From assembly GCA_009838765.1 (NCBI GenBank), contig VXQX01000014.1, positions 1 through 64,000 of the forward strand: a stretch of 64,000 nt of DNA, written 5' to 3'. The position numbers were made by a program, and so were the translations under genes. Positions 1 through 64,000 of this stretch are shown piece after piece. Below the pieces are notes generated by a model that was not told where the DNA came from, ran no database searches, and worked only from the letters and a program-made list of their open reading frames with translations. Source of the DNA: Gemmatimonadales bacterium. GTDB lineage: Bacteria > Gemmatimonadota > Gemmatimonadetes > Palauibacterales > Palauibacteraceae. The stretch's first letter is position 1; each line of letters begins with the position of its first letter.

Positions 1-652
1 GGAGCTGGTTATAAGCGACCGGGTCGGCCGCCGTAGTGGGAGCGGGCGCCGCCGTTGGAGCGGACGCCGCCTCCGGCCCGCCGGCCGAGATGAACGCCAG
101 AATGTCATCCCGGGTCACGCGGCCGGAGGTGCCCGTCCCGGGCACCTGATGGATGTCGACACCATGCTCCGCGGCGATCTTCCGCACGAGCGGCGTTGAT
201 CGAGTCCTTAGCCGTTCATCCCGACTGGAGGGTGCCCGCTCGGCGGCCGGGCCCGGGGATGAGGGCGTGGTGCCCACGGGGAGACCCGCGGGAACCGCCG
301 CCGCCGCAGTTGACGCCATGGGCTCGACAGCCCTCGCGCCCGTCGGTGGATCGCCCGTCGGTGGATCGCCCGCCGCCGGCACCGAAGGTGCGGCGGGCGT
401 CGCGACCCCGGCATCCGTCTCGATGCGGGCGACGACCGTGTCGATCTCGACCGTCTCGCCGTCCTGCACGAGAACTTCCGCCAGGACCCCAGCCGCCGGC
501 GACGGAATGTCCGCGTCTACCTTGTCCGTGGATATCTCGAACAGATCCTCGTCACGCTCGACCGCATCCCCGACCTTCTTGAGCCAGCGCGTCAGCGTCC
601 CTTCCGCGATGGACTCCCCCATCTGCGGCATGATGACATCCACTTTGGACAT
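1..652 (-). CDS. 2-oxoacid dehydrogenase complex E2 (dihydrolipoyl acyltransferase), partial
   Basis: The N-terminal 217 residues of an E2 subunit; the catalytic acyltransferase domain lies beyond the left edge of the window. A lipoyl domain occupies residues 1-80, with the lipoylated lysine in the motif STDKVDADIP at about residue 44. An Ala/Pro-rich linker follows, then a peripheral subunit-binding domain (STPLVRKIAAEHGVD...GRVTRDDI) near residues 145-182. E2 carries acyl groups from E1 to CoA. It starts 33 bases after the E1-beta gene and is surely co-transcribed with it. The substrate (pyruvate, branched-chain or 2-oxoglutarate) cannot be decided from this part. The linker contains an exact 15-base tandem duplication at 341-370, encoding a repeated GDPPT unit. 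Confidence 0.93.
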   Translation of the reverse strand, partial: MSKVDVIMPQMGESIAEGTLTRWLKKVGDAVERDEDLFEISTDKVDADIPSPAAGVLAEVLVQDGETVEIDTVVARIETDAGVATPAAPSVPAAGDPPTGDPPTGARAVEPMASTAAAAVPAGLPVGTTPSSPGPAAERAPSSRDERLRTRSTPLVRKIAAEHGVDIHQVPGTGTSGRVTRDDILAFISAGGPEAASAPTAAPAPTTAADPVAYNQL

Positions 653-685
653 AGGTGTTCTTCCCCGGCGTACAGCCGCGTGGGT

Positions 686-1660
686 TCAGTAACTCAGTTG
701 CAGACGGGCCATCGAGACGATGTCCGCCACTTGGGGCAGATGCGCCTCCTCCAGCTCGGCCGCGTACGGGACCGGCGTGTCGAGTGCGGCCACCCGCCGG
801 ATCGGCGCGTCGAGCCACTCGAACGCGCGCTCACAGACCAGCGCTGCCACCTCGCCGCCGAACCCGCCGAACCGCGGCGCTTCGTGCAGGACGAGAAGTC
901 TCCCCGTCTTCTTCACGCTCTCGAGGACCGCGGCGCCATCGAGCGGTTGTAGCGTCCTCAGATCGACAATCTCGATCTCCGCGCCATCCTCCACCGCCAC
1001 CTGCTCCGCAGCCTCGTGCGCAGTATGGACCATGGCGCCATACGTGACCAGCGTCAGGTCCGTTCCTTCGCGGTGTGTGCGGGCCTTCCCCAGCGGCGTG
1101 AGGAACTCCTCGCCCTCCTCCAGCTCCCCGCGAAGTCGTCGATACAGGTACTTGTGCTCGAAGAAGAGGACCGGGTCCGGGTCCCGTATCGCGGCCGTGA
1201 GCAGTCCCTTCGCATCCCTCACCGTGGCCGGAGCCACCAGCTTGAGGCCCGGCACGTTTGCAAAGTACGACTCGACGTTCTGCGAGTGAAAAGGCCCCGC
1301 GCGCACACCCGCGCCGCACGGTCCGCGAATCACCAACGCGGCCCCCACCCCCGTCCGGTAGCGGACCTTGGCGGCGAAGTTCACGATCACGTTGAAGGCT
1401 GGCGCGATGAAGTCGATGAACTGCATCTCGCACACGGGCTTCAGGCCCATCTGTGCCGCCCCGATCGCCGCGCCCACGATCGCCGCCTCGCTGATCGGGG
1501 TGTCGATGACGCGATCCTCGCCGAATTCCGCGAGCAGCCCCTCCGTTATCCTGAAGGCGCCGCCGTAGGCGCCAATGTCTTCGCCCATGATGAAGACGTC
1601 TGCGTCCGCCCGCATCTCCTCACGGATCGCCTGTCGAATTGCTTCGAGATAGGTAGCCAC
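686..1660 (-). CDS. 2-oxoacid dehydrogenase E1 component, beta subunit
   Basis: A 324-residue protein, the normal length for pyruvate/branched-chain dehydrogenase E1-beta. The transketolase pyrimidine-binding domain is at the N terminus (TYLEAIRQAIREEM, MGEDIG, TPISEAAIVGAAIGAA). The C-terminal transketolase domain follows, with LRTLQPLD and a late HEAPRFGGFGGE segment typical of the family. With an alpha subunit it performs thiamine-diphosphate-dependent decarboxylation of a 2-oxoacid and loads the E2 lipoyl group. No alpha subunit lies in the window. The start is GTG. The gene sits between a YgfZ-like gene and E2 on the same strand. Confidence 0.93.
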   Translation of the reverse strand: MATYLEAIRQAIREEMRADADVFIMGEDIGAYGGAFRITEGLLAEFGEDRVIDTPISEAAIVGAAIGAAQMGLKPVCEMQFIDFIAPAFNVIVNFAAKVRYRTGVGAALVIRGPCGAGVRAGPFHSQNVESYFANVPGLKLVAPATVRDAKGLLTAAIRDPDPVLFFEHKYLYRRLRGELEEGEEFLTPLGKARTHREGTDLTLVTYGAMVHTAHEAAEQVAVEDGAEIEIVDLRTLQPLDGAAVLESVKKTGRLLVLHEAPRFGGFGGEVAALVCERAFEWLDAPIRRVAALDTPVPYAAELEEAHLPQVADIVSMARLQLSY

Positions 1661-1715
1661 GACGCAAAGAATAACCGCGCGCCGCCCGCATCAGCAACGC
1701 CTCGAGGACGATGCT

Positions 1716-2822
1716 TTACTTACACGTAAAGGGCAGTTCCGTGACCAGCAGCTCGACCCCCGGATGGTCGATCGACTCCAGCGCCGCGCCGAGGGCGACC
1801 TCCCGCCGAACGTAACCGAGGCCGATGGGCCCGAAACGCGGAGAATGAACCGCGGAGGTGATGAGACCGACCGGCTTCCCTCCGCCGGCCTTGGAAGGCA
1901 CTCGAAGTTCGGCGCCAACGAGGTCGCGTGCCTGGTGGAGGTCGTCCGGGGTCCAGCGAAGCCCGCGCAGGTGGCGGTTCACACGGCCCCGGTAATGGAT
2001 GCGAGCGACGACTTCCTGGCCGGTGAAGCACCCCTTGGCAAAGCTGATTGCCCGGTCATCCTGGCCCGCCTCCTGGGCCAGCCGCTCCGCGCCGAGTTCG
2101 GACCCGTAGACCGGCAACCCCCGCTCCAGCCGCAGGATCTCCAGGTCGCCGCCGGTGGCGGCGGCTCCACCCGCCCGCGAGACGGCGCTCTCCAGCTGTC
2201 TCGATAGCCGGTCTGCGTCTCCCGCTCGGCCGGCGTGGTCTGCATACAGGTCGAACCCGGGGCCCTCGATCTCCTCGCGGCAAACCACGAGGGCCGGCCT
2301 GCCGGCGATACATAGAGTTGTCGCCTCGAGAGAGGCCAGCTCGCCGGGCTGCCGCACAAACGAGACTCCCGCGGCGGCGGCTTCCCAGTCCTCGAGCGCC
2401 TCGGCGGCCCGCGGCCCGAGGAGCGTATGGACGGAAACGCTCGTCTCGCGGTGCCCCGCGAACATCGGAGGCACGTACGTCCGAAGGTGGTCCATCAGAG
2501 AGGGCAGGGCATCGCCCGTCGCGTCGAGCCAGACGGTTTCCGTGCCCGCCTCTCCGGCGTCGCGTTCGAAACCCGGCACGGGCAGAATCCGGAGATCGGC
2601 GACGACGCGACCGCGGCGATCCAGAAGAAAGGAATAGACACCCCGCCCCAACGGGACGTCCTTCACATCGTTCGAGGCGAGGCCGTTCACGACGCGTAGC
2701 GCCCCCGCCCCCGATACGGCGACGACAGCGCGCGGAATGTTCGAGAACAGCGCGACACGCTCGACGGCGGCACGATACCCCTCGGACCCGGACCGCCCCG
2801 GCATCAGGTCGACGGACCGCAA
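1716..2822 (-). CDS. ygfZ: YgfZ/GcvT-family folate-binding protein
   Basis: A 368-residue protein with the YgfZ signature KGCFTGQE at residues 263-270 (conserved Cys265), followed by a C-terminal barrel segment (KPVGLITSAVHSP...GLGYVRRE). YgfZ proteins bind tetrahydrofolate and help repair or maturation of some Fe-S enzymes; they are not glycine-cleavage T-proteins. That role is family knowledge. The furthest start is TTG at 2822; an ATG at 2804 is equally possible, since neither has a clear ribosome-binding site. It lies just downstream of a terminator that closes the preceding OmpA-like gene, so it probably has its own promoter. Confidence 0.88.
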   Translation of the reverse strand: MRSVDLMPGRSGSEGYRAAVERVALFSNIPRAVVAVSGAGALRVVNGLASNDVKDVPLGRGVYSFLLDRRGRVVADLRILPVPGFERDAGEAGTETVWLDATGDALPSLMDHLRTYVPPMFAGHRETSVSVHTLLGPRAAEALEDWEAAAAGVSFVRQPGELASLEATTLCIAGRPALVVCREEIEGPGFDLYADHAGRAGDADRLSRQLESAVSRAGGAAATGGDLEILRLERGLPVYGSELGAERLAQEAGQDDRAISFAKGCFTGQEVVARIHYRGRVNRHLRGLRWTPDDLHQARDLVGAELRVPSKAGGGKPVGLITSAVHSPRFGPIGLGYVRREVALGAALESIDHPGVELLVTELPFTCK

Positions 2823-2837
2823 GCGGGGTGATGCGGC

Positions 2838-2868
2838 AAAAAAAGCTCCCGGGCCGAAACCCGGGAGC
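2838..2868 (-). terminator. rho-independent terminator after the OmpA-like gene
   Basis: On the minus strand a perfect 9-bp stem (GCTCCCGGG / CCCGGGAGC) with a 6-base loop is followed directly by a run of seven T. It begins 38 bases after the stop codon of the OmpA-like gene. The textbook form and position make it the clearest terminator in the window. Confidence 0.9.
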
Positions 2869-2905
2869 CTCGCTCCAACCTGCCCATCAGCCGCAACTCA
2901 GGACA

Positions 2906-3544
2906 CTAATTCGAGCCCGGTCCGGCCCACTCGACGACGAACGTCGCACGACGGTTCTCGAGCCCGGTCTGGCGATCCTCGACCCCGGTGTCCTGGTTCA
3001 CAAGGCGCGACTCACCCATGGCAACAGTGCCGATGTTGTCGGCGTCCATTCCCGCGGTCTGCACGAGATAGTCCTTCACGCTCTCGGCGCGCTCCTGGGA
3101 CAATCTCATGTTGTAGGCCTCGGATCCGGCGCTGTCGGCGGAGCCTTCCACGGTGATCCGGGCCTGAGGAAAGGACCCCAGGATTGTGGCGGCAAACGCG
3201 TCCAGAATCGGACGGTCGACGGCCCGCACGTCGGAGCTGTTGAAATCGAAGTGCACCGGAAGTGAAACGGCGAGTCCCGCCCCGTGCATGTCGTCGTCGC
3301 TGACATGACCTCCGAACTCCTGCTGCAGGCGATCGAGCCCGCTCCGCAGCTCCTCTATATCGCCCTGGAGCGCCTCTACCGCGTCGGCATTCGCGGAAAT
3401 ACGGGTCTCATGATCCGCAAGTTGCCCGTTGACGGGCTCCATGACGCGATCGAGTTCCCACTGGCGCACGAGCTGCATGCAACCCGCAGACAGGAAGGCT
3501 AGAGTCACCACAACCGTCGACACCCACACCCTGTTCTGGCGCAT
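2906..3544 (-). CDS. OmpA-family peptidoglycan-associated lipoprotein
   Basis: A 212-residue protein. The start at 3544 is set by a strong AGGAGG ribosome-binding site 10 bases upstream. A lipoprotein signal (LAFLSAGC) is followed by a short coiled-coil segment with heptad-like spacing (about residues 30-75). An OmpA C-terminal domain follows (HFDFNSSDVRAVDRP, ITVEGSADSAGSEAYNMRLSQERAESVKDYL, GESRL, ENRRATF). Such proteins anchor the outer membrane to peptidoglycan. The coiled coil before the OmpA domain resembles Lpp/Pal hybrids. It is probably co-transcribed with the beta-barrel gene 25 bases upstream. Confidence 0.9.
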   Translation of the reverse strand: MRQNRVWVSTVVVTLAFLSAGCMQLVRQWELDRVMEPVNGQLADHETRISANADAVEALQGDIEELRSGLDRLQQEFGGHVSDDDMHGAGLAVSLPVHFDFNSSDVRAVDRPILDAFAATILGSFPQARITVEGSADSAGSEAYNMRLSQERAESVKDYLVQTAGMDADNIGTVAMGESRLVNQDTGVEDRQTGLENRRATFVVEWAGPGSN

Positions 3545-3569
3545 CCTGACTACTCCTCCTTTTCTCGAA

Positions 3570-4241
3570 TCATGGGAAGTTGACCCGGAGGCCAACCGAA
3601 AGCGGGATTTCCATTATGGAGCTGAAACCGTGCACGCCGTTGAGTTCGCCGTACACGTGCGTCTCTTCTTCGTCCGTCATGACATAACGGAGATCGGCCT
3701 GCGCGAAGAGCGTGACCATCGGGACTCCCGTATCCGCATGGCGAGCGAAGTTAAGCCCCGCCTTGATTCCGGCGTTACCGGAGAAGTACGACCCGTTGAC
3801 CAGGGCCACGGTATGGAGTCCCGGCATGGGATGGTTCTGCAGCAGGAACGCGTCCGAATCGAGCGTCGAGGCGCCCAGGCCGAAATCGACCGCGACGGTG
3901 GTGCTTCCCATCGGATCCGTGAGGTGGTACTCGATCCCGCCCGTCAGATGGAAGATCTGGAAGTTCGGGTCGATCGCACCCTTCGTGCCGAGCATGTCGA
4001 GAGCCCCCTCGACCCGCAGAGCCAGACGCGGGCGCAGGAAGTAGGACGCCGCGCCCGAGAAGGACGGACCCGCCTCGGCGGCATCGGCGATCTCGCCCAT
4101 GGGTATGGCCATCCCCACTCCGCCCTCGAACGACCAGAACATCGGAGAATAGGGACTCTGGGCCTCGGCCCGGGTCGGCAGAAAAGCGAACGCGGCCATC
4201 GCGCCAACCACCAACACCAGCTTTCTGAACACATCCTTCAT
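3570..4241 (-). CDS. outer-membrane beta-barrel protein
   Basis: A 223-residue secreted protein. The start at 4241 has a consensus AGGAGGT site 5 bases upstream. A signal peptide ends in TRAEAQS. The remainder shows alternating hydrophobic/polar strands typical of a small OmpW/OmpX-like barrel (FWSFEGGVGMAIPMGEI, YFLRPRLALRVEGALDML, GGIEYHL) and ends in SVGLRVNFP. A porin or structural role is inferred; no specific family is recognised. It is followed on the same strand by the OmpA-like lipoprotein, which suggests a joint cell-envelope operon. Confidence 0.8.
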   Translation of the reverse strand: MKDVFRKLVLVVGAMAAFAFLPTRAEAQSPYSPMFWSFEGGVGMAIPMGEIADAAEAGPSFSGAASYFLRPRLALRVEGALDMLGTKGAIDPNFQIFHLTGGIEYHLTDPMGSTTVAVDFGLGASTLDSDAFLLQNHPMPGLHTVALVNGSYFSGNAGIKAGLNFARHADTGVPMVTLFAQADLRYVMTDEEETHVYGELNGVHGFSSIMEIPLSVGLRVNFP

Positions 4242-4485
4242 ATCGACCTCCTGCGAGTTATGAGGCTGCCGAGGAACGCGCGGGCTGTCTGATTCACCAC
4301 GCAAACCACGCACGAACGTCCAACTGCAACCAGCGGCACCCGGCCTCCGATGTCGCCGGAAAAATCGATGCAAGCTAAGCCCGATGTCGAATAACATGCA
4401 AGAGAATACAGCGGGTGCTCAGGTGCGTACGGGAACCTCGTTCCGGGGAGGCCGATCAGGCTCCCGATACGCCAGGATCAGCGGT

Positions 4486-5397
4486 TCAGGCACGGGAGAC
4501 GTACGCCGCCAGGCCCGTCGCGAGGTCACGCGGACGAAAGGCCGGAAAGCGGAGGCGGGCCAGGTCGGAATCGGCGATCCCATCCTGGGTTGCGAAGTCT
4601 ACGGCATCGCGCGACAGGATCTGGCCGGGGAGACGCTCCGCACAGGTGGCGGCGAGCTTGACGAAACCCTCGGGCAGGTGCAGGATCGCCCGGCGCCGTC
4701 CGAGCGCCGTCATGGCCGTCCGAACGACGTCGTCCAACGAGAGGACATCCGGGCCACCCGCCTCCAGAGTGAGCCCGTCTCCCGCCGAACCCAGCGTCGC
4801 CTCGCACACGAGGCCCGCCAGATCATCGACATGTATCGGGGTGATCCGACCGGAGCCATCCCCCAGTTGGGGAAAAACGAGCGGAATCGCGCGAATGAGC
4901 GCGATGAAGCGGTTCAGGCTCCGGTCTTCGGGGCCGTAGACCCATGAAGGTCGAACGATGACGTGGGCGAGGCCCGAGTCCCGCACCGATGCCTCCGCCA
5001 GCCCCTTGGCACGGTACCAGGTACGTGCGGAGCCGGGATCGGCCCCGACCCCGGACAGGTAGACGATCTTGCGTACTCCCGCCTCCACCGCGGCTTCCAC
5101 CAGGGCGGCGGTGCCGCGGGCGTCGACTTCCATGAAGGTCCTGCCGCGGGCGGGCGCCTCCACCGGATAGCCCGGGAACTGGACTGAGAGGATGGCCGCG
5201 TCCACGGCGCCCATCGCCGGGGCGAGCGACGCGGGCCGACGCACATCTCCCTCGACGTACTCCGCCGGGAGCCCGAGGCGCTCCGCGCCGGCGGGGTTTC
5301 GGGTGAGTACGGAAACCCGCGCCCCGCGACCGCGCAGTCCCCGGACGAAGGCCCGCCCGAGAAAGCCTGTTCCACCCGCGACGAGGACCCGTTGCAT
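4486..5397 (-). CDS. NAD(P)-binding SDR, NDUFA9-like atypical epimerase
   Basis: A 303-residue extended/atypical short-chain dehydrogenase. The Rossmann motif GGTGFLG is at residues 8-14. YLSGVGADPGSARTWYRAKGLAE supplies the Tyr-x-x-x-Lys-like catalytic segment, and VIVRPSWVYGPEDRSLNRF is typical of the complex I NDUFA9-like group. The start at 5397 is chosen by GGGAGG 7 bases upstream. Bacterial members are thought to act on lipid, quinone or sugar-like substrates, but the substrate here is unknown. It stands alone, divergent from the aconitase-like gene. Confidence 0.85.
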   Translation of the reverse strand: MQRVLVAGGTGFLGRAFVRGLRGRGARVSVLTRNPAGAERLGLPAEYVEGDVRRPASLAPAMGAVDAAILSVQFPGYPVEAPARGRTFMEVDARGTAALVEAAVEAGVRKIVYLSGVGADPGSARTWYRAKGLAEASVRDSGLAHVIVRPSWVYGPEDRSLNRFIALIRAIPLVFPQLGDGSGRITPIHVDDLAGLVCEATLGSAGDGLTLEAGGPDVLSLDDVVRTAMTALGRRRAILHLPEGFVKLAATCAERLPGQILSRDAVDFATQDGIADSDLARLRFPAFRPRDLATGLAAYVSRA

Positions 5398-5543
5398 GAC
5401 TTCACCTCCCGACTGGCGCCGAGGCGCGCATCGCCTGAACATCCCCGGATAACCCAATGTCACGATCCGGGCGCCGCGCGGATACTCGCAACGGCGGCCC
5501 TGATCATCCCGATCTTCTGGCCCGGTCAGGGCGGGAGTACAAC

Positions 5544-7568
5544 ATGCTGGAACATCTCCTCGAGACCGAGGTCGCCAGGCGCTCGCCGACCGTGCGCTTC
5601 AAGGGCCGGATCCTCTTCCTTACCGAAGATCCCGACCTCATCCGCCGCCAACTCGCGGGTGAGGACCTCGACTGGGATCCATCGATCCCTCTGCGCGACG
5701 ACATTTCGACCGATGAGATCACGCCCGGCTGGGTCTGCTACCACTTCGACGAGAAGCTTGGCGAATACCCATACGTGGGCCTCCTGTGCGGGGACGAACG
5801 GCCGATCGGTCGCAACGACATCCGGAAGGGGGGGTTCGTATGCTCCGTGTCCGGAAAGAGGCGCGGGAAGGGGTCGAGCCGGGAAGCTTCGCCGTATGCC
5901 GAGCGCGCCGCGGGCCTGCGCGTCGTCATCGGGGAGAACATCGAGCGTATCTACGGGGAGAATTGCGCGAACATCGGCCTCCTCGCATCGACGGACTTCT
6001 CCCTCATCGACAAGATCCGGCGTGGGGAGGACATCCCGCTCGACGCGTTCATCGGCGACGCCGGACGCATTCAACGCGACATCATCGAATACGGCGGGTT
6101 GCTCGACTACGCCGTGGCGCGGCTGAAGGGACTCGTCACGCTCCCGGCCATCGCGACTCCGGCCGGCCGCCCGCAGACGATCGCGGAGAAGATCATCGCC
6201 CGGCACTGGGTCGCCGACGCGGCCTCCGGCGCGCTGGGCGTTCCGGCCGTGAAACCGGGCGACACCGGCTTTCTCCGGGCCGATCTTCGCTTCTCCCACG
6301 AGTACGTGACCCCCATGGCGTCGACCTTCTGGGAGGACTTCGCGGGCGATGCGGGGCTGAACCATACCGAGTCCATCGTGTTCTTCCGGGACCATCTCGC
6401 GTTCCTCGACGAGGTCATCACGGAGGAAAGGAAGGCGGCCGGCCTGCTCGACGCGGCCCATGCGCTGCACGACCGCCAGCGGGAGTTTGCCGCCGCCAAG
6501 GGCGTGCGCCTGCACGGCGAACTGCCGGACCGGACGGGGAGCGAGGGGATCTGCCATATCGTGGTGCAGGACCGCTACGCGCTCCCCGGCCAGATCATCA
6601 TCGGCAGCGATTCGCACACCCCGCATTCGGGTGCGCTGGGATGCGTAGCCTTCGGCGTCGGTACGTCCGCGATCGTGAACGCCTGGGCGACCCGCGACGT
6701 CCGGCTGGAAGTGCCGGAGTCGATCCGGGTGAACATCACGGGCGAGCCGCCCGCCGGTGTCGTGGCGAAAGACCTCATCCTCGAACTGCTGCGTCACCCC
6801 ACCGTCAAGAACGGCGAGGCCATCGGACGCATCATCGAATTCACGGGAGAGGCTGTGGTGGCGCTGTCCATCGATGAACGCGCGACCCTGACGAACATGG
6901 CGGCCGAGGTCGGGGGCTTCACCGGCATCATCGCCCCGGACGCGAAGACGGTGGCGTGGATCGCCGGACGGCGCGGGCTGGCGGCGGACGAGGTCCGGGC
7001 GCTGTGCGACGGACTGTACAGCGACGCGGGGGCGGACTACGCGGCGACGATCGAGATGGACGCGAGCGGCATCGAACCGATGGTCGCGACTCCGGGCGAT
7101 CCCGGAAACGGCGTGCCCGTCTCGGCACTCGAAGGAGACGTGAATCTGGACACCGTGTTCGTCGGGTCCTGCACCGGAGCGAAGCGGGCGGACTTCGAGA
7201 TGTATGCCGCGGTGGCCCGGGAGGCGGTGGCGGCGGGGAAGCGGGTGCCGGCGTCCGTTCGCGCCTATGCCCAGTACGGGTCCATCGACGTGGAGGCGTG
7301 GAGCCGGGAACAAGGCCACGACCGGGCGCTCCGGGACGCGGGATTCGATGTCCTCGCTCCCGGTTGCGGAGCCTGCATCAACGCGGGGCCGGGCGTCTCG
7401 ACGACGAAGGAGCAGGTCACGATCAGTTCCATCAACCGGAACTTCCCCGGCCGCAGCGGGCCGGGCCAGGTGTACCTGGCAAGTCCGTTGACGTGCGTGG
7501 CCTCGGCGATCGAGGGAAGAATCGTCGCGTACGGGAATCAGGCGTGGAGCCGCGGGGCCGCCCGCTAG
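5544..7568 (+). CDS. aconitase-superfamily hydro-lyase with N-terminal swivel domain
   Basis: A 674-residue protein. Residues about 1-200 form the swivel (LeuD-like) domain, with GKGSSREASPYAERAAG and GENCANIGL. Catalytic domains 1-3 follow, with GSDSHTPHSGALG. The three likely [4Fe-4S] ligands are the Cys in FVGSCTGAKR and the pair in APGCGACINAG. The order swivel-then-catalytic is that of AcnB without its HEAT-like domain, and the reverse of AcnA, where the swivel is C-terminal. It probably hydrates/dehydrates citrate, isopropylmalate, homocitrate or a related acid; which one cannot be read from the sequence. The ATG at 5544 has GGGAG 8 bases upstream, whereas an earlier ATG at 5457 has no such site. 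Confidence 0.85.
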   Translation: MLEHLLETEVARRSPTVRFKGRILFLTEDPDLIRRQLAGEDLDWDPSIPLRDDISTDEITPGWVCYHFDEKLGEYPYVGLLCGDERPIGRNDIRKGGFVCSVSGKRRGKGSSREASPYAERAAGLRVVIGENIERIYGENCANIGLLASTDFSLIDKIRRGEDIPLDAFIGDAGRIQRDIIEYGGLLDYAVARLKGLVTLPAIATPAGRPQTIAEKIIARHWVADAASGALGVPAVKPGDTGFLRADLRFSHEYVTPMASTFWEDFAGDAGLNHTESIVFFRDHLAFLDEVITEERKAAGLLDAAHALHDRQREFAAAKGVRLHGELPDRTGSEGICHIVVQDRYALPGQIIIGSDSHTPHSGALGCVAFGVGTSAIVNAWATRDVRLEVPESIRVNITGEPPAGVVAKDLILELLRHPTVKNGEAIGRIIEFTGEAVVALSIDERATLTNMAAEVGGFTGIIAPDAKTVAWIAGRRGLAADEVRALCDGLYSDAGADYAATIEMDASGIEPMVATPGDPGNGVPVSALEGDVNLDTVFVGSCTGAKRADFEMYAAVAREAVAAGKRVPASVRAYAQYGSIDVEAWSREQGHDRALRDAGFDVLAPGCGACINAGPGVSTTKEQVTISSINRNFPGRSGPGQVYLASPLTCVASAIEGRIVAYGNQAWSRGAAR

Positions 7569-7590
7569 ACGAGGGCGAGGGCGGTTCGGG

Positions 7591-10314
7591 CTAGGCCGGC
7601 TCGACCCTCACGGGGCAGACCTTCAGCTCGGCCGTGTGCGTGATCGGGTCGTAGCCGCCTCCGGTGAGGAAGTTCACCGGCACGTCGTTGAAGCTGAATG
7701 ACGCGAACACGGTTCCTGGCGGGGATCGGTCGTTCGCCTCGACCTTGATCCGGACCTGGCCGCGCGGGCTCGACATCATCGCCCAGCCGCCGTCCTCGAG
7801 ACCCCATTTCGACACGTCGGCCGGGTGCATCTCGAGACTTTCTTCGGACAACAGGTATTCGATCCCCGCGGCGCGCCCCGTCTGCGTTCTCGTGTGATAG
7901 GCCGGCAGTCGGCGCCCGGTCGTGAGCCAGATCGGGTATTCCTCCGAGATCGTCTCGGCCGGGTCCCGGTATCGGATCATCTGGAAGATCCCACGGCCGT
8001 TCTCGAACTCGCCCTCGTGAAGGATGGGCGTGCCGGGGTGGCCCCGCTCCGGCACCGGCCAGTGGTACTCGCCGTGTTCGATGAGATCCCAGTCGAGGCC
8101 GGCGTAGATCGGCGAGAGTGAGCAGAGTTCGTTGAACACCTGCTTGGCCGACTCGAACTCGAAGCCCTTCAACCCCATGCGCTGCGCGATGCGCGACACG
8201 CACCACCAGTCGGGTTTCGCCTCGCCCGGCGGATCCACCGCCTTCCGCAGACGCTGAACGCGCCGCTCCGTATTCGAGCACACGCCGTCCGTCTCCGCCC
8301 ACGCGGTGGCAGGGAGCACGACATCGGCCAACTGCGCCGTCTCGGTGAGGAAGATGTCGATCACGACGAGATGGTCGAGGCTCCGGAGCGCATGCTCGCA
8401 GTGCTCCCGGTCGGGATCCGTCACGACGGTGTTCTCGCCATTGATGATCATGGCGCGGATCCGGTCGCCGCACATGTCGAGCGCCGTGACCTTCGTGGGA
8501 CCCAGTTCGAGGTCCACCTCCCGGCCGTAGGCGGCGGCGAACTTCGCCTGGTACGCCGGGTCGAGCACGTCCTGGAAGCCGGGGTAGTTGTTCGGCAGCG
8601 CCCCGGAGTCTCCGGCGCCCTGGATGTTGTTCTGGCCGCGCATCGGATTGATCCCGGTGCCCTCGCGGCCGACGTTGCCGGTCATGAGAGCGAGATTGCA
8701 CAGGCTCTGCACGTTGTCCACGCCGCAGATGTGCTCCGTGATCCCGAGCGTGTAGTAGATCGCTCCGCGTTCGGCCTTCGCATACCAGCGCGCCGCCTCC
8801 GCGATCAGCTTCGCGTCCACGCCGGTGATGGATTCGGCCCATTCCGGCGGGTACTCCAGGACGTGCTCGACGAAGTCCCGGCCTTCCGTCGTGCGGTCGG
8901 CCACAAAGCCCTCGTCCATCAGCCCCTCGCGGGCGATCGTGTGGGCCATGCCGAGCAACAGCGCGACATCCGACCCCACCCTCAGCGGCAGGTAGATGTC
9001 GGCCATCTCGGCCAGCGCAATCCGTCTCGGATCGGCGACGATGAGCTTCGCGCCCCGGGCCACCGCGCGCTTGATGCGGGTGGCGGCAACGGGATGGCAC
9101 TCGGTCATGTTGGTCCCGATGCAGAAGATCACATCGGGCTTGTCCATGTCCGCGAGCGGGTTCGACATCGCCCCCCGTCCGATAGAGGCCGCCAGACCGG
9201 CGACCGTGGGGGCGTGTCAAGCACGGCTGCAGTTGTCGATCTGGTTCGTACCGAACGCGCCCCGGATGAACCGCTGCATCATGTAGGCGGCTTCGTGCGG
9301 CGCACGTCCGGAGGCGACGCCGTACACGGAGTGCCGGCCGTGGTCCTCCACCGCCGCCGTGAACCCCGCCGCCGCGCGGTCGAGGGCCGTGTCCCAGTCG
9401 GTCTCGTGGAGTTCGCCGTCCTCGCCCCGCACCATCGGATAGGCCAGCCGGTCGGGGTGCTGCACGAAGTCGAAAGCGAACTGCCCCTTGACGCAGAGCG
9501 CGCCCTCGTTGGCGGGTCCATCCATCGCCGGCTGGACGCCGATCAGCTTGTCGCCCCGCGACATCAGGTCGACGGCACACCCGACGCCGCAGTAGGGGCA
9601 GACGGTCCGCGTCTTCTCCGTCTCGCCCGGCACGTCGGCGTTCGCGAGCGCCTTGATGTCGGCGAGGGCGCCGGTCGGGCAGGTCTGGATGCACTGCCCG
9701 CAGAACGTGCAGGCGGAGTCTCCCAGCAGGCCTTCGAACTCTGTCGTGATCTGCGTCTCGAACCCGCGATTCATGACCGAGATTGCGTAGTCGCCCTCCT
9801 GCTCGGCACAGACCCGCACGCAGCGGTAGCAGGAGATGCAGTTCTCGTAGTCGCGGAGGATGAAGGGGTTGTCGTCGTCCGGCCGGCTGCGGCCGGACCT
9901 GGCCCCGGCGAAGCGGCCCGTGCGGGCCTCGTAGCGGTCGAGCAGGACCGCCATCTCCTGCGAAGCGTATCCGGAGAGGGGGTCGACGTCCGTGTCGCGG
10001 TTCTCGGAGGCGACCATCTCCATGAGTACGCGACGGTGCATGTCGAGCCGCGCCGAACGGGTCGTGATCCGCATTCCGGACTCCGCCCGCGTGGTGCAGG
10101 AGGCGACCGGGTTGCGGGCGCCGTCGAGTTCCACGATGCAGAGGCGGCAGCCGCCGAAGGCCTCCAGGCGCGGATCGTAGCACAGCGTCGGGATCTCCTT
10201 GCGGTGTCGCTCGGAGACTTCGTACAGGCTCTCGCCCCGACGGACGCCGACCTTCTCGCCGTCGAGCGTGATCTCGAAATCGAAGCCCGTGCCGTTGCCC
10301 GAATTGTCGCTCAA
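7591..10314 (-). CDS. fdhA: selenocysteine-containing NAD-dependent formate dehydrogenase, catalytic (alpha) subunit
   Basis: A 907-residue molybdopterin enzyme interrupted by a single in-frame TGA (9217-9219), read here as selenocysteine at residue 366 in NCSRA-U-HAPTVAGL, exactly where Sec or Cys sits in formate dehydrogenases. From the N terminus: a [2Fe-2S] ferredoxin domain (Cys45, 56, 59, 73); two [4Fe-4S] motifs (CISCYRCVRVC, CTFCGQCIQTC); the cubane of the Mo domain (CPYCGVGC...C); then the bis-MGD domains. A TTG at 10314 has GGAGG 5 bases upstream; the GTG at 10320 overlaps that site and is less likely. It lies downstream of the NuoEF-type partner and probably reduces NAD+ with electrons from formate, or runs in reverse. 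A naive gene call would split it in two. Confidence 0.93.
9180..9219 (-). promoter_or_regulatory. bacterial SECIS hairpin in fdhA mRNA
   Basis: Directly after the UGA the mRNA folds into a 7-bp stem, GGUCGCC / GGCGGCC (one U-G pair), with loop GGUCU at 9187-9205. The loop begins 18 nucleotides after the UGA. From memory, the E. coli fdhF element has the same GGUCU loop at the same distance. The conserved Gly-Leu codons GGU-CUG of the VAGL motif form the loop. This element would recruit SelB with Sec-tRNA. Confidence 0.85.
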
Positions 10315-10431
10315 ACCCACCTCCGGAGGCGCGAGGACCCCGCACCGCTGGAAACTGCCGGGCCCACCAACATGACGCGCCGCGCGCGTGGCGACAAATC
10401 CGACCGGCGTCCGCGGTCCGACAACGGGCTG

Positions 10432-12096
10432 CTAGGCGGACTCGGCGACGTGCCTCGACACGCGATCCGGGAAGTAGCGGATCAGGCTCTCCGTGATGAG
10501 CGGGGCCGCCTGCCCGAGGCCGCAGGCGCTCGTCTGCATCATCGTGTCGCCCAGATCGTGCACCTCGTCGATCCAGGCGCCGATGTCGGGCGGGCCGTCG
10601 CCGTGCAGACGCTCCGTCAGGCGCTGGGTGCCGATGCGGCAGGGGAAGCACTTGCCGCAGGATTCCTCGGCGAAGAACTCCATGGCGGAATGCGCAACCT
10701 CAATCATGTCGCGCGAGTCGTCGAACACCATGATGCCGCCCGCCCCAAGGAACGACCCCTTCGAGCGGATGTCGGGTTCGTCCAGCGTGACGTCGAGCGC
10801 CTCGCCCGCCAGGAAGCCGCCCGACAGCCCCGCCATCGTCACCGCCTGGATCTTCCGTCCGCGGGGCACGCCGCCGGCCCAGTCGTCGATCAGCGTCATC
10901 AGCGGGAAGCCCATCGGTACTTCGTAGTTGCCGGGGCGGGCGACATCCCCGGAGAGGGAGATCACCTTCGTGCCCGCGTGGTCGCCGATCCCGAGCCCGC
11001 GGTACCATTCGGCGCCGTGCACGAGGATATGGGGCACGGAGGCCAGCGTCTCGACGTTGTTCACGACCGTGGGAAGGTCCTCGTACCCATGCGTCACCGG
11101 GAAAGGCGGCCGGTTGCGCGGGAACGGGTGCTGGCCCTCGAGGCTGTTGAGAAGAGACGTTTCCTCGCCGCAAATATAGGCGCCCGCGCCGCGGCGCACC
11201 CAGAGGTCGAACGGTCGTCCCGGCCCCAGGGCATCCGCCCCCAGCAGCCCGTCGCCGCGGGCCTCTTCCAGGGCCGTCTCCAGGATGCGCATCGTATCCG
11301 GGTATTCGTAGCGGAGGTAGATGAACCCCCGCGTGGCGCCCGTCGCGAAGCCGGCGGCGATCATCCCTTCGATCACCGCGTGCGGGTCGTAGTCCATCAG
11401 CGCCCGGTCCTTGAAGCAGCCCGGCTCCCCCTCGTCGGCGTTGCACACGATGGTCCTGGGCTCGCCCGCGGCCTCCGCCACCGCCCGCCACTTCCGTCCG
11501 GTGGGGAAGCCGGCGCCGCCGCGCCCCGCCAGGCCGCTCGCGTCGATGGCATCGAGCAGCGCGCCGGGCCGCCCGCAGAGAGCATCCTCGAGACCGGAAT
11601 ACCCGCCCGTCGCCCGATAGCCCGCCAGCGTCGCGCGTCCGGGAGTCCGGATGTGCGCGAACACGCATTCCTCGATGTCCGGGTGCGGAGCGGGCGGAAG
11701 GGGAGAGGGTCGAGCGGCGAGTTCCGCGACCGTGGTTCCGCAGAGGACGCGGTCCCGGTCCAGGACCGGAATCGGCTCGTCGCAGCGGCCCGGGCAGGGC
11801 ATCGCATGCGCGTTCGGCATCGCGGCCAGCAGTTCGTCCGCCCCCTGCAGGGCACAGATCGGTCCCGTACAGACTCGGGCGTGTGCATACCCCCCGGGAT
11901 CCCGTGAGAAATGGTGGTAGAACGTCACCGTACCGAAGAGGTCTGCGATCGGGATCCGCAGGTCGTCGGAGATGGCGCGCAGCGCGTTCTCCGAGAGGTG
12001 TCCGTCCCTCTCGTGGAACTCGTGCAGAAGCGGGAGCAGAGGAGCGGGCTCCTCCCGCCATTTCGCGAGGAGTTCCGCGTCCGAGGGCGTGTTCAT
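10432..12096 (-). CDS. NuoE-NuoF fusion, NADH-binding diaphorase subunit of formate dehydrogenase
   Basis: A 554-residue fusion. Residues about 1-150 are NuoE-like, with thioredoxin-fold [2Fe-2S] ligands CTGPIC and CPGRC. The rest is NuoF-like: FMN/NADH motifs GRGGAGFPTGRKW and CNADEGEPGCFKDR, then a [4Fe-4S] set in ESCGKCFPCRIG and TSACGLG. It passes electrons from the catalytic subunit to NAD+. The arrangement parallels FdsG/FdsB of soluble NAD-dependent formate dehydrogenases, but as one chain. The start at 12096 (MNTPSDAELL) fits the NuoE N terminus; an in-frame extension to 12258 looks like non-coding Arg-rich sequence. Only 117 bases separate it from fdhA. Confidence 0.92.
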   Translation of the reverse strand: MNTPSDAELLAKWREEPAPLLPLLHEFHERDGHLSENALRAISDDLRIPIADLFGTVTFYHHFSRDPGGYAHARVCTGPICALQGADELLAAMPNAHAMPCPGRCDEPIPVLDRDRVLCGTTVAELAARPSPLPPAPHPDIEECVFAHIRTPGRATLAGYRATGGYSGLEDALCGRPGALLDAIDASGLAGRGGAGFPTGRKWRAVAEAAGEPRTIVCNADEGEPGCFKDRALMDYDPHAVIEGMIAAGFATGATRGFIYLRYEYPDTMRILETALEEARGDGLLGADALGPGRPFDLWVRRGAGAYICGEETSLLNSLEGQHPFPRNRPPFPVTHGYEDLPTVVNNVETLASVPHILVHGAEWYRGLGIGDHAGTKVISLSGDVARPGNYEVPMGFPLMTLIDDWAGGVPRGRKIQAVTMAGLSGGFLAGEALDVTLDEPDIRSKGSFLGAGGIMVFDDSRDMIEVAHSAMEFFAEESCGKCFPCRIGTQRLTERLHGDGPPDIGAWIDEVHDLGDTMMQTSACGLGQAAPLITESLIRYFPDRVSRHVAESA

Positions 12097-12291
12097 GCCG
12101 TCATAGTTACCCGCATACCCGAACAGCGGCAAACGACTTCCACCCGCGCAGGTCGTCGCTCGCCCAATCTCGGAGGAGGCGCCCGTTCGGCGTCCGGCAC
12201 GACGGCGCGCAGAGCGCCCGCTCCGGCAGGCTCGGTAGCTCGCGCGGTTCCGGGACACGACACCCGCGGGTCGACACCTTAACTTCGGTCC

Positions 12292-13128
12292 ATGATTACG
12301 CCGCGAAGGAACACCGCCCGCGTAGACATCGATCGCGTGTCCGAGGCCTCAAGCCGGAGGCGCCGCGACGCCGTCGCGGTCGAAGAGCCGCTCGAGATCC
12401 GAATCGCGCCGGCCGGCGGAAGAGAGCACCAGGTGGCCGTGACGATGCGCACGCCGGGGGACGACTTCGACCTCACGGCCGGGTTTCTCTTCTCGGAGGG
12501 ACTGCTCGGACGGCGGTCCGATATCGCCGACCTGCGGTACTGCGTCGACGTCGAGACGCAGGAATACAACATCGTGACCGCGCATCTGAGCGAGGCGGCC
12601 CGCTTCGACCCGGCGGAGCTGACCCGGAACTTCTATACGACATCGAGTTGCGGCGTCTGCGGAAAAGCCTCGCTCGAGGCGATCGAGATTCGCGGCTGCG
12701 CTCCCGTGCCGGCCGGGCGCCCGACCATCGCGGCCGAGATCGTGCGCACTCTCCCGGGAGCGCTTCGCCGCCGCCAGCCGGTTTTCGAACGAACGGGCGG
12801 GCTTCACGCGGCCGGCCTGTTCGACACGGCAGGTGGTTTGCATCTCCTGCGCGAAGACATCGGACGCCACAATGCGCTCGACAAGGTGATCGGCGACCGA
12901 TTCCTCCAGGGAGCGCTGCCCCTGGGCGATACGGTGCTGGCCGTGAGCGGCCGGGCTTCCTTCGAGATCATGCAGAAGGCGCTCGCCGCCGGCATCCCGA
13001 TCGTCGCGGCCGTGGGCGCCCCCTCGAGCCTCGCCGTCGACGTGGCCGAAGAGTTCGGGATGACGCTGATCGGCTTCGCGAAGCCGACGGGATTCAACAT
13101 TTACACCGGGCGCCACCGCGTCGACTGA
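12292..13128 (+). CDS. fdhD: FdhD sulfurtransferase for formate dehydrogenase maturation
   Basis: A 278-residue protein with the FdhD Cys loop SSCGVCGK (Cys120, Cys123), GFLFSEG, HAAGLFD, REDIGRHNALDKVIG and SGRASFEIMQKA, all family hallmarks. FdhD transfers sulfur from a cysteine desulfurase to the Mo-bis-MGD cofactor of formate dehydrogenase, which is needed for activity. It is transcribed divergently from the formate dehydrogenase genes across a 195-base gap, which supports joint function and perhaps shared control from that gap. Confidence 0.95.
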   Translation: MITPRRNTARVDIDRVSEASSRRRRDAVAVEEPLEIRIAPAGGREHQVAVTMRTPGDDFDLTAGFLFSEGLLGRRSDIADLRYCVDVETQEYNIVTAHLSEAARFDPAELTRNFYTTSSCGVCGKASLEAIEIRGCAPVPAGRPTIAAEIVRTLPGALRRRQPVFERTGGLHAAGLFDTAGGLHLLREDIGRHNALDKVIGDRFLQGALPLGDTVLAVSGRASFEIMQKALAAGIPIVAAVGAPSSLAVDVAEEFGMTLIGFAKPTGFNIYTGRHRVD

Positions 13129-13170
13129 AGAAGCGAATCGACCGCGACCCCGGCCGGAGGGGGCCGATCT

Positions 13171-14640
13171 TCAAGGCGGCAGCGCGCGCCCGATCCTGAG
13201 CGCGAGGTCGACGGCCGACTTCCTCCATCCGGTCAGCGTCGACCTGCGGTAGGCGTCGGCGGTACGCTTCACGCCCTCGCTCATCGTCGGGTACGGATGG
13301 ACCAGCGACGCGAGCGTGCCCAGCTTCACCCCCGCCTTCATGGCGAGCGAAATCTCCGCAATCATCGTCCCCGCGCCCGGCGCCAGGATGTGTCCTCCCA
13401 GAATCCGGCCTCCCTTTCCGACGACGATCTTCACGCGACCCATGGCGGCGCGCTCGGCGATCGCCCGGTCAAGGTTCCCGATGTCGTAGACGTGGGCGGA
13501 CACCGAGGCCCCGTGGCGGTCGTGGGCCTCGGCTTCGGTGAGGCCCACGTGCGCGAGTTCGGGGTCGGTATAGGTGCACCAGGGAATCACGCGATAGTCG
13601 ATGTTCGCGCGCACGGGGAAGAGCGCGTTCTGGACCACGGTGCGCGCTTCGTGGTCTGCGACGTGCGTGAACAGGAACCCGCCGGTCACATCGCCGGCCG
13701 CGAAGATGTGCTTGCGGGAGGTGCGAAGCCTGGAGTCGACAGTGATCCAGCCGCCAGCCGTCTCGACTCCCGCGGCAGCCAGTCCGAGCTCCTCCGTGTT
13801 GGGCGCCCGCCCCGCGGCGACGAGGACCTCGTCGACTTCGAAGGTCTCGTCACGCCCCTCCACGCCGGGCTCTGCCGCCGCCGCGGGCGGCGCGATCGTC
13901 ACCGTTCGCCCGTCTCCCTTGCGGTCGACGCGCGTCACGATTCGGCCCGTACGGATACGGATACCCTCTTCCCGCAGCCTGCTCGTCAGCAGGTCCGCGA
14001 GTTCGGGTTCCTCGCGCACCATGAGCCGGTCGAGCAGTTCGACGACCGTGACCTCGGTCCCGAGACGGCGATACGCCTGGGCGAGTTCGACGCCGATCGG
14101 CCCGCCGCCGACCACCGCGAGCGAGGCGGGGATCGTGTCCCGGTCGAACGCCTCGGCATGCGTGAAGTAGCCTGCCTCCTCGAGCCCCGGGATCGGGGGC
14201 ACCGCGGCTCTGGAGCCGGTGGCGATCACGAACCGGCGCGCGCGGAGGCGGCGGCCGGCCACCTCGACTTCATGCGGAGAAACGAAGCGCGCCGCCCCCT
14301 CGACCACATCCACGCCCATGGCCCGAAAACGCTCCGGGTCGTCGTGCGGCTCGATCTGCGCGCGGACATCGCGGACGCTCGAGAGCACGTCGGTGGCTTC
14401 GATGTCCTGCCGCGGAATCCCGAGGCCGAAGGACGCCGCGTCGCGAACATGCCGGGCCACTCGGGCCGAGCCGATGAGCGCCTTGGAAGGCACGCAGCCG
14501 GTCCACAGGCAGTCGCCGCCAAGGCGGTCGCGCTCGACCAGGGCCACGCTCGCACCCAGCCCCGCGCCCCCGGCTGCCGTGACAAGACCGGCGGTCCCTC
14601 CGCCGATGGCGACGATGTCGAACGTCCGGTCTTGAACCAC
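13171..14640 (-). CDS. FAD-dependent pyridine nucleotide-disulfide oxidoreductase (mercuric reductase-like)
   Basis: A 489-residue class I flavin disulfide reductase. The N-terminal FAD motif is GGGTAG. The redox-active pair is GGDCLWTGCVPSK (Cys44, Cys49); the CLWTGC form is typical of the mercuric reductase-like group rather than of lipoamide dehydrogenase (CLNVGC). The NAD(P) motif is VVGGGPIGVELAQ, the second FAD motif is IFAAGDVTGG, and the dimerisation domain carries HPYPTMSE. It lacks the N-terminal heavy-metal domain and the C-terminal Cys pair of true MerA, so mercury reduction should not be assumed. The GTG start has GGGGAGGAG upstream. Confidence 0.85.
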   Translation of the reverse strand: MVQDRTFDIVAIGGGTAGLVTAAGGAGLGASVALVERDRLGGDCLWTGCVPSKALIGSARVARHVRDAASFGLGIPRQDIEATDVLSSVRDVRAQIEPHDDPERFRAMGVDVVEGAARFVSPHEVEVAGRRLRARRFVIATGSRAAVPPIPGLEEAGYFTHAEAFDRDTIPASLAVVGGGPIGVELAQAYRRLGTEVTVVELLDRLMVREEPELADLLTSRLREEGIRIRTGRIVTRVDRKGDGRTVTIAPPAAAAEPGVEGRDETFEVDEVLVAAGRAPNTEELGLAAAGVETAGGWITVDSRLRTSRKHIFAAGDVTGGFLFTHVADHEARTVVQNALFPVRANIDYRVIPWCTYTDPELAHVGLTEAEAHDRHGASVSAHVYDIGNLDRAIAERAAMGRVKIVVGKGGRILGGHILAPGAGTMIAEISLAMKAGVKLGTLASLVHPYPTMSEGVKRTADAYRRSTLTGWRKSAVDLALRIGRALPP

Positions 14641-14778
14641 GTTGCTCCTCCCCGTGGAAGGTGATCGATTTCACCGGGCCATCATGGCCGTTTTTCCTTG
14701 CCGCGCGTCCCGATTCGCGCTTAGCTTCGCTTCGTGCAGAATCCTACATCCCAAGCTGCGGTGTCCCGGTCGGGCTCA

Positions 14779-15981
14779 ATGAAAAGCCGCGTCCAACCGC
14801 CTTCGATCCTTGCCAAGTGTCGTGAACTAGCGACCGTGCACGACCTCCGCGAGGCCGGCCTCTATCCGTACTTCATGCCCATCGAGGCCTCTCACGACAC
14901 ATGGGTCGTCATCCACGGCGCTCGCAAGATCATGGTGGGCTCCAACAATTACATGGGACTCACGCACGATCCGCGCGTCCTCGAAGCGGCCCGCGACGCC
15001 CTCAACAAGTTCGGAAGCGGCAATACGGGCAGCCGCTTCCTCAACGGCAACCTCGATCTTCATGAGCAACTCGAAGCCGAACTCGCCGACTTCACCGGCA
15101 TGGAGGCCGCGCTCGTGTTTTCGACCGGCTACCAGACGAATCTGGGGACGCTGGGCGCGCTGATCGGTCGCGCGGACACGGTCTACATCGACAAGCTGGA
15201 TCATGCCAGCCTCCAGGACGGGGTACGTCTGGGGCTGGGCCGCACGCGCCGCTTCAACCACAACGACTTCGCAACCCTGCGCCGCATGCTCGAGGCCGAG
15301 ACGCCCTCGCGGGGCAAGCTTATCGCGGTGGACGGCGTGTACAGCATGGAAGGCGACATCGCGGATCTGCCCACGCTGGTCGAACTGAGGCGAGAGTACG
15401 ACGCGGCCATCCTGGTGGATGACGCGCACGCCGTGGGCGTGCTGGGCGAGACCGGAGCCGGGACCGCCGAGCACTGGGGGCTCACCGACGAGGTGGACCT
15501 GATCCTGGGCACCTTCTCCAAGTCCTTCGCTTCGATCGGTGGTTTCGTGGCGGGCCGCGCCGACGTCATCGACTACCTCCAGCACAATGCCCGCGCCCTC
15601 ATGTTCAGTGCCAGCATGCCTCCCGCCTCCGCCGCCACCGTGCTGAAGGCGCTGGAGATCATTCGCGATGAACCGGAGCGCCGGCAGCAGCTCTGGAAGA
15701 ACACGTACAGGATGATGGAAGGCTTCAAGTCGATCGGGTTCGACATCGGGCCGACCGAGACCCCGATCGTCCCCATTCTCATCGGGCCCATGGAGAAGAC
15801 CTTCGTGTTCTGGCGCGCCCTGTTCGAGGCGGGCGTCTTCACGAACCCGGTCGTCCCCCCCGCGGTTCCCGAGGGGAGTTGCCGCCTGCGCACGAGCTAC
15901 ATGGCCACGCACTCGGACGACGACCTCGACTTCGTGCTCGAACAGGTGGAGCGCGTGGGGAAGAAGCTCGGCGTCGTCTGA
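14779..15981 (+). CDS. spt: serine palmitoyltransferase
   Basis: A 400-residue alpha-oxoamine synthase (fold type I PLP). The PLP lysine is in LILGTFSKSFASIGGF, with VDDAHAVGVLGETG and SNNYMGLTHDPRV also present. The segment FSKSFASIGGF...LQHNARALMFSASMPP resembles Bacteroidetes-type serine palmitoyltransferases more than BioF or Kbl. It would condense serine with palmitoyl-CoA or an acyl-ACP to 3-ketosphinganine, the first step of sphingolipid synthesis. The following genes (GNAT-like, SDR, PAP2) match the later steps, which supports this over BioF. A GTG at 14734 is an alternative start. Confidence 0.88.
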   Translation: MKSRVQPPSILAKCRELATVHDLREAGLYPYFMPIEASHDTWVVIHGARKIMVGSNNYMGLTHDPRVLEAARDALNKFGSGNTGSRFLNGNLDLHEQLEAELADFTGMEAALVFSTGYQTNLGTLGALIGRADTVYIDKLDHASLQDGVRLGLGRTRRFNHNDFATLRRMLEAETPSRGKLIAVDGVYSMEGDIADLPTLVELRREYDAAILVDDAHAVGVLGETGAGTAEHWGLTDEVDLILGTFSKSFASIGGFVAGRADVIDYLQHNARALMFSASMPPASAATVLKALEIIRDEPERRQQLWKNTYRMMEGFKSIGFDIGPTETPIVPILIGPMEKTFVFWRALFEAGVFTNPVVPPAVPEGSCRLRTSYMATHSDDDLDFVLEQVERVGKKLGVV

Positions 15982-15997
15982 ACCGGCGCCTCCCACC

Positions 15998-17128
15998 ATG
16001 ACTAGTCTCGCTCCCTCCGTGCGCGTCGTCCCCGTCGAGAACCGCGCCGATCTGAAGCGCTTCATCGACCTGCCGTGGTCCATCTACCGGGGCGATCCCG
16101 ACTGGGTGCCGCCGCTCAAGCGAGACGTACGGGCGGCCTTCGATCCGACGAAACACCCGTTCCATCTGCACTCGGAAGTGCAGCCCTACCTCGCCTTGCG
16201 TCGCGGCCGGGCCGTGGGCCGGATCTGCGCGATCCGGAACCGGAATCACGAGCGGACGCACGACGAATCCGTGGGGTTCTTCGGCTGGTTTGAGTGCGTC
16301 GACGACCCGGAGGTCGCCGGGGCGCTGCTCGACGCGGTCCGGGCCTGGCTGCGGGAGCGCGGTCTTACCGCGATGCGGGGTCCCACGAGCTTCTCGACCA
16401 ATGAGACCTGCGGCCTGCTCATCGATGGAGATCCCGGGCCGCCGGTCGTCCTCATGGCGTACAACCCGCCGTACTATCCGCGGCTGCTGGAGGCCGCGGG
16501 TTTGCGAAAGGTCAAGGATCTTTTCGCTTGGCTCATGAAGAAGGGAGATTGGCCGCCGCACCTCTTCCGCGCCGAAAAAGTCGTGACCCGCAGGTACGGC
16601 ATCCGGATCAAGACGCTGGACATGTCGCGCTTCGACGAAGAACTCGGCCGAGTCCAGCGCCTCTACAACGCGGCGTGGGAGAAGAACTGGGGTTTCGTCC
16701 CCATGACCAAGGCCGAGATGGATCACATGGCCGCCGAACTCAAGCCCATACTCGACCCCGAACTCGCGCTCTTCGCCGAGACGCCGGAGGGTGAGACCGC
16801 CGGCTTCGCTCTCGCCCTGCCGGACTTCAACCAGGTGCTGCGCCGGATGAATGGCCGGCTCTTCCCCTTCGGAATCCTCAAGGCGCTCATCTACAGGCGC
16901 AAAATCACCTGCATGCGCGTGATCATCCTGGGACTTGCCGAGGAATGGCGCGGCAAGGCCGTCGACGTCGTCCTCTACCTCTGGCTGTTCCGGAAGGGGA
17001 TTGCCGCCGGGATGACGTCCGCCGAACAGTCCTGGATTCTCGAGGACAACCAGAAGATGAACCAGGCCATCGAGCGTCTCGGCGGCAGGATCTACCGGAC
17101 CTACAGGCTGTACGAAGCGGCCCTCTAG
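15998..17128 (+). CDS. GNAT-like N-acyltransferase, probable bacterial ceramide synthase
   Basis: A 376-residue protein of the GNAT-like group often annotated only as N-acetyltransferase. It opens with LPWSIYRGDPDWVPPLKRDV and HPFHLHSEVQPYLALRRGRAVGRI, features of proteins encoded beside bacterial serine palmitoyltransferases. In Caulobacter the corresponding protein, bCerS, N-acylates the long-chain base. It starts 17 bases after spt, and the next gene overlaps its stop. Assignment as ceramide synthase rests on family resemblance and operon context. Confidence 0.75.
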   Translation: MTSLAPSVRVVPVENRADLKRFIDLPWSIYRGDPDWVPPLKRDVRAAFDPTKHPFHLHSEVQPYLALRRGRAVGRICAIRNRNHERTHDESVGFFGWFECVDDPEVAGALLDAVRAWLRERGLTAMRGPTSFSTNETCGLLIDGDPGPPVVLMAYNPPYYPRLLEAAGLRKVKDLFAWLMKKGDWPPHLFRAEKVVTRRYGIRIKTLDMSRFDEELGRVQRLYNAAWEKNWGFVPMTKAEMDHMAAELKPILDPELALFAETPEGETAGFALALPDFNQVLRRMNGRLFPFGILKALIYRRKITCMRVIILGLAEEWRGKAVDVVLYLWLFRKGIAAGMTSAEQSWILEDNQKMNQAIERLGGRIYRTYRLYEAAL

Positions 17129-18081
17129 TGGCATCGGTCTTTCTCACCGGGGGAAGCGGGTTCCTCGGCGGCCATCTCGCCGAGGCCCTCGTCGCGGCCG
17201 GACATCACGTGACCGCCAGCGTGCGGCGCACGAGCGACACGCGTCGTCTCGATCGCCTCGAGTTGAGGAAGATCGAACTCGACCTCGGGGTGGAGGGCGG
17301 GCCGCAGGCGGCCGCGGTGCTCGCGGAGTGCGCCGCCGTCGTGCACTGCGGCGCGCTGACGCGGGCGCGCGACGAGTCGGAGTTCATGGCCGTCAATGCG
17401 GCCGGCACGCGGAGCCTCGCGAGAGCGGCGGCGGATGCGGGAGTCCGACGGTTCGTCTTCATCAGCAGCCTCGCCGCCCGCGGTCCGGATGGCGCGGGCG
17501 GGCCCGTGAGCCCGTACGGGCGGTCGAAAGCCGAAGCCGAGGCGGCGCTCGCCTCGGTCCGCGGGTCGATGCAGGTCGCCGTGCTCAGGCCGGGGGGCGT
17601 CTATGGCCCGCGCGACACAGACCTGCTGCCGCTCTTCCGGCTGGCGGCTCGCGGGTGGACCGCGATTCCGCGCAGCCACGCGCCCCTGCAGCCGGTGTAC
17701 GTCGCCGATGTCGTCTCGGCCGTAGTGGCTGCCCTCGACGCGGCGCCGGCGCCGCTCCCGCTTCCCATCGCCGCGGCGGAACGCCATTCCTGGGACGTGG
17801 TGGCGCGCGCGCTGATGGCCGCCGTGGACCGCCCGGGGCGCGTCCTGAGGCTGCCGCCCGCAGTCTTTCTCGCCGCCGGGGCGCTGTCGGAACTCGCTTG
17901 CCGCCTGACGGGGAAGCCCCCCGCCTTCGACCGGCGCCGCGCGCGGGACCTGTCCGCGTACGCCTGGACCTGCGACATCGAGCCGAGCCGAAGGGTCCTC
18001 GACCCGTGGCGGCCGAGGATCGGCATCGAAGAGGGGCTGGCGCGCACCGCCGAGTGGTATCGCCGAAGGGACTGGCTGTGA
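17128..18081 (+). CDS. NAD-dependent epimerase/dehydratase-family reductase, CerR-like
   Basis: A 317-residue extended SDR. The N-terminal Rossmann motif is LTGGSGFLGGHLAEAL, FISSLAARGPDG is the Ser region, and PYGRSKAEAE supplies the catalytic Tyr-x-x-x-Lys. VLRPGGVYGPRDTDLLPLF follows. In Caulobacter an SDR of this type (CerR) reduces the ketone of the sphingoid intermediate. The start is a GTG whose G is the last base of the preceding TAG, so translation is likely coupled; the 3' end overlaps the next gene by four bases (GTGA). Confidence 0.78.
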   Translation: MASVFLTGGSGFLGGHLAEALVAAGHHVTASVRRTSDTRRLDRLELRKIELDLGVEGGPQAAAVLAECAAVVHCGALTRARDESEFMAVNAAGTRSLARAAADAGVRRFVFISSLAARGPDGAGGPVSPYGRSKAEAEAALASVRGSMQVAVLRPGGVYGPRDTDLLPLFRLAARGWTAIPRSHAPLQPVYVADVVSAVVAALDAAPAPLPLPIAAAERHSWDVVARALMAAVDRPGRVLRLPPAVFLAAGALSELACRLTGKPPAFDRRRARDLSAYAWTCDIEPSRRVLDPWRPRIGIEEGLARTAEWYRRRDWL

Positions 18082-18959
18082 GCGGCGACCCCGGCGGAGG
18101 GCTCCTGCCCGTCGATCGCGCCGCCATCGGCTACCTCGGTTGCACCGGCCTCGTTTCGCTGGCGTTCGGTGGCCTGACCGGCGGTGGCATCGCGGCGGCC
18201 CACGCGATCGCCGTCTTCGGGATCACGCGCCTTGCGGCCTGGCACCCGCGCGCGGGCCTGGCCGCGATCGCGAGGGCAGCGTACGCCGTGCTGCTCACGC
18301 CCCTCCTGTATGCGGAACTCGCGGTCCTCAACCGCTTTCTCACGCAGCGGTACTTCGACGCGACGGTGCAGGCCTGGGACGCCGCCATGTTCGGCGGGCA
18401 GCCGAGCATCGGCCTCAGCGCGTCGCTCCCCTGGCTCCCCTTCTCCGAGGTGTTGCACCTGGGCTACTTCGCCTACTACGCCATCGTCCCCACCGCCATC
18501 CTGGGCGTGTTCGCGACGCGGGGGCTCGAGGCCATGCAGCGGACCGCCCTCGCCGTGGCCGTCGCCTTCTTCGTCTCCTATCTCATCTTCATGTTCTTCC
18601 CCGTCGCCGGCCCCCGATACGAGTTCGCCCGGATCGGCGGCGAGATCGGCGAGGGGACGCTGTTCGGGATCGTGCACGGGATCCTGGAGGCCGGCTCGTC
18701 AAAGGGCACGGCCTTTCCCAGCTCGCACATCGCCGCCTCGCTGGCCGGGGTGGTGGCCGCCGGGCGCGAGGATCGACGCTGGTTCTGGCTCCTCATCATC
18801 CCCGAACTCGCGTTGACCGCGGGGACGGTGTACGGTCGCTTCCATTATGCGGCCGACGCCCTGGCGGGCATCCTGCTCGGGCTGCTGGTCTGCGCCGTAC
18901 TGCGCGCGGTCGAGCCCCGGGGCGTCCGGGCCGCCGAAGGCGGGCAACCCGCGGCCTGA
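18078..18959 (+). CDS. PAP2-family membrane phosphatase/transferase
   Basis: A 293-residue polytopic membrane protein with about six hydrophobic segments. The PAP2 active-site motifs are present late in the chain: FPSSHIAASLAG (motif 2) and YGRFHYAADALAGI (motif 3). Members hydrolyse or transfer lipid phosphates; in sphingolipid-making organisms such enzymes include inositol-phosphoceramide synthases. The GTG start lies inside the stop of the reductase gene (GTGA overlap). Its place at the end of the ceramide operon suggests it dephosphorylates or adds a head group to ceramide, which is inference. Confidence 0.82.
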   Translation: MSGDPGGGLLPVDRAAIGYLGCTGLVSLAFGGLTGGGIAAAHAIAVFGITRLAAWHPRAGLAAIARAAYAVLLTPLLYAELAVLNRFLTQRYFDATVQAWDAAMFGGQPSIGLSASLPWLPFSEVLHLGYFAYYAIVPTAILGVFATRGLEAMQRTALAVAVAFFVSYLIFMFFPVAGPRYEFARIGGEIGEGTLFGIVHGILEAGSSKGTAFPSSHIAASLAGVVAAGREDRRWFWLLIIPELALTAGTVYGRFHYAADALAGILLGLLVCAVLRAVEPRGVRAAEGGQPAA

Positions 18960-19008
18960 ACCGCGCATCAAAGCGGTGGATTCGGAAGGTGACCTTCAGA
19001 GGGATGAC

Positions 19009-19566
19009 GTGGAAGAACGCGACCTGATCGCCTGCGCCAAGGCGGGAGAGCGATCCGCGATGGGAGAGTTGTACGAACTCCACGCGCGGCGCGTCTACAC
19101 CGTGATTCGCCGCCTCGTGGGCGACGATCACCTCGCGGAGGACCTCTCCCAGGAAGCGTGGATCCGTGCGTTCGAGAAGCTCCACCTCTTCCGGGGCGAC
19201 GCGGCCTTCGGCACGTGGCTCTACCGGTTGGCGACGAACGTGGCGCTCAACCGGCTGCGCCGGTCGTCGAAGCGGCGCCCGGTGGAATCCGCCGCCGAGC
19301 TTCCGCGCGTCGTGCGGGCGCACGACGACGTGATCGTGACGCGGCGGGTGCTGACCAGGGCGCTGGATCAGTTGCCGCCGGGATACCGGAGGGTCCTCGT
19401 GCTGCACGACATGGAGGGCTGGACGCACAACGATATCGCCGAGGCTCTGGGGTGTTCGCCCGGCACGTCGAAATCACAGTTGCACAAGGCGCGGGCGCGC
19501 ATGCGGAAGCTCATCGCCCCGGAGGATTCCGGGAACGGCGGTGCGAGGGGCGAAGCGGGCCTCTGA
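19009..19566 (+). CDS. ECF-type RNA polymerase sigma factor
   Basis: A 185-residue sigma-70 family factor. Region 2 spans ERDLIACAKAGERSAMGELYELHARRVYTVIRRLVGDDHLAEDLSQEAWIRAF and FGTWLYRLATNVALNRLRR. Region 4 contains LPPGYRRVLVLHDMEGWTHNDIAEALGCSPGTSKSQLHKARARM. The GTG at 19009 has AGAGGG 5 bases upstream; longer in-frame starts have no site. The following anti-sigma gene makes this a standard ECF pair, probably responding to envelope stress. It starts only 50 bases after the PAP2 gene. Confidence 0.93.
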   Translation: MEERDLIACAKAGERSAMGELYELHARRVYTVIRRLVGDDHLAEDLSQEAWIRAFEKLHLFRGDAAFGTWLYRLATNVALNRLRRSSKRRPVESAAELPRVVRAHDDVIVTRRVLTRALDQLPPGYRRVLVLHDMEGWTHNDIAEALGCSPGTSKSQLHKARARMRKLIAPEDSGNGGARGEAGL

Positions 19567-19580
19567 GAGGGATAGAAGAG

Positions 19581-20279
19581 ATGGCGAACCACATGGATGC
19601 CGAGCGAATCTCGGCGCTGCTCGACGAGCCGTGGGCGGACCGGGACTGCCGGGCCCACCTCGAGACGTGCAGAGAGTGCCAGGCGGAGTTCGAGAGGCTG
19701 AGCCGGATGCGCATGGCATTGTCCGCGCTTCCGGATGAGAAGGCGCCGGCCGGACAATGGGCTGCCATCGAAGCCGCGCTCGACGCGGGCGGGACGCGTG
19801 CCGGCGTCGGCCGAATCGGAGGAAGCCTCGCCGGCCGTCTGTTCGTCCGGGCGCCGCTCCAGGCCGCCGCCGCCCTCGTGTTGTTCGCCGGCGGCGTGAT
19901 CGCCGGCCTCCAGTTCACGGGCGCCCGCTCCGCGAACTCGCCGGCCGCGGATCTCGCCGATCTCCCGGCCGTCGTCTCCACCGATGATGGTCGCGCCCTC
20001 GTGGATGGGCTCAGCCGGATGGAATCGCTGCGGTCGCCGCTCAGACAGGTCGGAGAGGGGGCGATGGATCTCGCTTCCGAAGGCGGACCGAGGGTGCGGG
20101 ATCCGCTGGAGGTGGCGCAGAGACTGGCGACGCTCGAGGGATACATTCGAGCCCTGCGGGACCGCCTCGAGACGAGTCCCGACGATCCGTTCGCCAGCGC
20201 TTATCTGCTTGAACTCGTGGAGACGCGCGATCGACTCGCGGAGGATCTCGGCCGCGCAAGCGGGACGCGAACCTGGTGA
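19581..20279 (+). CDS. anti-sigma factor with zinc-binding N terminus and one membrane segment
   Basis: A 232-residue protein. The N terminus carries the zinc anti-sigma pattern His-x3-Cys-x2-Cys (HLETCRECQAEF). A single hydrophobic segment (PLQAAAALVLFAGGVIAGLQF) lies around residues 93-113. The C-terminal region outside the membrane is partly coiled coil (MESLRSPLRQVGEG, LEGYIRALRDRLET, LVETRDRLAEDLG). It should hold the ECF factor encoded 14 bases upstream at the membrane until signalled. It is co-translated with the downstream PDZ gene through a GTGA overlap. Confidence 0.88.
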   Translation: MANHMDAERISALLDEPWADRDCRAHLETCRECQAEFERLSRMRMALSALPDEKAPAGQWAAIEAALDAGGTRAGVGRIGGSLAGRLFVRAPLQAAAALVLFAGGVIAGLQFTGARSANSPAADLADLPAVVSTDDGRALVDGLSRMESLRSPLRQVGEGAMDLASEGGPRVRDPLEVAQRLATLEGYIRALRDRLETSPDDPFASAYLLELVETRDRLAEDLGRASGTRTW

Positions 20280-21382
20280 CCCGGCTCCTCCCGCGGCCGC
20301 GTATGTCGCTGGCTTCGTCCCTGGCTCTGGGCGCCCTGCCGTTCGCCGCCCTTGCCGGCGTCGCGCAGGAGGGCGGGACGGCGGCGTCCGCCGGCTGGAT
20401 CGGAGTGCGGGTCGAGGAACGCTACAACTGCGGCTGGGAGACTTCGGAGGACTGGAAGAACTGCACGCTCATCCTCCGGATTCGCGAGATGCAGGAAGGC
20501 GGTCCGGCGGAGCGTGCGGGGCTCCGCGCCGGCGACCGGCTCGCGACGATGGATGGCGTGGAACTCACCCTCGCCAACCTGCCCGACCGGCTCGCGTCGA
20601 TTCGGGCGAGCGTTCCCGTTCGGCTGGATGTGACCCGAGACGGGGTGGACCACTCTTTCGAAGTCCTGCCCGAGGTCCGGCCGCCGGACGCGGACGCTGT
20701 TCCGATGGTGGGCCGCCGCACGGTCGTGGCGACCGCCGGGAGCCGACAGCGGAACACGTTCGTCCTCTGGCTGACGGATCCGGCCGAGGGCGATCGCCCC
20801 GGTTTCGCGCTCACCGTCCGCGATACGGAGGACATCGGCGTCGCCGTGGAACCCTCCGCCGTGCGGGTCGTCGACGGTCGGCTCAACCTGCTTCCGGTGC
20901 GTGACCGGTCCGCCTCGGAGTTGCCGGCCGTCCGCCGTGAAGTGCTGAGCGATCTCCGGCGGGAATCGGAATCGGCGTATCGGAACTTCACGGTCGCGCT
21001 GGAGCGCGTCGGGGCGGTACGGGCCCGCCTCTCGCCGGCGGAGTTCCGGCGCCGCGCGATTCGCATCGCCGAGCTGGCATTGGCGGAAACCGAACTCGCG
21101 GTCCGCTTCCAACGCACATTCGCCGGGGCCGAGTTCGAGCCCGTGCGCAACTTTTCCGACCGGCGCGGCCTCGACGGCCTTCTCGTGCTCAGGGTCGCCG
21201 GGGGGACGGTCACCGACCGGCTCGGGCTCGGGCCGGGAGATCTCCTCGTGAGAGCGGGCGACCGTCCCATACGCGACGTGGAGGATCTCGTCGCCGCGCT
21301 GGAATCGGCAAGGAACGAGGGTCTCGGGGTGGTGTGGGTTCGGGGAGGCGAAGAGATGAGCGGAGTCTGGCCCCGGCGCTGA
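20276..21382 (+). CDS. secreted protein with two PDZ domains
   Basis: A 368-residue protein with an N-terminal signal (MSLASSLALGALPFAALAGVAQ) and two PDZ domains. The first is around residues 40-130 (GGPAERAGLRAGDRLATMDGVEL); the second is near the C terminus (GGTVTDRLGLGPGDLLVRAGDRPIRDVEDLV). No protease domain is present. Because its GTG start overlaps the anti-sigma stop codon, it may act as the periplasmic sensor or as a regulator of anti-sigma cleavage; this is inferred from context only. Confidence 0.85.
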   Translation: MTRLLPRPRMSLASSLALGALPFAALAGVAQEGGTAASAGWIGVRVEERYNCGWETSEDWKNCTLILRIREMQEGGPAERAGLRAGDRLATMDGVELTLANLPDRLASIRASVPVRLDVTRDGVDHSFEVLPEVRPPDADAVPMVGRRTVVATAGSRQRNTFVLWLTDPAEGDRPGFALTVRDTEDIGVAVEPSAVRVVDGRLNLLPVRDRSASELPAVRREVLSDLRRESESAYRNFTVALERVGAVRARLSPAEFRRRAIRIAELALAETELAVRFQRTFAGAEFEPVRNFSDRRGLDGLLVLRVAGGTVTDRLGLGPGDLLVRAGDRPIRDVEDLVAALESARNEGLGVVWVRGGEEMSGVWPRR

Positions 21383-21421
21383 CGGCTCGCGAATTCCCGC
21401 GCCGCCACCTTAGGTTTTTGC

Positions 21422-21910
21422 ATGGCTCGAAACCGCCCGCGACAGCGAAGCCGCATCACACGTAGAGGGCGCCTGCGCGTCCGGATGGATGCGTACGCCG
21501 TCCTCGCGGCCTTCCTCATTGGAATCGGGCCGGGCCCGGCCGTTCAGCCCTGCCCGCAACATCAAGCCGCGCACGGCGAAGAGTCGGAGACGACCCAGGC
21601 CGTCGCGCTCCACGGGACGCACGCGCACGGCCACTCCGACGGCCGCGCGGACGGCCACCCCGGCGGCCACGCGGAATCCGCTCACGCCGAACGCTCGGGT
21701 GCCGCGCCGGCGCATCCCCATTCGGACGGGCCCTGCGACTGCCTCGGCACCTGCCTCACCTGCTCGGGTCCGGCGCACGTGGCCTCCGCCGTGCGGACGG
21801 CCCAGCCAACCTCGGAAAACCGTTCGCCGCTCGGAGAGCGACCCGACTCCACGCCCGCTCCCGACCCGACGGCCTACCTCAGACCGTTCGCTCAACCGCC
21901 CCCGGCCTGA
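21422..21910 (+). CDS. His-rich small secreted protein with CxCxxxCxxC motif, possible metal binder
   Basis: A 162-residue protein. A hydrophobic segment (AYAVLAAFLIGIGPGPAV) follows an Arg-rich N terminus. Then comes a His-rich stretch (HGTHAHGHSDGRADGHPGGH, AHPHSDG) and the Cys motif CDCLGTCLTC. Such composition suggests copper or other metal binding in the periplasm. The next gene, an outer-membrane protein rich in Met and His near its N terminus, supports a metal-related pair. No defined family is recognised. An internal ATG at 21485 would give a more typical signal peptide. Confidence 0.6.
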   Translation: MARNRPRQRSRITRRGRLRVRMDAYAVLAAFLIGIGPGPAVQPCPQHQAAHGEESETTQAVALHGTHAHGHSDGRADGHPGGHAESAHAERSGAAPAHPHSDGPCDCLGTCLTCSGPAHVASAVRTAQPTSENRSPLGERPDSTPAPDPTAYLRPFAQPPPA

Positions 21911-22067
21911 CTCCTCGACTCAAGCCCGTACAAGTCGTGCGGAGTGCGAACCGCGTCGGCCGCTGAGGCCGCCGCGCGCGCCCGTGCCCGTTGCCGAATC
22001 GATCCCGGCGCCCGTTTGCCGCGTGCATCGATCGGCGGCGCACCCTTATCGAACGAGGAGTCGAACC

Positions 22068-23090
22068 TTGAAGAAAAGCACCATACTCGGCGCATACGCG
22101 CTGCTCGTCCTTGCCGCGCCCGCCACCGCGCAGTGGAACGCATCGCGCGCGGACAGCCACGCCCCCATCGGAGTCATGGGCGACCACCGCCACGAGGCGG
22201 GCGAGGCGATGCTCTCCTACCGCTACATGACGATGGCCATGGAGGGGAGCCGAATCGGCACGGATCCCATCGCCGACGCGGACATCGTCTCTCCGAGCGG
22301 AGGGTTCATGATCACGCCGACCCGCATGCCCATGACAATGCACATGCTGGGGGCCATGTTCGCGCCGTCCGATCGCATCACGTTCATGGCCATGCTCCCC
22401 TTCGTGTCGAGTTCGATGGACCACCTTACTCGCCACGGCGGGTCGTTCACGACCGAATCGAGCGGCATGGGCGACGTCAAGGTGGGCGCCATGATCGGCC
22501 TGGCCGATTGGGCGAACCAGTCGCTCCACCTGAACGCGGTGGTCGGCCTGCCGACCGGTTCGATCGAAGAGAGGGGCGTCCTGCCCATCAGTCAGGGGAT
22601 GGAAGTGCAGCTCCCCTACCCGATGCAGATCGGTTCCGGCACGCTCGACCTGCGCCCCGGCCTCACCTGGCTGGGCCAGGCCGGCGACTGGTCCTGGGGA
22701 GCACAGGGGAACGCCGTGATGCGCACGGGCAGGAACGACCGCGACTGGGCGCTCGGCAACAAGGTGCAGGGCACCGCCTGGTGGGCCCGGTTGCTGGGGC
22801 GCAACGTCTCGGCGGGCCTGCGGCTGGTTGCGACCCGGACCGGGAACATCGACGGGAGGGACGCCGCCCCCAGCGTGAACCCGCAAATGGTACCCACGGC
22901 CCGCACCGATCTCCGCGCAGGTACCGTGGTTGAGGGGGGCGTGAGCTTCAACCTCTACATCCCCCGGGCCAAGGCCTTTCGGATCGCCGGCGAGGTGCTC
23001 CTGCCCCTCGTTCGCGACCTCGAGGGTCCACAGCTCGAAACCGACCTGACCTTCGTGCTGGGACTGCAGTTCGTGCCCATAAGTCACTGA
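22068..23090 (+). CDS. outer-membrane beta-barrel protein of the Phenol_MetA_deg/transporter type
   Basis: A 340-residue protein with signal KKSTILGAYALLVLAAPATAQW. The start is a TTG at 22068 with GAGGAG 7 bases upstream; no ATG or GTG fits. The mature chain starts with a His/Met-rich part (GVMGDHRHEAGEAMLSYRYMTMAMEG, PMTMHMLG). It then shows repeated beta-strand pairs such as LHLNAVVGLPTGSIEER and LDLRPGLTWLGQAGDWSWGAQGNAVMRTG, as in the outer-membrane proteins annotated as transporter or MetA-pathway. It may form the outer-membrane part of a metal-handling pair with the preceding gene. Confidence 0.7.
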   Translation: MKKSTILGAYALLVLAAPATAQWNASRADSHAPIGVMGDHRHEAGEAMLSYRYMTMAMEGSRIGTDPIADADIVSPSGGFMITPTRMPMTMHMLGAMFAPSDRITFMAMLPFVSSSMDHLTRHGGSFTTESSGMGDVKVGAMIGLADWANQSLHLNAVVGLPTGSIEERGVLPISQGMEVQLPYPMQIGSGTLDLRPGLTWLGQAGDWSWGAQGNAVMRTGRNDRDWALGNKVQGTAWWARLLGRNVSAGLRLVATRTGNIDGRDAAPSVNPQMVPTARTDLRAGTVVEGGVSFNLYIPRAKAFRIAGEVLLPLVRDLEGPQLETDLTFVLGLQFVPISH

Positions 23091-23106
23091 TAGGCGACGC
23101 GTTACG

Positions 23107-23137
23107 GCGCGGGAGCCGCACCGTTCGGCTCCCGTGC
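23107..23137 (+). terminator. hairpin after the outer-membrane protein gene
   Basis: A 12-bp stem (GCGCGGGAGCCG / CGGCTCCCGTGC, one G-T pair) with a 7-base loop begins 17 bases after the stop codon. There is no T-run, so it may be a weak terminator or an mRNA 3'-end stabiliser. Confidence 0.45.
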
Positions 23138-23311
23138 GGCGTTGCCGCGAGACTCGCTTGAAGGGTCTGACTGCATGAGGTCCGTATACATACAATGCGC
23201 TCGTATACTCTCGGCACGGTTTGTCATCGGTGAAGGGCGGGCGTACTCTCCTCTCCCGCCGTCACCGGTCCCCGGCAGGCGAAGATCCCCGAAACCTCTC
23301 GAGAAACCCCC

Positions 23312-24565
23312 ATGTCCGACGCGCCTCCCGCATATGACACCCTGCGCACTCCCTCCGACGGCGACATCATCCGCATGGCGGGCGACCGCCTCGACGTGCC
23401 CGACCGTCCGATCATTCCCTTCATCGAAGGAGACGGGATCGGTCCCGACATCTGGCGCGCCGCGAGCGCGGTGCTCGAAGCGGCCGTCGAGAGGGCCTAC
23501 GGTGACGAGCGGCGAATCGCCTGGTTCGAGGTGCTCGCGGGCCGGAAGGCGTTCGATCGCACCGGGGACTGGCTTCCCGAGGACACGCTCCGCGCCATCC
23601 GGCATCACCGGGTCGCGATCAAGGGACCCCTCACGACGCCCGTGGGCGGAGGGATCCGGTCGCTCAACGTGGCGCTGCGCCAGCAACTCGACCTGTTTGC
23701 CTGCGTCCGGCCGGTACGCTGGTTCGAGGGTGTCCCGTCGCCGGTTCGCCAGCCGGACCTCGTCGACATGACGATCTTCCGCGAGAACACCGAGGACATC
23801 TACGCCGGCATCGAGTGGGAAGCCGGCAGTGAGGAGGCCCGCCGTCTGCGCGCCTTCCTGTGCGACGAGATGGGCGTCTCGACGATCCGTTTCCCGGACA
23901 CGAGTTCCTTCGGGGTGAAGCCGATCTCGCGGGAAGGGACGCAGCGGCTCGTCCGCGCCGCGATCCGCTACGCCCGCGACCGGGGATACGGCAGCGTCAC
24001 GCTGGTCCACAAGGGGAACATCATGAAGTTCACCGAGGGCGGTTTCCGCGACTGGGGCTACGAACTCGCGAAGGACGAGTTCGGCGCACGGGAGATCGGC
24101 GGCGGACCCTGGTGCGAGACCTCGGACGGGATCGTCGTCAAGGACGTGATCGCCGACGCGTTTCTACAGCAGATCCTCACGCGGCCCGCGGAGTATGACG
24201 TGATCGCGACCATGAATCTGAACGGAGACTACATCTCGGACGCGCTCGCCGCGCAGGTGGGCGGGATCGGCATCGCCCCCGGCGCGAACATCAACTACGA
24301 GACGGGCCACGCGATCTTCGAAGCGACGCACGGCACCGCGCCGAAGTACGCGGGGCAGGACAAGGTGAACCCGGGATCCGTCATCCTGTCGGGGGAGATG
24401 ATGCTGCGGCACCTGGGGTGGAACGAAGCTGCAGACCTTATCGTATCTTCCCTGAGCGCCACGATAAGCGAGAAGCGCGTGACGTACGACTTCGAGCGCC
24501 TGATGGAAGGCGCGACGCTCCTCAGGTGCAGCGAGTTCGGTCAGGCCATGATCGACAACATGTGA
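23312..24565 (+). CDS. icd: NADP-dependent isocitrate dehydrogenase
   Basis: A 417-residue protein very close in layout to E. coli Icd. It has [30 protein letters not shown] (with the regulatory-site Ser), [32 protein letters not shown] and [37 protein letters not shown] preference follows from [10 protein letters not shown] (Lys-Tyr) and TYDFERLM (Tyr, Arg), the residues that bind the 2'-phosphate in E. coli Icd. It oxidatively decarboxylates isocitrate to 2-oxoglutarate in the TCA cycle. It is a single gene with a 174-base leader after the preceding hairpin. Confidence 0.96.
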
Positions 24566-24648
24566 CAGACCCGGCACCCGTCGTTCGCCGGGAGATCGGG
24601 GATCGGGAGGTCCGGTCCCGGCAGTCGTTGTATCCGATGGAGAAAGAG

Positions 24649-27402
24649 ATGAGAAAGACAGGCATCTTCGCGGCAGTGGCGGGGTTCGCGTCCGCGCTGG
24701 CCGTACCGGTTACAGTCGAGGCCCAGCTTCCCGCGGGCGTCACCGAGGTCGCCAGCGTCGAGGGGATTACGGAGTATCGGCTCGAGAACGGGCTGCGTTT
24801 CCTGCTCTTCCCCGACCAGAGCAACCAGCGCATCACGGTGAACATCACCTACCTCGTCGGCTCGAGACACGAGGGGTACGGCGAGACGGGCATGGCCCAC
24901 CTCCTCGAGCACCTGGTGTTCAAGGGGACGCCGAACCACCCGGACATCCCGAAAGAGTTGGACGAGCACGGCGCCTTCCCGAACGGCACGACGTGGTTTG
25001 ACCGCACGAACTACTTCGAGACGTTCCCCGCCACCGACGAGAACCTCGAGTGGGCGCTCGACCTCGAGGCGGACCGCATGGTGAACTCGTTCATCGCCCA
25101 GGAGGATCTCGATTCCGAGATGACCGTCGTCCGGAACGAGTGGGAAGCCGGCGAGAACAGCCCCCGGGGCGTACTCCAGAAGCGGGTTCTGTCCGCCGCC
25201 TACGACTGGCACAACTACGGCAACTCCACGATCGGTGCGCGCGCGGACATCGAGAACGTGCCCATCGACCGGCTGCAGGCCTTCTACCGTAAATACTACC
25301 AGCCGGACAACGCGATCCTGGTCGTCGCCGGACGCTTCGATCCGGACCGGGCGCTCGAACTCGTGGCCGAGAAGTTCGGTCCCCTCCCGCGGCCGGATCG
25401 CGTGGGGGCAAACCAGCTGTTCGAGACCTATACCGCCGAGCCCGCCCAGGATGGCGAGCGTACGGTTACGCTGCGGCGCGTCGGCGATGTCCAGTTCGCG
25501 ATGACGGCCTATCACATGCCGCCGGGCTCTCACGAGCACTTCGCCGCCGTCGACGTGATGACGCACATCCTGTCCGTGCGTCCCGCCGGACGCCTCTACC
25601 AGGCGCTCGTCGAGCCCGGCCTGGCCGCCAACGCGTTCGCCGGCAACTTCCAGTTGCGCGAGCCGGGCATCCTGTTCGCCGGCACGGAGGTGCGCGAGGG
25701 CGACTCGCTCGACGAAGCCGCCGACGTCATGCTTGCCACGATCCAGGCGCTCGCCGACGAACCTCCCACAGAGGAGGAGGTGGACCGGGCGAAGACGGAC
25801 TTTCTCTCGGGCATCGAACTCTCGTTCAACAACCCGCAGGGCATCGCCCTTCAGCTCAGCGAATGGGCGTCGATGGGCGACTGGCGCCTCTTCTTCCTGC
25901 ACCGGGACCGCCTGGAGCAGGTGACGCCCGAAGCGGTCCACCAGGTCGCGCAGGCCTACCTGAAGCCATCGAATCGGACCATCGGGTACTTCTACCCGGC
26001 GGATGAGACGCCGGCTCGGGCCGAGATCCCGGCACCGCCCGACGTCGGTGCGCTGGTGGCCTCGTACACGGGGCGCGAGGCGGTGGCCGAAGGCGAGGCC
26101 TTCGAGCCCACGATCGAGAACATCGAGGCCCGCACGGAGCGGTTCGAACTGCCCAGCGGCCTCAAGGTCGCCTTCCTCGCGAAGGAGAACCGGGGTGACG
26201 CCGTGAACGTGCGCTTCACGCTGCGGCACGGCACGGAGAGTGCCCTCATGGGGCAGGCCACCGCCGCCTCGCTCGCCGGCTCCATGCTGATGCGGGGGAC
26301 GGAGAGTCGCTCTCGCCAGGAGATCTCCGACGAACTCGATCGGCTCAAGGCCCAGGGATTCGTCAGCGGGGGCGCCACTTCGGCGAACGGGTCGTTCACC
26401 ACTGTGCGCGAGAATCTCCCGGCCGTCCTCCGGCTCGGCGCCGAGATCCTCCGGCAGCCCGCCTTCGACGCGGCAGAGTTCGAACTACTGCGCGAGGAGC
26501 GTCTCGCCGGCATCGAGTCGCAGATGTCGGAGCCGCAGCCCCTCGTGTTCCAGGCGTTCCAGCGCCACTTCGCCGACTATCCCGCGGACCATCCCCGCTA
26601 CTCGCCGACCTTCGAGGAGCAGATCGCGCGCCTCGAGGCCGCGACGGTGGACGAAGCGCGCGCCTTCTGGGAGGGCTTCTACGGGGTGCAGGGCGGCACC
26701 ATCTCCGTGGTCGGCGACTTCGACGCCGCGGAGGTCCGCGCGCTGCTCGAGGAACTGTTCGGGGGCTGGACCGCGACCGAAGCCTATGCCCGCGTGCCCG
26801 CCCAGTACCGCGAGACCGCGCCGCAGACCCTCGATATCGAGACGCCGGACAAGGCGAACGCCATGATGCTCGCCGGGCTCGCGATTCAGATGCGCGACGA
26901 CCACCCCGACTACCCGGCGCTCCTCCTCGGCAACCACATCCTGGGCGGCGGCATGAACTCCCGGCTGTTCAGCAGGATCCGGGGCGAGGAAGGCCTGTCG
27001 TACGGGGTGGGTTCCAACTACGGCGCGCCCCCCATCGATGACGCCGCGCAGTTCCTCGCGTTCGCGATCTTCGCGCCGGAGAACGCGGACAAGGTGGTCG
27101 CCTCGTTCGAGGACGTGCTGGAGACGACTCTCGCGGACGGTTTCTCGCCGGAGGAGTTCGAGACCGCCAGACGGGGCTACCTGGACCAGCAGCAGAACGC
27201 CCGCGCGAACGACGCGGCCATCGCGAACATGCTGTCGAACTCCCTGTTCCTGGACCGTCCGCTCTTCTTCACCGCCGAGCAGGAGGCCGCGATCGAGGCG
27301 CTGACGGCGGGCGACGTCGTCGACGCGTTGCGGCGCCACATCGACCTGACGAAGCTGACCGTCATCCGGGGCGGCGACTTCGCCAACAAGCTCGTCCCCT
27401 AG
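24649..27402 (+). CDS. secreted M16-family zinc metallopeptidase (two-domain, pitrilysin/insulinase type)
   Basis: A 917-residue protein with signal MRKTGIFAAVAGFASALAVPVTVEAQ. The start at 24649 has GGAG 6 bases upstream. The inverted zinc motif HLLEH (His84, Glu87, His88) lies in GETGMAHLLEHLVFKGT, and the third ligand is probably in LEWALDLEADRM. A second, inactive M16 half begins near residue 470 (LPSGLKVAFLAKENRGDAVNVRFTLRHGTE) and lacks the His-x-x-Glu-His motif. Such periplasmic zinc peptidases degrade peptides. It lies 83 bases after icd and converges on the S9 peptidase gene. Confidence 0.92.
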   Translation: MRKTGIFAAVAGFASALAVPVTVEAQLPAGVTEVASVEGITEYRLENGLRFLLFPDQSNQRITVNITYLVGSRHEGYGETGMAHLLEHLVFKGTPNHPDIPKELDEHGAFPNGTTWFDRTNYFETFPATDENLEWALDLEADRMVNSFIAQEDLDSEMTVVRNEWEAGENSPRGVLQKRVLSAAYDWHNYGNSTIGARADIENVPIDRLQAFYRKYYQPDNAILVVAGRFDPDRALELVAEKFGPLPRPDRVGANQLFETYTAEPAQDGERTVTLRRVGDVQFAMTAYHMPPGSHEHFAAVDVMTHILSVRPAGRLYQALVEPGLAANAFAGNFQLREPGILFAGTEVREGDSLDEAADVMLATIQALADEPPTEEEVDRAKTDFLSGIELSFNNPQGIALQLSEWASMGDWRLFFLHRDRLEQVTPEAVHQVAQAYLKPSNRTIGYFYPADETPARAEIPAPPDVGALVASYTGREAVAEGEAFEPTIENIEARTERFELPSGLKVAFLAKENRGDAVNVRFTLRHGTESALMGQATAASLAGSMLMRGTESRSRQEISDELDRLKAQGFVSGGATSANGSFTTVRENLPAVLRLGAEILRQPAFDAAEFELLREERLAGIESQMSEPQPLVFQAFQRHFADYPADHPRYSPTFEEQIARLEAATVDEARAFWEGFYGVQGGTISVVGDFDAAEVRALLEELFGGWTATEAYARVPAQYRETAPQTLDIETPDKANAMMLAGLAIQMRDDHPDYPALLLGNHILGGGMNSRLFSRIRGEEGLSYGVGSNYGAPPIDDAAQFLAFAIFAPENADKVVASFEDVLETTLADGFSPEEFETARRGYLDQQQNARANDAAIANMLSNSLFLDRPLFFTAEQEAAIEALTAGDVVDALRRHIDLTKLTVIRGGDFANKLVP

Positions 27403-27421
27403 CGGCCCGGGGACTGCTGAA

Positions 27422-27463
27422 CCCGCCGACGGGAGCGGCGGGCGGCCGGATCAGCGGCCGCCC
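27422..27463. terminator. overlapping hairpins between convergent peptidase genes
   Basis: Two mutually exclusive GC stems lie between the M16 stop (27402) and the S9 stop (27451): CCCGCCG / CGGCGGG at 27422-27442 and GGGCGGCC / GGCCGCCC at 27440-27463. Neither has a T-run. Their position at a convergent junction suggests bidirectional termination, but the evidence is only structural. Confidence 0.35.
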
Positions 27464-30018
27464 GTCTGCTCCCGCTCCACGTTCAACTGCGTGATGTCCA
27501 CGCTCCAGCGCGTGTCGCCCAGCAGGTGCTTCACGAAGTATTCCGCGCGCAGCCAGAACCAGTAGTCGCTCATGTCCCCGTAGCCGTGCCGCTGGCCGGG
27601 GAAGACGAAGTAGTCGAAGCGCTTGTTGGCCCGAATCAGCGCCTCCGCCATGCGGTGGGTACCTGCGTGGTGGACGTTGTTGTCGATGTCCCCCGTCGTG
27701 AGCAGCAGGTGCCCCTTCAGGTTCGCGGCGAGGTCCGAGTTGCGCTCGATCTCGTACTCGAACGTGACGTTCCCGCTGTCGTCCACGACCTCACGCACGC
27801 CATGGTGCTTCTCGGACCAGTTCTGGTTGTAGACGTCGTTGTTGTGATTCCCCGAGGATGAGACCGCGACCTTGAAGAAATCCGGGTAGACGAGCATCGC
27901 CGCGGTGGACATGAACCCGCCGCCGGAGTGCCCGTAGATCCCGACCCGGTCGATGTCGATGAAGTCGTGCCGGTCCGCGAGTTGCTCGATCGCGGTCTTC
28001 TTGTCCGCCAGCCCGTAGTCGCGGAGGTTCCCGTACCCGTAGTTGTGGTACCATTTCGAGCGCGCCGGGTGGCCGCCACGGTTCCCCACCGTGATCACGA
28101 TCATCCCGAACTGGGCCAGCGCCGTCTCGTAGCGCGCCGTCGAGAACGCCTTCGCCACGGCCTCCGTCTGCGGCCCCGGGTACACGTAGGCGACGATCGG
28201 GTAGATCTTCTCCGGGTCGAAGTCGAACGGCTTGTAGATCACACCGTACAGGTCGGTCACCCCGTCGTCCGCCTTCACCGTGTAGGGTTCGGGGAATCCG
28301 TATCCGGCCTCCTCAAGCTTCGAGAAATCCGCGGTATCGAGGTCCATGATCCGGCGGCCGTTGGCCGCGTGGAGCGCGGAAGTCGGCGTCGTGTCGACGC
28401 GCGAGTAGTTGCTGACGAAGAAGCGGTTCGACTCCCCCATCTCGACGCGGTGATCGAAGTCGCCGGGATTGAGGAGCGTCAGCCCGGAGCCGTCAAGGTT
28501 CACGCGGTACACGTGCTGGTAGTAGGGATCCTCGCCTTCCTCGCGCGCGTTGGCCTGGAAGTAGACGACGCCGGCCGACTCGTCGATTCCGACCACCTGG
28601 CGCACCGACCACGGACCCTCGGTGAGGCGATTGCGAAGCGTCCCGTCCGGCGCGAACCGGTACAGGTGCGCCCAGCCGTCCCGCTCGGACCACCACAGCA
28701 TGTCGCCGGACTCGAGGAGTTCGAGCCGCTGGAACTCCACGTAGGTGTTGAGCCGCTCCTCGAACAGCACGCGTGCGGCGCCCGTCGCGGCATCCGCGAC
28801 CATCACGTCCACGCGATGCTGGTCGCGGCTCTGCCTCACGAAGTGAAGTTCGTCCGAGCCGGGAGAGAGCCACAGCGAGCGGAACGGCTCCTCGCTGTCC
28901 GGATAGCGGAACTGGCGCGCGGAAGTCGTGAAGAGGCGGTGGTCCTTCCACTCCTCCGGCATCGCGACCTCGACCATGTTCCGGTCCTGGAGGTCGTAGA
29001 TGAGAAGCTCGGGCTGGCTCACGGTCTCCTCGCCCGGCATGTCGTACTTGTAGGACTCGAGCTCGGGCCGCTTGTTGCCGACCATGTGGATGACCCAGAG
29101 GTTCCCCACCTCTCGCCGGTCGCGGCGGATGAGGGAGAAGCGGCGTGAATCACGGGCCCACGAGATCGACACCCGCTTCCGCTCGTCCGCGTTCTCCTCG
29201 CGCTCGATGTCCGTGTCGCCGCGCTCGAACACGGCGTAGCTGTAGTGTTCCTCGCCGTCCGTTGTGAGCTGCGTCTCCTCGACCTCGATTCCTTCCTCCG
29301 CCTCATCCGCCTCGTCGCCGCTCTTCCCGCGCCGCGCCTCGAGGAACTGCTGGTAATCGTCCCCGCTCATCATGTGAAGGTTGTGGCGGCGGGCGAAGAT
29401 GACCGTCTGGCCGTCCGGCGACACGCTGGCCCAGGACGGGTGGTTGTCCGGCGCCTCCCGGTCTTCGAGTTCGCGCAGCACCCGCGTGTCTACGTCGTAC
29501 TCGAAGTGGAACACCTTCTTGCGGGCGCGCCGGCGCTCCTGCTCGCCCTCCTCTTCTTCCTCGTCCAGTTCCTCCATCTCGGTCTCGGTCTCGTCTTCCT
29601 CTTCGTCCTGCGAGGACTCGACCTCGAACTGGAGCGTGTTCGCGTCGATGAACCTGATCGCGCGGATCGGGAGGTGCCGGCCGTCCCAGGGGTCGCGCGT
29701 GATGCGGGTCAGTTCGGCCGCGATCCGGTCGTTGTCGAAGATCTGCCGCTTCGTCCCGGCCACCGGATCCACGATGTAGTAGAAGGAGCCGTCCGAGGTC
29801 TCCCATTCGTACCAGAACGACTCGGAGCCCTCGATCCACTGCGGGTCCACCGAGGTCGAGTAGACGAGGTCCTGGATCTTGTAGGGCGCGAAACGCGCCG
29901 CGAGGCGGTAGTTCGCCGGTCCCTCGCCCGTTTCCTGCGCGGCGAGCGGCGCCGCCAGCAGCATTGCGGCCGCCAGCGAGAGAAGGAGGCGTGAATGAGC
30001 ACGGGTTGCGGAGTTCAT
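27451..30018 (-). CDS. S9-family prolyl oligopeptidase (DPP IV-like)
   Basis: An 855-residue secreted peptidase with signal MNSATRAHSRLLLSLAAAMLLAAPLAAQ. A DPP IV-type beta-propeller occupies most of the chain. The C-terminal alpha/beta hydrolase has the nucleophile in GIYGHSGGGFM, the acid in LLTTGDIDNNVH and the His in FPGQRHGYGD. It would release dipeptides or cleave after proline outside the cytoplasm. An unusual run of acidic residues (about 137-162, nearly all Asp/Glu) followed by an Arg-rich patch interrupts the propeller; a second short acidic run lies near residue 230. No clear ribosome-binding site precedes 30018. Confidence 0.92.
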   Translation of the reverse strand: MNSATRAHSRLLLSLAAAMLLAAPLAAQETGEGPANYRLAARFAPYKIQDLVYSTSVDPQWIEGSESFWYEWETSDGSFYYIVDPVAGTKRQIFDNDRIAAELTRITRDPWDGRHLPIRAIRFIDANTLQFEVESSQDEEEDETETEMEELDEEEEEGEQERRRARKKVFHFEYDVDTRVLRELEDREAPDNHPSWASVSPDGQTVIFARRHNLHMMSGDDYQQFLEARRGKSGDEADEAEEGIEVEETQLTTDGEEHYSYAVFERGDTDIEREENADERKRVSISWARDSRRFSLIRRDRREVGNLWVIHMVGNKRPELESYKYDMPGEETVSQPELLIYDLQDRNMVEVAMPEEWKDHRLFTTSARQFRYPDSEEPFRSLWLSPGSDELHFVRQSRDQHRVDVMVADAATGAARVLFEERLNTYVEFQRLELLESGDMLWWSERDGWAHLYRFAPDGTLRNRLTEGPWSVRQVVGIDESAGVVYFQANAREEGEDPYYQHVYRVNLDGSGLTLLNPGDFDHRVEMGESNRFFVSNYSRVDTTPTSALHAANGRRIMDLDTADFSKLEEAGYGFPEPYTVKADDGVTDLYGVIYKPFDFDPEKIYPIVAYVYPGPQTEAVAKAFSTARYETALAQFGMIVITVGNRGGHPARSKWYHNYGYGNLRDYGLADKKTAIEQLADRHDFIDIDRVGIYGHSGGGFMSTAAMLVYPDFFKVAVSSSGNHNNDVYNQNWSEKHHGVREVVDDSGNVTFEYEIERNSDLAANLKGHLLLTTGDIDNNVHHAGTHRMAEALIRANKRFDYFVFPGQRHGYGDMSDYWFWLRAEYFVKHLLGDTRWSVDITQLNVEREQTGGR

Positions 30019-30083
30019 GGCAAGACTCGTGGCTGTTGTGATCGGAACGAGATGAGAGAACGCCGGAGAACGTGGAGGAGGTC

Positions 30084-30110
30084 GGGGCGGCCTGTCCAGA
30101 TGGCCGCCCC
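30084..30110 (-). terminator. GC hairpin between the small membrane protein gene and the S9 peptidase gene
   Basis: A perfect 9-bp stem (GGGGCGGCC / GGCCGCCCC) with a 9-base loop sits about 95 bases downstream of the membrane protein stop and upstream of the S9 start, both on the minus strand. It has no T-run, so termination is only possible, not shown. Confidence 0.4.
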
Positions 30111-30203
30111 GCGGCGCGCGGAGGCGCACCCGATCGGCGGGAGGCGGTCCGGGCGACCGACCCCCCGCCGAGAGGGGTGAAGCCGGGTCGGTAGCTCGTG
30201 TCG

Positions 30204-30611
30204 CTAGTCGCCGCGTCCGAGCATCATGCCGACGACGGCGCCGGCGGCGCCCCACAGCACGGCCGTGACGACGACGTCGACGACGACCGAGGTGAGGGTC
30301 GAGGTGTTCATCGCGCCCAGCGCCACGAACCCGAAGGCCGCGGCAATGAGCGCGCCCAGCTTGGCGCCCGCCTGGGCGCCGCCCGCGACATCGGTCGCGC
30401 CCTTCCAGCCCAGGGCGGTCGCGAGCACTCCGCCGGCGGCAAGCTGGCCGACGACGATCCAGAGGAAATCGGGAGACTCCTTAATGACACCGGTGGCTGA
30501 GCCCATGTTGGCTTCGAAGAAGCCACCCAGGAGCAGTTCGTACAGGACGTAGCCGCCCACAAAGAGGACGACGGCGCCGGCGATCGAGGCGATGAGGCAC
30601 TTCGTGTTCAT
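30204..30611 (-). CDS. small integral membrane protein, four predicted segments
   Basis: A 135-residue protein with hydrophobic segments near residues 4-29, 48-66, 80-98 and 106-128 (ASIAGAVVLFVGGYVLYELLLGG, IVVGQLAAGGVLATALGW, LGALIAAAFGFVALGAM, VVVDVVVTAVLWGAAGAVVGMML). The start at 30611 has GGAGGG 6 bases upstream. The layout resembles DUF1761-type proteins, but I cannot assign it firmly. Function unknown. It stands between an OMP and a peptidase on the same strand with hairpins around it. Confidence 0.7.
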   Translation of the reverse strand: MNTKCLIASIAGAVVLFVGGYVLYELLLGGFFEANMGSATGVIKESPDFLWIVVGQLAAGGVLATALGWKGATDVAGGAQAGAKLGALIAAAFGFVALGAMNTSTLTSVVVDVVVTAVLWGAAGAVVGMMLGRGD

Positions 30612-30780
30612 GGCGTTCCCTCCGCCTGAAGGTGGTGAAGCCCCCCCGCACACGTCCCTTCCCCCCGCGGGCGGACGCGCACGGCGCGCGCAAAACGGCT
30701 CATCGAGCGCGGCCACCCTTCTTGAACCATAGGAATTGAAGCACGACCGGCAAGACCGGCCGCCTCGCGCCGGGCGTGAG

Positions 30781-32151
30781 CTAGAAGCGGTCCAGCCGGG
30801 GGTTGACCACGTTGGAGTAGATTGACCCGAACGTGTAGGAGAAGCCCACCGACACGCCGTATTCGAAGCCGCTCTGGAGGACGCGCTGGCGGAGGAGGAC
30901 CTCCTCCGTGGTGGCGTCGCCGGCCGGCACGTTGAGCTGGTCGCGGATGCGCGAGTAATTCGCGTTCAGCCGGAGCGACAGGCCCCGGAAGATCCGGAAA
31001 TCGGCCCCCGCGAAGGCCGTGAAGCGGTTCTTCGAGGGATCGTGGAGGAACTGGGAGAAGGTCAGAAACCCGTACGATTCGCCCCACGGTTGGCGGACGC
31101 TGAGCCGGACGCTGAAGCGGTGGTGGGGGAGCGTTTCCTCTTCCTTGAGGAACACCGTCTGTTCGATGTAGTTGTGGTACCGGACGCCGACCGTGTAGAG
31201 GAAATTGAATTGTCTGCGGGTCGACTCGGAGTAGGGATAGATGTTGTACTCCAACGCCGGCCCCACCCGAAGCTGCACATCTTCGTTGGCGAAGCTGGAG
31301 TGCCCCACCTCGTACGCGGCGCCTGCCGACCAGTGATCCGACAGACTCCATACGCTGAGCCCGTCGGCTTCCCAGCTCTCCCGGACGCTGGTCACGGATG
31401 TCGTGTCGGACGTCTCGAACAACCGCCGGTTGTAGCTCGCGTCGACAGAGAACTCAAGCTTGAGGGCGTCGGTCACCCGGTCGGCCGAGAAGCCGCTCTC
31501 GAGTTCGTACTCTTCGGTGCGCTCATCCACCTCGAGGTCGGCGTTGGCTCGCAGCCGGAAGGTCCAGAAGTTCCACGGGTCGTCCTCCGGCCGGGCGGCA
31601 ATCTCCCCGTCCCTGGCTCCGTCGTAGCGGATATCGATGCTGGAAGCCTGATCCGTGCGTGCGATGTAGCGCAGCAACCCCAGTTCAAGCGTCGCGGCGA
31701 CATCCGTCAGCCGCTGCTCCAACGCGAGGTTGGGCCGCGTCACGACTTCGAGCCGGTCCGTGACCTCGGCGAACTCTTCCCGCCCAATGAAGTCGAGCGT
31801 GAAACGCCGGCCTCCGCTGCCGGTGTCTTCCGAGGTCATGAGCACGTGGACCTGCGCGTCCTCGCGGTCGCGCGTGTAGTTCACGTACGGGATCTCACGC
31901 CGGTAGAAGTCGAAGTCGCACATCCCGCGGCCGCCGTCGCAGTCGAAGAAGACGCGAAGCGCTCCGTTGCCGTTGGCAATGGGCGTCACCTCCTGTGCCG
32001 CGAGAGGGGCGGCCGCGAGGCATACTGCGGATACGAGCCCGGCCGCGACCGCGAGGCGGCCGATGCGGAAAATCCGGAGACGGTCCGCGAACGGCGACGT
32101 TCCCGCGGGAACGCGCAACTCAGGCCGGATCGGGGTTGGGAGGGGTCTCAC
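30781..32151 (-). CDS. outer-membrane beta-barrel protein of unknown function
   Basis: Up to 456 residues; the GTG at 32151 follows the preceding TGA with no gap. A hydrophobic signal (GRLAVAAGLVSAVCLAAAPLAAQE) lies about 32 residues in, so a later start may be used. The mature part begins with a folded segment rich in Asp and Cys (VFFDCDGGRGMCDFDFY, VNYTRDREDAQVHVLMTSED). It then has many amphipathic strands (WNFWTFRLRANADLEVDER, FSVRLSVRQPWGESYGFLTFSQFLHDPS) and a terminal Phe typical of barrel insertion signals. Function unknown. Confidence 0.75.
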   Translation of the reverse strand: MRPLPTPIRPELRVPAGTSPFADRLRIFRIGRLAVAAGLVSAVCLAAAPLAAQEVTPIANGNGALRVFFDCDGGRGMCDFDFYRREIPYVNYTRDREDAQVHVLMTSEDTGSGGRRFTLDFIGREEFAEVTDRLEVVTRPNLALEQRLTDVAATLELGLLRYIARTDQASSIDIRYDGARDGEIAARPEDDPWNFWTFRLRANADLEVDERTEEYELESGFSADRVTDALKLEFSVDASYNRRLFETSDTTSVTSVRESWEADGLSVWSLSDHWSAGAAYEVGHSSFANEDVQLRVGPALEYNIYPYSESTRRQFNFLYTVGVRYHNYIEQTVFLKEEETLPHHRFSVRLSVRQPWGESYGFLTFSQFLHDPSKNRFTAFAGADFRIFRGLSLRLNANYSRIRDQLNVPAGDATTEEVLLRQRVLQSGFEYGVSVGFSYTFGSIYSNVVNPRLDRF

Positions 32152-32541
<390 letters not shown>

Positions 32542-32661
32542 GAGATTTCTCCCGGTTTGGAGTGTAGCGGCCGTGGCCGCCGGGAAGCTGATGCCCGGCC
32601 GCGGCCCGGCCAACCGCGCGCGCCGAGGGCCCCCGGCCCCCCGGTCCCGCCCGTCTGCGCG

Positions 32662-33801
32662 ATGAGCGCCCTCCGTCTCTCGCTCCGCTCGCCGGAGCTG
32701 CGGCGCGACGCCGCGGAAGGGATCCTCGATCCGTCCGCCGCCGCGGCGGCTCGGGACGTGATCCGAGGCTGGCATGGGTACGACGCGACGCCGATGGTAA
32801 CACTGCCGGGGCTCGCCGCGTTGCTGGACGTAGAGGCGGTCTGGGTAAAGGATGAATCGCAGCGCTTCGGACTCGGCTCCTTCAAGGCGCTCGGCGGGGC
32901 GTTCGCGGTGTTGCGCGCCCTGCAGGATGAGATCGAACGCCGGAGCGGCGCCCGGCCGACGGCGGCGGAGCTGCGGGCCGGGCATCCGCTCGCGGCCGCT
33001 ATCACGGTCACGACCGCCTCGGCGGGGAACCACGGCCGATCCGTGGCGTGGGGAAGCGCCGAGTTCGGCTGCCGCTGCGTGATCTTCCTTCCGGAAGGCG
33101 CGATCCCGGCTCGCGCCCGCGCGATCGAAGGTCACGGAGCGCGGGTGGTCCGCGTGCCCGGCGAGTACGACGGCGTCGTCGGGCACACCGACCGCGAGGC
33201 TGCGCGGAACGGCTGGATCGTGGTTTCCGACACGGCGTACGAAGGCTACGAGGAGATGCCGCGCCGGATCATGGCGGGCTACACGCTCCTCGCCGCGGAG
33301 ATGCTGGACGACCTCGCCGAGGCGGGCTCGGCGCCGCTCACGCACCTCTTCGTGCAGGCGGGCGTCGGCGGCCTCGCAACCGGGGTGTGCGGCCACTTCG
33401 CGCAGAAGTGCGGCGAGAGGCGGCCGCGGTTCATCGCCGTCGAGCCGTGGCGGGCCGACTGCTTCGGCCGGAGCCTGCGACGCGGCCGGGTGAGCATCGC
33501 CGAACCGCCGTTCGACACCGCGATGGGCGGTCTCGCCGCCGGCGTCGCGTCGACGATCGCCTGGGATTACCTGGCGCCGCTGCTCGACGCGGCGATCGCG
33601 CTACCCGAGCCCGTGTGGGCCGCCGGCGCCGAGGCGCTCGAGTCCGGTCGGCTGGGCGCCCGCATCATCGCGGGCCCGTCCGGCGCCGCCGGCGCAGGAG
33701 CGCTCCTCGCCCTGGCCCGCCTCCCCGCCCTGCGCCGGCTCCTCGGCCTCGACGCCTCCGCACGGGTCGGCGCGATCGTCACCGAGCAGCAATTCGACTG
33801 A
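32662..33801 (+). CDS. PLP-dependent diaminopropionate ammonia-lyase-like enzyme
   Basis: A 379-residue fold-type II PLP enzyme. The PLP lysine is in [15 protein letters not shown], preceded by [11 protein letters not shown]. The region [33 protein letters not shown] matches diaminopropionate ammonia-lyase and threonine dehydratase relatives, and [16 protein letters not shown] fits the phosphate-binding Gly loop. It probably converts 2,3-diaminopropionate to pyruvate and ammonia; serine/threonine dehydratase activity is the alternative. It is followed 121 bases later by an M20 dipeptidase, which would fit amino-acid catabolism. Confidence 0.82.
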
Positions 33802-33922
33802 CGACCTCGCCGCTTGCCGCCGCCCTCCGCCGCCGTATCGTCGATCACGCCGATCACCGAATCGCGGAATCGCGCGCGCGAGCCACGGCGTCTTGAGCTC
33901 CTTCAACCCGCCCGGGAGTCAC

Positions 33923-35302
33923 ATGTCCGACTTCACTGCCCACATCGACCGAGAACTGACGCGGTTCCACGATGAACTGGAGACCTTTCTCCGCATCCCC
34001 AGCATCAGCACCGATCCGGAGCACGCGGGCGACGTGCGCGCCTGCGCGGATTGGGTCGCCCAGCACCTCCTCGCGGCCGGGATGCACGAGGCCGAGGTCA
34101 TCGACACCGGCGGACACCCCATTGTCGTCGGCGAACGGATCCGCGCCGAAGGGGCCCCCACCGTGCTCGTGTACGGACACTACGATGTGCAGCCCTCGGA
34201 GCCCGACGAGTTGTGGACGAGCCCGCCGTTCGAGCCCGAGATCCGCGACGGCCGCCTGTACGCCCGCGGATCGATCGACGACAAGGGGCAGGTCCACATG
34301 CACATCAAGGCGCTCGAAACGCGCCTCGCGTCCGGGGCGGAGGTCCCCGTCAATCTCAAGTTCGTGATCGAGGGTGAAGAGGAGGTGGGAAGCCGCCACC
34401 TCGCGGCATTCCTCCGCGAGCACGCGGAGCGGCTCGCCTGCGACGCGATCCTCGTCAGCGATACCGCGATGTTCTCCCCCGAACTGCCGTGCATCACGAC
34501 CGGGCTGCGGGGCATCGTCTACACCGAGATCAACGTCCAGGGCCCCCGGTCGGACCTTCACTCCGGCACCTACGGCGGCGCGGTGGTGAACCCCGCCAAC
34601 GCCCTCGCCGCGATCCTCGCCGGCCTCCGCGACGAGCACGGCCGGGCCACCGTGCCGGGATACTACGATGCAGTCCGACCCATCAGCCTCCGCGAACGCG
34701 CCGATCTCGAACGCCTCCCAATGGATGAAGAGACGTTCCGGACGGGCGTCGGAGCGCCGGCCCTCGGCGGGGAAGCCGGGTTCTCGGCGCTGGAGCGGCT
34801 ATGGTATCGCCCCACGCTCGACGTGAACGGGCTGCTCAGCGGCTTCACCGGCGAAGGGTCGAAGACGGTGCTCCCCGCGCACGCGATGGCGAAGGTGTCG
34901 ATGCGGCTGGTTCCGGACCAGGATCCGGCGCAGGTCGTCGAGGCCTTCGAGACCCGCGTCCGCGAACTCGCGCCCGAGGGCGTGACCGTCGAGATCAAGC
35001 GCTCGCACGGCGGCGCCCCCTGGGTGGCCGACACCGAACATCCCATCTTCGACGCCGCCTCCGCCGCGCTCGAATCGGGGTTCGGCGCCCCGCCCGCGTA
35101 CGTCCGCGAGGGCGGCTCGATCCCCATCGTGCAGGAATTCGAGGAGACGTTCGGCGCTCCCGCGCTCCTCATCGGCTTCGCGCTTCCCGGCTGCAACATG
35201 CATGCGCCGGACGAGTGGATCGATCTCGACGTGTACCGAAAGGGGATCGCGGCCCTCGCCGACCTCTACGGCCGCCTCGCCGACCCGTTGGCTAGCAGCT
35301 AG
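33923..35302 (+). CDS. M20-family dipeptidase
   Basis: A 459-residue zinc peptidase. The start at 33923 is chosen by GGGAG 4-5 bases upstream. Metal ligands are visible in order: His in VYGHYDVQP, bridging Asp in GSIDDKGQ, catalytic Glu-Glu in EGEEEVGSRH, Asp in SDTAM, and the late His in CNMHAPDEW; the dimer-domain His is in SDLHSGTYGG. This pattern is that of CNDP/PepV-like dipeptidases. Its stop codon TAG (in CTAG) is exactly shared, on the opposite strand, with the end of a duplicated osmC terminus (see repeat at 35305). Confidence 0.93.
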   Translation: MSDFTAHIDRELTRFHDELETFLRIPSISTDPEHAGDVRACADWVAQHLLAAGMHEAEVIDTGGHPIVVGERIRAEGAPTVLVYGHYDVQPSEPDELWTSPPFEPEIRDGRLYARGSIDDKGQVHMHIKALETRLASGAEVPVNLKFVIEGEEEVGSRHLAAFLREHAERLACDAILVSDTAMFSPELPCITTGLRGIVYTEINVQGPRSDLHSGTYGGAVVNPANALAAILAGLRDEHGRATVPGYYDAVRPISLRERADLERLPMDEETFRTGVGAPALGGEAGFSALERLWYRPTLDVNGLLSGFTGEGSKTVLPAHAMAKVSMRLVPDQDPAQVVEAFETRVRELAPEGVTVEIKRSHGGAPWVADTEHPIFDAASAALESGFGAPPAYVREGGSIPIVQEFEETFGAPALLIGFALPGCNMHAPDEWIDLDVYRKGIAALADLYGRLADPLASS

Positions 35303-35345
35303 GTAACGGGTACGATGTCCAGTTCCGTCCTGATCTCGCTGCAGC
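35299..35345 (-). pseudogene. duplicated 3' terminus of osmC
   Basis: Read on the minus strand this stretch encodes C-S-E-I-R-T-E-L-D-I-V-P-V-T-stop, in register with the C terminus of the OsmC selenoprotein 2.8 kb away (C-I-E-I-T-T-E-L-D-V-V-P-V-A-R-A-A-T-stop). Its TAG stop overlaps the dipeptidase TAG in a CTAG palindrome. It most likely marks where osmC originally ended, convergent with the dipeptidase, before the segment up to 38121 was inserted. Nothing recognisable of osmC remains beyond 35345. Confidence 0.7.
35305..35345 (+). repeat. left copy of a 41-base direct repeat flanking the propeller segment
   Basis: Aligned with 38122-38162 without gaps, 36 of 41 positions are identical. 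The left copy lies in the non-coding gap after the dipeptidase gene; the right copy is inside the 3' end of osmC. Both have the same orientation, as expected for attachment-like sites bracketing an inserted segment. Confidence 0.75.
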
Positions 35346-35463
35346 GAAATTGCTGTGGGACGTATGCAGCGGAAACGTCCGAGAAATCTCGTATGCGCCG
35401 GCTGCGGGCGTGACAGGAGTTACGAGGGGCGTGAGCTATTTTGGTAAGGAGATACCGGCGTCG

Positions 35464-36636
35464 ATGCGGAAGCGCCACCTCCGCATCGGCGTGCTTCTCG
35501 GCGGGCTGGTTTGTCCGCCTCAGTCACTAGCCGGGCAGCACGAACGTCCGTTCGACGACTGCCGTTGGGGTGCCGACCGGACAGTAGTCATCGGTGCCGT
35601 CGACGATCAGCAATACGGGCTGACAGCAATTGGCCAAGTTGCGTCCCTGTCGGACCTCGTCTACGTCACGCAGCCACAGGAGCGCCTGATCCGAGTATAT
35701 CACGACGATGGGCGATTCGCTGGCACGATCGGTGGAAACGGCGACGGACCGGGAGAGTTTCGAGCGATAAGGGCAATCGGTGTTCTCGCTGATTCAATCT
35801 GGGTGGTCGATTCGAGACTCGGACGAGTGTCGTACTTCAACAGCGACCTGCACTTCACATCATCCGTAACGATTCATTCTCACCCCTCCACAGCGTCACG
35901 GACGATCATTCCAATGGGACCACTCTCGGACGGTTCGATCATCGGTTATCCGACTCTTTACGCCGAGGAGCTTGAAGACCGTGATACTATCCTAACAGCA
36001 CTCCTGCGGTTCGATCGGCTGGGACAGTTCGTCGATACGTTAGTTGTGTATGAAGACCAGCATAATCAACGTCTAATCACGGACGGTCTTGCTCCCGGTC
36101 TCCAAACGTACGCCCGTCCACCTATACGGGAACAGAGTCTCCGCACAATTGTCCCGGGCGGAGCAGGCTTAGTCATCGTGCATCGACCATTTTCGTCGAA
36201 TCCCGCTGCGGCGCGATACGAGGTCGTGCGAATCGGATCGCTCGGCGACACCTTGTTTGCGCGACAGTTCAGTTATGTGCCGAGACCTGTCACAGATACG
36301 CATATCACGGCCTGGATAGAGGAAGAAGATTTCGACGACCAGCCGTACGTCGTGGACCACCGAGCTTACATAGGGGAACTGCGACGTGTCTACGAGATCC
36401 CGCCGCACTTCGCACCCGTCACGCAGGTCCTTGGGGACACCAATGGGCGGACATGGATTCGAAGGGGCGCGCGCGATGGCATGATCGAATGGCATGCGCT
36501 TGACGACGACGGACAGGTCGTCGATCGAATTTGTCCGCCGCCGGCGCTTCGACTCCTTTCTATCGACACGCAGGGTGGCTGGTTTGCCGAAACGGACCAG
36601 TTCGATATTCCCTATCTCGTACGGTATGAATTTTGA
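35464..36636 (+). CDS. 6-bladed beta-propeller secreted protein (first of a pair)
   Basis: A 390-residue protein with a weak N-terminal signal (HLRIGVLLGGLVCPPQSLAGQ). It contains propeller-type repeats, including the family hallmark GGNGDGPGEF (compare GRRGSGPGEY and GGRGDGPGEF in its relatives in this window), with VYVTQPQERLIRVYHDDGRFAGTI before it. The start at 35464 has AAGGAG about 12 bases upstream, a long spacing. No enzymatic residues are recognised. It is composed of A/T-richer codons than its neighbours and is followed 68 bases later by a related gene. Ligand or partner unknown. Confidence 0.75.
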   Translation: MRKRHLRIGVLLGGLVCPPQSLAGQHERPFDDCRWGADRTVVIGAVDDQQYGLTAIGQVASLSDLVYVTQPQERLIRVYHDDGRFAGTIGGNGDGPGEFRAIRAIGVLADSIWVVDSRLGRVSYFNSDLHFTSSVTIHSHPSTASRTIIPMGPLSDGSIIGYPTLYAEELEDRDTILTALLRFDRLGQFVDTLVVYEDQHNQRLITDGLAPGLQTYARPPIREQSLRTIVPGGAGLVIVHRPFSSNPAAARYEVVRIGSLGDTLFARQFSYVPRPVTDTHITAWIEEEDFDDQPYVVDHRAYIGELRRVYEIPPHFAPVTQVLGDTNGRTWIRRGARDGMIEWHALDDDGQVVDRICPPPALRLLSIDTQGGWFAETDQFDIPYLVRYEF

Positions 36637-36704
36637 GGTTTAGGCAACGATGACACCTACGACATCTGCATCGAATCGCTCCGGACACCACAACAGGTGC
36701 TCAA

Positions 36705-37856
36705 GTGCGTAAACGGACCATCGTCATACGATTGTGGCTTTTGCCGATTGTTAGTGTGGTTACTGGTCTTGTGCTTTCATCGGATGTCGCGTATGCGCAG
36801 GTACCGGTGTTGACCGGGCACGTGGAGTTCACAATCGGCGAATTCGATGACGAATGGCCGTACCTCTTTGAAAACATCGAAGCCATCGTCACGGATGACC
36901 ACGGTCGAATCTTCGTAGGTGATTCCGGCGCGCAGGCGGTGCACACGTACGGACCGGACGGTCGATTTCTATTTTCAGTCGGTCGGCGGGGTAGCGGACC
37001 TGGTGAGTATAACGCCTCACAGATTTGCCAACTCACGTTCGACCCGGAAGGTCTATTATGGGTGAATGCTCGGGATGCGTATAAGATATTTGATGTGAGC
37101 GGCGATCGAGCGCGGTTCGTGAGGGAAGTGCGGCCACCGCAATATAGTACGATATGTGTGCCACCTATCTTCGAAGGTCCGACGGGGCTCACATTGATAA
37201 TTCCGGCTATGCCGCGTGGTGTGCAGCACGTACAGTTGTCGGAGAGCGGGCGGGTTGTGAGTCGGAGGACCGTTACCGTTAGAAGAACGTGGAAGGAGCT
37301 GGGATGGCTCGTGGTCCCCGTGGAGCATCGATCACGGGGGCGCGTGGAGCAGATTCTTGAACCACCCTTCGGAGCACGGAGCATTGCAGCTTATGCGTCT
37401 GATGGACGATTTGCTCACGTCGTGACGAGTGCGTATCACGTACAGTTGTTCGACAGCGGCGGGGTCTTGCGGGGTGAGATTCGAACCAATGCTAGGGGGC
37501 CGATAGCGACAGACAAGGAAGTGGAACGCGAACACGCGCGAATGAGCCGCTTGGGAAACAACTTGAGACGTCTCAATGCTCAGTTGCCGGACTACGACGT
37601 GCCTCGACGGAAGCCGCCGGTGGGTACGATTTGGTACGATCGGGACGACAGATTGTGGGTGCTGAATCGTCCGGCGGAAAACGACGAGTCGCTAAAGGCC
37701 GACGTCTATGATGCGAATGGAGAGGTTCTCTTCACGGCACAGTGGCCACGGGGGATCGACCTATCCGTAGGTGGCATAACGGCGGATGTCGCTCTGGGCG
37801 TGCAACGGCTCGCCTTTGACGTGCAGCGTGTGGCAAAACTGCGGTTTAGGAGGTGA
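36705..37856 (+). CDS. 6-bladed beta-propeller secreted protein (second of a pair)
   Basis: A 383-residue protein with a clear signal peptide (VIRLWLLPIVSVVTGLVLSSDVAYAQ) and GTG start. Propeller repeats include IFVGDSGAQAVHTYGPDGRFLFSVGRRGSGPGEY. The C terminus (ADVYDANGEVLFTAQWPRG...VQRVAKLRFRR) is closely similar to the end of the propeller protein at 61775-62989 (EVFDATGTLIFTASWPRS...TQRVARLRFRRN), so the two are paralogues although this copy has a lower GC content. Function unknown; such proteins are common in Bacteroidota and Gemmatimonadota envelopes. Confidence 0.78.
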   Translation: MRKRTIVIRLWLLPIVSVVTGLVLSSDVAYAQVPVLTGHVEFTIGEFDDEWPYLFENIEAIVTDDHGRIFVGDSGAQAVHTYGPDGRFLFSVGRRGSGPGEYNASQICQLTFDPEGLLWVNARDAYKIFDVSGDRARFVREVRPPQYSTICVPPIFEGPTGLTLIIPAMPRGVQHVQLSESGRVVSRRTVTVRRTWKELGWLVVPVEHRSRGRVEQILEPPFGARSIAAYASDGRFAHVVTSAYHVQLFDSGGVLRGEIRTNARGPIATDKEVEREHARMSRLGNNLRRLNAQLPDYDVPRRKPPVGTIWYDRDDRLWVLNRPAENDESLKADVYDANGEVLFTAQWPRGIDLSVGGITADVALGVQRLAFDVQRVAKLRFRR

Positions 37857-38103
37857 GTGCAATAGGTGTCGAAGACCGCAGCAGGCGGTTTGACGAGCAC
37901 AGTATGTAACGGTGACGGCAGGCACCTGACATTCGGCGTCGGGGGGGGACCCGGAGCTGCGCCTTACGTGTCATCGGAACCGGCAACCGCCACTATGTAC
38001 TCAGCTCGCGTTGTAGACAGGTGCGAACCTCACCCGACCGACGTCCATTCCGACGTACAGTTTGTTCTTTTTCTCATCGGTCGGGCCGGTCCGGGCATAT
38101 CTT

Positions 38104-38583
38104 CTAGGTTGCTGCCCGGGCGACGGGTACGACGTCGAGTTCCGTCGTGATCTCGATGCAGCCGGAGAGCGTTCGGTAGACCGGACACTTCGGCGGGTGC
38201 GCTTCGAATGCGCGCCGGATCGCCTCGGCGTGCGCCTCATCCGCCTGGAGACGATATCGGGTCCGGATCCGCCGGATCACGAGTACGCCGTCGTCCGTCT
38301 CGACCTCGCCTTCCACATTCGCCACCAGCCGTCCCTCATCCGCCTTGACGCCACGCGCTTCCAGCGCGCCCCCGAAGGTTCCGGCCAGTCAGCCGCCGGT
38401 CGCGGCGATGACGTAGTCGAGGGTCGTGGCGACGTCGCGCTGGTCGCGGACCCCGTAGTACTCGGCGATTGCGGAGTGGACGCCGAAGTGGACCGGCGCG
38501 TCCGTGGCCGGGATCTCCGCCGTGCGATATGGCCCCTTCTGCCGCACGATCTTCACGTGCGAGCGGTAGACGACTTCACTCAT
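38104..38583 (-). CDS. OsmC-family peroxidase-like selenoprotein
   Basis: A 159-residue OsmC-family protein interrupted only by an in-frame TGA at 38389-38391, read as selenocysteine 65 in DYVIAATGG-U-LAGTFGGALEARG. In relatives this position is the peroxidatic Cys (GGCL). Family sequence continues without shift on both sides: VHFGVHSAIAEYYGVRDQRDVATTLDYV before, GEVETDDGVLVIRR and CPVYRTLSGCIEITTELD after, including Cys133 as possible resolving Cys. OsmC proteins reduce organic hydroperoxides. OsmC-like proteins with Sec have been reported from marine metagenomes. The ATG start overlaps the nudix stop (ATGA), placing it last in the suf-rsgA-nudix run. The gene-end repeat shows its last residues were rebuilt. 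Confidence 0.85.
38122..38162 (+). repeat. right copy of the 41-base direct repeat, inside the osmC 3' end
   Basis: Matches 35305-35345 at 36 of 41 positions. It encodes OsmC residues about 142-154 on the minus strand. After this point the intact gene has four extra codons (A-R-A-A) before its Thr-stop compared with the left copy. Confidence 0.75.
38354..38391 (-). promoter_or_regulatory. candidate bacterial SECIS hairpin in osmC mRNA
   Basis: Downstream of the UGA the mRNA has a perfect 5-bp stem CGCGC / GCGCG (extendable by a G-U pair) with loop UGGAA at 38354-38368. The loop starts 25 nucleotides after the UGA and carries G at its second and third positions. Loop distance and early-loop G match the general bacterial SECIS model (about 16-37 nucleotides, G among the first two bases). 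It is weaker than the fdhA element because the stem is short. Confidence 0.6.
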
Positions 38584-39176
38584 TGGCTGGTTCTCTCCGT
38601 GATGATATCGAGAAAGTTCATGACGACGCGGTGCGTGAGCCCCCAAATGGCGTCACCCTCGTACAAGATGGAAGGCCACGCGTGTTCCCGGCCACCGTCC
38701 GGGTAGCGGATCTCGGAGCGCAGCGCAGGGTCGCGCAGCGCGCCGAGCGGGACCCAGACATGATACTGCACCTCCGCATTGGTCGAGACGCGGATGTCCT
38801 CCCCGTGCCAGGCGACGAAGGGGGAGATGAGGATCGACGGGATCCGGCGCGTCACCGGGTGCAGGTCGTCGAGCCGTCCCAGGAACCCGCCGCGCGGAAG
38901 ATCGAGCCCCACTTCCTCGCGCAATTCGCGGCGCGCCGTCTCCAGGAGATCGGCGTCCGCCGCGTCCCGGTGTCCGCCGGGAAGCGCCATGTGGCCGGAC
39001 CACGGGTCGCCGGCGACCTCCGCCCGCCGGACGAAGAGCACCTCCAGATCGTGGCCCCGCGGACGAACCACGAGGGTCACGGCCGCGTGACGCTCCGCCG
39101 CCCCGGCCTCGACGACGGTGTGGCCCGCCGCCGCCAGCCGACGCGCGACCCGCCCCGGGCTCCAGCCCTCGCTCAC
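38580..39176 (-). CDS. NUDIX hydrolase, CoA pyrophosphatase type
   Basis: A 198-residue NUDIX protein. The box is GGHRDAADADLLETARRELREEVGLDL, preceded by VLFVRRAEVAGDPWSGHMALPGG, which is typical of the CoA pyrophosphatase/NudL group (the WSGHMALPGG segment). It would cleave nucleoside-diphosphate-linked substrates such as CoA. The GTG start overlaps the rsgA stop (GTGA), and its own stop overlaps the osmC start, so translation of the three genes is linked. Confidence 0.88.
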   Translation of the reverse strand: MSEGWSPGRVARRLAAAGHTVVEAGAAERHAAVTLVVRPRGHDLEVLFVRRAEVAGDPWSGHMALPGGHRDAADADLLETARRELREEVGLDLPRGGFLGRLDDLHPVTRRIPSILISPFVAWHGEDIRVSTNAEVQYHVWVPLGALRDPALRSEIRYPDGGREHAWPSILYEGDAIWGLTHRVVMNFLDIITERTSQ

Positions 39177-40084
39177 CGATCCTTCTCCGCTTCGTCGAGG
39201 AGCCGCAGGTAGCTCTCCAGCCGTCGCCGCCGGATGGTCCCATCCTCCACCGCCGCCCGAACCGCGCAATCCGGCTCCACCCGATGCCGGCAGTCCGCGA
39301 ACCGGCAGCGCTCGCCCGCTGCGGCGATCTCGGCGAAGCCCCCTGGAAGTTCCGCCGGATCCAGCCCCCACAGCGCCAGGTACTGCAGTCCGGGCGTGTC
39401 CGCGACGTAGCCGCCGTCCGGGTATCGATAGAGCGCCGACGCCACCGTCGTGTGCCGCCCGCGTCCCCGCCGTTCGCTGATCTCGCCCACGCGCAGGTCG
39501 AGTTCCGGCACGAGCGCGTTCAACAGGCTCGACTTCCCCACCCCCGACTGCCCGCTGAGGACGGTGATCCGGCCCGTGAGGCGTTCGGCAAGCGCCGTCA
39601 GTCCCACCCTCGATTCGGCGCTCGTCGGCAGCGTCTCCACGCCGAGCGCCGCGTACTGCCCGAGGCCGTCTCCGGGCGCAGGCTCCGCGAGGTCCGTCTT
39701 GTTCACGATGAGAAAGGCGTCGATGCCGCTCAGCGCCGCGAGCGCGAGCAGTCGGTCCACCATGAGGAAATCGGGATCGGGCGCCGTCACCGAAACGACG
39801 ACGGCGACCTGGTCCACGTTCGCGACGATCACCTGTTCGCGCCGCTTGGAGACGCCGTGCCGGGAGAGCGCGCCGCTCCGTGCGCGGAGCCGAACGATCC
39901 GCATCTCGTCGCCTACGCGTTCCAGCTCGACCAGGTCGCCGACCGAAACGATACGTGAATCCGTCCGCTTCAGGCGCCCGCGCAGCGATGCCTGGACGAC
40001 GGTCGTGGAATCGTCCACGTGATAGACCCCACCCGCGATCCGCAGCACGCGGCCGACAGTGGCGGAGGGCCCACCGGATGTCAC
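39173..40084 (-). CDS. rsgA: ribosome small subunit-dependent GTPase RsgA
   Basis: A 303-residue circularly permuted GTPase. An OB-fold N terminus is followed by the permuted G motifs: G4 NKTDL, G1 GQSGVGKSSLLN, then G3 DTPG. A C-terminal zinc knuckle completes it (CRFADCRHRVEPDCAV). RsgA helps late maturation of the 30S subunit. The GTG start at 40084 overlaps the sufU stop (GTGA). Its presence in an Fe-S operon is unusual but the coupling is clear. Confidence 0.95.
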   Translation of the reverse strand: MTSGGPSATVGRVLRIAGGVYHVDDSTTVVQASLRGRLKRTDSRIVSVGDLVELERVGDEMRIVRLRARSGALSRHGVSKRREQVIVANVDQVAVVVSVTAPDPDFLMVDRLLALAALSGIDAFLIVNKTDLAEPAPGDGLGQYAALGVETLPTSAESRVGLTALAERLTGRITVLSGQSGVGKSSLLNALVPELDLRVGEISERRGRGRHTTVASALYRYPDGGYVADTPGLQYLALWGLDPAELPGGFAEIAAAGERCRFADCRHRVEPDCAVRAAVEDGTIRRRRLESYLRLLDEAEKDR

Positions 40085-40578
40085 GCCGAGCCGCGGTCCT
40101 CGTCCGTCACGTCCCCCAGCTCCTCCAGACAGTTCCACGCCAGCAGCGCACACTTGATGCGAACCGGAAACTTCGACACCCCCGCCAGCGTGCGCAGATC
40201 GCCGAGGTCGTCGTCCGACAGCAGCGCTTCGTCTCCGTGCAGGAGGTGCGTGAACTTCACTGCGAGTTCCAGCGCCTGGTCGAGCAACTTCCCCCGCACG
40301 CGTCCCGTGAGCATCGACGCGGACGCCAGGCTGATCGAGCACCCGCGGCCCAGGAAGCGCGCCTCCGCGATCCTCCCCTCCTCCACGCGCAGCATGAGTT
40401 CGATCACGTCGCCGCAGAGCGGGTTGTTCATCGTGATCGCGTGCGTGGCGCCGTCCAGCTGCCCCCGGTTCCGGGGCTTTCGGTAGTGATCGAGGATGAC
40501 TTCCTGGTACAGCTGGTTGAGCGAGGAAGGGATTTCCCGGTCGATGGTCCCGGGCGTTCCGGAACGGGGTTCGATCAT
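40081..40578 (-). CDS. sufU: SufU-type Fe-S assembly protein
   Basis: A 165-residue IscU/SufU-fold protein: LYQEVILDHYRKPRNRGQLDGATHAITMNNPLCGDVIELML (first Cys, Asp), GRGCSISLASASML (second Cys), and FPVRIKCALLAWNCLEE (third Cys). The insert between the second and third Cys (GKLLDQALELAVKFTHLL) is the SufU type. SufU takes sulfur from SufS as a zinc-dependent sulfurtransferase. It lies 4 bases after sufS and overlaps rsgA. Confidence 0.94.
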   Translation of the reverse strand: MIEPRSGTPGTIDREIPSSLNQLYQEVILDHYRKPRNRGQLDGATHAITMNNPLCGDVIELMLRVEEGRIAEARFLGRGCSISLASASMLTGRVRGKLLDQALELAVKFTHLLHGDEALLSDDDLGDLRTLAGVSKFPVRIKCALLAWNCLEELGDVTDEDRGSA

Positions 40579-40582
40579 CGGC

Positions 40583-41923
40583 TCAGGCCAGTCCGCCGAA
40601 GACTTCGGCTGCCAGGGCGAGACCGTCGCACAGCGCGTCGATCTCCTGCGGCGAATTGTAGAAGTAGAAGCTCGCCCTGGCCGTGGCGCTGAGCCCGTAG
40701 TGGTCCATCAGCGGCTGGTTGCAATGGTGCCCCGCCCGGATCGCGACTCCCCGCTGGTCGAGGATCGTGGAGAGATCGTGCGGATGTATGTCGCCGTACG
40801 TGAAGGAGAAGACCGCGGTCCGCTCCTCGCGGGGGCCGTACAGGCGTAGCCCTTCGATCTCGTCGAGCCGCTCGAGCGCGGCGCGCTTCAGGGCGTCCTC
40901 GTGCGACGCGATCGCCTCCGGTCCGAGGTCCGCGAGGAACCGGACGGCTTCGCCGAAGCCCACGACGCCCGAGATATTGGGCGTTCCGGCCTCGAACTTG
41001 TGCGGAACCTGCGCCCAGGATGATTCCTCGAGCTTCACGTCCGAGATCATCTCGCCCCCGCCCTGGTACGGAGGCATCTCCTCCAGCAACTCGCGCCTGG
41101 CCCAGAGCGCCCCGACACCGGTGGGGCCGCACATCTTGTGGCTGCTGAACGCGTAGAAGTCGCACCCGGTCTTCGCGACATCGGTCAGCATGTGGGGCGC
41201 GGCCTGCGCGCCGTCGATGAGCGTCAACGCGCCGGCCGCGTGGGCCCGGTCCACGATCTCCCGAACCGGATTGACGGTTCCCAGGCTGTTGGAGACGTGC
41301 GTGCAGGCGACCAGCCGGGTCCGCTTCCCGAGGAGCCGGTCGAAGTCGTCCAGATCGAGCGTGCCCCCGGGCGTGACGTCGACGAAGCGGAGGACGCACC
41401 CCGTGCGGCCGGCGAGCAGTTGCCACGGCACGAGATTCGAGTGGTGCTCCATCTTCGTGAGCACGATCTCGTCGCCAGCGCCGATGAACGCGTCCCCCCA
41501 GCTCGACGCGACGAGGTTCACCGCCTCCGTCGTACCGCGCGTGAAGACGATCTCCGCCGGGTTCGTCGTGCCCGCGTGCTCCGCCACCGAACGACGCGCA
41601 CCCTCGTAGGCCTCCGTCGCCTCCGCGCTGAGCTGGTGGACCCCGCGGTGCACATTCGCGTGCTCCCGGCGCAGATAGCGCTCGACCCGGTTCAGCACGC
41701 GGAGAGGCTGCTGCGAGCTTGCCGCGTTGTCCAGGTAGGCCAGGGGATGGCCGTTGACTTCCCTCGACAGAATGGGGAACTGGGCGCGGATCGCCGCGAG
41801 ATCCCAGGCGCCATCCCCCGGAGCCGCACCCGCATCGCCGCGGCCGGTCGCCGCGGGGCGGTCGTCGGACGCAGGCGCGCCCGTCGCGCGCCTCGTATCC
41901 GTCATCTCCGCCGTCTCCGCCAT
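40583..41923 (-). CDS. sufS: cysteine desulfurase SufS
   Basis: A 446-residue class V aminotransferase-fold protein. After a low-complexity leader of about 40 residues come YLDNAASSQQPLRVLN, EHANVHRGVHQLS, TRGTTEAVNLVASSWG, KMEHHSNLVPWQ, the PLP lysine in FSSHKMCGPTGVGA, and the active-site Cys in RAGHHCNQPLM. The HCNQ form (rather than HCAQ) is a small deviation. It releases sulfur from cysteine for Fe-S assembly. It follows the Rieske gene by 25 bases. Confidence 0.95.
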   Translation of the reverse strand: MAETAEMTDTRRATGAPASDDRPAATGRGDAGAAPGDGAWDLAAIRAQFPILSREVNGHPLAYLDNAASSQQPLRVLNRVERYLRREHANVHRGVHQLSAEATEAYEGARRSVAEHAGTTNPAEIVFTRGTTEAVNLVASSWGDAFIGAGDEIVLTKMEHHSNLVPWQLLAGRTGCVLRFVDVTPGGTLDLDDFDRLLGKRTRLVACTHVSNSLGTVNPVREIVDRAHAAGALTLIDGAQAAPHMLTDVAKTGCDFYAFSSHKMCGPTGVGALWARRELLEEMPPYQGGGEMISDVKLEESSWAQVPHKFEAGTPNISGVVGFGEAVRFLADLGPEAIASHEDALKRAALERLDEIEGLRLYGPREERTAVFSFTYGDIHPHDLSTILDQRGVAIRAGHHCNQPLMDHYGLSATARASFYFYNSPQEIDALCDGLALAAEVFGGLA

Positions 41924-41948
41924 CGGACTCCGGTCCTCGACTGGCCGC

Positions 41949-42260
41949 TCAGGCGAGGTCGACCTGAATGTCGTCCCCGTCGATCCGCACGTCGAAGCGC
42001 CGAACCGGCATGACCGCCGGCAGCGCCCTCGGCTCGCCGGTCGCGAGATCGAAGCGCGCCCCGTGGAGGAGACAGGTAATCTCGCCCGCCTCGACCTCGC
42101 CGTCCGATAGCGGAAACTCCTCGTGGGAGCAACAGTCCTCGAGCGCGTACACCTCGCCCCCGCTCCGGATCAGAGCGATCGCCAGATCTTCGGCCATCAC
42201 GCCGCACGTTCCGTTCTCCGGTACATCGTCGACCCTGGCCACCGTGACGAATCGGCTCAT
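41949..42260 (-). CDS. Rieske-type [2Fe-2S] ferredoxin in the suf operon
   Basis: A 103-residue soluble Rieske protein. The ligands are Cys-x-His in DCCSHEEFPLSDG and Cys-x2-His in CLLHGARFDL, the NirD/biphenyl dioxygenase ferredoxin style. It starts with an ATG that overlaps the sufD stop (ATGA). Such proteins commonly sit between sufD and sufS and may give electrons for cluster assembly; that role is inferred. Confidence 0.93.
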   Translation of the reverse strand: MSRFVTVARVDDVPENGTCGVMAEDLAIALIRSGGEVYALEDCCSHEEFPLSDGEVEAGEITCLLHGARFDLATGEPRALPAVMPVRRFDVRIDGDDIQVDLA

Positions 42261-43588
42261 AGCCCGATCTTCTCCTCGATCGCTTCGCGTACGCGCGCCC
42301 GCACCCCCTCCATGGGAAGGCGTCCCAGAACCTCGTCGAAGAACCCGAACACGAGCAGGCGCTCCGCCTGGCGCCGCGTGAGACCGCGGCTCATCAGGTA
42401 GAAGAGTTGCCCGTCCTCGACCTGCCCGATCGTCGCCCCGTGCGAGCAGCGCACATCGTCGGCCTCGATCTCCAGGTTGGGAAGCGCGGAGGCGTGAGAG
42501 CCCTCGCTCAGGAGCAAGTTGCGGTTCGTCTGGTAGGCGTCCGTCAGCTGGGCGCCCTTGTCGACCCGGATCAGCCCGCGGAACACGCTCGACCCCGAGT
42601 CCGTGAGGGCCCCCTTGAACAACAGATCGCTGTGCGCGTGCGGCGCCGCGTGATGCTGCAGCGTGTGGTGGTCGAAGTGCTGGTCGGAGTCGCCGAACCA
42701 GAGCGCGAGCATCTCGCTGTCGCTCCCGGGCCCGTCGAGACGGCTCGTGACGTCCGTCCGCGCCAGGTCGCCGCCGAGCGTGACGTTGAACGTCACGATC
42801 CGCGAGTCGCGGCCCGCGGCGACGTGCTGCGTCGAGAACCGCTTCACGCCCCGGCCGAAGCGCTGAAGCGCGACGTACTCGATACCCGCGCCCCCCTCCC
42901 CCGTGATCGTCGCCCCGTGAAGCGAGACGGTCTCGGCATCGAGATCGTCGGAGAGGAACTCGTCGATCACCGAAGCCCGCGCGCCCGACTCCCCGTAGAC
43001 GAACGAATGTGCGGAAGAAAGCGTGCCCGCCCGCTCGACGATGTGAAACGCGTGGATCGGCGCCGGCATCTCCACCCCGCGCGGGACGTGGAGGAAGTAG
43101 CCTCCGCCCAGGAGGGCGAGGTGCAGCGCCCAGAGCTTCTCCTCTGCGGGGCCCGGCTGCACCTCGAACAGCGCGCGCCTCAACACCTCCGGATGCCGGT
43201 CCGCCGCGTCCCGGATCGAGCACAGGACCACGCCGCTCCGTGCGACCTCGGGTTCGAGCTCGAGATGTGCGACCCGCCCCTCCCGGAGAACGACGACGCC
43301 CGCCCGCTCTCCGGAGCGCCCGAGCACCTCGCGCACATCCGCCGACAGCGCTTCCGCGGTCGCGGTTGCCGGGACGACCGGCGTCAGCGCCTCGAAACCG
43401 ACCTTCGTGAGGTCCGTGTACCGCCATTCCTCCGACTTCTTCGTCGGCCAGGGCAGGGCGGTGAACCGTTCCCATGCGGCGGCCCGCGCCACCGCGATCG
43501 CTTCCGGCTCCGTCAGCCCGCCGGCAAGCGTATCGAAATCCGCCGCGGCCAGCGTCGACTCCGCCGGCCCGGCCGTCATCGTGCTCAT
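42257..43588 (-). CDS. sufD: SufD, Fe-S scaffold subunit
   Basis: A 443-residue SufB/SufD-fold protein: N-terminal helical part (WERFTALPWPTKKSEEWRYTDL), beta-helix core, and C terminus with [46 protein letters not shown], which holds the conserved His of the SufBD interface. It forms the SufBC2D scaffold with SufB and the SufC ATPase. It lies 49 bases after sufB. Confidence 0.95.
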   Translation of the reverse strand: MSTMTAGPAESTLAAADFDTLAGGLTEPEAIAVARAAAWERFTALPWPTKKSEEWRYTDLTKVGFEALTPVVPATATAEALSADVREVLGRSGERAGVVVLREGRVAHLELEPEVARSGVVLCSIRDAADRHPEVLRRALFEVQPGPAEEKLWALHLALLGGGYFLHVPRGVEMPAPIHAFHIVERAGTLSSAHSFVYGESGARASVIDEFLSDDLDAETVSLHGATITGEGGAGIEYVALQRFGRGVKRFSTQHVAAGRDSRIVTFNVTLGGDLARTDVTSRLDGPGSDSEMLALWFGDSDQHFDHHTLQHHAAPHAHSDLLFKGALTDSGSSVFRGLIRVDKGAQLTDAYQTNRNLLLSEGSHASALPNLEIEADDVRCSHGATIGQVEDGQLFYLMSRGLTRRQAERLLVFGFFDEVLGRLPMEGVRARVREAIEEKIGL

Positions 43589-43637
43589 ATCCCGAGAATT
43601 CCTCGTCGTCCGTGTCCGGAAGTGGAAGTTCGAACGG

Positions 43638-45053
43638 CTATCCGACCGATCCTTCCATCTCCAGTTCGATCAGCCGGTTCAGTTCGATCGCGTACTCGAG
43701 CGGCAACTCCCTGGCCACCGGCTCGATGAAGCCGCGTACGATCATTGCCATCGCCTCCGCCTCGTCGAGGCCACGGCTCATCAGATAAAAGAGCTGCTCG
43801 TCGCCGACCTTCGAGACCGTGGCCTCGTGCCCGATCGACGCCGTGTTCTCATCGATCTCGATGTAGGGGTAGGTGTCCGTCCGCGACTGTTCGTCGAGCA
43901 GCAGCGCGTCGCACTCGACGTTGGACTTCGCGCCCTCCGCGCCGTCATACACCTTGCACAGTCCGCGGTACGAGGAGCGCCCGAGCCCCTTCGAGATCGA
44001 CTTCGAGGTGATCTGGGACGTCGTGTGCGGGGCCGCGTGGATCACCTTGCCGCCCGTGTCCTGGTGCTGACCGTCCCCTGCGTACGCGATGGAGAGGATC
44101 TCGCCGTGCGCGCGCTCTCCGACCAGAAAGCACGACGGATACTTCATCGTGAGTTTCGAGCCCAGGTTCCCGTCGAGCCACTCCATCTTCGCGTCCTCGT
44201 GCACGAGCGCCCGCTGCGTGACGAGATTGTACATGTTGTTCGACCAGTTCTGGATCGTGGTGTACCGAAAGCGCGCGCCCTTCTTGACCACGATCTCGAT
44301 GACGCCGGAGTGGAACGAGTCCGTCGAGTAGACCGGCGCCGTGCAGCCCTCGATGTAGTGGGCTTCGGCCCCTTCTTCGCAGATGATGAGGGTGCGCTCG
44401 AACTGGCCCATGCGCTCCGCGTTGACCCGGAAATAGGCCTGGAGCGGGATCTCCACCTTCACCCCCTTCGGGATGTAGACGAACGACCCGCCCGACCACA
44501 CGGCCGAGTTGAGCGCCGCGAACTTGTTGTCGTGGGTGGGGACGACGGTCGAGAAGTACTGCCGGAACAGCTCCGGGTGCTTCGCGAGTCCATCTTCGAT
44601 CGACTCGAAGATCACGCCCTGCTCCTCCCACTGCTCCTTCAGGGAGTGGTAGACCATCTCGGACTCGTACTGGGCCCCGACCCCGGCGAGCGCCTTACGC
44701 TCCGCCTCGGGGATCCCGAGCTTCTCGAACGTGTCCTTGATCTCCTGCGGGACATCATCCCAGGACCGCTCCATCTGATCCTGCGGCTTCAGGTAGAAAT
44801 AGATCTCGTCGAGCGTGTCTTCGAGCTTCGAGAGATCCCCGCCCCACTTCGGCATCGGCTTGGAGTAGTAGACATCGAGCGCCTTCAGCCGGAAGTCGAG
44901 CATCCATTCCGGCTCTTCCTTGTGATGCGAGATCTGGCGCACGATGTCGCCGGAGAGGCCCGGGACGGCCTTGAAGACGGGCTGGTCCTCGGTGACGAAG
45001 CCGTACTTGTACTCGTCGAGCCCGAGCCCGGTGATGGTCTCGTTCTGAGGCAT
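43638..45053 (-). CDS. sufB: SufB, Fe-S scaffold subunit
   Basis: A 471-residue Suf[129 protein letters not shown]. The length and the conserved Cys/Glu regions match the family. It holds the nascent cluster with SufC and SufD. The 44-base gap before it contains a 12-base direct repeat of the end of sufC. Confidence 0.96.
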
Positions 45054-45097
45054 GGTTCTTCCACCTTCCCTTACGGAATCAGATCGCCGCTACGGAA

Positions 45098-45868
45098 TCA
45101 GACGGCCGCCGTCTGCTGGAGCCAGTCGTAGCCCTCGGCTTCCAGCTTGTCGGCAAGCGAGGCGCCGCCGCTCTCCGCGATGCGGCCGGCCATCATCACA
45201 TGCACGATGTCCGGCTGGATATAGTTGAGGATCCGCTTGTAGTGCGTGATGAGCAGCACCCCGAGCGCCTCGTCGGCCTCGGAGAGGCGGTTCACTCCGC
45301 GGGCCACGACCTTGAGCGCGTCGATGTCGAGCCCGCTGTCGGTCTCGTCCAGCACCCCGAGCGCCGGCCGAAGCACGGCCATCTGCAGGATCTCGTTCCG
45401 CTTCTTCTCGCCGCCGGAGAAGCCGTCGTTCACATACCGGGTGGCGAAGCCCGGATCCATCTTCAGCATCTCCATCTTCTCCGCGAGCGTGCGCTGGAAC
45501 CCGAACACGTCCATCTCCTCGCCCTCGTCCAGCCGCGAGTTGACGGCGGTGCGCAGAAAATTGGCGATCGAGACGCCCGGGATCTCCGCCGGATACTGGA
45601 AGGCGAGAAAGATCCCGGCGCGGCTTCGCTCATCGGGCTCCAGCTCGAGGACATCCTCCCCCTCGAACAGGATCTCGCCGGCTGTCACCTCGTACGCGGG
45701 GTGCCCCGCGATGACCTTGGCCAGCGTGCTCTTGCCCGAGCCGTTCGGTCCCATCAGCGCGTGTACTTCGCCGCGCTGGAGGTCCAGATCGACGCCGCGG
45801 AGAATCTCCGCGTCCTCCCCTTCGACCTTCGCCCGGAGTCCGCGTATCGACAGAAGCGGTTCTGACAT
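45098..45868 (-). CDS. sufC: SufC, ABC-type ATPase of Fe-S assembly
   Basis: A 256-residue ATPase: Walker [13 protein letters not shown], signature [14 protein letters not shown], Walker [17 protein letters not shown], switch His in [10 protein letters not shown]. It drives conformational change in the SufBC2D scaffold. It is the first gene of the run. The start at 45868 is set by GAGG 6 bases upstream. The Fur-like palindrome lies about 70 bases further upstream. Confidence 0.96.
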
Positions 45869-45936
45869 TCGTGTCCTCTTGTGTTGCAAAAGGCCGGTCG
45901 CCCGGCCTGGAAATACAGCGTTCAATTCGAGATGAA

Positions 45937-45953
45937 CCGATAACGATTATCGG
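45937..45953. promoter_or_regulatory. Fur-like palindrome upstream of the suf operon
   Basis: A perfect 7-bp inverted repeat with a 3-base centre, CCGATAACGATTATCGG. Its core GATAACGATTATC differs by one base from the half of the classic Fur consensus (GATAATGATTATC). It lies 69 bases upstream of sufC and 154 bases from the divergent gene. Iron control of suf by Fur is known in other bacteria and fits here. Confidence 0.6.
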
Positions 45954-46106
45954 CCGAACAAGGTACGCGGCGCACGCCCCCTTATCAAGCCTCGTTGAGA
46001 CCCGTTCTCAACCGTGGCGCGCGCGATCGTGACCCGCCGGCCTGCGTCCGCCTCGAGCAGCCGCTACCCGCTGCATGCACTGCGGCGCAACGGTAGGTTG
46101 GCGGCC

Positions 46107-47141
46107 ATGAAAGCGGCCTACTTCGAACGACACGGGGGGCCCGACGTCATCCGCGTCGGCGATCTGCCCGAGCCGACGGCGGGTCCCGGGGAAGTGCTGA
46201 TCCGCGTGCGCGCGGCGGGCCTCAACCACCTCGATCTGTGGACGCGGCGCGGGTTGCCGGGGCTCACGCTGAAGATGCCGCATATCGGTGGCTCGGACGT
46301 GGCGGGCGAGATCGCGGAGACGGGCGATGGCGTGGAGGGCTGGGCCCCCGGCGACCGGGTCGCGGTCAACCCGGGCCTCTGGTGCGTCGGCTCCGACTGC
46401 GAGTGGTGCGCCCGCGACGAGCACCCCCTCTGCACCACCTACCGCATCCTCGGCGAGCACGTACCCGGCGGCTTCGCGGAACAGGTCGCCGTTCCCGCGC
46501 GCAACCTCGTCCGGCTGCCCGACGGCTTCCCGTTCGCGACCGCGGCCGTGGCGCCGCTCGTATACCAGACGGCGTGGCGCGGACTCCTCTCGCGGGGGCG
46601 GCTGGCGCCGGGAGAGACGGTCCTCGTCACCGGGGCGTCGGGCGGCGTCTCCACCGCCGCGATCCAGATCGCGAAACACCACGGGGCGCGGGTATTCGCG
46701 GTCACGAGCGGTCCTGGGAACGTGCGGCGCGTGGAGGCTCTCGGAGCGGACCTCGTCATCGATCGCCTCGAGGAGGATTTCTCGCGGCGCGTCTGGATCG
46801 AGACGGGGAAGCGCGGCGTCGATCTCGTCCTCGACAGCGTGGGCGCCGCGACGTGGGAGGGCTGCGTTCGCGCGCTGGCGGGCGGGGGCAGGATGGTCGT
46901 GTACGGCGCGACGACCGGGCCGCAGGGGACGCTCAACATCGCGCGTCTGTTCTGGAGTCAGACGTCGATCATGGGGACGACGATGGCGACGCGTGCCGAG
47001 TTCGAGGCCGTGATGGGGCTCGTGCTCGACGGCACCCTCGCCCCCGTCGTCGACGACGTGTGGCCGCTCGACCGGGCGCGCGAGGCCCACGAGCGGCTGG
47101 AGGCGGGCGGAGTCTTCGGGAAGCTCGTCCTCGAGCCGTGA
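46107..47141 (+). CDS. zinc-binding/quinone oxidoreductase-type MDR alcohol dehydrogenase
   Basis: A 344-residue medium-chain dehydrogenase: GLNHLDLWTRRGLPG, GGSDVAGEIAETG, structural zinc Cys cluster in CVGSDCEWCARDEHPLC, cofactor motif VLVTGASGGVSTAAIQIAKHHGARV. Start MKAAYFERHGGPDV at 46107. It has the structural zinc Cys set, while the catalytic Cys position is Asn (GLNHLD), as in the quinone reductase-like branch, so the reaction is uncertain. The last four bases overlap the glpD start (GTGA). Confidence 0.88.
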   Translation: MKAAYFERHGGPDVIRVGDLPEPTAGPGEVLIRVRAAGLNHLDLWTRRGLPGLTLKMPHIGGSDVAGEIAETGDGVEGWAPGDRVAVNPGLWCVGSDCEWCARDEHPLCTTYRILGEHVPGGFAEQVAVPARNLVRLPDGFPFATAAVAPLVYQTAWRGLLSRGRLAPGETVLVTGASGGVSTAAIQIAKHHGARVFAVTSGPGNVRRVEALGADLVIDRLEEDFSRRVWIETGKRGVDLVLDSVGAATWEGCVRALAGGGRMVVYGATTGPQGTLNIARLFWSQTSIMGTTMATRAEFEAVMGLVLDGTLAPVVDDVWPLDRAREAHERLEAGGVFGKLVLEP

Positions 47142-48865
47142 CCGCGGCAGCGGCTCCGGGGCGCGCCGAGCGGTTCCGGAGCCTCGCGGAGACCGCCTTC
47201 GACATCCTCGTCATCGGCGGCGGCATCTCCGGCGCGGCCGTCGCGCGCGACGCGGCCCGCCGCGGTTTTCGCACCGCTCTCGTCGAAGCCGCGGATTTCG
47301 CATGGGGCACGAGCAGCCGTTCTTCCCGCCTCGTCCACGGGGGCCTGCGCTACCTGGAGCACTTCGAGTTCGACCTCGTGTTCGAAGCGAGCAAGGAGCG
47401 CCGGACCCTGCTCCGGATCGCGACCCACCTTGTCCGGCCGCTGGAGTTCCACTTTCCCATCTTCCGGGACGGCCGCATCGGTCGACGGAAGCTGGACGCG
47501 GGGATGTGGCTCTACGACGCGCTCTCGCTGTTCCGGAACATCGAACGCCACCAGATGCTCGACACTGACGCCATGCTCGCCCGCGAACCGGGGCTGCGCG
47601 CCGAGGGGCTGCTCGGCGGCGCGCGCTACTTCGACGCCCAGGTCGACGATGCACGGCTCGTCGTCACCACCATCGTGGCGGCCGCAGAGGCCGGCGCGAC
47701 CGTCGTCAACCGGGCCGAGGTCGTACGCATCGACGCCTCCGACTGGCCGGGCCACCGGGCGCTGGTAAGAGACGTGGAGAGTGGGAGGGAAGTGAGAGTC
47801 GACGCCCTTGCGATCGTCAACGCCACCGGCGCGTGGGCGGAGCAGATCCTCGACCGCGTCACCGCGGATCCACGAACTTCCGGCCCGCGGGAGGGTGCGG
47901 CGCCCGCAGTCCGTATCCGGCCCTCGCGGGGGACGCACATCCACGTAGCCCGCGAACGGGTGGGGCATGCCGGCGCGCTGATCTTCGAGGCGCCGCGGGA
48001 CGGCCGCGTGATGTTCATCCTCCCCTGGCGGGAGGACCTGACCCTCATCGGCACCACGGACGAGTTCTTCGACGGCCCGCCGCACGAGGTTGCGGCCACC
48101 CCCGCGGACATCGCCTACCTGCTCGAGGCCACGCGTCGCCTGCTCCCCGCGTCCAAGCTGGGACCGGACGATGTGATCAGCGCCTGGGCCGGCCTGCGGC
48201 CGCTCGCCGCGCCGCCCGCGGACGGCACCGACGAGGGCGCCGTCTCGCGGGAGTTCGAGGTCCATCAGCATCCCCCGGGCGTCTTCACCCTGAGCGGGGG
48301 AAAGCTGACCTCTCACCGGCACATGGCCGAGGCGACGGTCGATCGCGTGCAGTCGTTCCTTGCGCCCGCGGGGGTGAAGCCGCTTCGGAAGGTGGACACG
48401 GACAGGGTTCCGCTTCCCGGGGCGCGGTTCCGGGATCTGGACGCGCTCCGCGGCCGGATCCGGGCGCGTGCCCGCGAGCAGGGGCTTGAGCGCGCCTCCG
48501 CCGACCGTCTCACGAGGGCGTACGGGACGAGAGCGAACCGCGTGCTCGACCTGGTGGAGCGAAACCCGCGACTCAGCGAGCGGGTCGTTGCGGAAAGGCC
48601 GCACCTTCTGGCCGAAGCGGTGTATTCGGTGCGGAGCGAGATGGCCCTCCACGTCGAGGACATTCTCTTTCGACGGATGCGGGTCGGCCTCGAGACGCGG
48701 TCGGGGACGCCGGAGGCCGCGCGCCGCGTCGCCGAAGTCGTGGCCCCGGAGTTGGATTGGACGGAGGAACGCCGGATGGAGGAAGTGAAACGGGCGCTGG
48801 CCTTCCGGGCGGTGGACGACGGTGCCGTCCGCGAACTGGCGAGCCGCGCGAGGGAGGCCCGCTGA
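47138..48865 (+). CDS. glpD: FAD-dependent glycerol-3-phosphate dehydrogenase
   Basis: A 575-residue protein: FAD motif ILVIGGGISGAAVARDAARRG, then WGTSSRSSRLVHGGLRYLEHFEFDLV (GlpD signature), VNATGAWAEQIL, RIRPSRGTHIHV, LIGTTDEFF, TLSGGKLTSHRHMAE, and a C-terminal helical domain (DAGMWLYDALSLF earlier; HVEDILFRRMRVGLETR late). It oxidises glycerol-3-phosphate to dihydroxyacetone phosphate and passes electrons to quinone at the membrane. The GTG start overlaps the MDR stop, and its stop overlaps the next possible start. Confidence 0.94.
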   Translation: MTAAAAPGRAERFRSLAETAFDILVIGGGISGAAVARDAARRGFRTALVEAADFAWGTSSRSSRLVHGGLRYLEHFEFDLVFEASKERRTLLRIATHLVRPLEFHFPIFRDGRIGRRKLDAGMWLYDALSLFRNIERHQMLDTDAMLAREPGLRAEGLLGGARYFDAQVDDARLVVTTIVAAAEAGATVVNRAEVVRIDASDWPGHRALVRDVESGREVRVDALAIVNATGAWAEQILDRVTADPRTSGPREGAAPAVRIRPSRGTHIHVARERVGHAGALIFEAPRDGRVMFILPWREDLTLIGTTDEFFDGPPHEVAATPADIAYLLEATRRLLPASKLGPDDVISAWAGLRPLAAPPADGTDEGAVSREFEVHQHPPGVFTLSGGKLTSHRHMAEATVDRVQSFLAPAGVKPLRKVDTDRVPLPGARFRDLDALRGRIRARAREQGLERASADRLTRAYGTRANRVLDLVERNPRLSERVVAERPHLLAEAVYSVRSEMALHVEDILFRRMRVGLETRSGTPEAARRVAEVVAPELDWTEERRMEEVKRALAFRAVDDGAVRELASRAREAR

Positions 48866-49719
48866 ACCGGCGGGCTCTCCGGCCGGGCCGCGCGCTGTCC
48901 GCGCTTGCCTGTCTCGCGGCGGCCTGCGCTCCGGCCGACGATCCCCCGGACTCGTCCGGGATTCCGCCCGATTCGGCGCCATCCGACGGCGCCGCCGTCC
49001 CCGCCCCCCTCACCGGCGAGGGTCCGACTCGCGAATACCGGATTCTGCTGGTCAATCCGCTGGACATCGACGCGTACGTCTTCGCCGCGGCCGGAGCCGG
49101 AAGCGTGGTGCTCGATACCGTGCCGCGCCGGGATTCCGTCCGTGTGGACATTCGGGTGCGCGCCGACCTCGTCCGCCTCGAGGCACGTGGTGCGGAAGGC
49201 ACGGTCCTGGCGGAGATCGATCTCGCGCTGGTCCGGGACGCCCTCAACCGCTGGGTGATCGACGCAGATCCTCCCGCCCGGCGTGTCACCATTGGGCCGG
49301 AGAGTTCGTTAAACGGCAGGAAGGCCCTATACTATGGAAGCGATCTGTGTACGGATTCGGCGTTCGGTGCGGCGTTGGGTGCAGGGATGATGGAGGAGGG
49401 GGGACGCCATGAAGAAGCTGAGGATCGTGCTGGCGCTCGTCGCGAGTATCGCGATGATCGTCGTCGGGCAGCGTCAGGTCGGCCAGAAGGATGTGCGGGC
49501 GCAGAAGGCGGACATCCAGGGAGTCGATTCCGAGAACGAGGCCTTGTTCATCTAGCAGCCCGTCGCAAACTCCCGCGTCACCGCCGAGAGCGGAGATGCA
49601 GCACCGCTCGGACGCAGCGGGGCTTTTGCCACGGGCTGCCAGGCCGGTTGGCGGCCTCGCCGGTCTCTCCGTTTGAGGAGCCGTCGGGCGCTCTCGCGTC
49701 GGACGGTGACGGAGGGTGA
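48862..49719 (+). CDS. putative lipoprotein of unknown function with uncertain start and 3' end
   Basis: From a CTG that overlaps the glpD stop (CTGA) and has GGGAGG 4 bases upstream, the frame encodes a lipoprotein signal (ALSALACLAAAC). A folded part follows (REYRILLVNPLDIDAYVFAAAGAGSVVLDTVPRRDSVRVDIRVRADLVRLEARG...LNRWVIDADPPARRVTIGPES). No ATG or GTG start fits. After about 49310 the frame stays open to 49719 but becomes Arg-rich and loses coding character; a convincing small gene (49409) lies in another frame there. The true end may be near 49310, with the stop lost by frameshift or sequence error. Function unknown. Confidence 0.45.
   Translation: MNRRALRPGRALSALACLAAACAPADDPPDSSGIPPDSAPSDGAAVPAPLTGEGPTREYRILLVNPLDIDAYVFAAAGAGSVVLDTVPRRDSVRVDIRVRADLVRLEARGAEGTVLAEIDLALVRDALNRWVIDADPPARRVTIGPESSLNGRKALYYGSDLCTDSAFGAALGAGMMEEGGRHEEAEDRAGARREYRDDRRRAASGRPEGCAGAEGGHPGSRFRERGLVHLAARRKLPRHRRERRCSTARTQRGFCHGLPGRLAASPVSPFEEPSGALASDGDGG
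49328..49333 (+). promoter_or_regulatory. candidate -10 element before the small NVEALA-like gene
   Basis: TATACT lies 76 bases before the small-gene ATG, with TTCGTT 17 bases upstream of it as a weak -35. The surrounding bases are locally A/T-rich within GC-rich DNA. It is a weak call based on resemblance only. Confidence 0.3.
49409..49555 (+). CDS. small secreted/membrane peptide resembling NVEALA-family proteins
   Basis: A 48-residue product: Lys-rich start and hydrophobic stretch (MKKLRIVLALVASIAMIVV), then a short polar tail ending in DSENEALFI. A GGAGG-rich site lies 8-15 bases upstream. Layout and end resemble NVEALA proteins of Bacteroidetes (MKK-start, one hydrophobic segment, ending near ANVEALA), which often neighbour 6-bladed propeller lipoproteins; four such propellers are encoded in this window, though none directly beside it. 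It lies inside the open frame of the preceding lipoprotein. The family assignment is tentative. Confidence 0.5.
   Translation: MKKLRIVLALVASIAMIVVGQRQVGQKDVRAQKADIQGVDSENEALFI
49617..49641 (+). repeat. first copy of a direct repeat before the DUF3179 gene
   Basis: The block GCTTTTGCCACGGGCTGCCA here and GTTTTTCCACGGGCTGCCA at 49748-49770 match over about 19 bases with one base missing and one changed. The copies lie about 130 bases apart in and beside the DUF3179 leader. Origin unknown. Confidence 0.5.
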
Positions 49720-49736
49720 CAGGTGCGGGGCACCGG

Positions 49737-51014
49737 ATGAGTCCAGCAGGGGTTTTTCCACGGGCTGCCACGTGTAGTGTCGCCCGATGGGTCGGCTTGC
49801 GGCGTCGTGCGCTCCGAATCGCCCTCGTGCTGCCTTGGGCCGGGCTCGCCGCTTGCTCCGGAGTGAGCTTCGGCCCGCCGCCCCCGTTCTCGGACTGCTC
49901 GCTTCCCCTCACGAGCTTCACGGACGCCGGCGCGGAGCGCTCGACTATTCCGGCGCTGACGAATCCCGATGTCGCCACGCGGCTCATCGCGCCCCACGTC
50001 GGTTACGTCAATCGCGGCGACATGGTGATCGGGCTCGAATTCAACGGCCAGCCCCTCGCCATCCCGCTGAAGCTCCTCTGGTATCACGAAGTTCTGAACC
50101 TGCAGGCCGAATCCGATCCGGCCGACCCGAGTGCGACGGGGGAACGGCTCACGATCACCTATTCGCCGCTTACGGGGTCGGTCAGCGTCTTCGATCCGGA
50201 GCCGAGCGACACGCCCGACTTCTCGGTTTCCAATTATGTTCTCGACAACAACCTCGTGATGGACGACGGCTCCGGGACGCTCTACCCGCAGTTGACGCGC
50301 TCCGCCACGTGCGGACCGCGGGACGGCAGCAGCCTCACGCGCGTGCCGTACGAATTGATGCTGTACGGGGCCTGGCTCCAGGTCTTCCTGGACACCTGGA
50401 TCGCGACACGCGCGACGGGTCACGACTTCCTCTACACGCTCTACCCGTACGGGAACTACCGGGACCCGGACAACGCCTCACTCTTCTATCCGACCTCCGC
50501 CCCGATCGATCCCCGCCGAAGGCCGAAGGAGCGGGTGGTCGGCGTCCCGTCGGGAACCGGCGGCATCGCGTTCGCCATCTCGGACCTGAGAGAGGCCGCG
50601 GCCCGTGACCAGGAGGGTCAGAACAGTTCCGTCTGGGCCGCGAGCGCCACGTCAGGCGGAGAGCCCGTCGTGGCGTTCTGGAACTCGACCGCTCAGAGCG
50701 CGAGGATCTACCGGGCTCGCGCCAACGGGCGACCGCTCACGTTCGAGGTGGTCGATGGTCGGCGGCAGGACGTGGAGACGGGGAGTGTGTGGAATTTCGC
50801 GGGCGAGGCCGTGGATGGACCGCTGGAGGGAGAGAAACTCGCAGCTCATCCCGAGGCGTACCACGCATTCTGGTTCGCCTGGGCGGCGTTCCAGCCGGAC
50901 ACGGAGGTGTGGGCTGCCCCGATTCCGCTCACCGGCTCCGCCGACTTCGTTCCGGCGGACGCCGCCGCGCTGCTGCCGCCGGATCCGGATCTGACGAGAC
51001 GGCGTCCGCGCTGA
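49737..51014 (+). CDS. DUF3179 domain-containing lipoprotein
   Basis: A 425-residue protein. A hydrophobic stretch with lipobox-like end (IALVLPWAGLAACSG) lies about 30 residues from the start, so a later or unusual start may be used. GTG at 49716 is an alternative. The DUF3179 body is clear: IPALTNPDVATRLIAP, VIGLEFNGQPLAIPLKLLWYHEVLN, TYSPLTGSVSVFD, and FLYTLYPYGNY. The function of DUF3179 proteins is unknown; they are exported and common in marine bacteria and archaea. The second repeat copy lies inside the 5' end. Confidence 0.82.
   Translation: MSPAGVFPRAATCSVARWVGLRRRALRIALVLPWAGLAACSGVSFGPPPPFSDCSLPLTSFTDAGAERSTIPALTNPDVATRLIAPHVGYVNRGDMVIGLEFNGQPLAIPLKLLWYHEVLNLQAESDPADPSATGERLTITYSPLTGSVSVFDPEPSDTPDFSVSNYVLDNNLVMDDGSGTLYPQLTRSATCGPRDGSSLTRVPYELMLYGAWLQVFLDTWIATRATGHDFLYTLYPYGNYRDPDNASLFYPTSAPIDPRRRPKERVVGVPSGTGGIAFAISDLREAAARDQEGQNSSVWAASATSGGEPVVAFWNSTAQSARIYRARANGRPLTFEVVDGRRQDVETGSVWNFAGEAVDGPLEGEKLAAHPEAYHAFWFAWAAFQPDTEVWAAPIPLTGSADFVPADAAALLPPDPDLTRRRPR
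49748..49770 (+). repeat. second copy of the direct repeat, at the 5' end of the DUF3179 gene
   Basis: Pairs with 49617-49641. It starts 11 bases after the annotated start codon, in the part of the gene whose coding status is least certain, which adds to doubt about the true start. Confidence 0.5.
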
Positions 51015-51062
51015 GTCGCGACGCCGCGCCCGCCATTCGAGGGCGGCGTCGCGCCGCTGGCG

Positions 51063-52271
51063 TCAGCGCGGCCCGGGCAGCGCGGGCAGCGGGTACTTCT
51101 CGAGCCAGGCGAAACCGAGAGCGTCGCTGCGGACCAGGTAGGCGCTTTCCGCTCCGAAGGCGACGAGGCGCCGGTCGTCGGGAAATTCCACCTGCGCGAC
51201 GCGCTGTCCGCCGCCATCGAACACATCGTACAGGTGCGCTTCCCCCGCCGGCACATGACGCCGGACCCACGCCCGCCCGGCCGCATCGACCGCCACCGCC
51301 CCGGCCGGGATGACCGGCTTCGCATCGGGCCACTCGAAGTCGGAGGGATCCGCATTGCCCGCCCCGGAGGGCGCGCGGCTCATGGACATCCGCATCCCGC
51401 TCCCGTCGTCCGTGGCCTCGACACGCAGACCGCCCCCGAGCCCCTCGAGCCACTCGTCCCGATCCGCCCGCCGCACCCGCACCGGTTCGTAGGGGATCGC
51501 GGGCCCGCGCGTGACGCCGCCCGCGGAGTCCAGCCACTCCAGCCGGTAACCGTCCGCGCGCGCGACCGCCACGCGGCCGTCCCACGCCACGTTCCACGCA
51601 TCCTGGTTGGAGAACGGCACCGGTCGGATGTTCACGCTGCGGTTGTTGGCATCCCCGGACTCGACCCGTGTCTGCGCCGCCAGCCGCACCCGTCCGACCT
51701 CGGCGATCTCGCCCGTCGCCGGATCGAAGCGCGCCACGGCGGCCGAATCCGATGTGCCCGCCATTCCGTCGAGTCGCCGCTGGAAGTAGATCCCGCCCTC
51801 GCGGTCGGTCCCCACCGGAATCATCATCGTCATCCCGGTATTCGGCGCGCCCCGAGCGATGGGCCACGTTTCGCCGAAGCCGAGGTCCGCTTCGATGCGG
51901 GTGAGCCGGGCATTGCCGAGATCGACGAGGAGCGTCGCGCCGTTCGGAAGAGGAAAGAGGCCGTCCGGCGTCCGATACTCCTGCGGACCCTGGCCCGTGT
52001 TCGTGAGCGTGTCCGCGCCACTCCCCGGCGTCCACGCGATGACCGCGGCGCCGAAGCCGTCCGCGATGAGTACGCGCCCGTCCTCCAGTTCGCGTGCGCC
52101 GCGCAGGGATCCGAGACCGTCCCCGAAGGTCGCGGTCGCCGGCCCGAAAGAAACCCGGGGCGCATCCTGCGCCTCCGCCACGCGGATCGCCGCCGACAGC
52201 CCCATCGCCGCGAGTGCCGTCGCCACCAGCCCGTTGCGGATGGCCCCGGAATTCGGTGCAGTGTCGATCAT
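51063..52271 (-). CDS. 6-bladed beta-propeller secreted protein
   Basis: A 402-residue protein with signal GLVATALAAMGLSAAIRVAEAQD. Propeller repeats include VLIADGFGAAVIAWTPGSGADTLTNTGQGPQEYRTPDGLFPLPNG, where GQGPQEY is a variant of the family motif G-x-G-x-GPGEF. It is more distant from the three other propeller proteins in the window. The start at 52271 is chosen by the signal peptide position. It converges on the DUF3179 gene and is preceded by a small membrane protein gene on the same strand. Function unknown. Confidence 0.75.
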   Translation of the reverse strand: MIDTAPNSGAIRNGLVATALAAMGLSAAIRVAEAQDAPRVSFGPATATFGDGLGSLRGARELEDGRVLIADGFGAAVIAWTPGSGADTLTNTGQGPQEYRTPDGLFPLPNGATLLVDLGNARLTRIEADLGFGETWPIARGAPNTGMTMMIPVGTDREGGIYFQRRLDGMAGTSDSAAVARFDPATGEIAEVGRVRLAAQTRVESGDANNRSVNIRPVPFSNQDAWNVAWDGRVAVARADGYRLEWLDSAGGVTRGPAIPYEPVRVRRADRDEWLEGLGGGLRVEATDDGSGMRMSMSRAPSGAGNADPSDFEWPDAKPVIPAGAVAVDAAGRAWVRRHVPAGEAHLYDVFDGGGQRVAQVEFPDDRRLVAFGAESAYLVRSDALGFAWLEKYPLPALPGPR

Positions 52272-52290
52272 CGAATCGCCGCCAGTCCCC

Positions 52291-52527
52291 TTACCGGTTC
52301 TCTTCGGGCTCGTCCCACGTCTGGGCCCAGAATTCGTCCTCCTCGGCCCTCGCCAACTCGAGATCGACCGGTTCGACGTCCTCCGCATCCACGCGGCCCA
52401 CCGTCTCGATGCGCTGCACGATCTCGTCCGTCACGCCGCTCCGGGTCGCGTGGCGCAGCCGCCGCCGGACACGCCACCCGGCCACCGCAACCAGCACCGC
52501 AAGCGCCCCGAAGATGTAACCGGTCAC
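52291..52527 (-). CDS. small single-pass membrane protein of unknown function
   Basis: A 78-residue product: one N-terminal hydrophobic segment (YIFGALAVLVAVAGWRV), a basic patch (RRRLRHATR), then an acidic soluble tail (VEPVDLELARAEEDEFWAQTWDEPEENR). The start is GTG. It lies between the DUF5916 gene and a propeller gene on the same strand with gaps of 12 and 19 bases, consistent with one operon. No family recognised. Confidence 0.6.
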   Translation of the reverse strand: MTGYIFGALAVLVAVAGWRVRRRLRHATRSGVTDEIVQRIETVGRVDAEDVEPVDLELARAEEDEFWAQTWDEPEENR

Positions 52528-52539
52528 CGCTTCTCGCTG

Positions 52540-55212
52540 CTAAAGCCCCAGCCAGTGTTCGAACTTCACGAGGAAAATATTCGTGGAGGGAATCCGCGCG
52601 AGGTCCGTCAGATCCTCACCGAGGCGGAACGAACCGTCGTTGCGGAACGACTGCTGGTCGCGGCTCCAGACGAGGAACACGGTCGATCCGGGCCGGTACT
52701 GCCAGCGCAGGACGAGGTTCGACCGGAAGGACTTCACGTTGAAGTCGGGATCCCTGAAGCCGAAATCCGCCCTCCCGTCCCGGTCGGCGTCGACTTGGTA
52801 GAGCCCGGAGCCGTTCGCCTCCAACCGCCGGATCTCGTTCTCGCCGTACGTCCGGAAGCGGTCGGAGAACTCGGACGCCCGTGGATCGTCGACCTCCATG
52901 AAACGGTCGTAGCTCCCGGCGCTCACGAAGGGTTCGGCGTAGAACTGAAGCGAAAGGTCGGGGCTGAACGTGTAGTTCAGGCGCGTCGTGATCGAGACCG
53001 TCTGCTGGCTCAGGCGGGCGAACACGTAGTGCGTCCCGTCGGGGGCGTCGGGCCGCGAGACGAACTGCCACGCCCGATCGTTCCACTGGAGGTTCGGGCC
53101 GATGTTGAGCTGGAGACGGCTCGACGGCTGAAGCCTCACGTTCGGCGACAGGCCGAAGCGGCGGGTCGCGGTGCTGTACTCTCCTCCGGCGTTGAAGACG
53201 GCCCCCACCTGCACGGGCTTGCGGGAGTCCGTGAACATCCCGCCCCAGCTGCTCCACTGGCTCGGCTGGTAGAGAATGGGGCCTCCGCGCAGCGCAGTCG
53301 TGGCGAGTCCCGCCCACTCCTGATTGAAACCGGCGAAGCCGCGCCAGAAGTTCCTGAACTGGAAGTTCCCGTTCACGTTGCCGCCCGTGAACTGCCGTTC
53401 GCCGCGGAACGTCCAGCCGGACCACGTCGCCGCGTTCACTCCCCAGTTCCGGAACGGCCCCTGAGGCCGGAACTGCTGGTAGTTTGCCCAGACCGCGCCG
53501 ACCCGATAATCCGCGTTCTGCTGGAACCCGAGGTCGTTCGCCTCGAAGCCGGGCGAACGGTTCTCGCCGAACAGTCCATAGCGCCAGTTGCCGCCTCCGA
53601 CCTTCGAGAAGCTGATCGTCGACGTGCTGCCCGAGAGACGCGTCCGCGCGGGGTCCAGTCCGTGACGTGAGTCCGGGCTCTGGAAGTAGTGGACCGAGGA
53701 ACGCTGGATGCGCTCGATCGCCTCCGGACTCCCGCTCACCGTGCTCCCGATCGCATGGCCGCTGATCTCGTAGTTGCCGTTCCCGAACCGATGCCGGAAG
53801 TCGACCCCTCCCGTGTACGCTTCGTCCGCCAGGAAGGCGAGCGACCCGCCGGCGTCCAGGCGCCGGTTCGTGGCGGTGGCGATGAGGCCGATGGCGCTCT
53901 CCCCGTCGCGAAAATCCCGGATGACCCGCCCCACGGCGTAGTTCGTCACCGGTTCGACCACCTGCTCGCCCAACGCCCCCGCCGGGGTGGAGAACTGCGC
54001 CATCTCGCTCGAGGTGAGCGCATCGAGGAAGCCGATCGACCACCCGTTCGCCGTCTTTCCGGACAGCTTCGCCGCGCCGAGAATGCTCGTCGCCGCCGGC
54101 ACGTCGCGGTAATCGGCCGGGCTCGTAACGGACCCCTGGGGTGCCCGCCCGATGCGCCGGCTGTAGAAGAGCGACTCGTTGTTGTCGCCGCCCCCGCCGA
54201 AAGAGAAACCGAAGATATCGGATCCTTCCTGGAAGAAGGGCCGCTTCTCGGGAAAGAACGTCTCGAACGCCGTGAGGTTCACGACGGACGGGTCCGCCTC
54301 GACCTGCCCGAAGTCGGGGTTGACGGTGACGTCGAGCGTGAGGTTTTCCGTGATTCCGTACTTCAGATCGCCTCCCACCGTCTGGCGCAGCGCCGTGGCG
54401 GTGTAGAAGGGATCGGCGGCGGCACCGGGCGCCCGCGTCGCCGAGGAGAGGACGTAGGGCCGTACCTCCAGATTGCGGCGCGGCCGGAGGCCCTGAAGAT
54501 CGCGCAGCGTGCCGAAGGCGGAGACGACCCGCGAGCCATCTTCCGGCAGGGGCGACCACACGCTCGACTCATCGAGACGGGCGATCTCGCGTCGGAAGTT
54601 GATGCCCCACGTGCTCCCGGCGCCGTCTTCGGAGGAGCCGGCAAAGCGGAGTTGCGAGAGCGGTATCCGCAGTTCGGCGGTCCAGCCCGACTCGTCCGTC
54701 CGCGTCGCGCTCTCCCACACCGCGTCCCAGTCGTCGTCCGCCTGCGTGTCGGAGAACAGCAGCCCGTCGCTCTGCACGCCCGCCACGCTCACGGAGAAAC
54801 GGAACGCGGTCCGGTGATCGAAATAGCTGTCGAAAGCGACGTGAAAGGCGTCCGTCGTCACCTGTTCATCGCGGCGGGCGAGACGGCGGATAATCCCGCC
54901 GGGATCGCTGTCGTACATCCGAGCGCCGACATAGACGGCGTCGTCCGTATAGAGGACGCGGACCTCGGTGCGCTCGCTGGCGGGCTCGCCCGCGTCGGGC
55001 CGGTATTGGACGAAGTCGCGGGCGGCCGGCGCGCCGCTCCAGGCGGATTCATCCAACCGCCCGTCGATCTGTGGCGGCTCCGTCGCCCGGATCGCCTGGA
55101 GCACCGGCGCCGCGGCGCCCCGCGCGGATGTCTCGCTGCCGGTGGCGGAATCCTGGGCCGCAAGGGGCGCGGCCAGACCCATGAGCAACCCGAACGCCGC
55201 CAGCCGGCGCAT
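52540..55212 (-). CDS. outer-membrane protein with CBM9-like domain and DUF5916 barrel
   Basis: An 890-residue protein. Signal MRRLAAFGLLMGLAAPLAAQD. The CBM9-like domain follows (residues about 40-240): PQIDGRLDESAWSGAPAARDFVQYRPDAGEPASERTEVRVLYTDDAVYVGARMYD, GWTAELRIPLSQLRF. The DUF5916 barrel follows: LKYGITENLTLDVTVNPDFGQVEADPSVVNLTAFETFFPEKRPFFQEG, a highly recognisable family motif, then many strands. The chain ends in FLVKFEHWLGL. Substrate unknown; uptake or surface processing of polymers is often proposed. The start is set by the signal peptide. Confidence 0.9.
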   Translation of the reverse strand: MRRLAAFGLLMGLAAPLAAQDSATGSETSARGAAAPVLQAIRATEPPQIDGRLDESAWSGAPAARDFVQYRPDAGEPASERTEVRVLYTDDAVYVGARMYDSDPGGIIRRLARRDEQVTTDAFHVAFDSYFDHRTAFRFSVSVAGVQSDGLLFSDTQADDDWDAVWESATRTDESGWTAELRIPLSQLRFAGSSEDGAGSTWGINFRREIARLDESSVWSPLPEDGSRVVSAFGTLRDLQGLRPRRNLEVRPYVLSSATRAPGAAADPFYTATALRQTVGGDLKYGITENLTLDVTVNPDFGQVEADPSVVNLTAFETFFPEKRPFFQEGSDIFGFSFGGGGDNNESLFYSRRIGRAPQGSVTSPADYRDVPAATSILGAAKLSGKTANGWSIGFLDALTSSEMAQFSTPAGALGEQVVEPVTNYAVGRVIRDFRDGESAIGLIATATNRRLDAGGSLAFLADEAYTGGVDFRHRFGNGNYEISGHAIGSTVSGSPEAIERIQRSSVHYFQSPDSRHGLDPARTRLSGSTSTISFSKVGGGNWRYGLFGENRSPGFEANDLGFQQNADYRVGAVWANYQQFRPQGPFRNWGVNAATWSGWTFRGERQFTGGNVNGNFQFRNFWRGFAGFNQEWAGLATTALRGGPILYQPSQWSSWGGMFTDSRKPVQVGAVFNAGGEYSTATRRFGLSPNVRLQPSSRLQLNIGPNLQWNDRAWQFVSRPDAPDGTHYVFARLSQQTVSITTRLNYTFSPDLSLQFYAEPFVSAGSYDRFMEVDDPRASEFSDRFRTYGENEIRRLEANGSGLYQVDADRDGRADFGFRDPDFNVKSFRSNLVLRWQYRPGSTVFLVWSRDQQSFRNDGSFRLGEDLTDLARIPSTNIFLVKFEHWLGL

Positions 55213-55249
55213 CGGGACGGCGGAATCTATCAAGAACGAGGAAAACCCC

Positions 55250-55268
55250 ACGTAAACCTTCCTTACGT
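55250..55268. promoter_or_regulatory. inverted repeat upstream of the DUF5916 gene
   Basis: ACGTAA and TTACGT face each other across 7 bases, 38 bases upstream of the DUF5916 start codon. It is a possible operator; no known regulator site is matched. Confidence 0.25.
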
Positions 55269-55424
55269 CAGCCCGAACCCTGGCGGCCCGTGGCAAACCC
55301 TGCGGCTACGGGCTACTCAACTTCGCGAAGTAGGACGCGTCGAGCCGCCGAAAGGTTGCGGTCCGTCTGCGGCCGTTCGCCTCCTTGCCGGGAACGAGGC
55401 CGGAGGGAAGAAAGTTGCAGCGGG

Positions 55425-56390
55425 TCAGCCGCCCCCGTCCGCCTCCAGGCGGGCGATCTCCGCCTCGGAGGCGATGTAGCCGAACCCCGCCCAGCCGGCA
55501 CCCTCAAGAATGAGGCGGTACATCTCCGCCGCCTGCGCCGCGCGGTCGTTGTAGAGGTGCCAGGTCGCGACCCCGTACGCGACCGCCACGCCGGCCGGAT
55601 CTCCGCTCTCGGGATCCCACAGCTCGTCGGCATCGAGCTCGCCCCGGTACATGAGGAGGAGCCGGTGATAGCTGGTGTTCTCGATGACATCGAGATCCGC
55701 CGTCACGGGTTCGAGGACGGCCGCCGCTTCGGCGTCGCGCCCCAGACGGCGGAGCGCCATGTACCACCAGTGCGAGATCGCCACGAGCTGGTCGGGATTC
55801 GTGGTCACCGCCATGTAGGCCTCGTAGGACGGCAGCGCGCCCTCGAAGTCGCCCTGCAGATAGCGGGCCAGGGCGAGGTGGTAGTGGATGTTCGACTGCA
55901 GCGTGCTCGTCGGGACGCCGCGGGCGTTGGGCTGGCCGTCCGGTTCGACCTCGTCCGGCTCGCCCCGCACCAGGTCCGCGGCGCGGGACAGGTCCTCGAT
56001 CGCGCGGTCGAACTCCCGCACGCTGATCCGGCGGTGCCCGCGATGACGGTACATCCGCGCGTCGTCCGGGTGCTTCTCGATCCCCTCCGAAAAGATCTCG
56101 ATCGCGTCGCGAAAGGCCCCCGTGTACCCGATGCGTCGGCCGAGCCAGATGATCGCGTCCGCATCGTCCGGATTCGCCTCGTAGTCCGCACGCGCGACTT
56201 CGATGTCCTGCGCCTGCTCCTCGGAAGCGGGGGACGGATACAGGGGTTCGCCGAGGAGGGAGATCGCCTCTGCCCCGTCCGGGAGACCGTCTCCGGCGGC
56301 CGACGTCGCAGCGTCGTCCGCTGCCCCTCCGCAGGCCGTAAAGCAGAGTGAGATCACGAGGGCGCGGAGTGCCAGTCGATAGCGTTTCAT
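55425..56390 (-). CDS. TPR-like lipoprotein
   Basis: A 321-residue protein with lipoprotein signal (LALRALVISLCFTACGG). It then has tetratricopeptide-type helices (ADYEANPDDADAIIWLGRRIGYTGAFRDAIEIFSEGIEKHPDDARMYRHRGHRRISVREFDRAIEDLSRA, SNIHYHLALARYLQGDFEGALPSYEAYM). The start at 56390 has GAGG 7 bases upstream. It likely scaffolds protein contacts at the envelope; partner unknown. It is divergent from the DUF4342 gene. Confidence 0.85.
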   Translation of the reverse strand: MKRYRLALRALVISLCFTACGGAADDAATSAAGDGLPDGAEAISLLGEPLYPSPASEEQAQDIEVARADYEANPDDADAIIWLGRRIGYTGAFRDAIEIFSEGIEKHPDDARMYRHRGHRRISVREFDRAIEDLSRAADLVRGEPDEVEPDGQPNARGVPTSTLQSNIHYHLALARYLQGDFEGALPSYEAYMAVTTNPDQLVAISHWWYMALRRLGRDAEAAAVLEPVTADLDVIENTSYHRLLLMYRGELDADELWDPESGDPAGVAVAYGVATWHLYNDRAAQAAEMYRLILEGAGWAGFGYIASEAEIARLEADGGG

Positions 56391-56532
56391 CGTCTTCCTC
56401 GGGAGAGGGGTTCCCGCGCGGCTCGCAAAACCCGGGGCGGTTCGCGAGCGTACGACGGACTGCCGGCCTCCAGCATCGGGCCGGACTCCAACATCAAGTC
56501 GGGCTCGAGGCCGCGCCGCAAGGGAGGTGGAC

Positions 56533-56817
56533 ATGACCGAGGAACACCGAGTGCCGGGCGAGAACCTCGTCCGGAAGATCAAGGAGATCATCCGGGAGGG
56601 GAACGTCCGCCGCATCTCGATACGGAACGAAGACGGGAAGGAACTCATCGAGGTTCCGCTCTCCATCGGCGTCGTGGGGACGTTGATGCTGCCCGCCTGG
56701 GCGGCGATCGGCGCCATCGCCGCGCTCGTCACGAACTGCTCGATCGTCGTGGAGCGCGAAGAACGCGAGGGAGAAACGAGTCCGGCCCCGGTGCCCAGCG
56801 ATGACGAAGACGGCTGA
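56533..56817 (+). CDS. DUF4342 domain-containing protein
   Basis: A 94-residue protein: NLVRKIKEIIREGNVRRISIRNEDGKELIEVPLSIGVVGTLMLPAWAAIGAIAALVTNCSIVVERE is the DUF4342 domain, with one hydrophobic stretch. The start at 56533 is set by GGAGG 5 bases upstream. The function of the family is unknown. The product ends in a short acidic tail (PSDDEDG). Confidence 0.85.
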   Translation: MTEEHRVPGENLVRKIKEIIREGNVRRISIRNEDGKELIEVPLSIGVVGTLMLPAWAAIGAIAALVTNCSIVVEREEREGETSPAPVPSDDEDG

Positions 56818-56963
56818 GCGGAGCACCGGTCTCGGCAACCCGGAACTTGTCGACTATCTTGAAGAGGCGGCGTCTTCACGAGGACGCCAGATCCAACATT
56901 AACGAAGCGTGGAGTGCCGGCGGGCGGGAGCCCCGGCCCCACTTCAAAACCGACGGAGGGCTC

Positions 56964-57407
56964 ATGAAGAAGCGCTTGCTTACGTTGCTTGTGCCGGTTG
57001 TCGTCGCCACGCTTGCCATCGGCTGCGGTGGCGGCGACACCATGGACCCGGAACCGCCCGCCGCCGTGGGGCCGCCGGACCTCTCGGGCACCTATAGTCT
57101 CGTATCCGTGACGCAGGGCGGGCTTACAGTCGGACCGCCGGGGGCCACGGGGACGTTCACGCTCTCCCAGACCTCATCGTCCGGCGACACCGCCTCGGGT
57201 ACCTTGACCTATAGCATCTCGATACCAGCCATTGGCTTTATGCAGGACGACGAGGGCACGTTCACGGTCAAGTCGGACGGAAGCTGGGCGCAGACCGGAC
57301 AGGTGGCGCAGGCTCTGGGTACGTACACGCTGGCGGGCAACGTCCTCACCGTCATCGTAACGGAGCCGCTCGCAGCGGCCTCGACGACAGTTTGGCAGCG
57401 GCAGTAG
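56964..57407 (+). CDS. small lipoprotein with lipocalin-like beta-sandwich
   Basis: A 147-residue protein. The start at 56964 is set by GGAGGG immediately upstream. Lipobox LAIGCGGG. The body PDLSGTYSLVSVTQGGL...GTFTLSQTSSSGDTASGTLTYSISI...GTFTVKSDGSWAQTGQV...GTYTLAGNVLTVIV resembles lipocalin-like or DUF-type repeats that read as GTYxLxxxxL. Function unknown. The 3' end overlaps the TonB receptor start by 16 bases, suggesting coupled translation. Confidence 0.7.
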   Translation: MKKRLLTLLVPVVVATLAIGCGGGDTMDPEPPAAVGPPDLSGTYSLVSVTQGGLTVGPPGATGTFTLSQTSSSGDTASGTLTYSISIPAIGFMQDDEGTFTVKSDGSWAQTGQVAQALGTYTLAGNVLTVIVTEPLAAASTTVWQRQ

Positions 57408-59614
57408 CGGTCGGGTTCCGACGACGTCTCACGGCAGGCGCCGCGCTCGCCTCCTTCTACATGCGCGCGGTGCTCGCCTCTTTCTACGCGCGGGCGGCGC
57501 TCGCCTCCTTCTACGCGAGCGCACCGCTCGCCGCCCAGGCCCAGGACGCCATCGTCCGCGGCCGCGTCCTGGACGCGGAGACGGGTGCCCCGCTCGCCGG
57601 GGCGACCGTGCTCATCCGCGACACCCCGCTGCGAGCGACGACGCGGCCCGACGGCGGCTTCGCGATCCCGTCACCGTCTGATGGCGCCTATACGCTGATC
57701 GTGGTCGCGGATGGCTTTCGCGCCTCCGAACGCCGAATCGAGCCCACTACGTCCGGAGAACTCAGCATCCTGCTCGAACGCCGGCTGTTCGACGTTCCCG
57801 AGCTGACCGTGACGGCGAACCGCTCCGCCGCCCGATCCGGCGAGGCCCCGGTGAGCGTTGCCGTGATCAGCGGTGACGAACTCGGCAACCGCGACGTCGT
57901 GACCCTCGACGAGGCGCTTCCGTTCGCGCAGGGCGTGATCTTCAATTCCGGCCAGATGGACATCCGCGGCGCCACGGGTCTGGCGCGGGGCGTCGGAAGC
58001 CGCGTGCTCATGCTCCTCGATGGCCACCGCGTGCTCTCCGGCGTGGGCGCGTCGATCGATTTCAGCGGCCTGCCCGTGCTGGACGTGGACCAGATCGAGA
58101 TCGTGAAGGGTCCGCATTCCACGCTGTGGGGGACGAACGCTCTGGGCGGCGTCGTGAACGTGATCACGAAGCGGCCATCCCCGGAGCCCGAGACCATCGT
58201 GCGCGGGTACTTCGGCCTCTTCGACACGCCGGCCCGACATTCGTTCACGGACGAGCGGCTGAGCAGGGAAGGGCTCGCGCTCCAACACTCCCGCCGCCTC
58301 GGCGATGTCGGGGCCACCCTGTATCTTGCGCGCGAGGAATCGGATGGGTTCCGTCAGAACGGCGCGCTCGAACGGTGGCGGATGCGGCTCAAGACCGTCT
58401 TCCCGGCGGAATCCGCGAATCCGTGGGAGATCTTCGTCAACTGGAACCGGAAGGACGAGGAGGAGTTCTTCACGTGGCTGTCGGCGGACCGTCCGCTGGA
58501 GGTCGATCCGACGGAACTCGGGGACTGGATTCGCTCGGACGACCTCGTTCTCGGCGTGACGGCCAATCCGGTCGTCACGCCGAAACATCGCGTACAGGTA
58601 CGCCCGCACATCTACCACGCGCGGAACCAGAACCATTTCCACGACAACGAGGACTTCCACCGCTCGACGCGCGTCGGCACCGACGTCCAGTGGTCCCTCT
58701 TCCCCAGCCGCTCGCACGCGCTGACGATCGGGGCGGAAGGCGCTTTCACCGGCGTGAGTTCGAACTTCCTTGCGCCACCGCCCGACGTGACGGACCTCGC
58801 GCTGTTCGCGCAGGACGAGATCACGTTCTCCGACCGGATTCGAGGCTCGGTGGGCCTGCGACTCGACTACCACAAGGCCTCGGCGGCGATGGAGGACCGG
58901 TTCCTCAACCCGAAACTCGGAATCGTCTACGAGGCGAGCGACCGGTTGAGCCTCCGAGGGTCCCTCAGCCGCGGATATCGCGCCCCGAGCGTATCCGAGC
59001 AGTTCACTTCGACGACCCAGTTCGGCTTTCGAGTCATTCCCAATCTCGAGTTGCGGGGAGAATCCGCCTGGGCCCGGGAGGTCGGGGCGACCGTGCACGT
59101 GAGCGAGCGCGTCTGGCTGGATGCCGGACTCTTCTGGAGCGACTACACCGATCTCATCGAACCGTCGCCGGCGCCCAACAACGTGTTCGTGTTTCAGTTC
59201 CGCAACGTCGCCGAAGCCATGGTGCGGGGGGTCGATGCGGGGCTGCGGATCGGCGTGATCCCGAATCGGCTGGACCTCAACACGAACTACACCTTCCTCG
59301 ACACCAGGGACGACCGGACCGGGCGTGCGCTCCCCTACCGTTCACGCCACAACTTCACGGCGACGGCGACCGGGTGGAGAGGTATGGTCGCGGTCGACTT
59401 CCGGCACCGGAGCCGCGTGGAGCAGGTGCTCGCCTTCCCGCTCGACGAGCGCAGCGCCATCAACCTCGTCGACCTGCGCGTGCGCGCCCGGATTCTGGGA
59501 ACCCGCGTGCAGGCGAAGATCGAGAACCTGTTCCAGAAGACCTACGTGAACGTGCAGGAACGGAGTCCGGGACCCACCCGAAGCTTCCGCCTCACCGTAA
59601 CTCCCCGTTTCTAG
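57392..59614 (+). CDS. TonB-dependent receptor with CarboxypepD-like N-terminal domain
   Basis: A 740-residue outer-membrane receptor. A regulatory-like carboxypeptidase domain (RGRVLDAETGAPLAGATVLIRDTPLRATTRPDGGFAIP) at about residues 53-130 precedes the plug (GEAPVSVAVISGDELGNRDVVTLDEALPFAQGVIF, RVLMLLDGHRVLSGVGASIDFSGLPVLDVDQIEIVKGPHSTLWGTNALGGVVNVITKRP). The barrel follows and ends in FRLTVTPRF. It would import a ligand such as a siderophore, cobalamin or sugar; none can be named. The signal region has three 9-residue repeats (LASFYMRAV-type). A TTG start at 57392 is assumed; no better start is seen. Confidence 0.9.
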   Translation: MAAAVAVGFRRRLTAGAALASFYMRAVLASFYARAALASFYASAPLAAQAQDAIVRGRVLDAETGAPLAGATVLIRDTPLRATTRPDGGFAIPSPSDGAYTLIVVADGFRASERRIEPTTSGELSILLERRLFDVPELTVTANRSAARSGEAPVSVAVISGDELGNRDVVTLDEALPFAQGVIFNSGQMDIRGATGLARGVGSRVLMLLDGHRVLSGVGASIDFSGLPVLDVDQIEIVKGPHSTLWGTNALGGVVNVITKRPSPEPETIVRGYFGLFDTPARHSFTDERLSREGLALQHSRRLGDVGATLYLAREESDGFRQNGALERWRMRLKTVFPAESANPWEIFVNWNRKDEEEFFTWLSADRPLEVDPTELGDWIRSDDLVLGVTANPVVTPKHRVQVRPHIYHARNQNHFHDNEDFHRSTRVGTDVQWSLFPSRSHALTIGAEGAFTGVSSNFLAPPPDVTDLALFAQDEITFSDRIRGSVGLRLDYHKASAAMEDRFLNPKLGIVYEASDRLSLRGSLSRGYRAPSVSEQFTSTTQFGFRVIPNLELRGESAWAREVGATVHVSERVWLDAGLFWSDYTDLIEPSPAPNNVFVFQFRNVAEAMVRGVDAGLRIGVIPNRLDLNTNYTFLDTRDDRTGRALPYRSRHNFTATATGWRGMVAVDFRHRSRVEQVLAFPLDERSAINLVDLRVRARILGTRVQAKIENLFQKTYVNVQERSPGPTRSFRLTVTPRF
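57445..57525 (+). repeat. 27-base tandem repeat in the TonB receptor signal region
   Basis: Three 27-base units, beginning GCTCGCCTC(C/T)TTCTACA or similar, encode LASFYMRAV, LASFYARAA and LASFYASAP; a partial fourth begins LAAQ. Units differ at a few bases. Unit number could vary by slippage and alter signal length. Confidence 0.8.
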
Positions 59615-59621
59615 AACGCCC

Positions 59622-61778
59622 GTGGCTCGCGACAATCCGCGCGTCCGCCCGCTGGCCGGCGCACTTCTTGCCGCCTGCGCGCTGGTTGCCTGCGAGCCGT
59701 CACCGCCGCGTGACGCGGCCGGCGTCGTCACCCGGGACCGCCTGCTGGCGACGGACACGGTCCCGGCGGAATGGCTGACGTCCGGCCGGGATTTCGGAGA
59801 GACGCGGTATTCGCCGCTCGGGCGCATTCACGTCATGAACGCAGCCGCCGTGGGTCTCGCCTGGGAGTACCCGTGGCGGTCCCACGTCGGCTCCGTGCAC
59901 TGGGGGCTCGAGGCCACTCCCGTGGTCGTCGACGGCGTGATGTATTCGCCCGGTCCGTGGGGAAGCGTCGCGGCGCTCGACGCGGCGACGGGGGAAGCGG
60001 TCTGGCGCTACGACCCGCAGGTCGACCCGAGCACCACGCGCAAGGGCTGCTGCGGCCCCGTCAATCGCGGACTCGAGGTGTGGGACGGACGCGTCTACAT
60101 CGGCACCTTCGACGGCTGGCTGGTGGCGCTCGACGCGGCGACGGGCGAGGAGGTCTGGCGCGTCGACACCTTCGTCGACCGGTCTCTCTCGTACACGAGC
60201 ACCGGCTCGCCGCAGATCGCCGGCGACGTCGTCGTCCTCGGCAACGCCGGCGGCGACTTCGGCGTGCGCGGGTACGTCACGGCGTACGACCTCGAGACCG
60301 GCGAGGAGGCGTGGCGCTTCTTCACCGTTCCCGGCGATCCGGCGGACGGCTTCGAGCACCCGGAGATGGAGGTGGCCGCCGCCACGTGGGACCCGGATTC
60401 GGCCTGGGAGGGAGGGCTCGGCGGCACCGTGTGGGGGGAGATGGCCTACGACCCCGTGCTCGACCTTCTCTACGTCGGTACGGGGAACGCCTACCCGTAC
60501 CCGATCTGGCACCGCAGCCCGTCGGGGGGAGACAACCTCTACCTCGTCTCCATCCTCGCCATCGACCCGAAGACGGGCCGCCTCGTCTGGCACTACCAGA
60601 CGGTGCCGGGCGAGATCTGGGACTACACCGCGACGCAGAACCTCATCCTGAGCACGGTCACCATCGACGGCCGCCCGCGCGATGTCCTGCTCCAGGCCCC
60701 CAAGAACGGCTTCTTCTACGTCCTCGACCGCGCCACGGGCGAGCTGCTTCAGGCCGAGAACTTCGTGACCGTCACCTGGGCGCACGGGATCGATCTCGAG
60801 ACGGGGCGGCCGATCCCGAACCCCGCCGCGGACTATCGCGACGAACCGCGCGTCGTCTTCCCCTCCTCGGCGGGCGGACACAACTGGCAGCCGATGTCCT
60901 TCAACCCCGAGACGGGCATCGCCTACATCCCCGCCCGCGAACAGGCCATGCTGTGGCGTTCGCTGGATGAGTTCGACCATCGCCCGGAGGTCGCCTACGA
61001 AGGCTTCACGGCCACCTGGCCTCCGTTCCCGGCGGAGTTCGCGCACCTCGCCGAAGGTCTCCCGGATATCGGCCCGAACGAGTTTCTCCTCGCGTGGGAC
61101 CCCGTCGCGGGGCGCGAGTTGTGGCGGGTGCCGCGCGGCAGCATGTGGAACGGGGGCACGCTCGTGACGGGTGGGAACCTCGTCATCCAGGGCACGGCGG
61201 CGGGCACGCTCGACTTCCACCAGGCGGACACGGGCGCGCGCATCCACAGCATCCATCTCGGCACGGGCGTCATGGCGGGGCCCATGACGTACGAGGTCGA
61301 CGGCGTGCAGTACATCGCGGTCATGGCGGGCTACGGCGGGCCGAGGGGCTCCGCCTATCCGCTCGGCTCGGCGGCGTACGACTACGACAGCGCGGGACGG
61401 CTGCTCGTCTTCCGGCTCGACGGTGGGGAAGTGCCGCTACCGCCCGCGCAAAACGTGCCGACGACGCCGGAACCGCCGGATCTCGCGCTCGACGCGGCCA
61501 GGGTTCGGCGCGGGGCGGAACTCTTCGGGGTCCACTGCCGCATCTGTCACCGGGCCTCGGACGAACACCTCTCCGCCTATCCCGATCTGCGCCGCATGGA
61601 TGGCGGCGCGTGGGAGAGCTTCGACGCTGTGGTGCTCGGCGGGGCGCTCGCCGTGAACGGCATGGCCGCCTTCGGCGACCTCCTCTCGCTGGAGGACGCG
61701 ACCGCGATCCGGCACTACCTCACGAGCGAGCAGCGGCGCCTGTGGGAGGCGGAGTCGGCTGCATCCCGCCATGAGTGA
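59622..61778 (+). CDS. PQQ-dependent dehydrogenase with C-terminal cytochrome c domain (quinohemoprotein)
   Basis: A 718-residue lipoprotein (lipobox ALVACEP). An eight-bladed PQQ propeller has the vicinal Cys pair in TRKGCCGPVNRG, catalytic-site Asp in EIWDYTATQN, and PQQ repeats such as VAALDAATGEAVWRYD and LVALDAATGEEVWRVD. A class I cytochrome c domain ends the chain, with CRICH heme motif and Met-containing tail (VNGMAAFGDLLSLEDATAIRHYLTSEQ). It is a type II quinohemoprotein alcohol/aldose dehydrogenase acting in the periplasm; the substrate is not visible. Start GTG. It lies 7 bases after the TonB receptor. Confidence 0.92.
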   Translation: MARDNPRVRPLAGALLAACALVACEPSPPRDAAGVVTRDRLLATDTVPAEWLTSGRDFGETRYSPLGRIHVMNAAAVGLAWEYPWRSHVGSVHWGLEATPVVVDGVMYSPGPWGSVAALDAATGEAVWRYDPQVDPSTTRKGCCGPVNRGLEVWDGRVYIGTFDGWLVALDAATGEEVWRVDTFVDRSLSYTSTGSPQIAGDVVVLGNAGGDFGVRGYVTAYDLETGEEAWRFFTVPGDPADGFEHPEMEVAAATWDPDSAWEGGLGGTVWGEMAYDPVLDLLYVGTGNAYPYPIWHRSPSGGDNLYLVSILAIDPKTGRLVWHYQTVPGEIWDYTATQNLILSTVTIDGRPRDVLLQAPKNGFFYVLDRATGELLQAENFVTVTWAHGIDLETGRPIPNPAADYRDEPRVVFPSSAGGHNWQPMSFNPETGIAYIPAREQAMLWRSLDEFDHRPEVAYEGFTATWPPFPAEFAHLAEGLPDIGPNEFLLAWDPVAGRELWRVPRGSMWNGGTLVTGGNLVIQGTAAGTLDFHQADTGARIHSIHLGTGVMAGPMTYEVDGVQYIAVMAGYGGPRGSAYPLGSAAYDYDSAGRLLVFRLDGGEVPLPPAQNVPTTPEPPDLALDAARVRRGAELFGVHCRICHRASDEHLSAYPDLRRMDGGAWESFDAVVLGGALAVNGMAAFGDLLSLEDATAIRHYLTSEQRRLWEAESAASRHE

Positions 61779-62989
61779 AGCGCACTCGTGGTAGACCCGG
61801 CGGCCGCGTGAAGAGCGGGTGCGGCAAAGTGGGGCATGGCGTGATGCGCCGGAGCGTACGTGGGTTCGGGAGTATCGTCCTGATCGGCCTCGGTGCGCTT
61901 GGGATGAGTGGTCCGTGGGACGGGGGGCGCCAGGAGGTCGTACAGGTCCGACTGGATGTGGACCTGTGGATCGGGGCGGCAGATGGGCCCGAGGAGGAAG
62001 AATTCGGCGATGTCATCGACCTGTTGCAGGACGGAGCCGGGAGGATCTTCGTCCTGGACCGCCTGGCGTTGACGGTGCGCGTGTTCGGGAACGACGGGCG
62101 ATATCTCCTGTCGTTTGGTGGACGAGGCGATGGCCCGGGAGAGTTCTCGGAGTTGTACTGTCTGGCGGGTGATCCGGCGAACCGGCTGTGGATCTCGGGT
62201 TTCCGGGAGTTCGAGGTGTTCCATGACGATGGCAGCGGCATGGGGCCGTACCGGACGATGAGGCGGAACGCGGAGCTTACCCGCGGCTGTCCGATGTTCC
62301 CGGAGAGCGGAGGTCCGTTGTTTCCGGCGTACGGCGACGGTGCGCACGGTGCGCACGTCGAGCTCGGTGAGGACGGAAGGCCCATCCGGCAAATCGATCT
62401 GCCAAGGCACGTGGACGGGGATATCCTTGGTTGGAGGAAGCTGCGGATACGGCAGGGAGACGGCGTCATTCAGGAGAACGACCTCGCTCCGCCCGCCGGA
62501 CCGCGTGACCCGCTTCGTCGAGCCCGGGATGGGCGTTTCGGACGGGTCGTGACCACCGAGTACCGGGTACAACTGTACGATGCGGATGGAGCGCCGAGTC
62601 ATGAGATTCACCGAGCCGCCACCGGTCCGGAACTGAGCGATGCGGAACGCCGGGCGTTCCGTCGTGAGCAGGACAGTCTGGAACGAGCAACACGTCCTTA
62701 CCGGGTTGGCGCATATCCGGATTTCCCCATACCTGATCGACATCCGCCCGTGCGAGAGCTTGGTTTCGATCTGGACGGGCGCCTTTGGATCGAACTCGCC
62801 CGGCCCGCGGAAGCTGCCGAGGCATATGCGGAAGTTTTCGACGCCACGGGAACCCTCATCTTTACCGCGTCGTGGCCGCGGTCGGTGCGGCTCTGGTACG
62901 GATCGATTCGAGATTCCACGGCCCTGGGCATAGCGGCGGACGGGCTTGGGACGCAGCGGGTGGCCCGGCTACGGTTCCGGCGAAATTGA
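61775..62989 (+). CDS. 6-bladed beta-propeller secreted protein
   Basis: A 404-residue protein from GTG 61775, which overlaps the PQQ enzyme stop (GTGA). ATG 61844 gives a more typical signal (RRSVRGFGSIVLIGLGALGMSG). Propeller repeats include IFVLDRLALTVRVFGNDGRYLLSFGGRGDGPGEF. The C terminus FDATGTLIFTASWPRS...TQRVARLRFRRN is close to that of the propeller at 36705-37856, marking them as paralogues despite very different base composition. Function unknown; it may work with the PQQ enzyme encoded just upstream. Confidence 0.76.
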   Translation: MKRTRGRPGGRVKSGCGKVGHGVMRRSVRGFGSIVLIGLGALGMSGPWDGGRQEVVQVRLDVDLWIGAADGPEEEEFGDVIDLLQDGAGRIFVLDRLALTVRVFGNDGRYLLSFGGRGDGPGEFSELYCLAGDPANRLWISGFREFEVFHDDGSGMGPYRTMRRNAELTRGCPMFPESGGPLFPAYGDGAHGAHVELGEDGRPIRQIDLPRHVDGDILGWRKLRIRQGDGVIQENDLAPPAGPRDPLRRARDGRFGRVVTTEYRVQLYDADGAPSHEIHRAATGPELSDAERRAFRREQDSLERATRPYRVGAYPDFPIPDRHPPVRELGFDLDGRLWIELARPAEAAEAYAEVFDATGTLIFTASWPRSVRLWYGSIRDSTALGIAADGLGTQRVARLRFRRN

Positions 62990-63385
62990 GCGGCGGTCCG
63001 GCGTTGCGACCTCGAGTTCCACCGTCCGCTTCAGGTCCCGGTTGATGAAGATCGGGAACGTGTACCCGCCGTACTTCTGAAGCGTCAGGTTGTTGATGCC
63101 GACGATGTGATTGAAGGTGGCCGCCTTCCCCGGCGGGGCCTGGACGGAGAACTCGCCCGTCACCTTGAACAGTTCCTGCCCGTCCTCGTCCATGCACCGG
63201 ATCTCCAGTTCGTGCTGCCGGTCGGTTTCGGACGGCTCGGCCCGGATCCTCAGGACGAGCTGCATGGACGGGTGCGTCACCGGCATGGCCCCGGCGAAGA
63301 GCGTATCGAAGAGGCCCATGAGATTGAGCTTCCCGTCGCTCGATGTATTGGCGGCGTCGGCCAGCGTGGCCAGCACGATTTCCAT
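62969..63385 (-). CDS. conserved protein of unknown function (DUF6941-like)
   Basis: A 138-residue soluble protein: MEIVLATLADAANTSSDGKLNLMGLFDTLFAGAMPVTHPSMQLVLRIRAEPSE, then IEIR-type strands and IVGINNLTLQKYGGYTFPIFINRDL. The opening resembles DUF6941 proteins (DGKLN...LGxFD...HPxxxLVLRxR), which I give with caution. The start lies on the last base of the preceding stop (TAATG). Its end overlaps the convergent propeller gene by 21 bases. Function unknown. Confidence 0.65.
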   Translation of the reverse strand: MEIVLATLADAANTSSDGKLNLMGLFDTLFAGAMPVTHPSMQLVLRIRAEPSETDRQHELEIRCMDEDGQELFKVTGEFSVQAPPGKAATFNHIVGINNLTLQKYGGYTFPIFINRDLKRTVELEVATPDRRSISPEP

Positions 63386-64000
63386 TAGCCGAAAATCCCT
63401 CCCACGATTTCGAGGATCGCTTCGAATACGCTGGCGGCGGCATCGCCGACGGCGTCGAGCGCGGCCGGCGCAGCTTCCGCCGCGGCCGCCGCGGCGTGGC
63501 CGGCGACGTGCGCCCCCACGAAGACGAGGTCCGGCGCCCAGAAGAGCGTCTCGAACAGGACATCGGCGCCGGTCTCCGCGGTGCGCGCGACGGCCCCGTC
63601 CCGTCCCCGCCGCTCGACGAGCCGGTCCCGCTCCATCTCCCAGATCGCCTCGAGTTCGTGGTGGTCGAACCACACGCCCTTGCACCGTTTGCACACATCG
63701 AGCGTGAGGGCGGCCTGGCGCACCTGCAGCATCCTGGTGTCGCAGGCGGGACAGTTCAGGCGGGTCTTCGCCCCGCAGGCCGCGCATTTCGGCGCATCGC
63801 GGTCCACGAACGCGCGGCAGGCGTGGCACTGGGCCCGGTGCCGCTCCTCCCGCGCCGGGATCCGCGCCCACAGCGACTCGGGCCGCTCGGAACGGAGGCG
63901 CTGTACCTCCCCCAACTCGAACCACATGCCGCCGCAGCGGCCGCAATGGTCGAGCGTCAACGGACTCGACGCGTCTCCGGCTCCGGTCCCGAGCGACGTC
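63385..64000 (-). CDS. zf-TFIIB-type zinc ribbon protein, partial at the 5' end
   Basis: The frame is open to the window edge, so the N terminus, including the first Cys pair of ribbon one, is outside. Visible parts are LTLDHCGRCGGMWFELGEVQRL (end of ribbon one), a double-knuckle CHACRAF...PKCAACGAKTRLNCPACDTRM, and a second ribbon ending LDVCKRCKGVWFDHHELEAIW. An Ala-rich C-terminal helix (HVAGHAAAAAAEAAPAALDAVGDAAASVFEAILEIVGGIFG) may be membrane-associated or hydrophobic. Function unknown; the next gene overlaps its stop by one base. Confidence 0.8.
   Translation of the reverse strand, partial: TSLGTGAGDASSPLTLDHCGRCGGMWFELGEVQRLRSERPESLWARIPAREERHRAQCHACRAFVDRDAPKCAACGAKTRLNCPACDTRMLQVRQAALTLDVCKRCKGVWFDHHELEAIWEMERDRLVERRGRDGAVARTAETGADVLFETLFWAPDLVFVGAHVAGHAAAAAAEAAPAALDAVGDAAASVFEAILEIVGGIFG

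What the first reader, a model, noticed from the sequence alone, without database searches (positions are those of the whole stretch)
38104..38583. OsmC-family protein encoded with in-frame UGA at the peroxidatic Cys position: a likely selenoprotein
The sequence shows two same-frame halves of an OsmC protein separated only by TGA, in DYVIAATGG-stop-LAGTFGGALEARG. Family proteins have Cys here. Nothing else is missing or shifted on either side, the downstream half keeps its Cys, and the gene is tightly packed in an operon. A second, unmistakable selenoprotein lies in the same window. Sec in OsmC-like proteins has been reported from marine metagenomes but is rare, and its linkage to suf genes is unusual.
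Basis: partly seen in the sequence, partly recalled or inferred. Interest (0 to 1): 0.85.

Follow-up and report, generated by a model that had tools for sequence, protein, structure and literature searches.

The report
Selenocysteine-containing OsmC redox protein
This gene makes an OsmC-type redox protein whose reactive cysteine is replaced by selenocysteine, read from a UGA codon with the help of an RNA hairpin just behind it, and the same arrangement recurs in related genes of at least three bacterial phyla.

Summary
The gene is on the minus strand (38583..38104); UGA65 (38391-38389) is the only stop between two halves of an OsmC protein. The genome has tRNA-Sec, SelA, SelB and SelD. Codons read: UGA at 85 of 85 places in the phylum and 29 in two other phyla. 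Cys stands there in 34 homologues of other phyla. A hairpin 20-36 bases behind the UGA, loop beginning GG, has all seven pairs in 63 of 71 distinct Sec genes and 0 of 34 Cys genes (five Cys genes keep six pairs and the loop). Its changes are compensatory and couple Ala/Val choices in the protein. The genome holds a second, divergent Sec-OsmC. The suf linkage was seen only in the window's genus. Sec-OsmC has been known since 2005, but the two proteins of this genome score far below NCBI's model for it (16 and 23 bits, cut-off 95), and the lineage is common here. A peroxidase using Sec65 and Cys133 is the likely function; that is inferred.

The parts
38104..38583 (-). osmC selenoprotein gene, 159 residues with Sec65, ATG to TAG
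   Evidence: Pfam OsmC 47.7 bits; AlphaFold model pLDDT 91.3
38389..38391 (-). UGA codon read as Sec65, at the OsmC reactive Cys position
   Evidence: TGA in 87 of 87 loci; Cys in 34 homologues; aligned to the Cys of T. thermophilus OsmC 1ukk
38353..38369 (-). bacterial SECIS-type hairpin (7 pairs, loop GGA), 20-36 bases behind the UGA
38185..38187 (-). codon of Cys133, the likely resolving cysteine
   Evidence: a Cys 60-75 residues behind Sec/Cys in 114 of 114 Sec and 34 of 34 Cys proteins; invariant column C133
38580..39371 (-). NUDIX hydrolase ORF directly upstream (first start of the ORF; true start not checked); its stop overlaps the osmC ATG (ATGA)
   Evidence: NUDIX 61.3 bits
39173..40342 (-). 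rsgA ORF (true start not checked)
   Evidence: RsgA_GTPase 168 bits
40081..40578 (-). sufU-like (NifU_N)
40583..41923 (-). sufS-like (aminotransferase class V)
42257..43588 (-). sufD-like
   Evidence: SUFBD_core
43638..45053 (-). sufB-like
   Evidence: SUFBD_core
45098..45925 (-). sufC-like ABC ATPase
   Evidence: ABC_tran; the name sufC is from context

Best explanation
It is a functional selenoprotein gene. The ribosome reaches UGA65. SelB, carrying Sec-tRNA, is held there by a hairpin 20-36 bases behind the UGA, with GG at the start of its loop, so that Sec is inserted instead of termination (supported by comparison, not shown by experiment). The product is an OsmC-fold redox protein in which Sec65 takes the place of the reactive Cys and Cys133 that of the resolving Cys. 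Most likely Sec65 attacks a hydroperoxide, the selenenic acid closes on Cys133, and a cellular dithiol (dihydrolipoamide in the Ohr branch of the family, recalled) reduces the pair again. The reaction, the substrate and the reductant are inferred from the family.
For: In-frame TGA in 46 of 46 family matches; TGA at the aligned codon in 87 of 87 loci of the phylum and in 29 of 32 loci from two other phyla, the other 3 being Cys genes already known. Cys at that codon in 34 homologues. tRNA-Sec (79.7 bits; anticodon TCA), SelB (370.5 bits), SelA (490.6) and SelD (369.7) in the genome. Hairpin: 95.4% of cells paired, 34 doubly changed cells against 10.9 in shuffles, covariation score 0.253 against 0.165, slid versions far lower; all seven pairs in 63 of 71 distinct Sec sequences and 0 of 34 Cys sequences. 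Codons across the stem fit in 71 of 71 (GCA with GTG 27, GTG with GCA 7, GCG with GCG 33, GCC with GCC 4). selA is found in 108 of 115 phylum genomes with the gene against 174 of 280 without (Fisher p 9e-12). A Cys 60-75 residues downstream in 114 of 114 Sec proteins. The model (pLDDT 91.3) matches solved OsmC/Ohr folds, best VIA Z 15.3.
Against: No experiment. Single-sequence folding is no better than shuffles (z 0.94, 0.36 and -0.51), so the hairpin rests on comparison. The compensatory changes stem from few events: 5 and 2 changes on the tree, both sides always changing together, but only 3 and 2 independent pairs on well-supported branches, too few for a significant sign test. Two shuffle measures are not above chance: pairs with changes on both sides (2 against 1.6) and further pair types (5 against 6.6). 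Four of the 71 distinct Sec sequences (L046, L048, L049, L050) lack this hairpin and fold another with GGA in its loop. Seven of 34 Cys genes have six of the seven pairs, and five of these, all titled Acidobacteriota or Terriglobia, also the GGA loop: either remnants of a SECIS or a warning that the protein code alone brings much of the hairpin. selA was not found in 7 of 115 genomes, all drafts. The Glu ten residues before the Cys of Ohr/OsmC (recalled) is absent: L, V or I at -10 and Asp at -9 in 114 of 114, so the chemistry may differ from Ohr.
Confidence: 0.9

Rival explanations
1. The TGA is a real stop: a broken gene, a sequencing error, or two separate short products.
For: Read by the standard code the frame ends after 64 residues of this gene.
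Against: An in-frame TGA in every match of 29 family genomes and in every printed row of the phylum search, at the same codon wherever it was read, with the downstream Cys and protein sequence conserved; Cys homologues continue through it.
Confidence: 0.02
2. UGA is read as another amino acid by a changed genetic code or a suppressor tRNA.
For: The frame is open if TGA is sense.
Against: 54 of the 85 genes read in the phylum end in TGA themselves, the own-genome paralogue L002 among them; a full Sec apparatus is present; Cys is the homologous residue in the 34 homologues, which were found by a Cys pattern; the complete hairpin goes with TGA and not with TGY.
Confidence: 0.01
3. Sec is inserted, but the protein is not a hydroperoxide reductase: it does other thiol or selenol chemistry, for example thiol-disulfide exchange or handling of an electrophile or sulfur species, in this genus perhaps tied to Fe-S cluster assembly by its place behind suf genes.
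For: No NCBIfam model is reached at its cut-off; Asp at -9 and no Glu at -10; suf linkage in 5 of 5 further regions of the genus.
Against: OsmC fold with the two-residue Sec/Cys arrangement; no suf genes next to it in 15 regions of other genera.
Confidence: 0.3

Closest known systems
OsmC-like selenoprotein of Sargasso Sea and GOS metagenomes (PMC1088965, PMC2398784); NCBIfam NF041052 OsmC_like_Se
   Same: OsmC-like protein with Sec at a redox position and Cys homologues
   Different: Reported motif UxxT in 3 and 5 sequences; here U[LM]xGT in 114 of 114, that is UxxxT. NF041052 scores 16.3 and 22.6 bits on the two own-genome proteins, cut-off 95. The marine sequences were not on hand; that NF041052 stands for them is inferred from its name.
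OsmC/Ohr organic hydroperoxide reductases (PF02566; 1ukk, 1nye, 6ebg)
   Same: Fold, position of the reactive residue, downstream Cys
   Different: Sec for Cys; Asp at -9, no Glu at -10; below the TIGR03562 OsmC cut-off (20.8 of 85.8 bits)
Bacterial selenoproteins with SECIS, such as FdhA
   Same: UGA, hairpin with GG in the loop just behind it, SelB; the window's own FdhA gene has GGUCU in the loop
   Different: Here the hairpin sits in the ALExR codons and couples Ala/Val choices in the protein
Cys homologues in records titled Acidobacteriota, Actinomycetota and Desulfuromonadales/Syntrophobacteraceae
   Same: Same subfamily, up to about 50% identity
   Different: TGY codon (27 TGC, 7 TGT); no complete hairpin in 34 of 34

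Membership tests
OsmC superfamily (PF02566) | Pfam OsmC above the gathering score | tested here: met
   47.7 bits, cut-off 27.5; fold match Z up to 15.3
OsmC superfamily (PF02566) | Two redox residues: reactive Cys/Sec in the central helix and a second Cys further on | tested here: met
Ohr/OsmC peroxidase | Catalytic Glu ten residues before the reactive Cys (recalled) | tested here: not met
   L, V or I at -10 and Asp at -9 in 114 of 114 Sec proteins
Ohr/OsmC peroxidase | Reduces organic hydroperoxides | not testable with these tools
   needs an enzyme assay
Bacterial selenoprotein | In-frame UGA with conserved protein on both sides | tested here: met
Bacterial selenoprotein | Cys at the UGA position in homologues | tested here: met
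   34 of 37 pattern hits
Bacterial selenoprotein | SECIS-type hairpin close behind the UGA with G in the loop | tested here: met
   by comparison; single-sequence folding gave no support
Bacterial selenoprotein | selA, selB, selC, selD in the genome | tested here: met
Bacterial selenoprotein | Sec shown in the protein | not testable with these tools
   needs mass spectrometry or 75Se
NF041052 OsmC-related (seleno)protein | Score above NCBI's curated cut-off | tested here: not met
   16.3 and 22.6 bits, cut-off 95

The most novel reading that the evidence does not exclude
This is a separate, deep OsmC lineage in which Sec is the normal and perhaps the ancestral state, with Cys forms arising later and separately in three groups, some still carrying a decayed SECIS. 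In it the SECIS has shaped the protein, since Ala and Val at two positions change together to keep an RNA base pair. Its Asp-based active site may serve a substrate other than that of Ohr/OsmC.
Probability: 0.4. Interest if true: 0.65.

Novelty: new variant of a known kind. Interest (0 to 1): 0.55.

Why it matters
Annotation that reads UGA as stop would break these genes, so a redox protein found in 115 of 395 genomes of this phylum sample is easily missed. It gives a natural Sec/Cys series in one protein family, with at least two genomes that seem to hold both forms, for asking why a lineage keeps Sec. It also shows an RNA signal inside a coding region that appears to constrain which amino acids can be used.

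Tried and rejected
Single-sequence folding gave no support. Conserved neighbours outside the window's genus were sought among up to five ORFs on each side in 35 regions and no widely shared one was found (largest groups span 5 regions; ORF calling was crude), so gene context does not tell the function. A plasmid search for the protein found nothing. Promoter and terminator scans were uninformative. Three of the 37 Cys-pattern hits (L115, L139, L146) were chance matches and were dropped. The Sargasso OsmC record is not in the collections held, so the marine sequences were not compared. No tool names the window's phylum; Gemmatimonadota is my guess from gene content and was not tested.

Full report
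What is in the sequence. The gene is on the minus strand, 38583 to 38104, with ATG, 159 residues and TAG; residue 65 is TGA at 38391-38389. The ATG overlaps the stop of a NUDIX gene (ATGA). Upstream in the same direction stand rsgA and sufU-, sufS-, sufD-, sufB- and sufC-like genes (families by Pfam). The read-through protein is an OsmC (47.7 bits, cut-off 27.5).

Conservation of the UGA. A Pfam OsmC search of the own genome found three OsmC genes: one without a stop, and two with a single TGA, the window gene and a distant paralogue on contig C65, 33% identical. In the window's family 29 of 35 genomes have matches, 17 of them two; all 46 matches hold a TGA. In the phylum sample 115 of 395 genomes match at E 1e-10, and every row printed has a TGA; the tool cut the list, so the remaining rows were not seen. 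I read the codon itself in 87 loci, 85 of them distinct places: TGA in all. Matches also occur in 31 of 396 genomes of the phylum of G402, a Terriglobia (Acidobacteriota) record (33 matches: 32 with TGA, one without), and in 36 of 395 genomes of the phylum of G414, a Syntrophobacteraceae (Desulfobacterota) record (37 matches: 36 with TGA, one without). The phylum names are inferred from the record titles, and each sample was centred on a genome already known to hold the gene. Of the 32 loci read have TGA and 3 have TGT, which are Cys genes already known; for the other rows of those calls the place of the TGA was not read.

Cys homologues. A pattern asking for a Cys codon at this place, scanned over a collection of 84,980 species, gave 37 stretches, 34 of them homologues by tblastn. 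By title they come from Thermoleophilia/Miltoncostaeales and other Actinomycetota, Acidobacteriota and Desulfuromonadales/Syntrophobacteraceae; one is titled only 'bacterium'. The pattern is strict, so other Cys forms may exist, and the tool may leave out records near the window. Of 24 genomes behind 25 of these loci, G402 and G414 have a Cys copy and a second match with a TGA (the codon was read only for G402, as L204). On a 105-row tree built without the Sec column, at least three Sec/Cys changes are needed, with Cys in three separate clades. The root is not inferred, and Sec and Cys rows were gathered in different ways, so the direction of change is open.

SECIS. A seven-pair hairpin (columns 23-29 with 33-39 of alignment A1, counted from the U of UGA) has a loop that begins with GG in 71 of 71 distinct sequences. 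Cells paired 95.4% against 90.7% in shuffles; doubly changed cells 34 against 10.9; covariation score 0.253 against 0.165; none of 500 shuffles reached these three values. Pairs changed on both sides (2 against 1.6) and further pair types (5 against 6.6) are not above chance. Versions slid by 1 to 3 columns pair in 14 to 69% of cells with no doubly changed cell. Complete hairpins: 63 of 71 Sec, 0 of 34 Cys; but seven Cys genes have six pairs, and five of these, from Acidobacteriota records, also the GGA loop. The stem falls on five codons: GCA..GTG (Ala..Val, 27), GTG..GCA (Val..Ala, 7), GCG..GCG (33) and GCC..GCC (4, both Ala..Ala) account for all 71. On the tree this took 5 and 2 changes, both sides changing together each time; the sign test is too small to be significant. 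The four GCC sequences do not form this hairpin but another with GGA in its loop. In the ten loci L195-L204 from the phylum of G402, 8 have all seven pairs; L207-L224, from that of G414, mostly fold a different hairpin, by eye also with GG in or near the loop, and L205 only four of the seven pairs. Folding of the single window sequence is not remarkable.

Machinery. tRNA-Sec with anticodon TCA, SelB, SelA and SelD (itself with a TGA) are present. In the phylum sample selA is found at E 1e-50 in 108 of 115 genomes with Sec-OsmC and in 174 of 280 without; the seven exceptions are drafts of 150 or more contigs and 73-95% completeness.

Structure and chemistry. AlphaFold gives a confident OsmC fold (pLDDT 91.3), nearest to solved OsmC-like proteins (2onf Z 15.3, 1ml8 14.0, 1ukk 13.0). 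A profile of the family aligns Sec65 with the reactive Cys of T. thermophilus OsmC and Cys133 with its second Cys, at a weak E of 5.6e-4 (that the first is the reactive one is recalled). A Cys 60-75 residues behind the Sec is kept in 114 of 114 Sec proteins, U[LM]xGT in 114 of 114, and Asp nine residues before the Sec in 114 of 114. The Glu at -10 of Ohr/OsmC (recalled) is absent. A selenol/thiol peroxidase is the best reading, but substrate and reductant are unknown.

Neighbourhood. suf genes and rsgA lie directly upstream in 5 of 5 further regions of the window's genus (17 genus genomes are held); in 15 regions from other genera, some of them short, no suf genes are next to the gene (one has sufB and sufC about 5 kb away, one a weak ABC match). 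The linkage is therefore no general clue to function.

Known or new. Searches for OsmC with selenoprotein or selenocysteine, and for Gemmatimonad or Acidobacteria with selenoprotein terms, gave the marine reports of an OsmC-like selenoprotein (PMC1088965, passages and outline; PMC2398784, one passage: motif UxxT, 3 and 5 sequences) and two reviews that list it once each (PMC9312934 and PMC13188914, passages). A term search in the deep-Sep paper for OsmC and Gemmatimonad had no hit (PMC12013277). The other papers were seen as listings only. NCBI's model NF041052 scores the two own-genome proteins at 16.3 and 22.6 bits against a cut-off of 95. So Sec in an OsmC-like protein is known; a separate and widespread Sec-OsmC subfamily with its SECIS was not met in these searches of an open-access library.

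Noticed in passing
window 7591-10320 (-): Formate dehydrogenase alpha selenoprotein (TIGR01591, 720.4 bits) with TGA at 9219 and a hairpin with GGUCU in its loop behind it.
   Followed up: partly
L002 (G000:C65:11350-11799): Second, divergent Sec-OsmC in the same genome; its type is a well-supported clade of 34 rows in the tree.
   Followed up: yes
L154 (G000:C43:6923-7849): selD carries a TGA itself, so SelD is probably a selenoprotein in this genome.
   Followed up: partly
L027 (G000:C64:48000-64000): tRNA-Sec, tmRNA and selB lie within about 8 kb of each other.
   Followed up: no
genomes G402 and G414: One Terriglobia and one Syntrophobacteraceae genome carry a Cys copy and a TGA-holding copy of this OsmC subfamily.
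   Followed up: partly
L046-L050: Five Sec-OsmC genes of the window's family (four distinct sequences) lack the common hairpin but can fold GGGC-GGA-GCCC nearer the UGA: the SECIS seems to have moved.
   Followed up: partly
L117, L118, L123, L150, L151: Five Cys-type genes from Acidobacteriota records keep six of seven hairpin pairs and the GGA loop, perhaps a decayed SECIS.
   Followed up: no
L207-L224: Sec-OsmC genes from the phylum of G414 mostly use a different hairpin sequence (CUGGCC..GGCCGG type) behind the UGA.
   Followed up: partly
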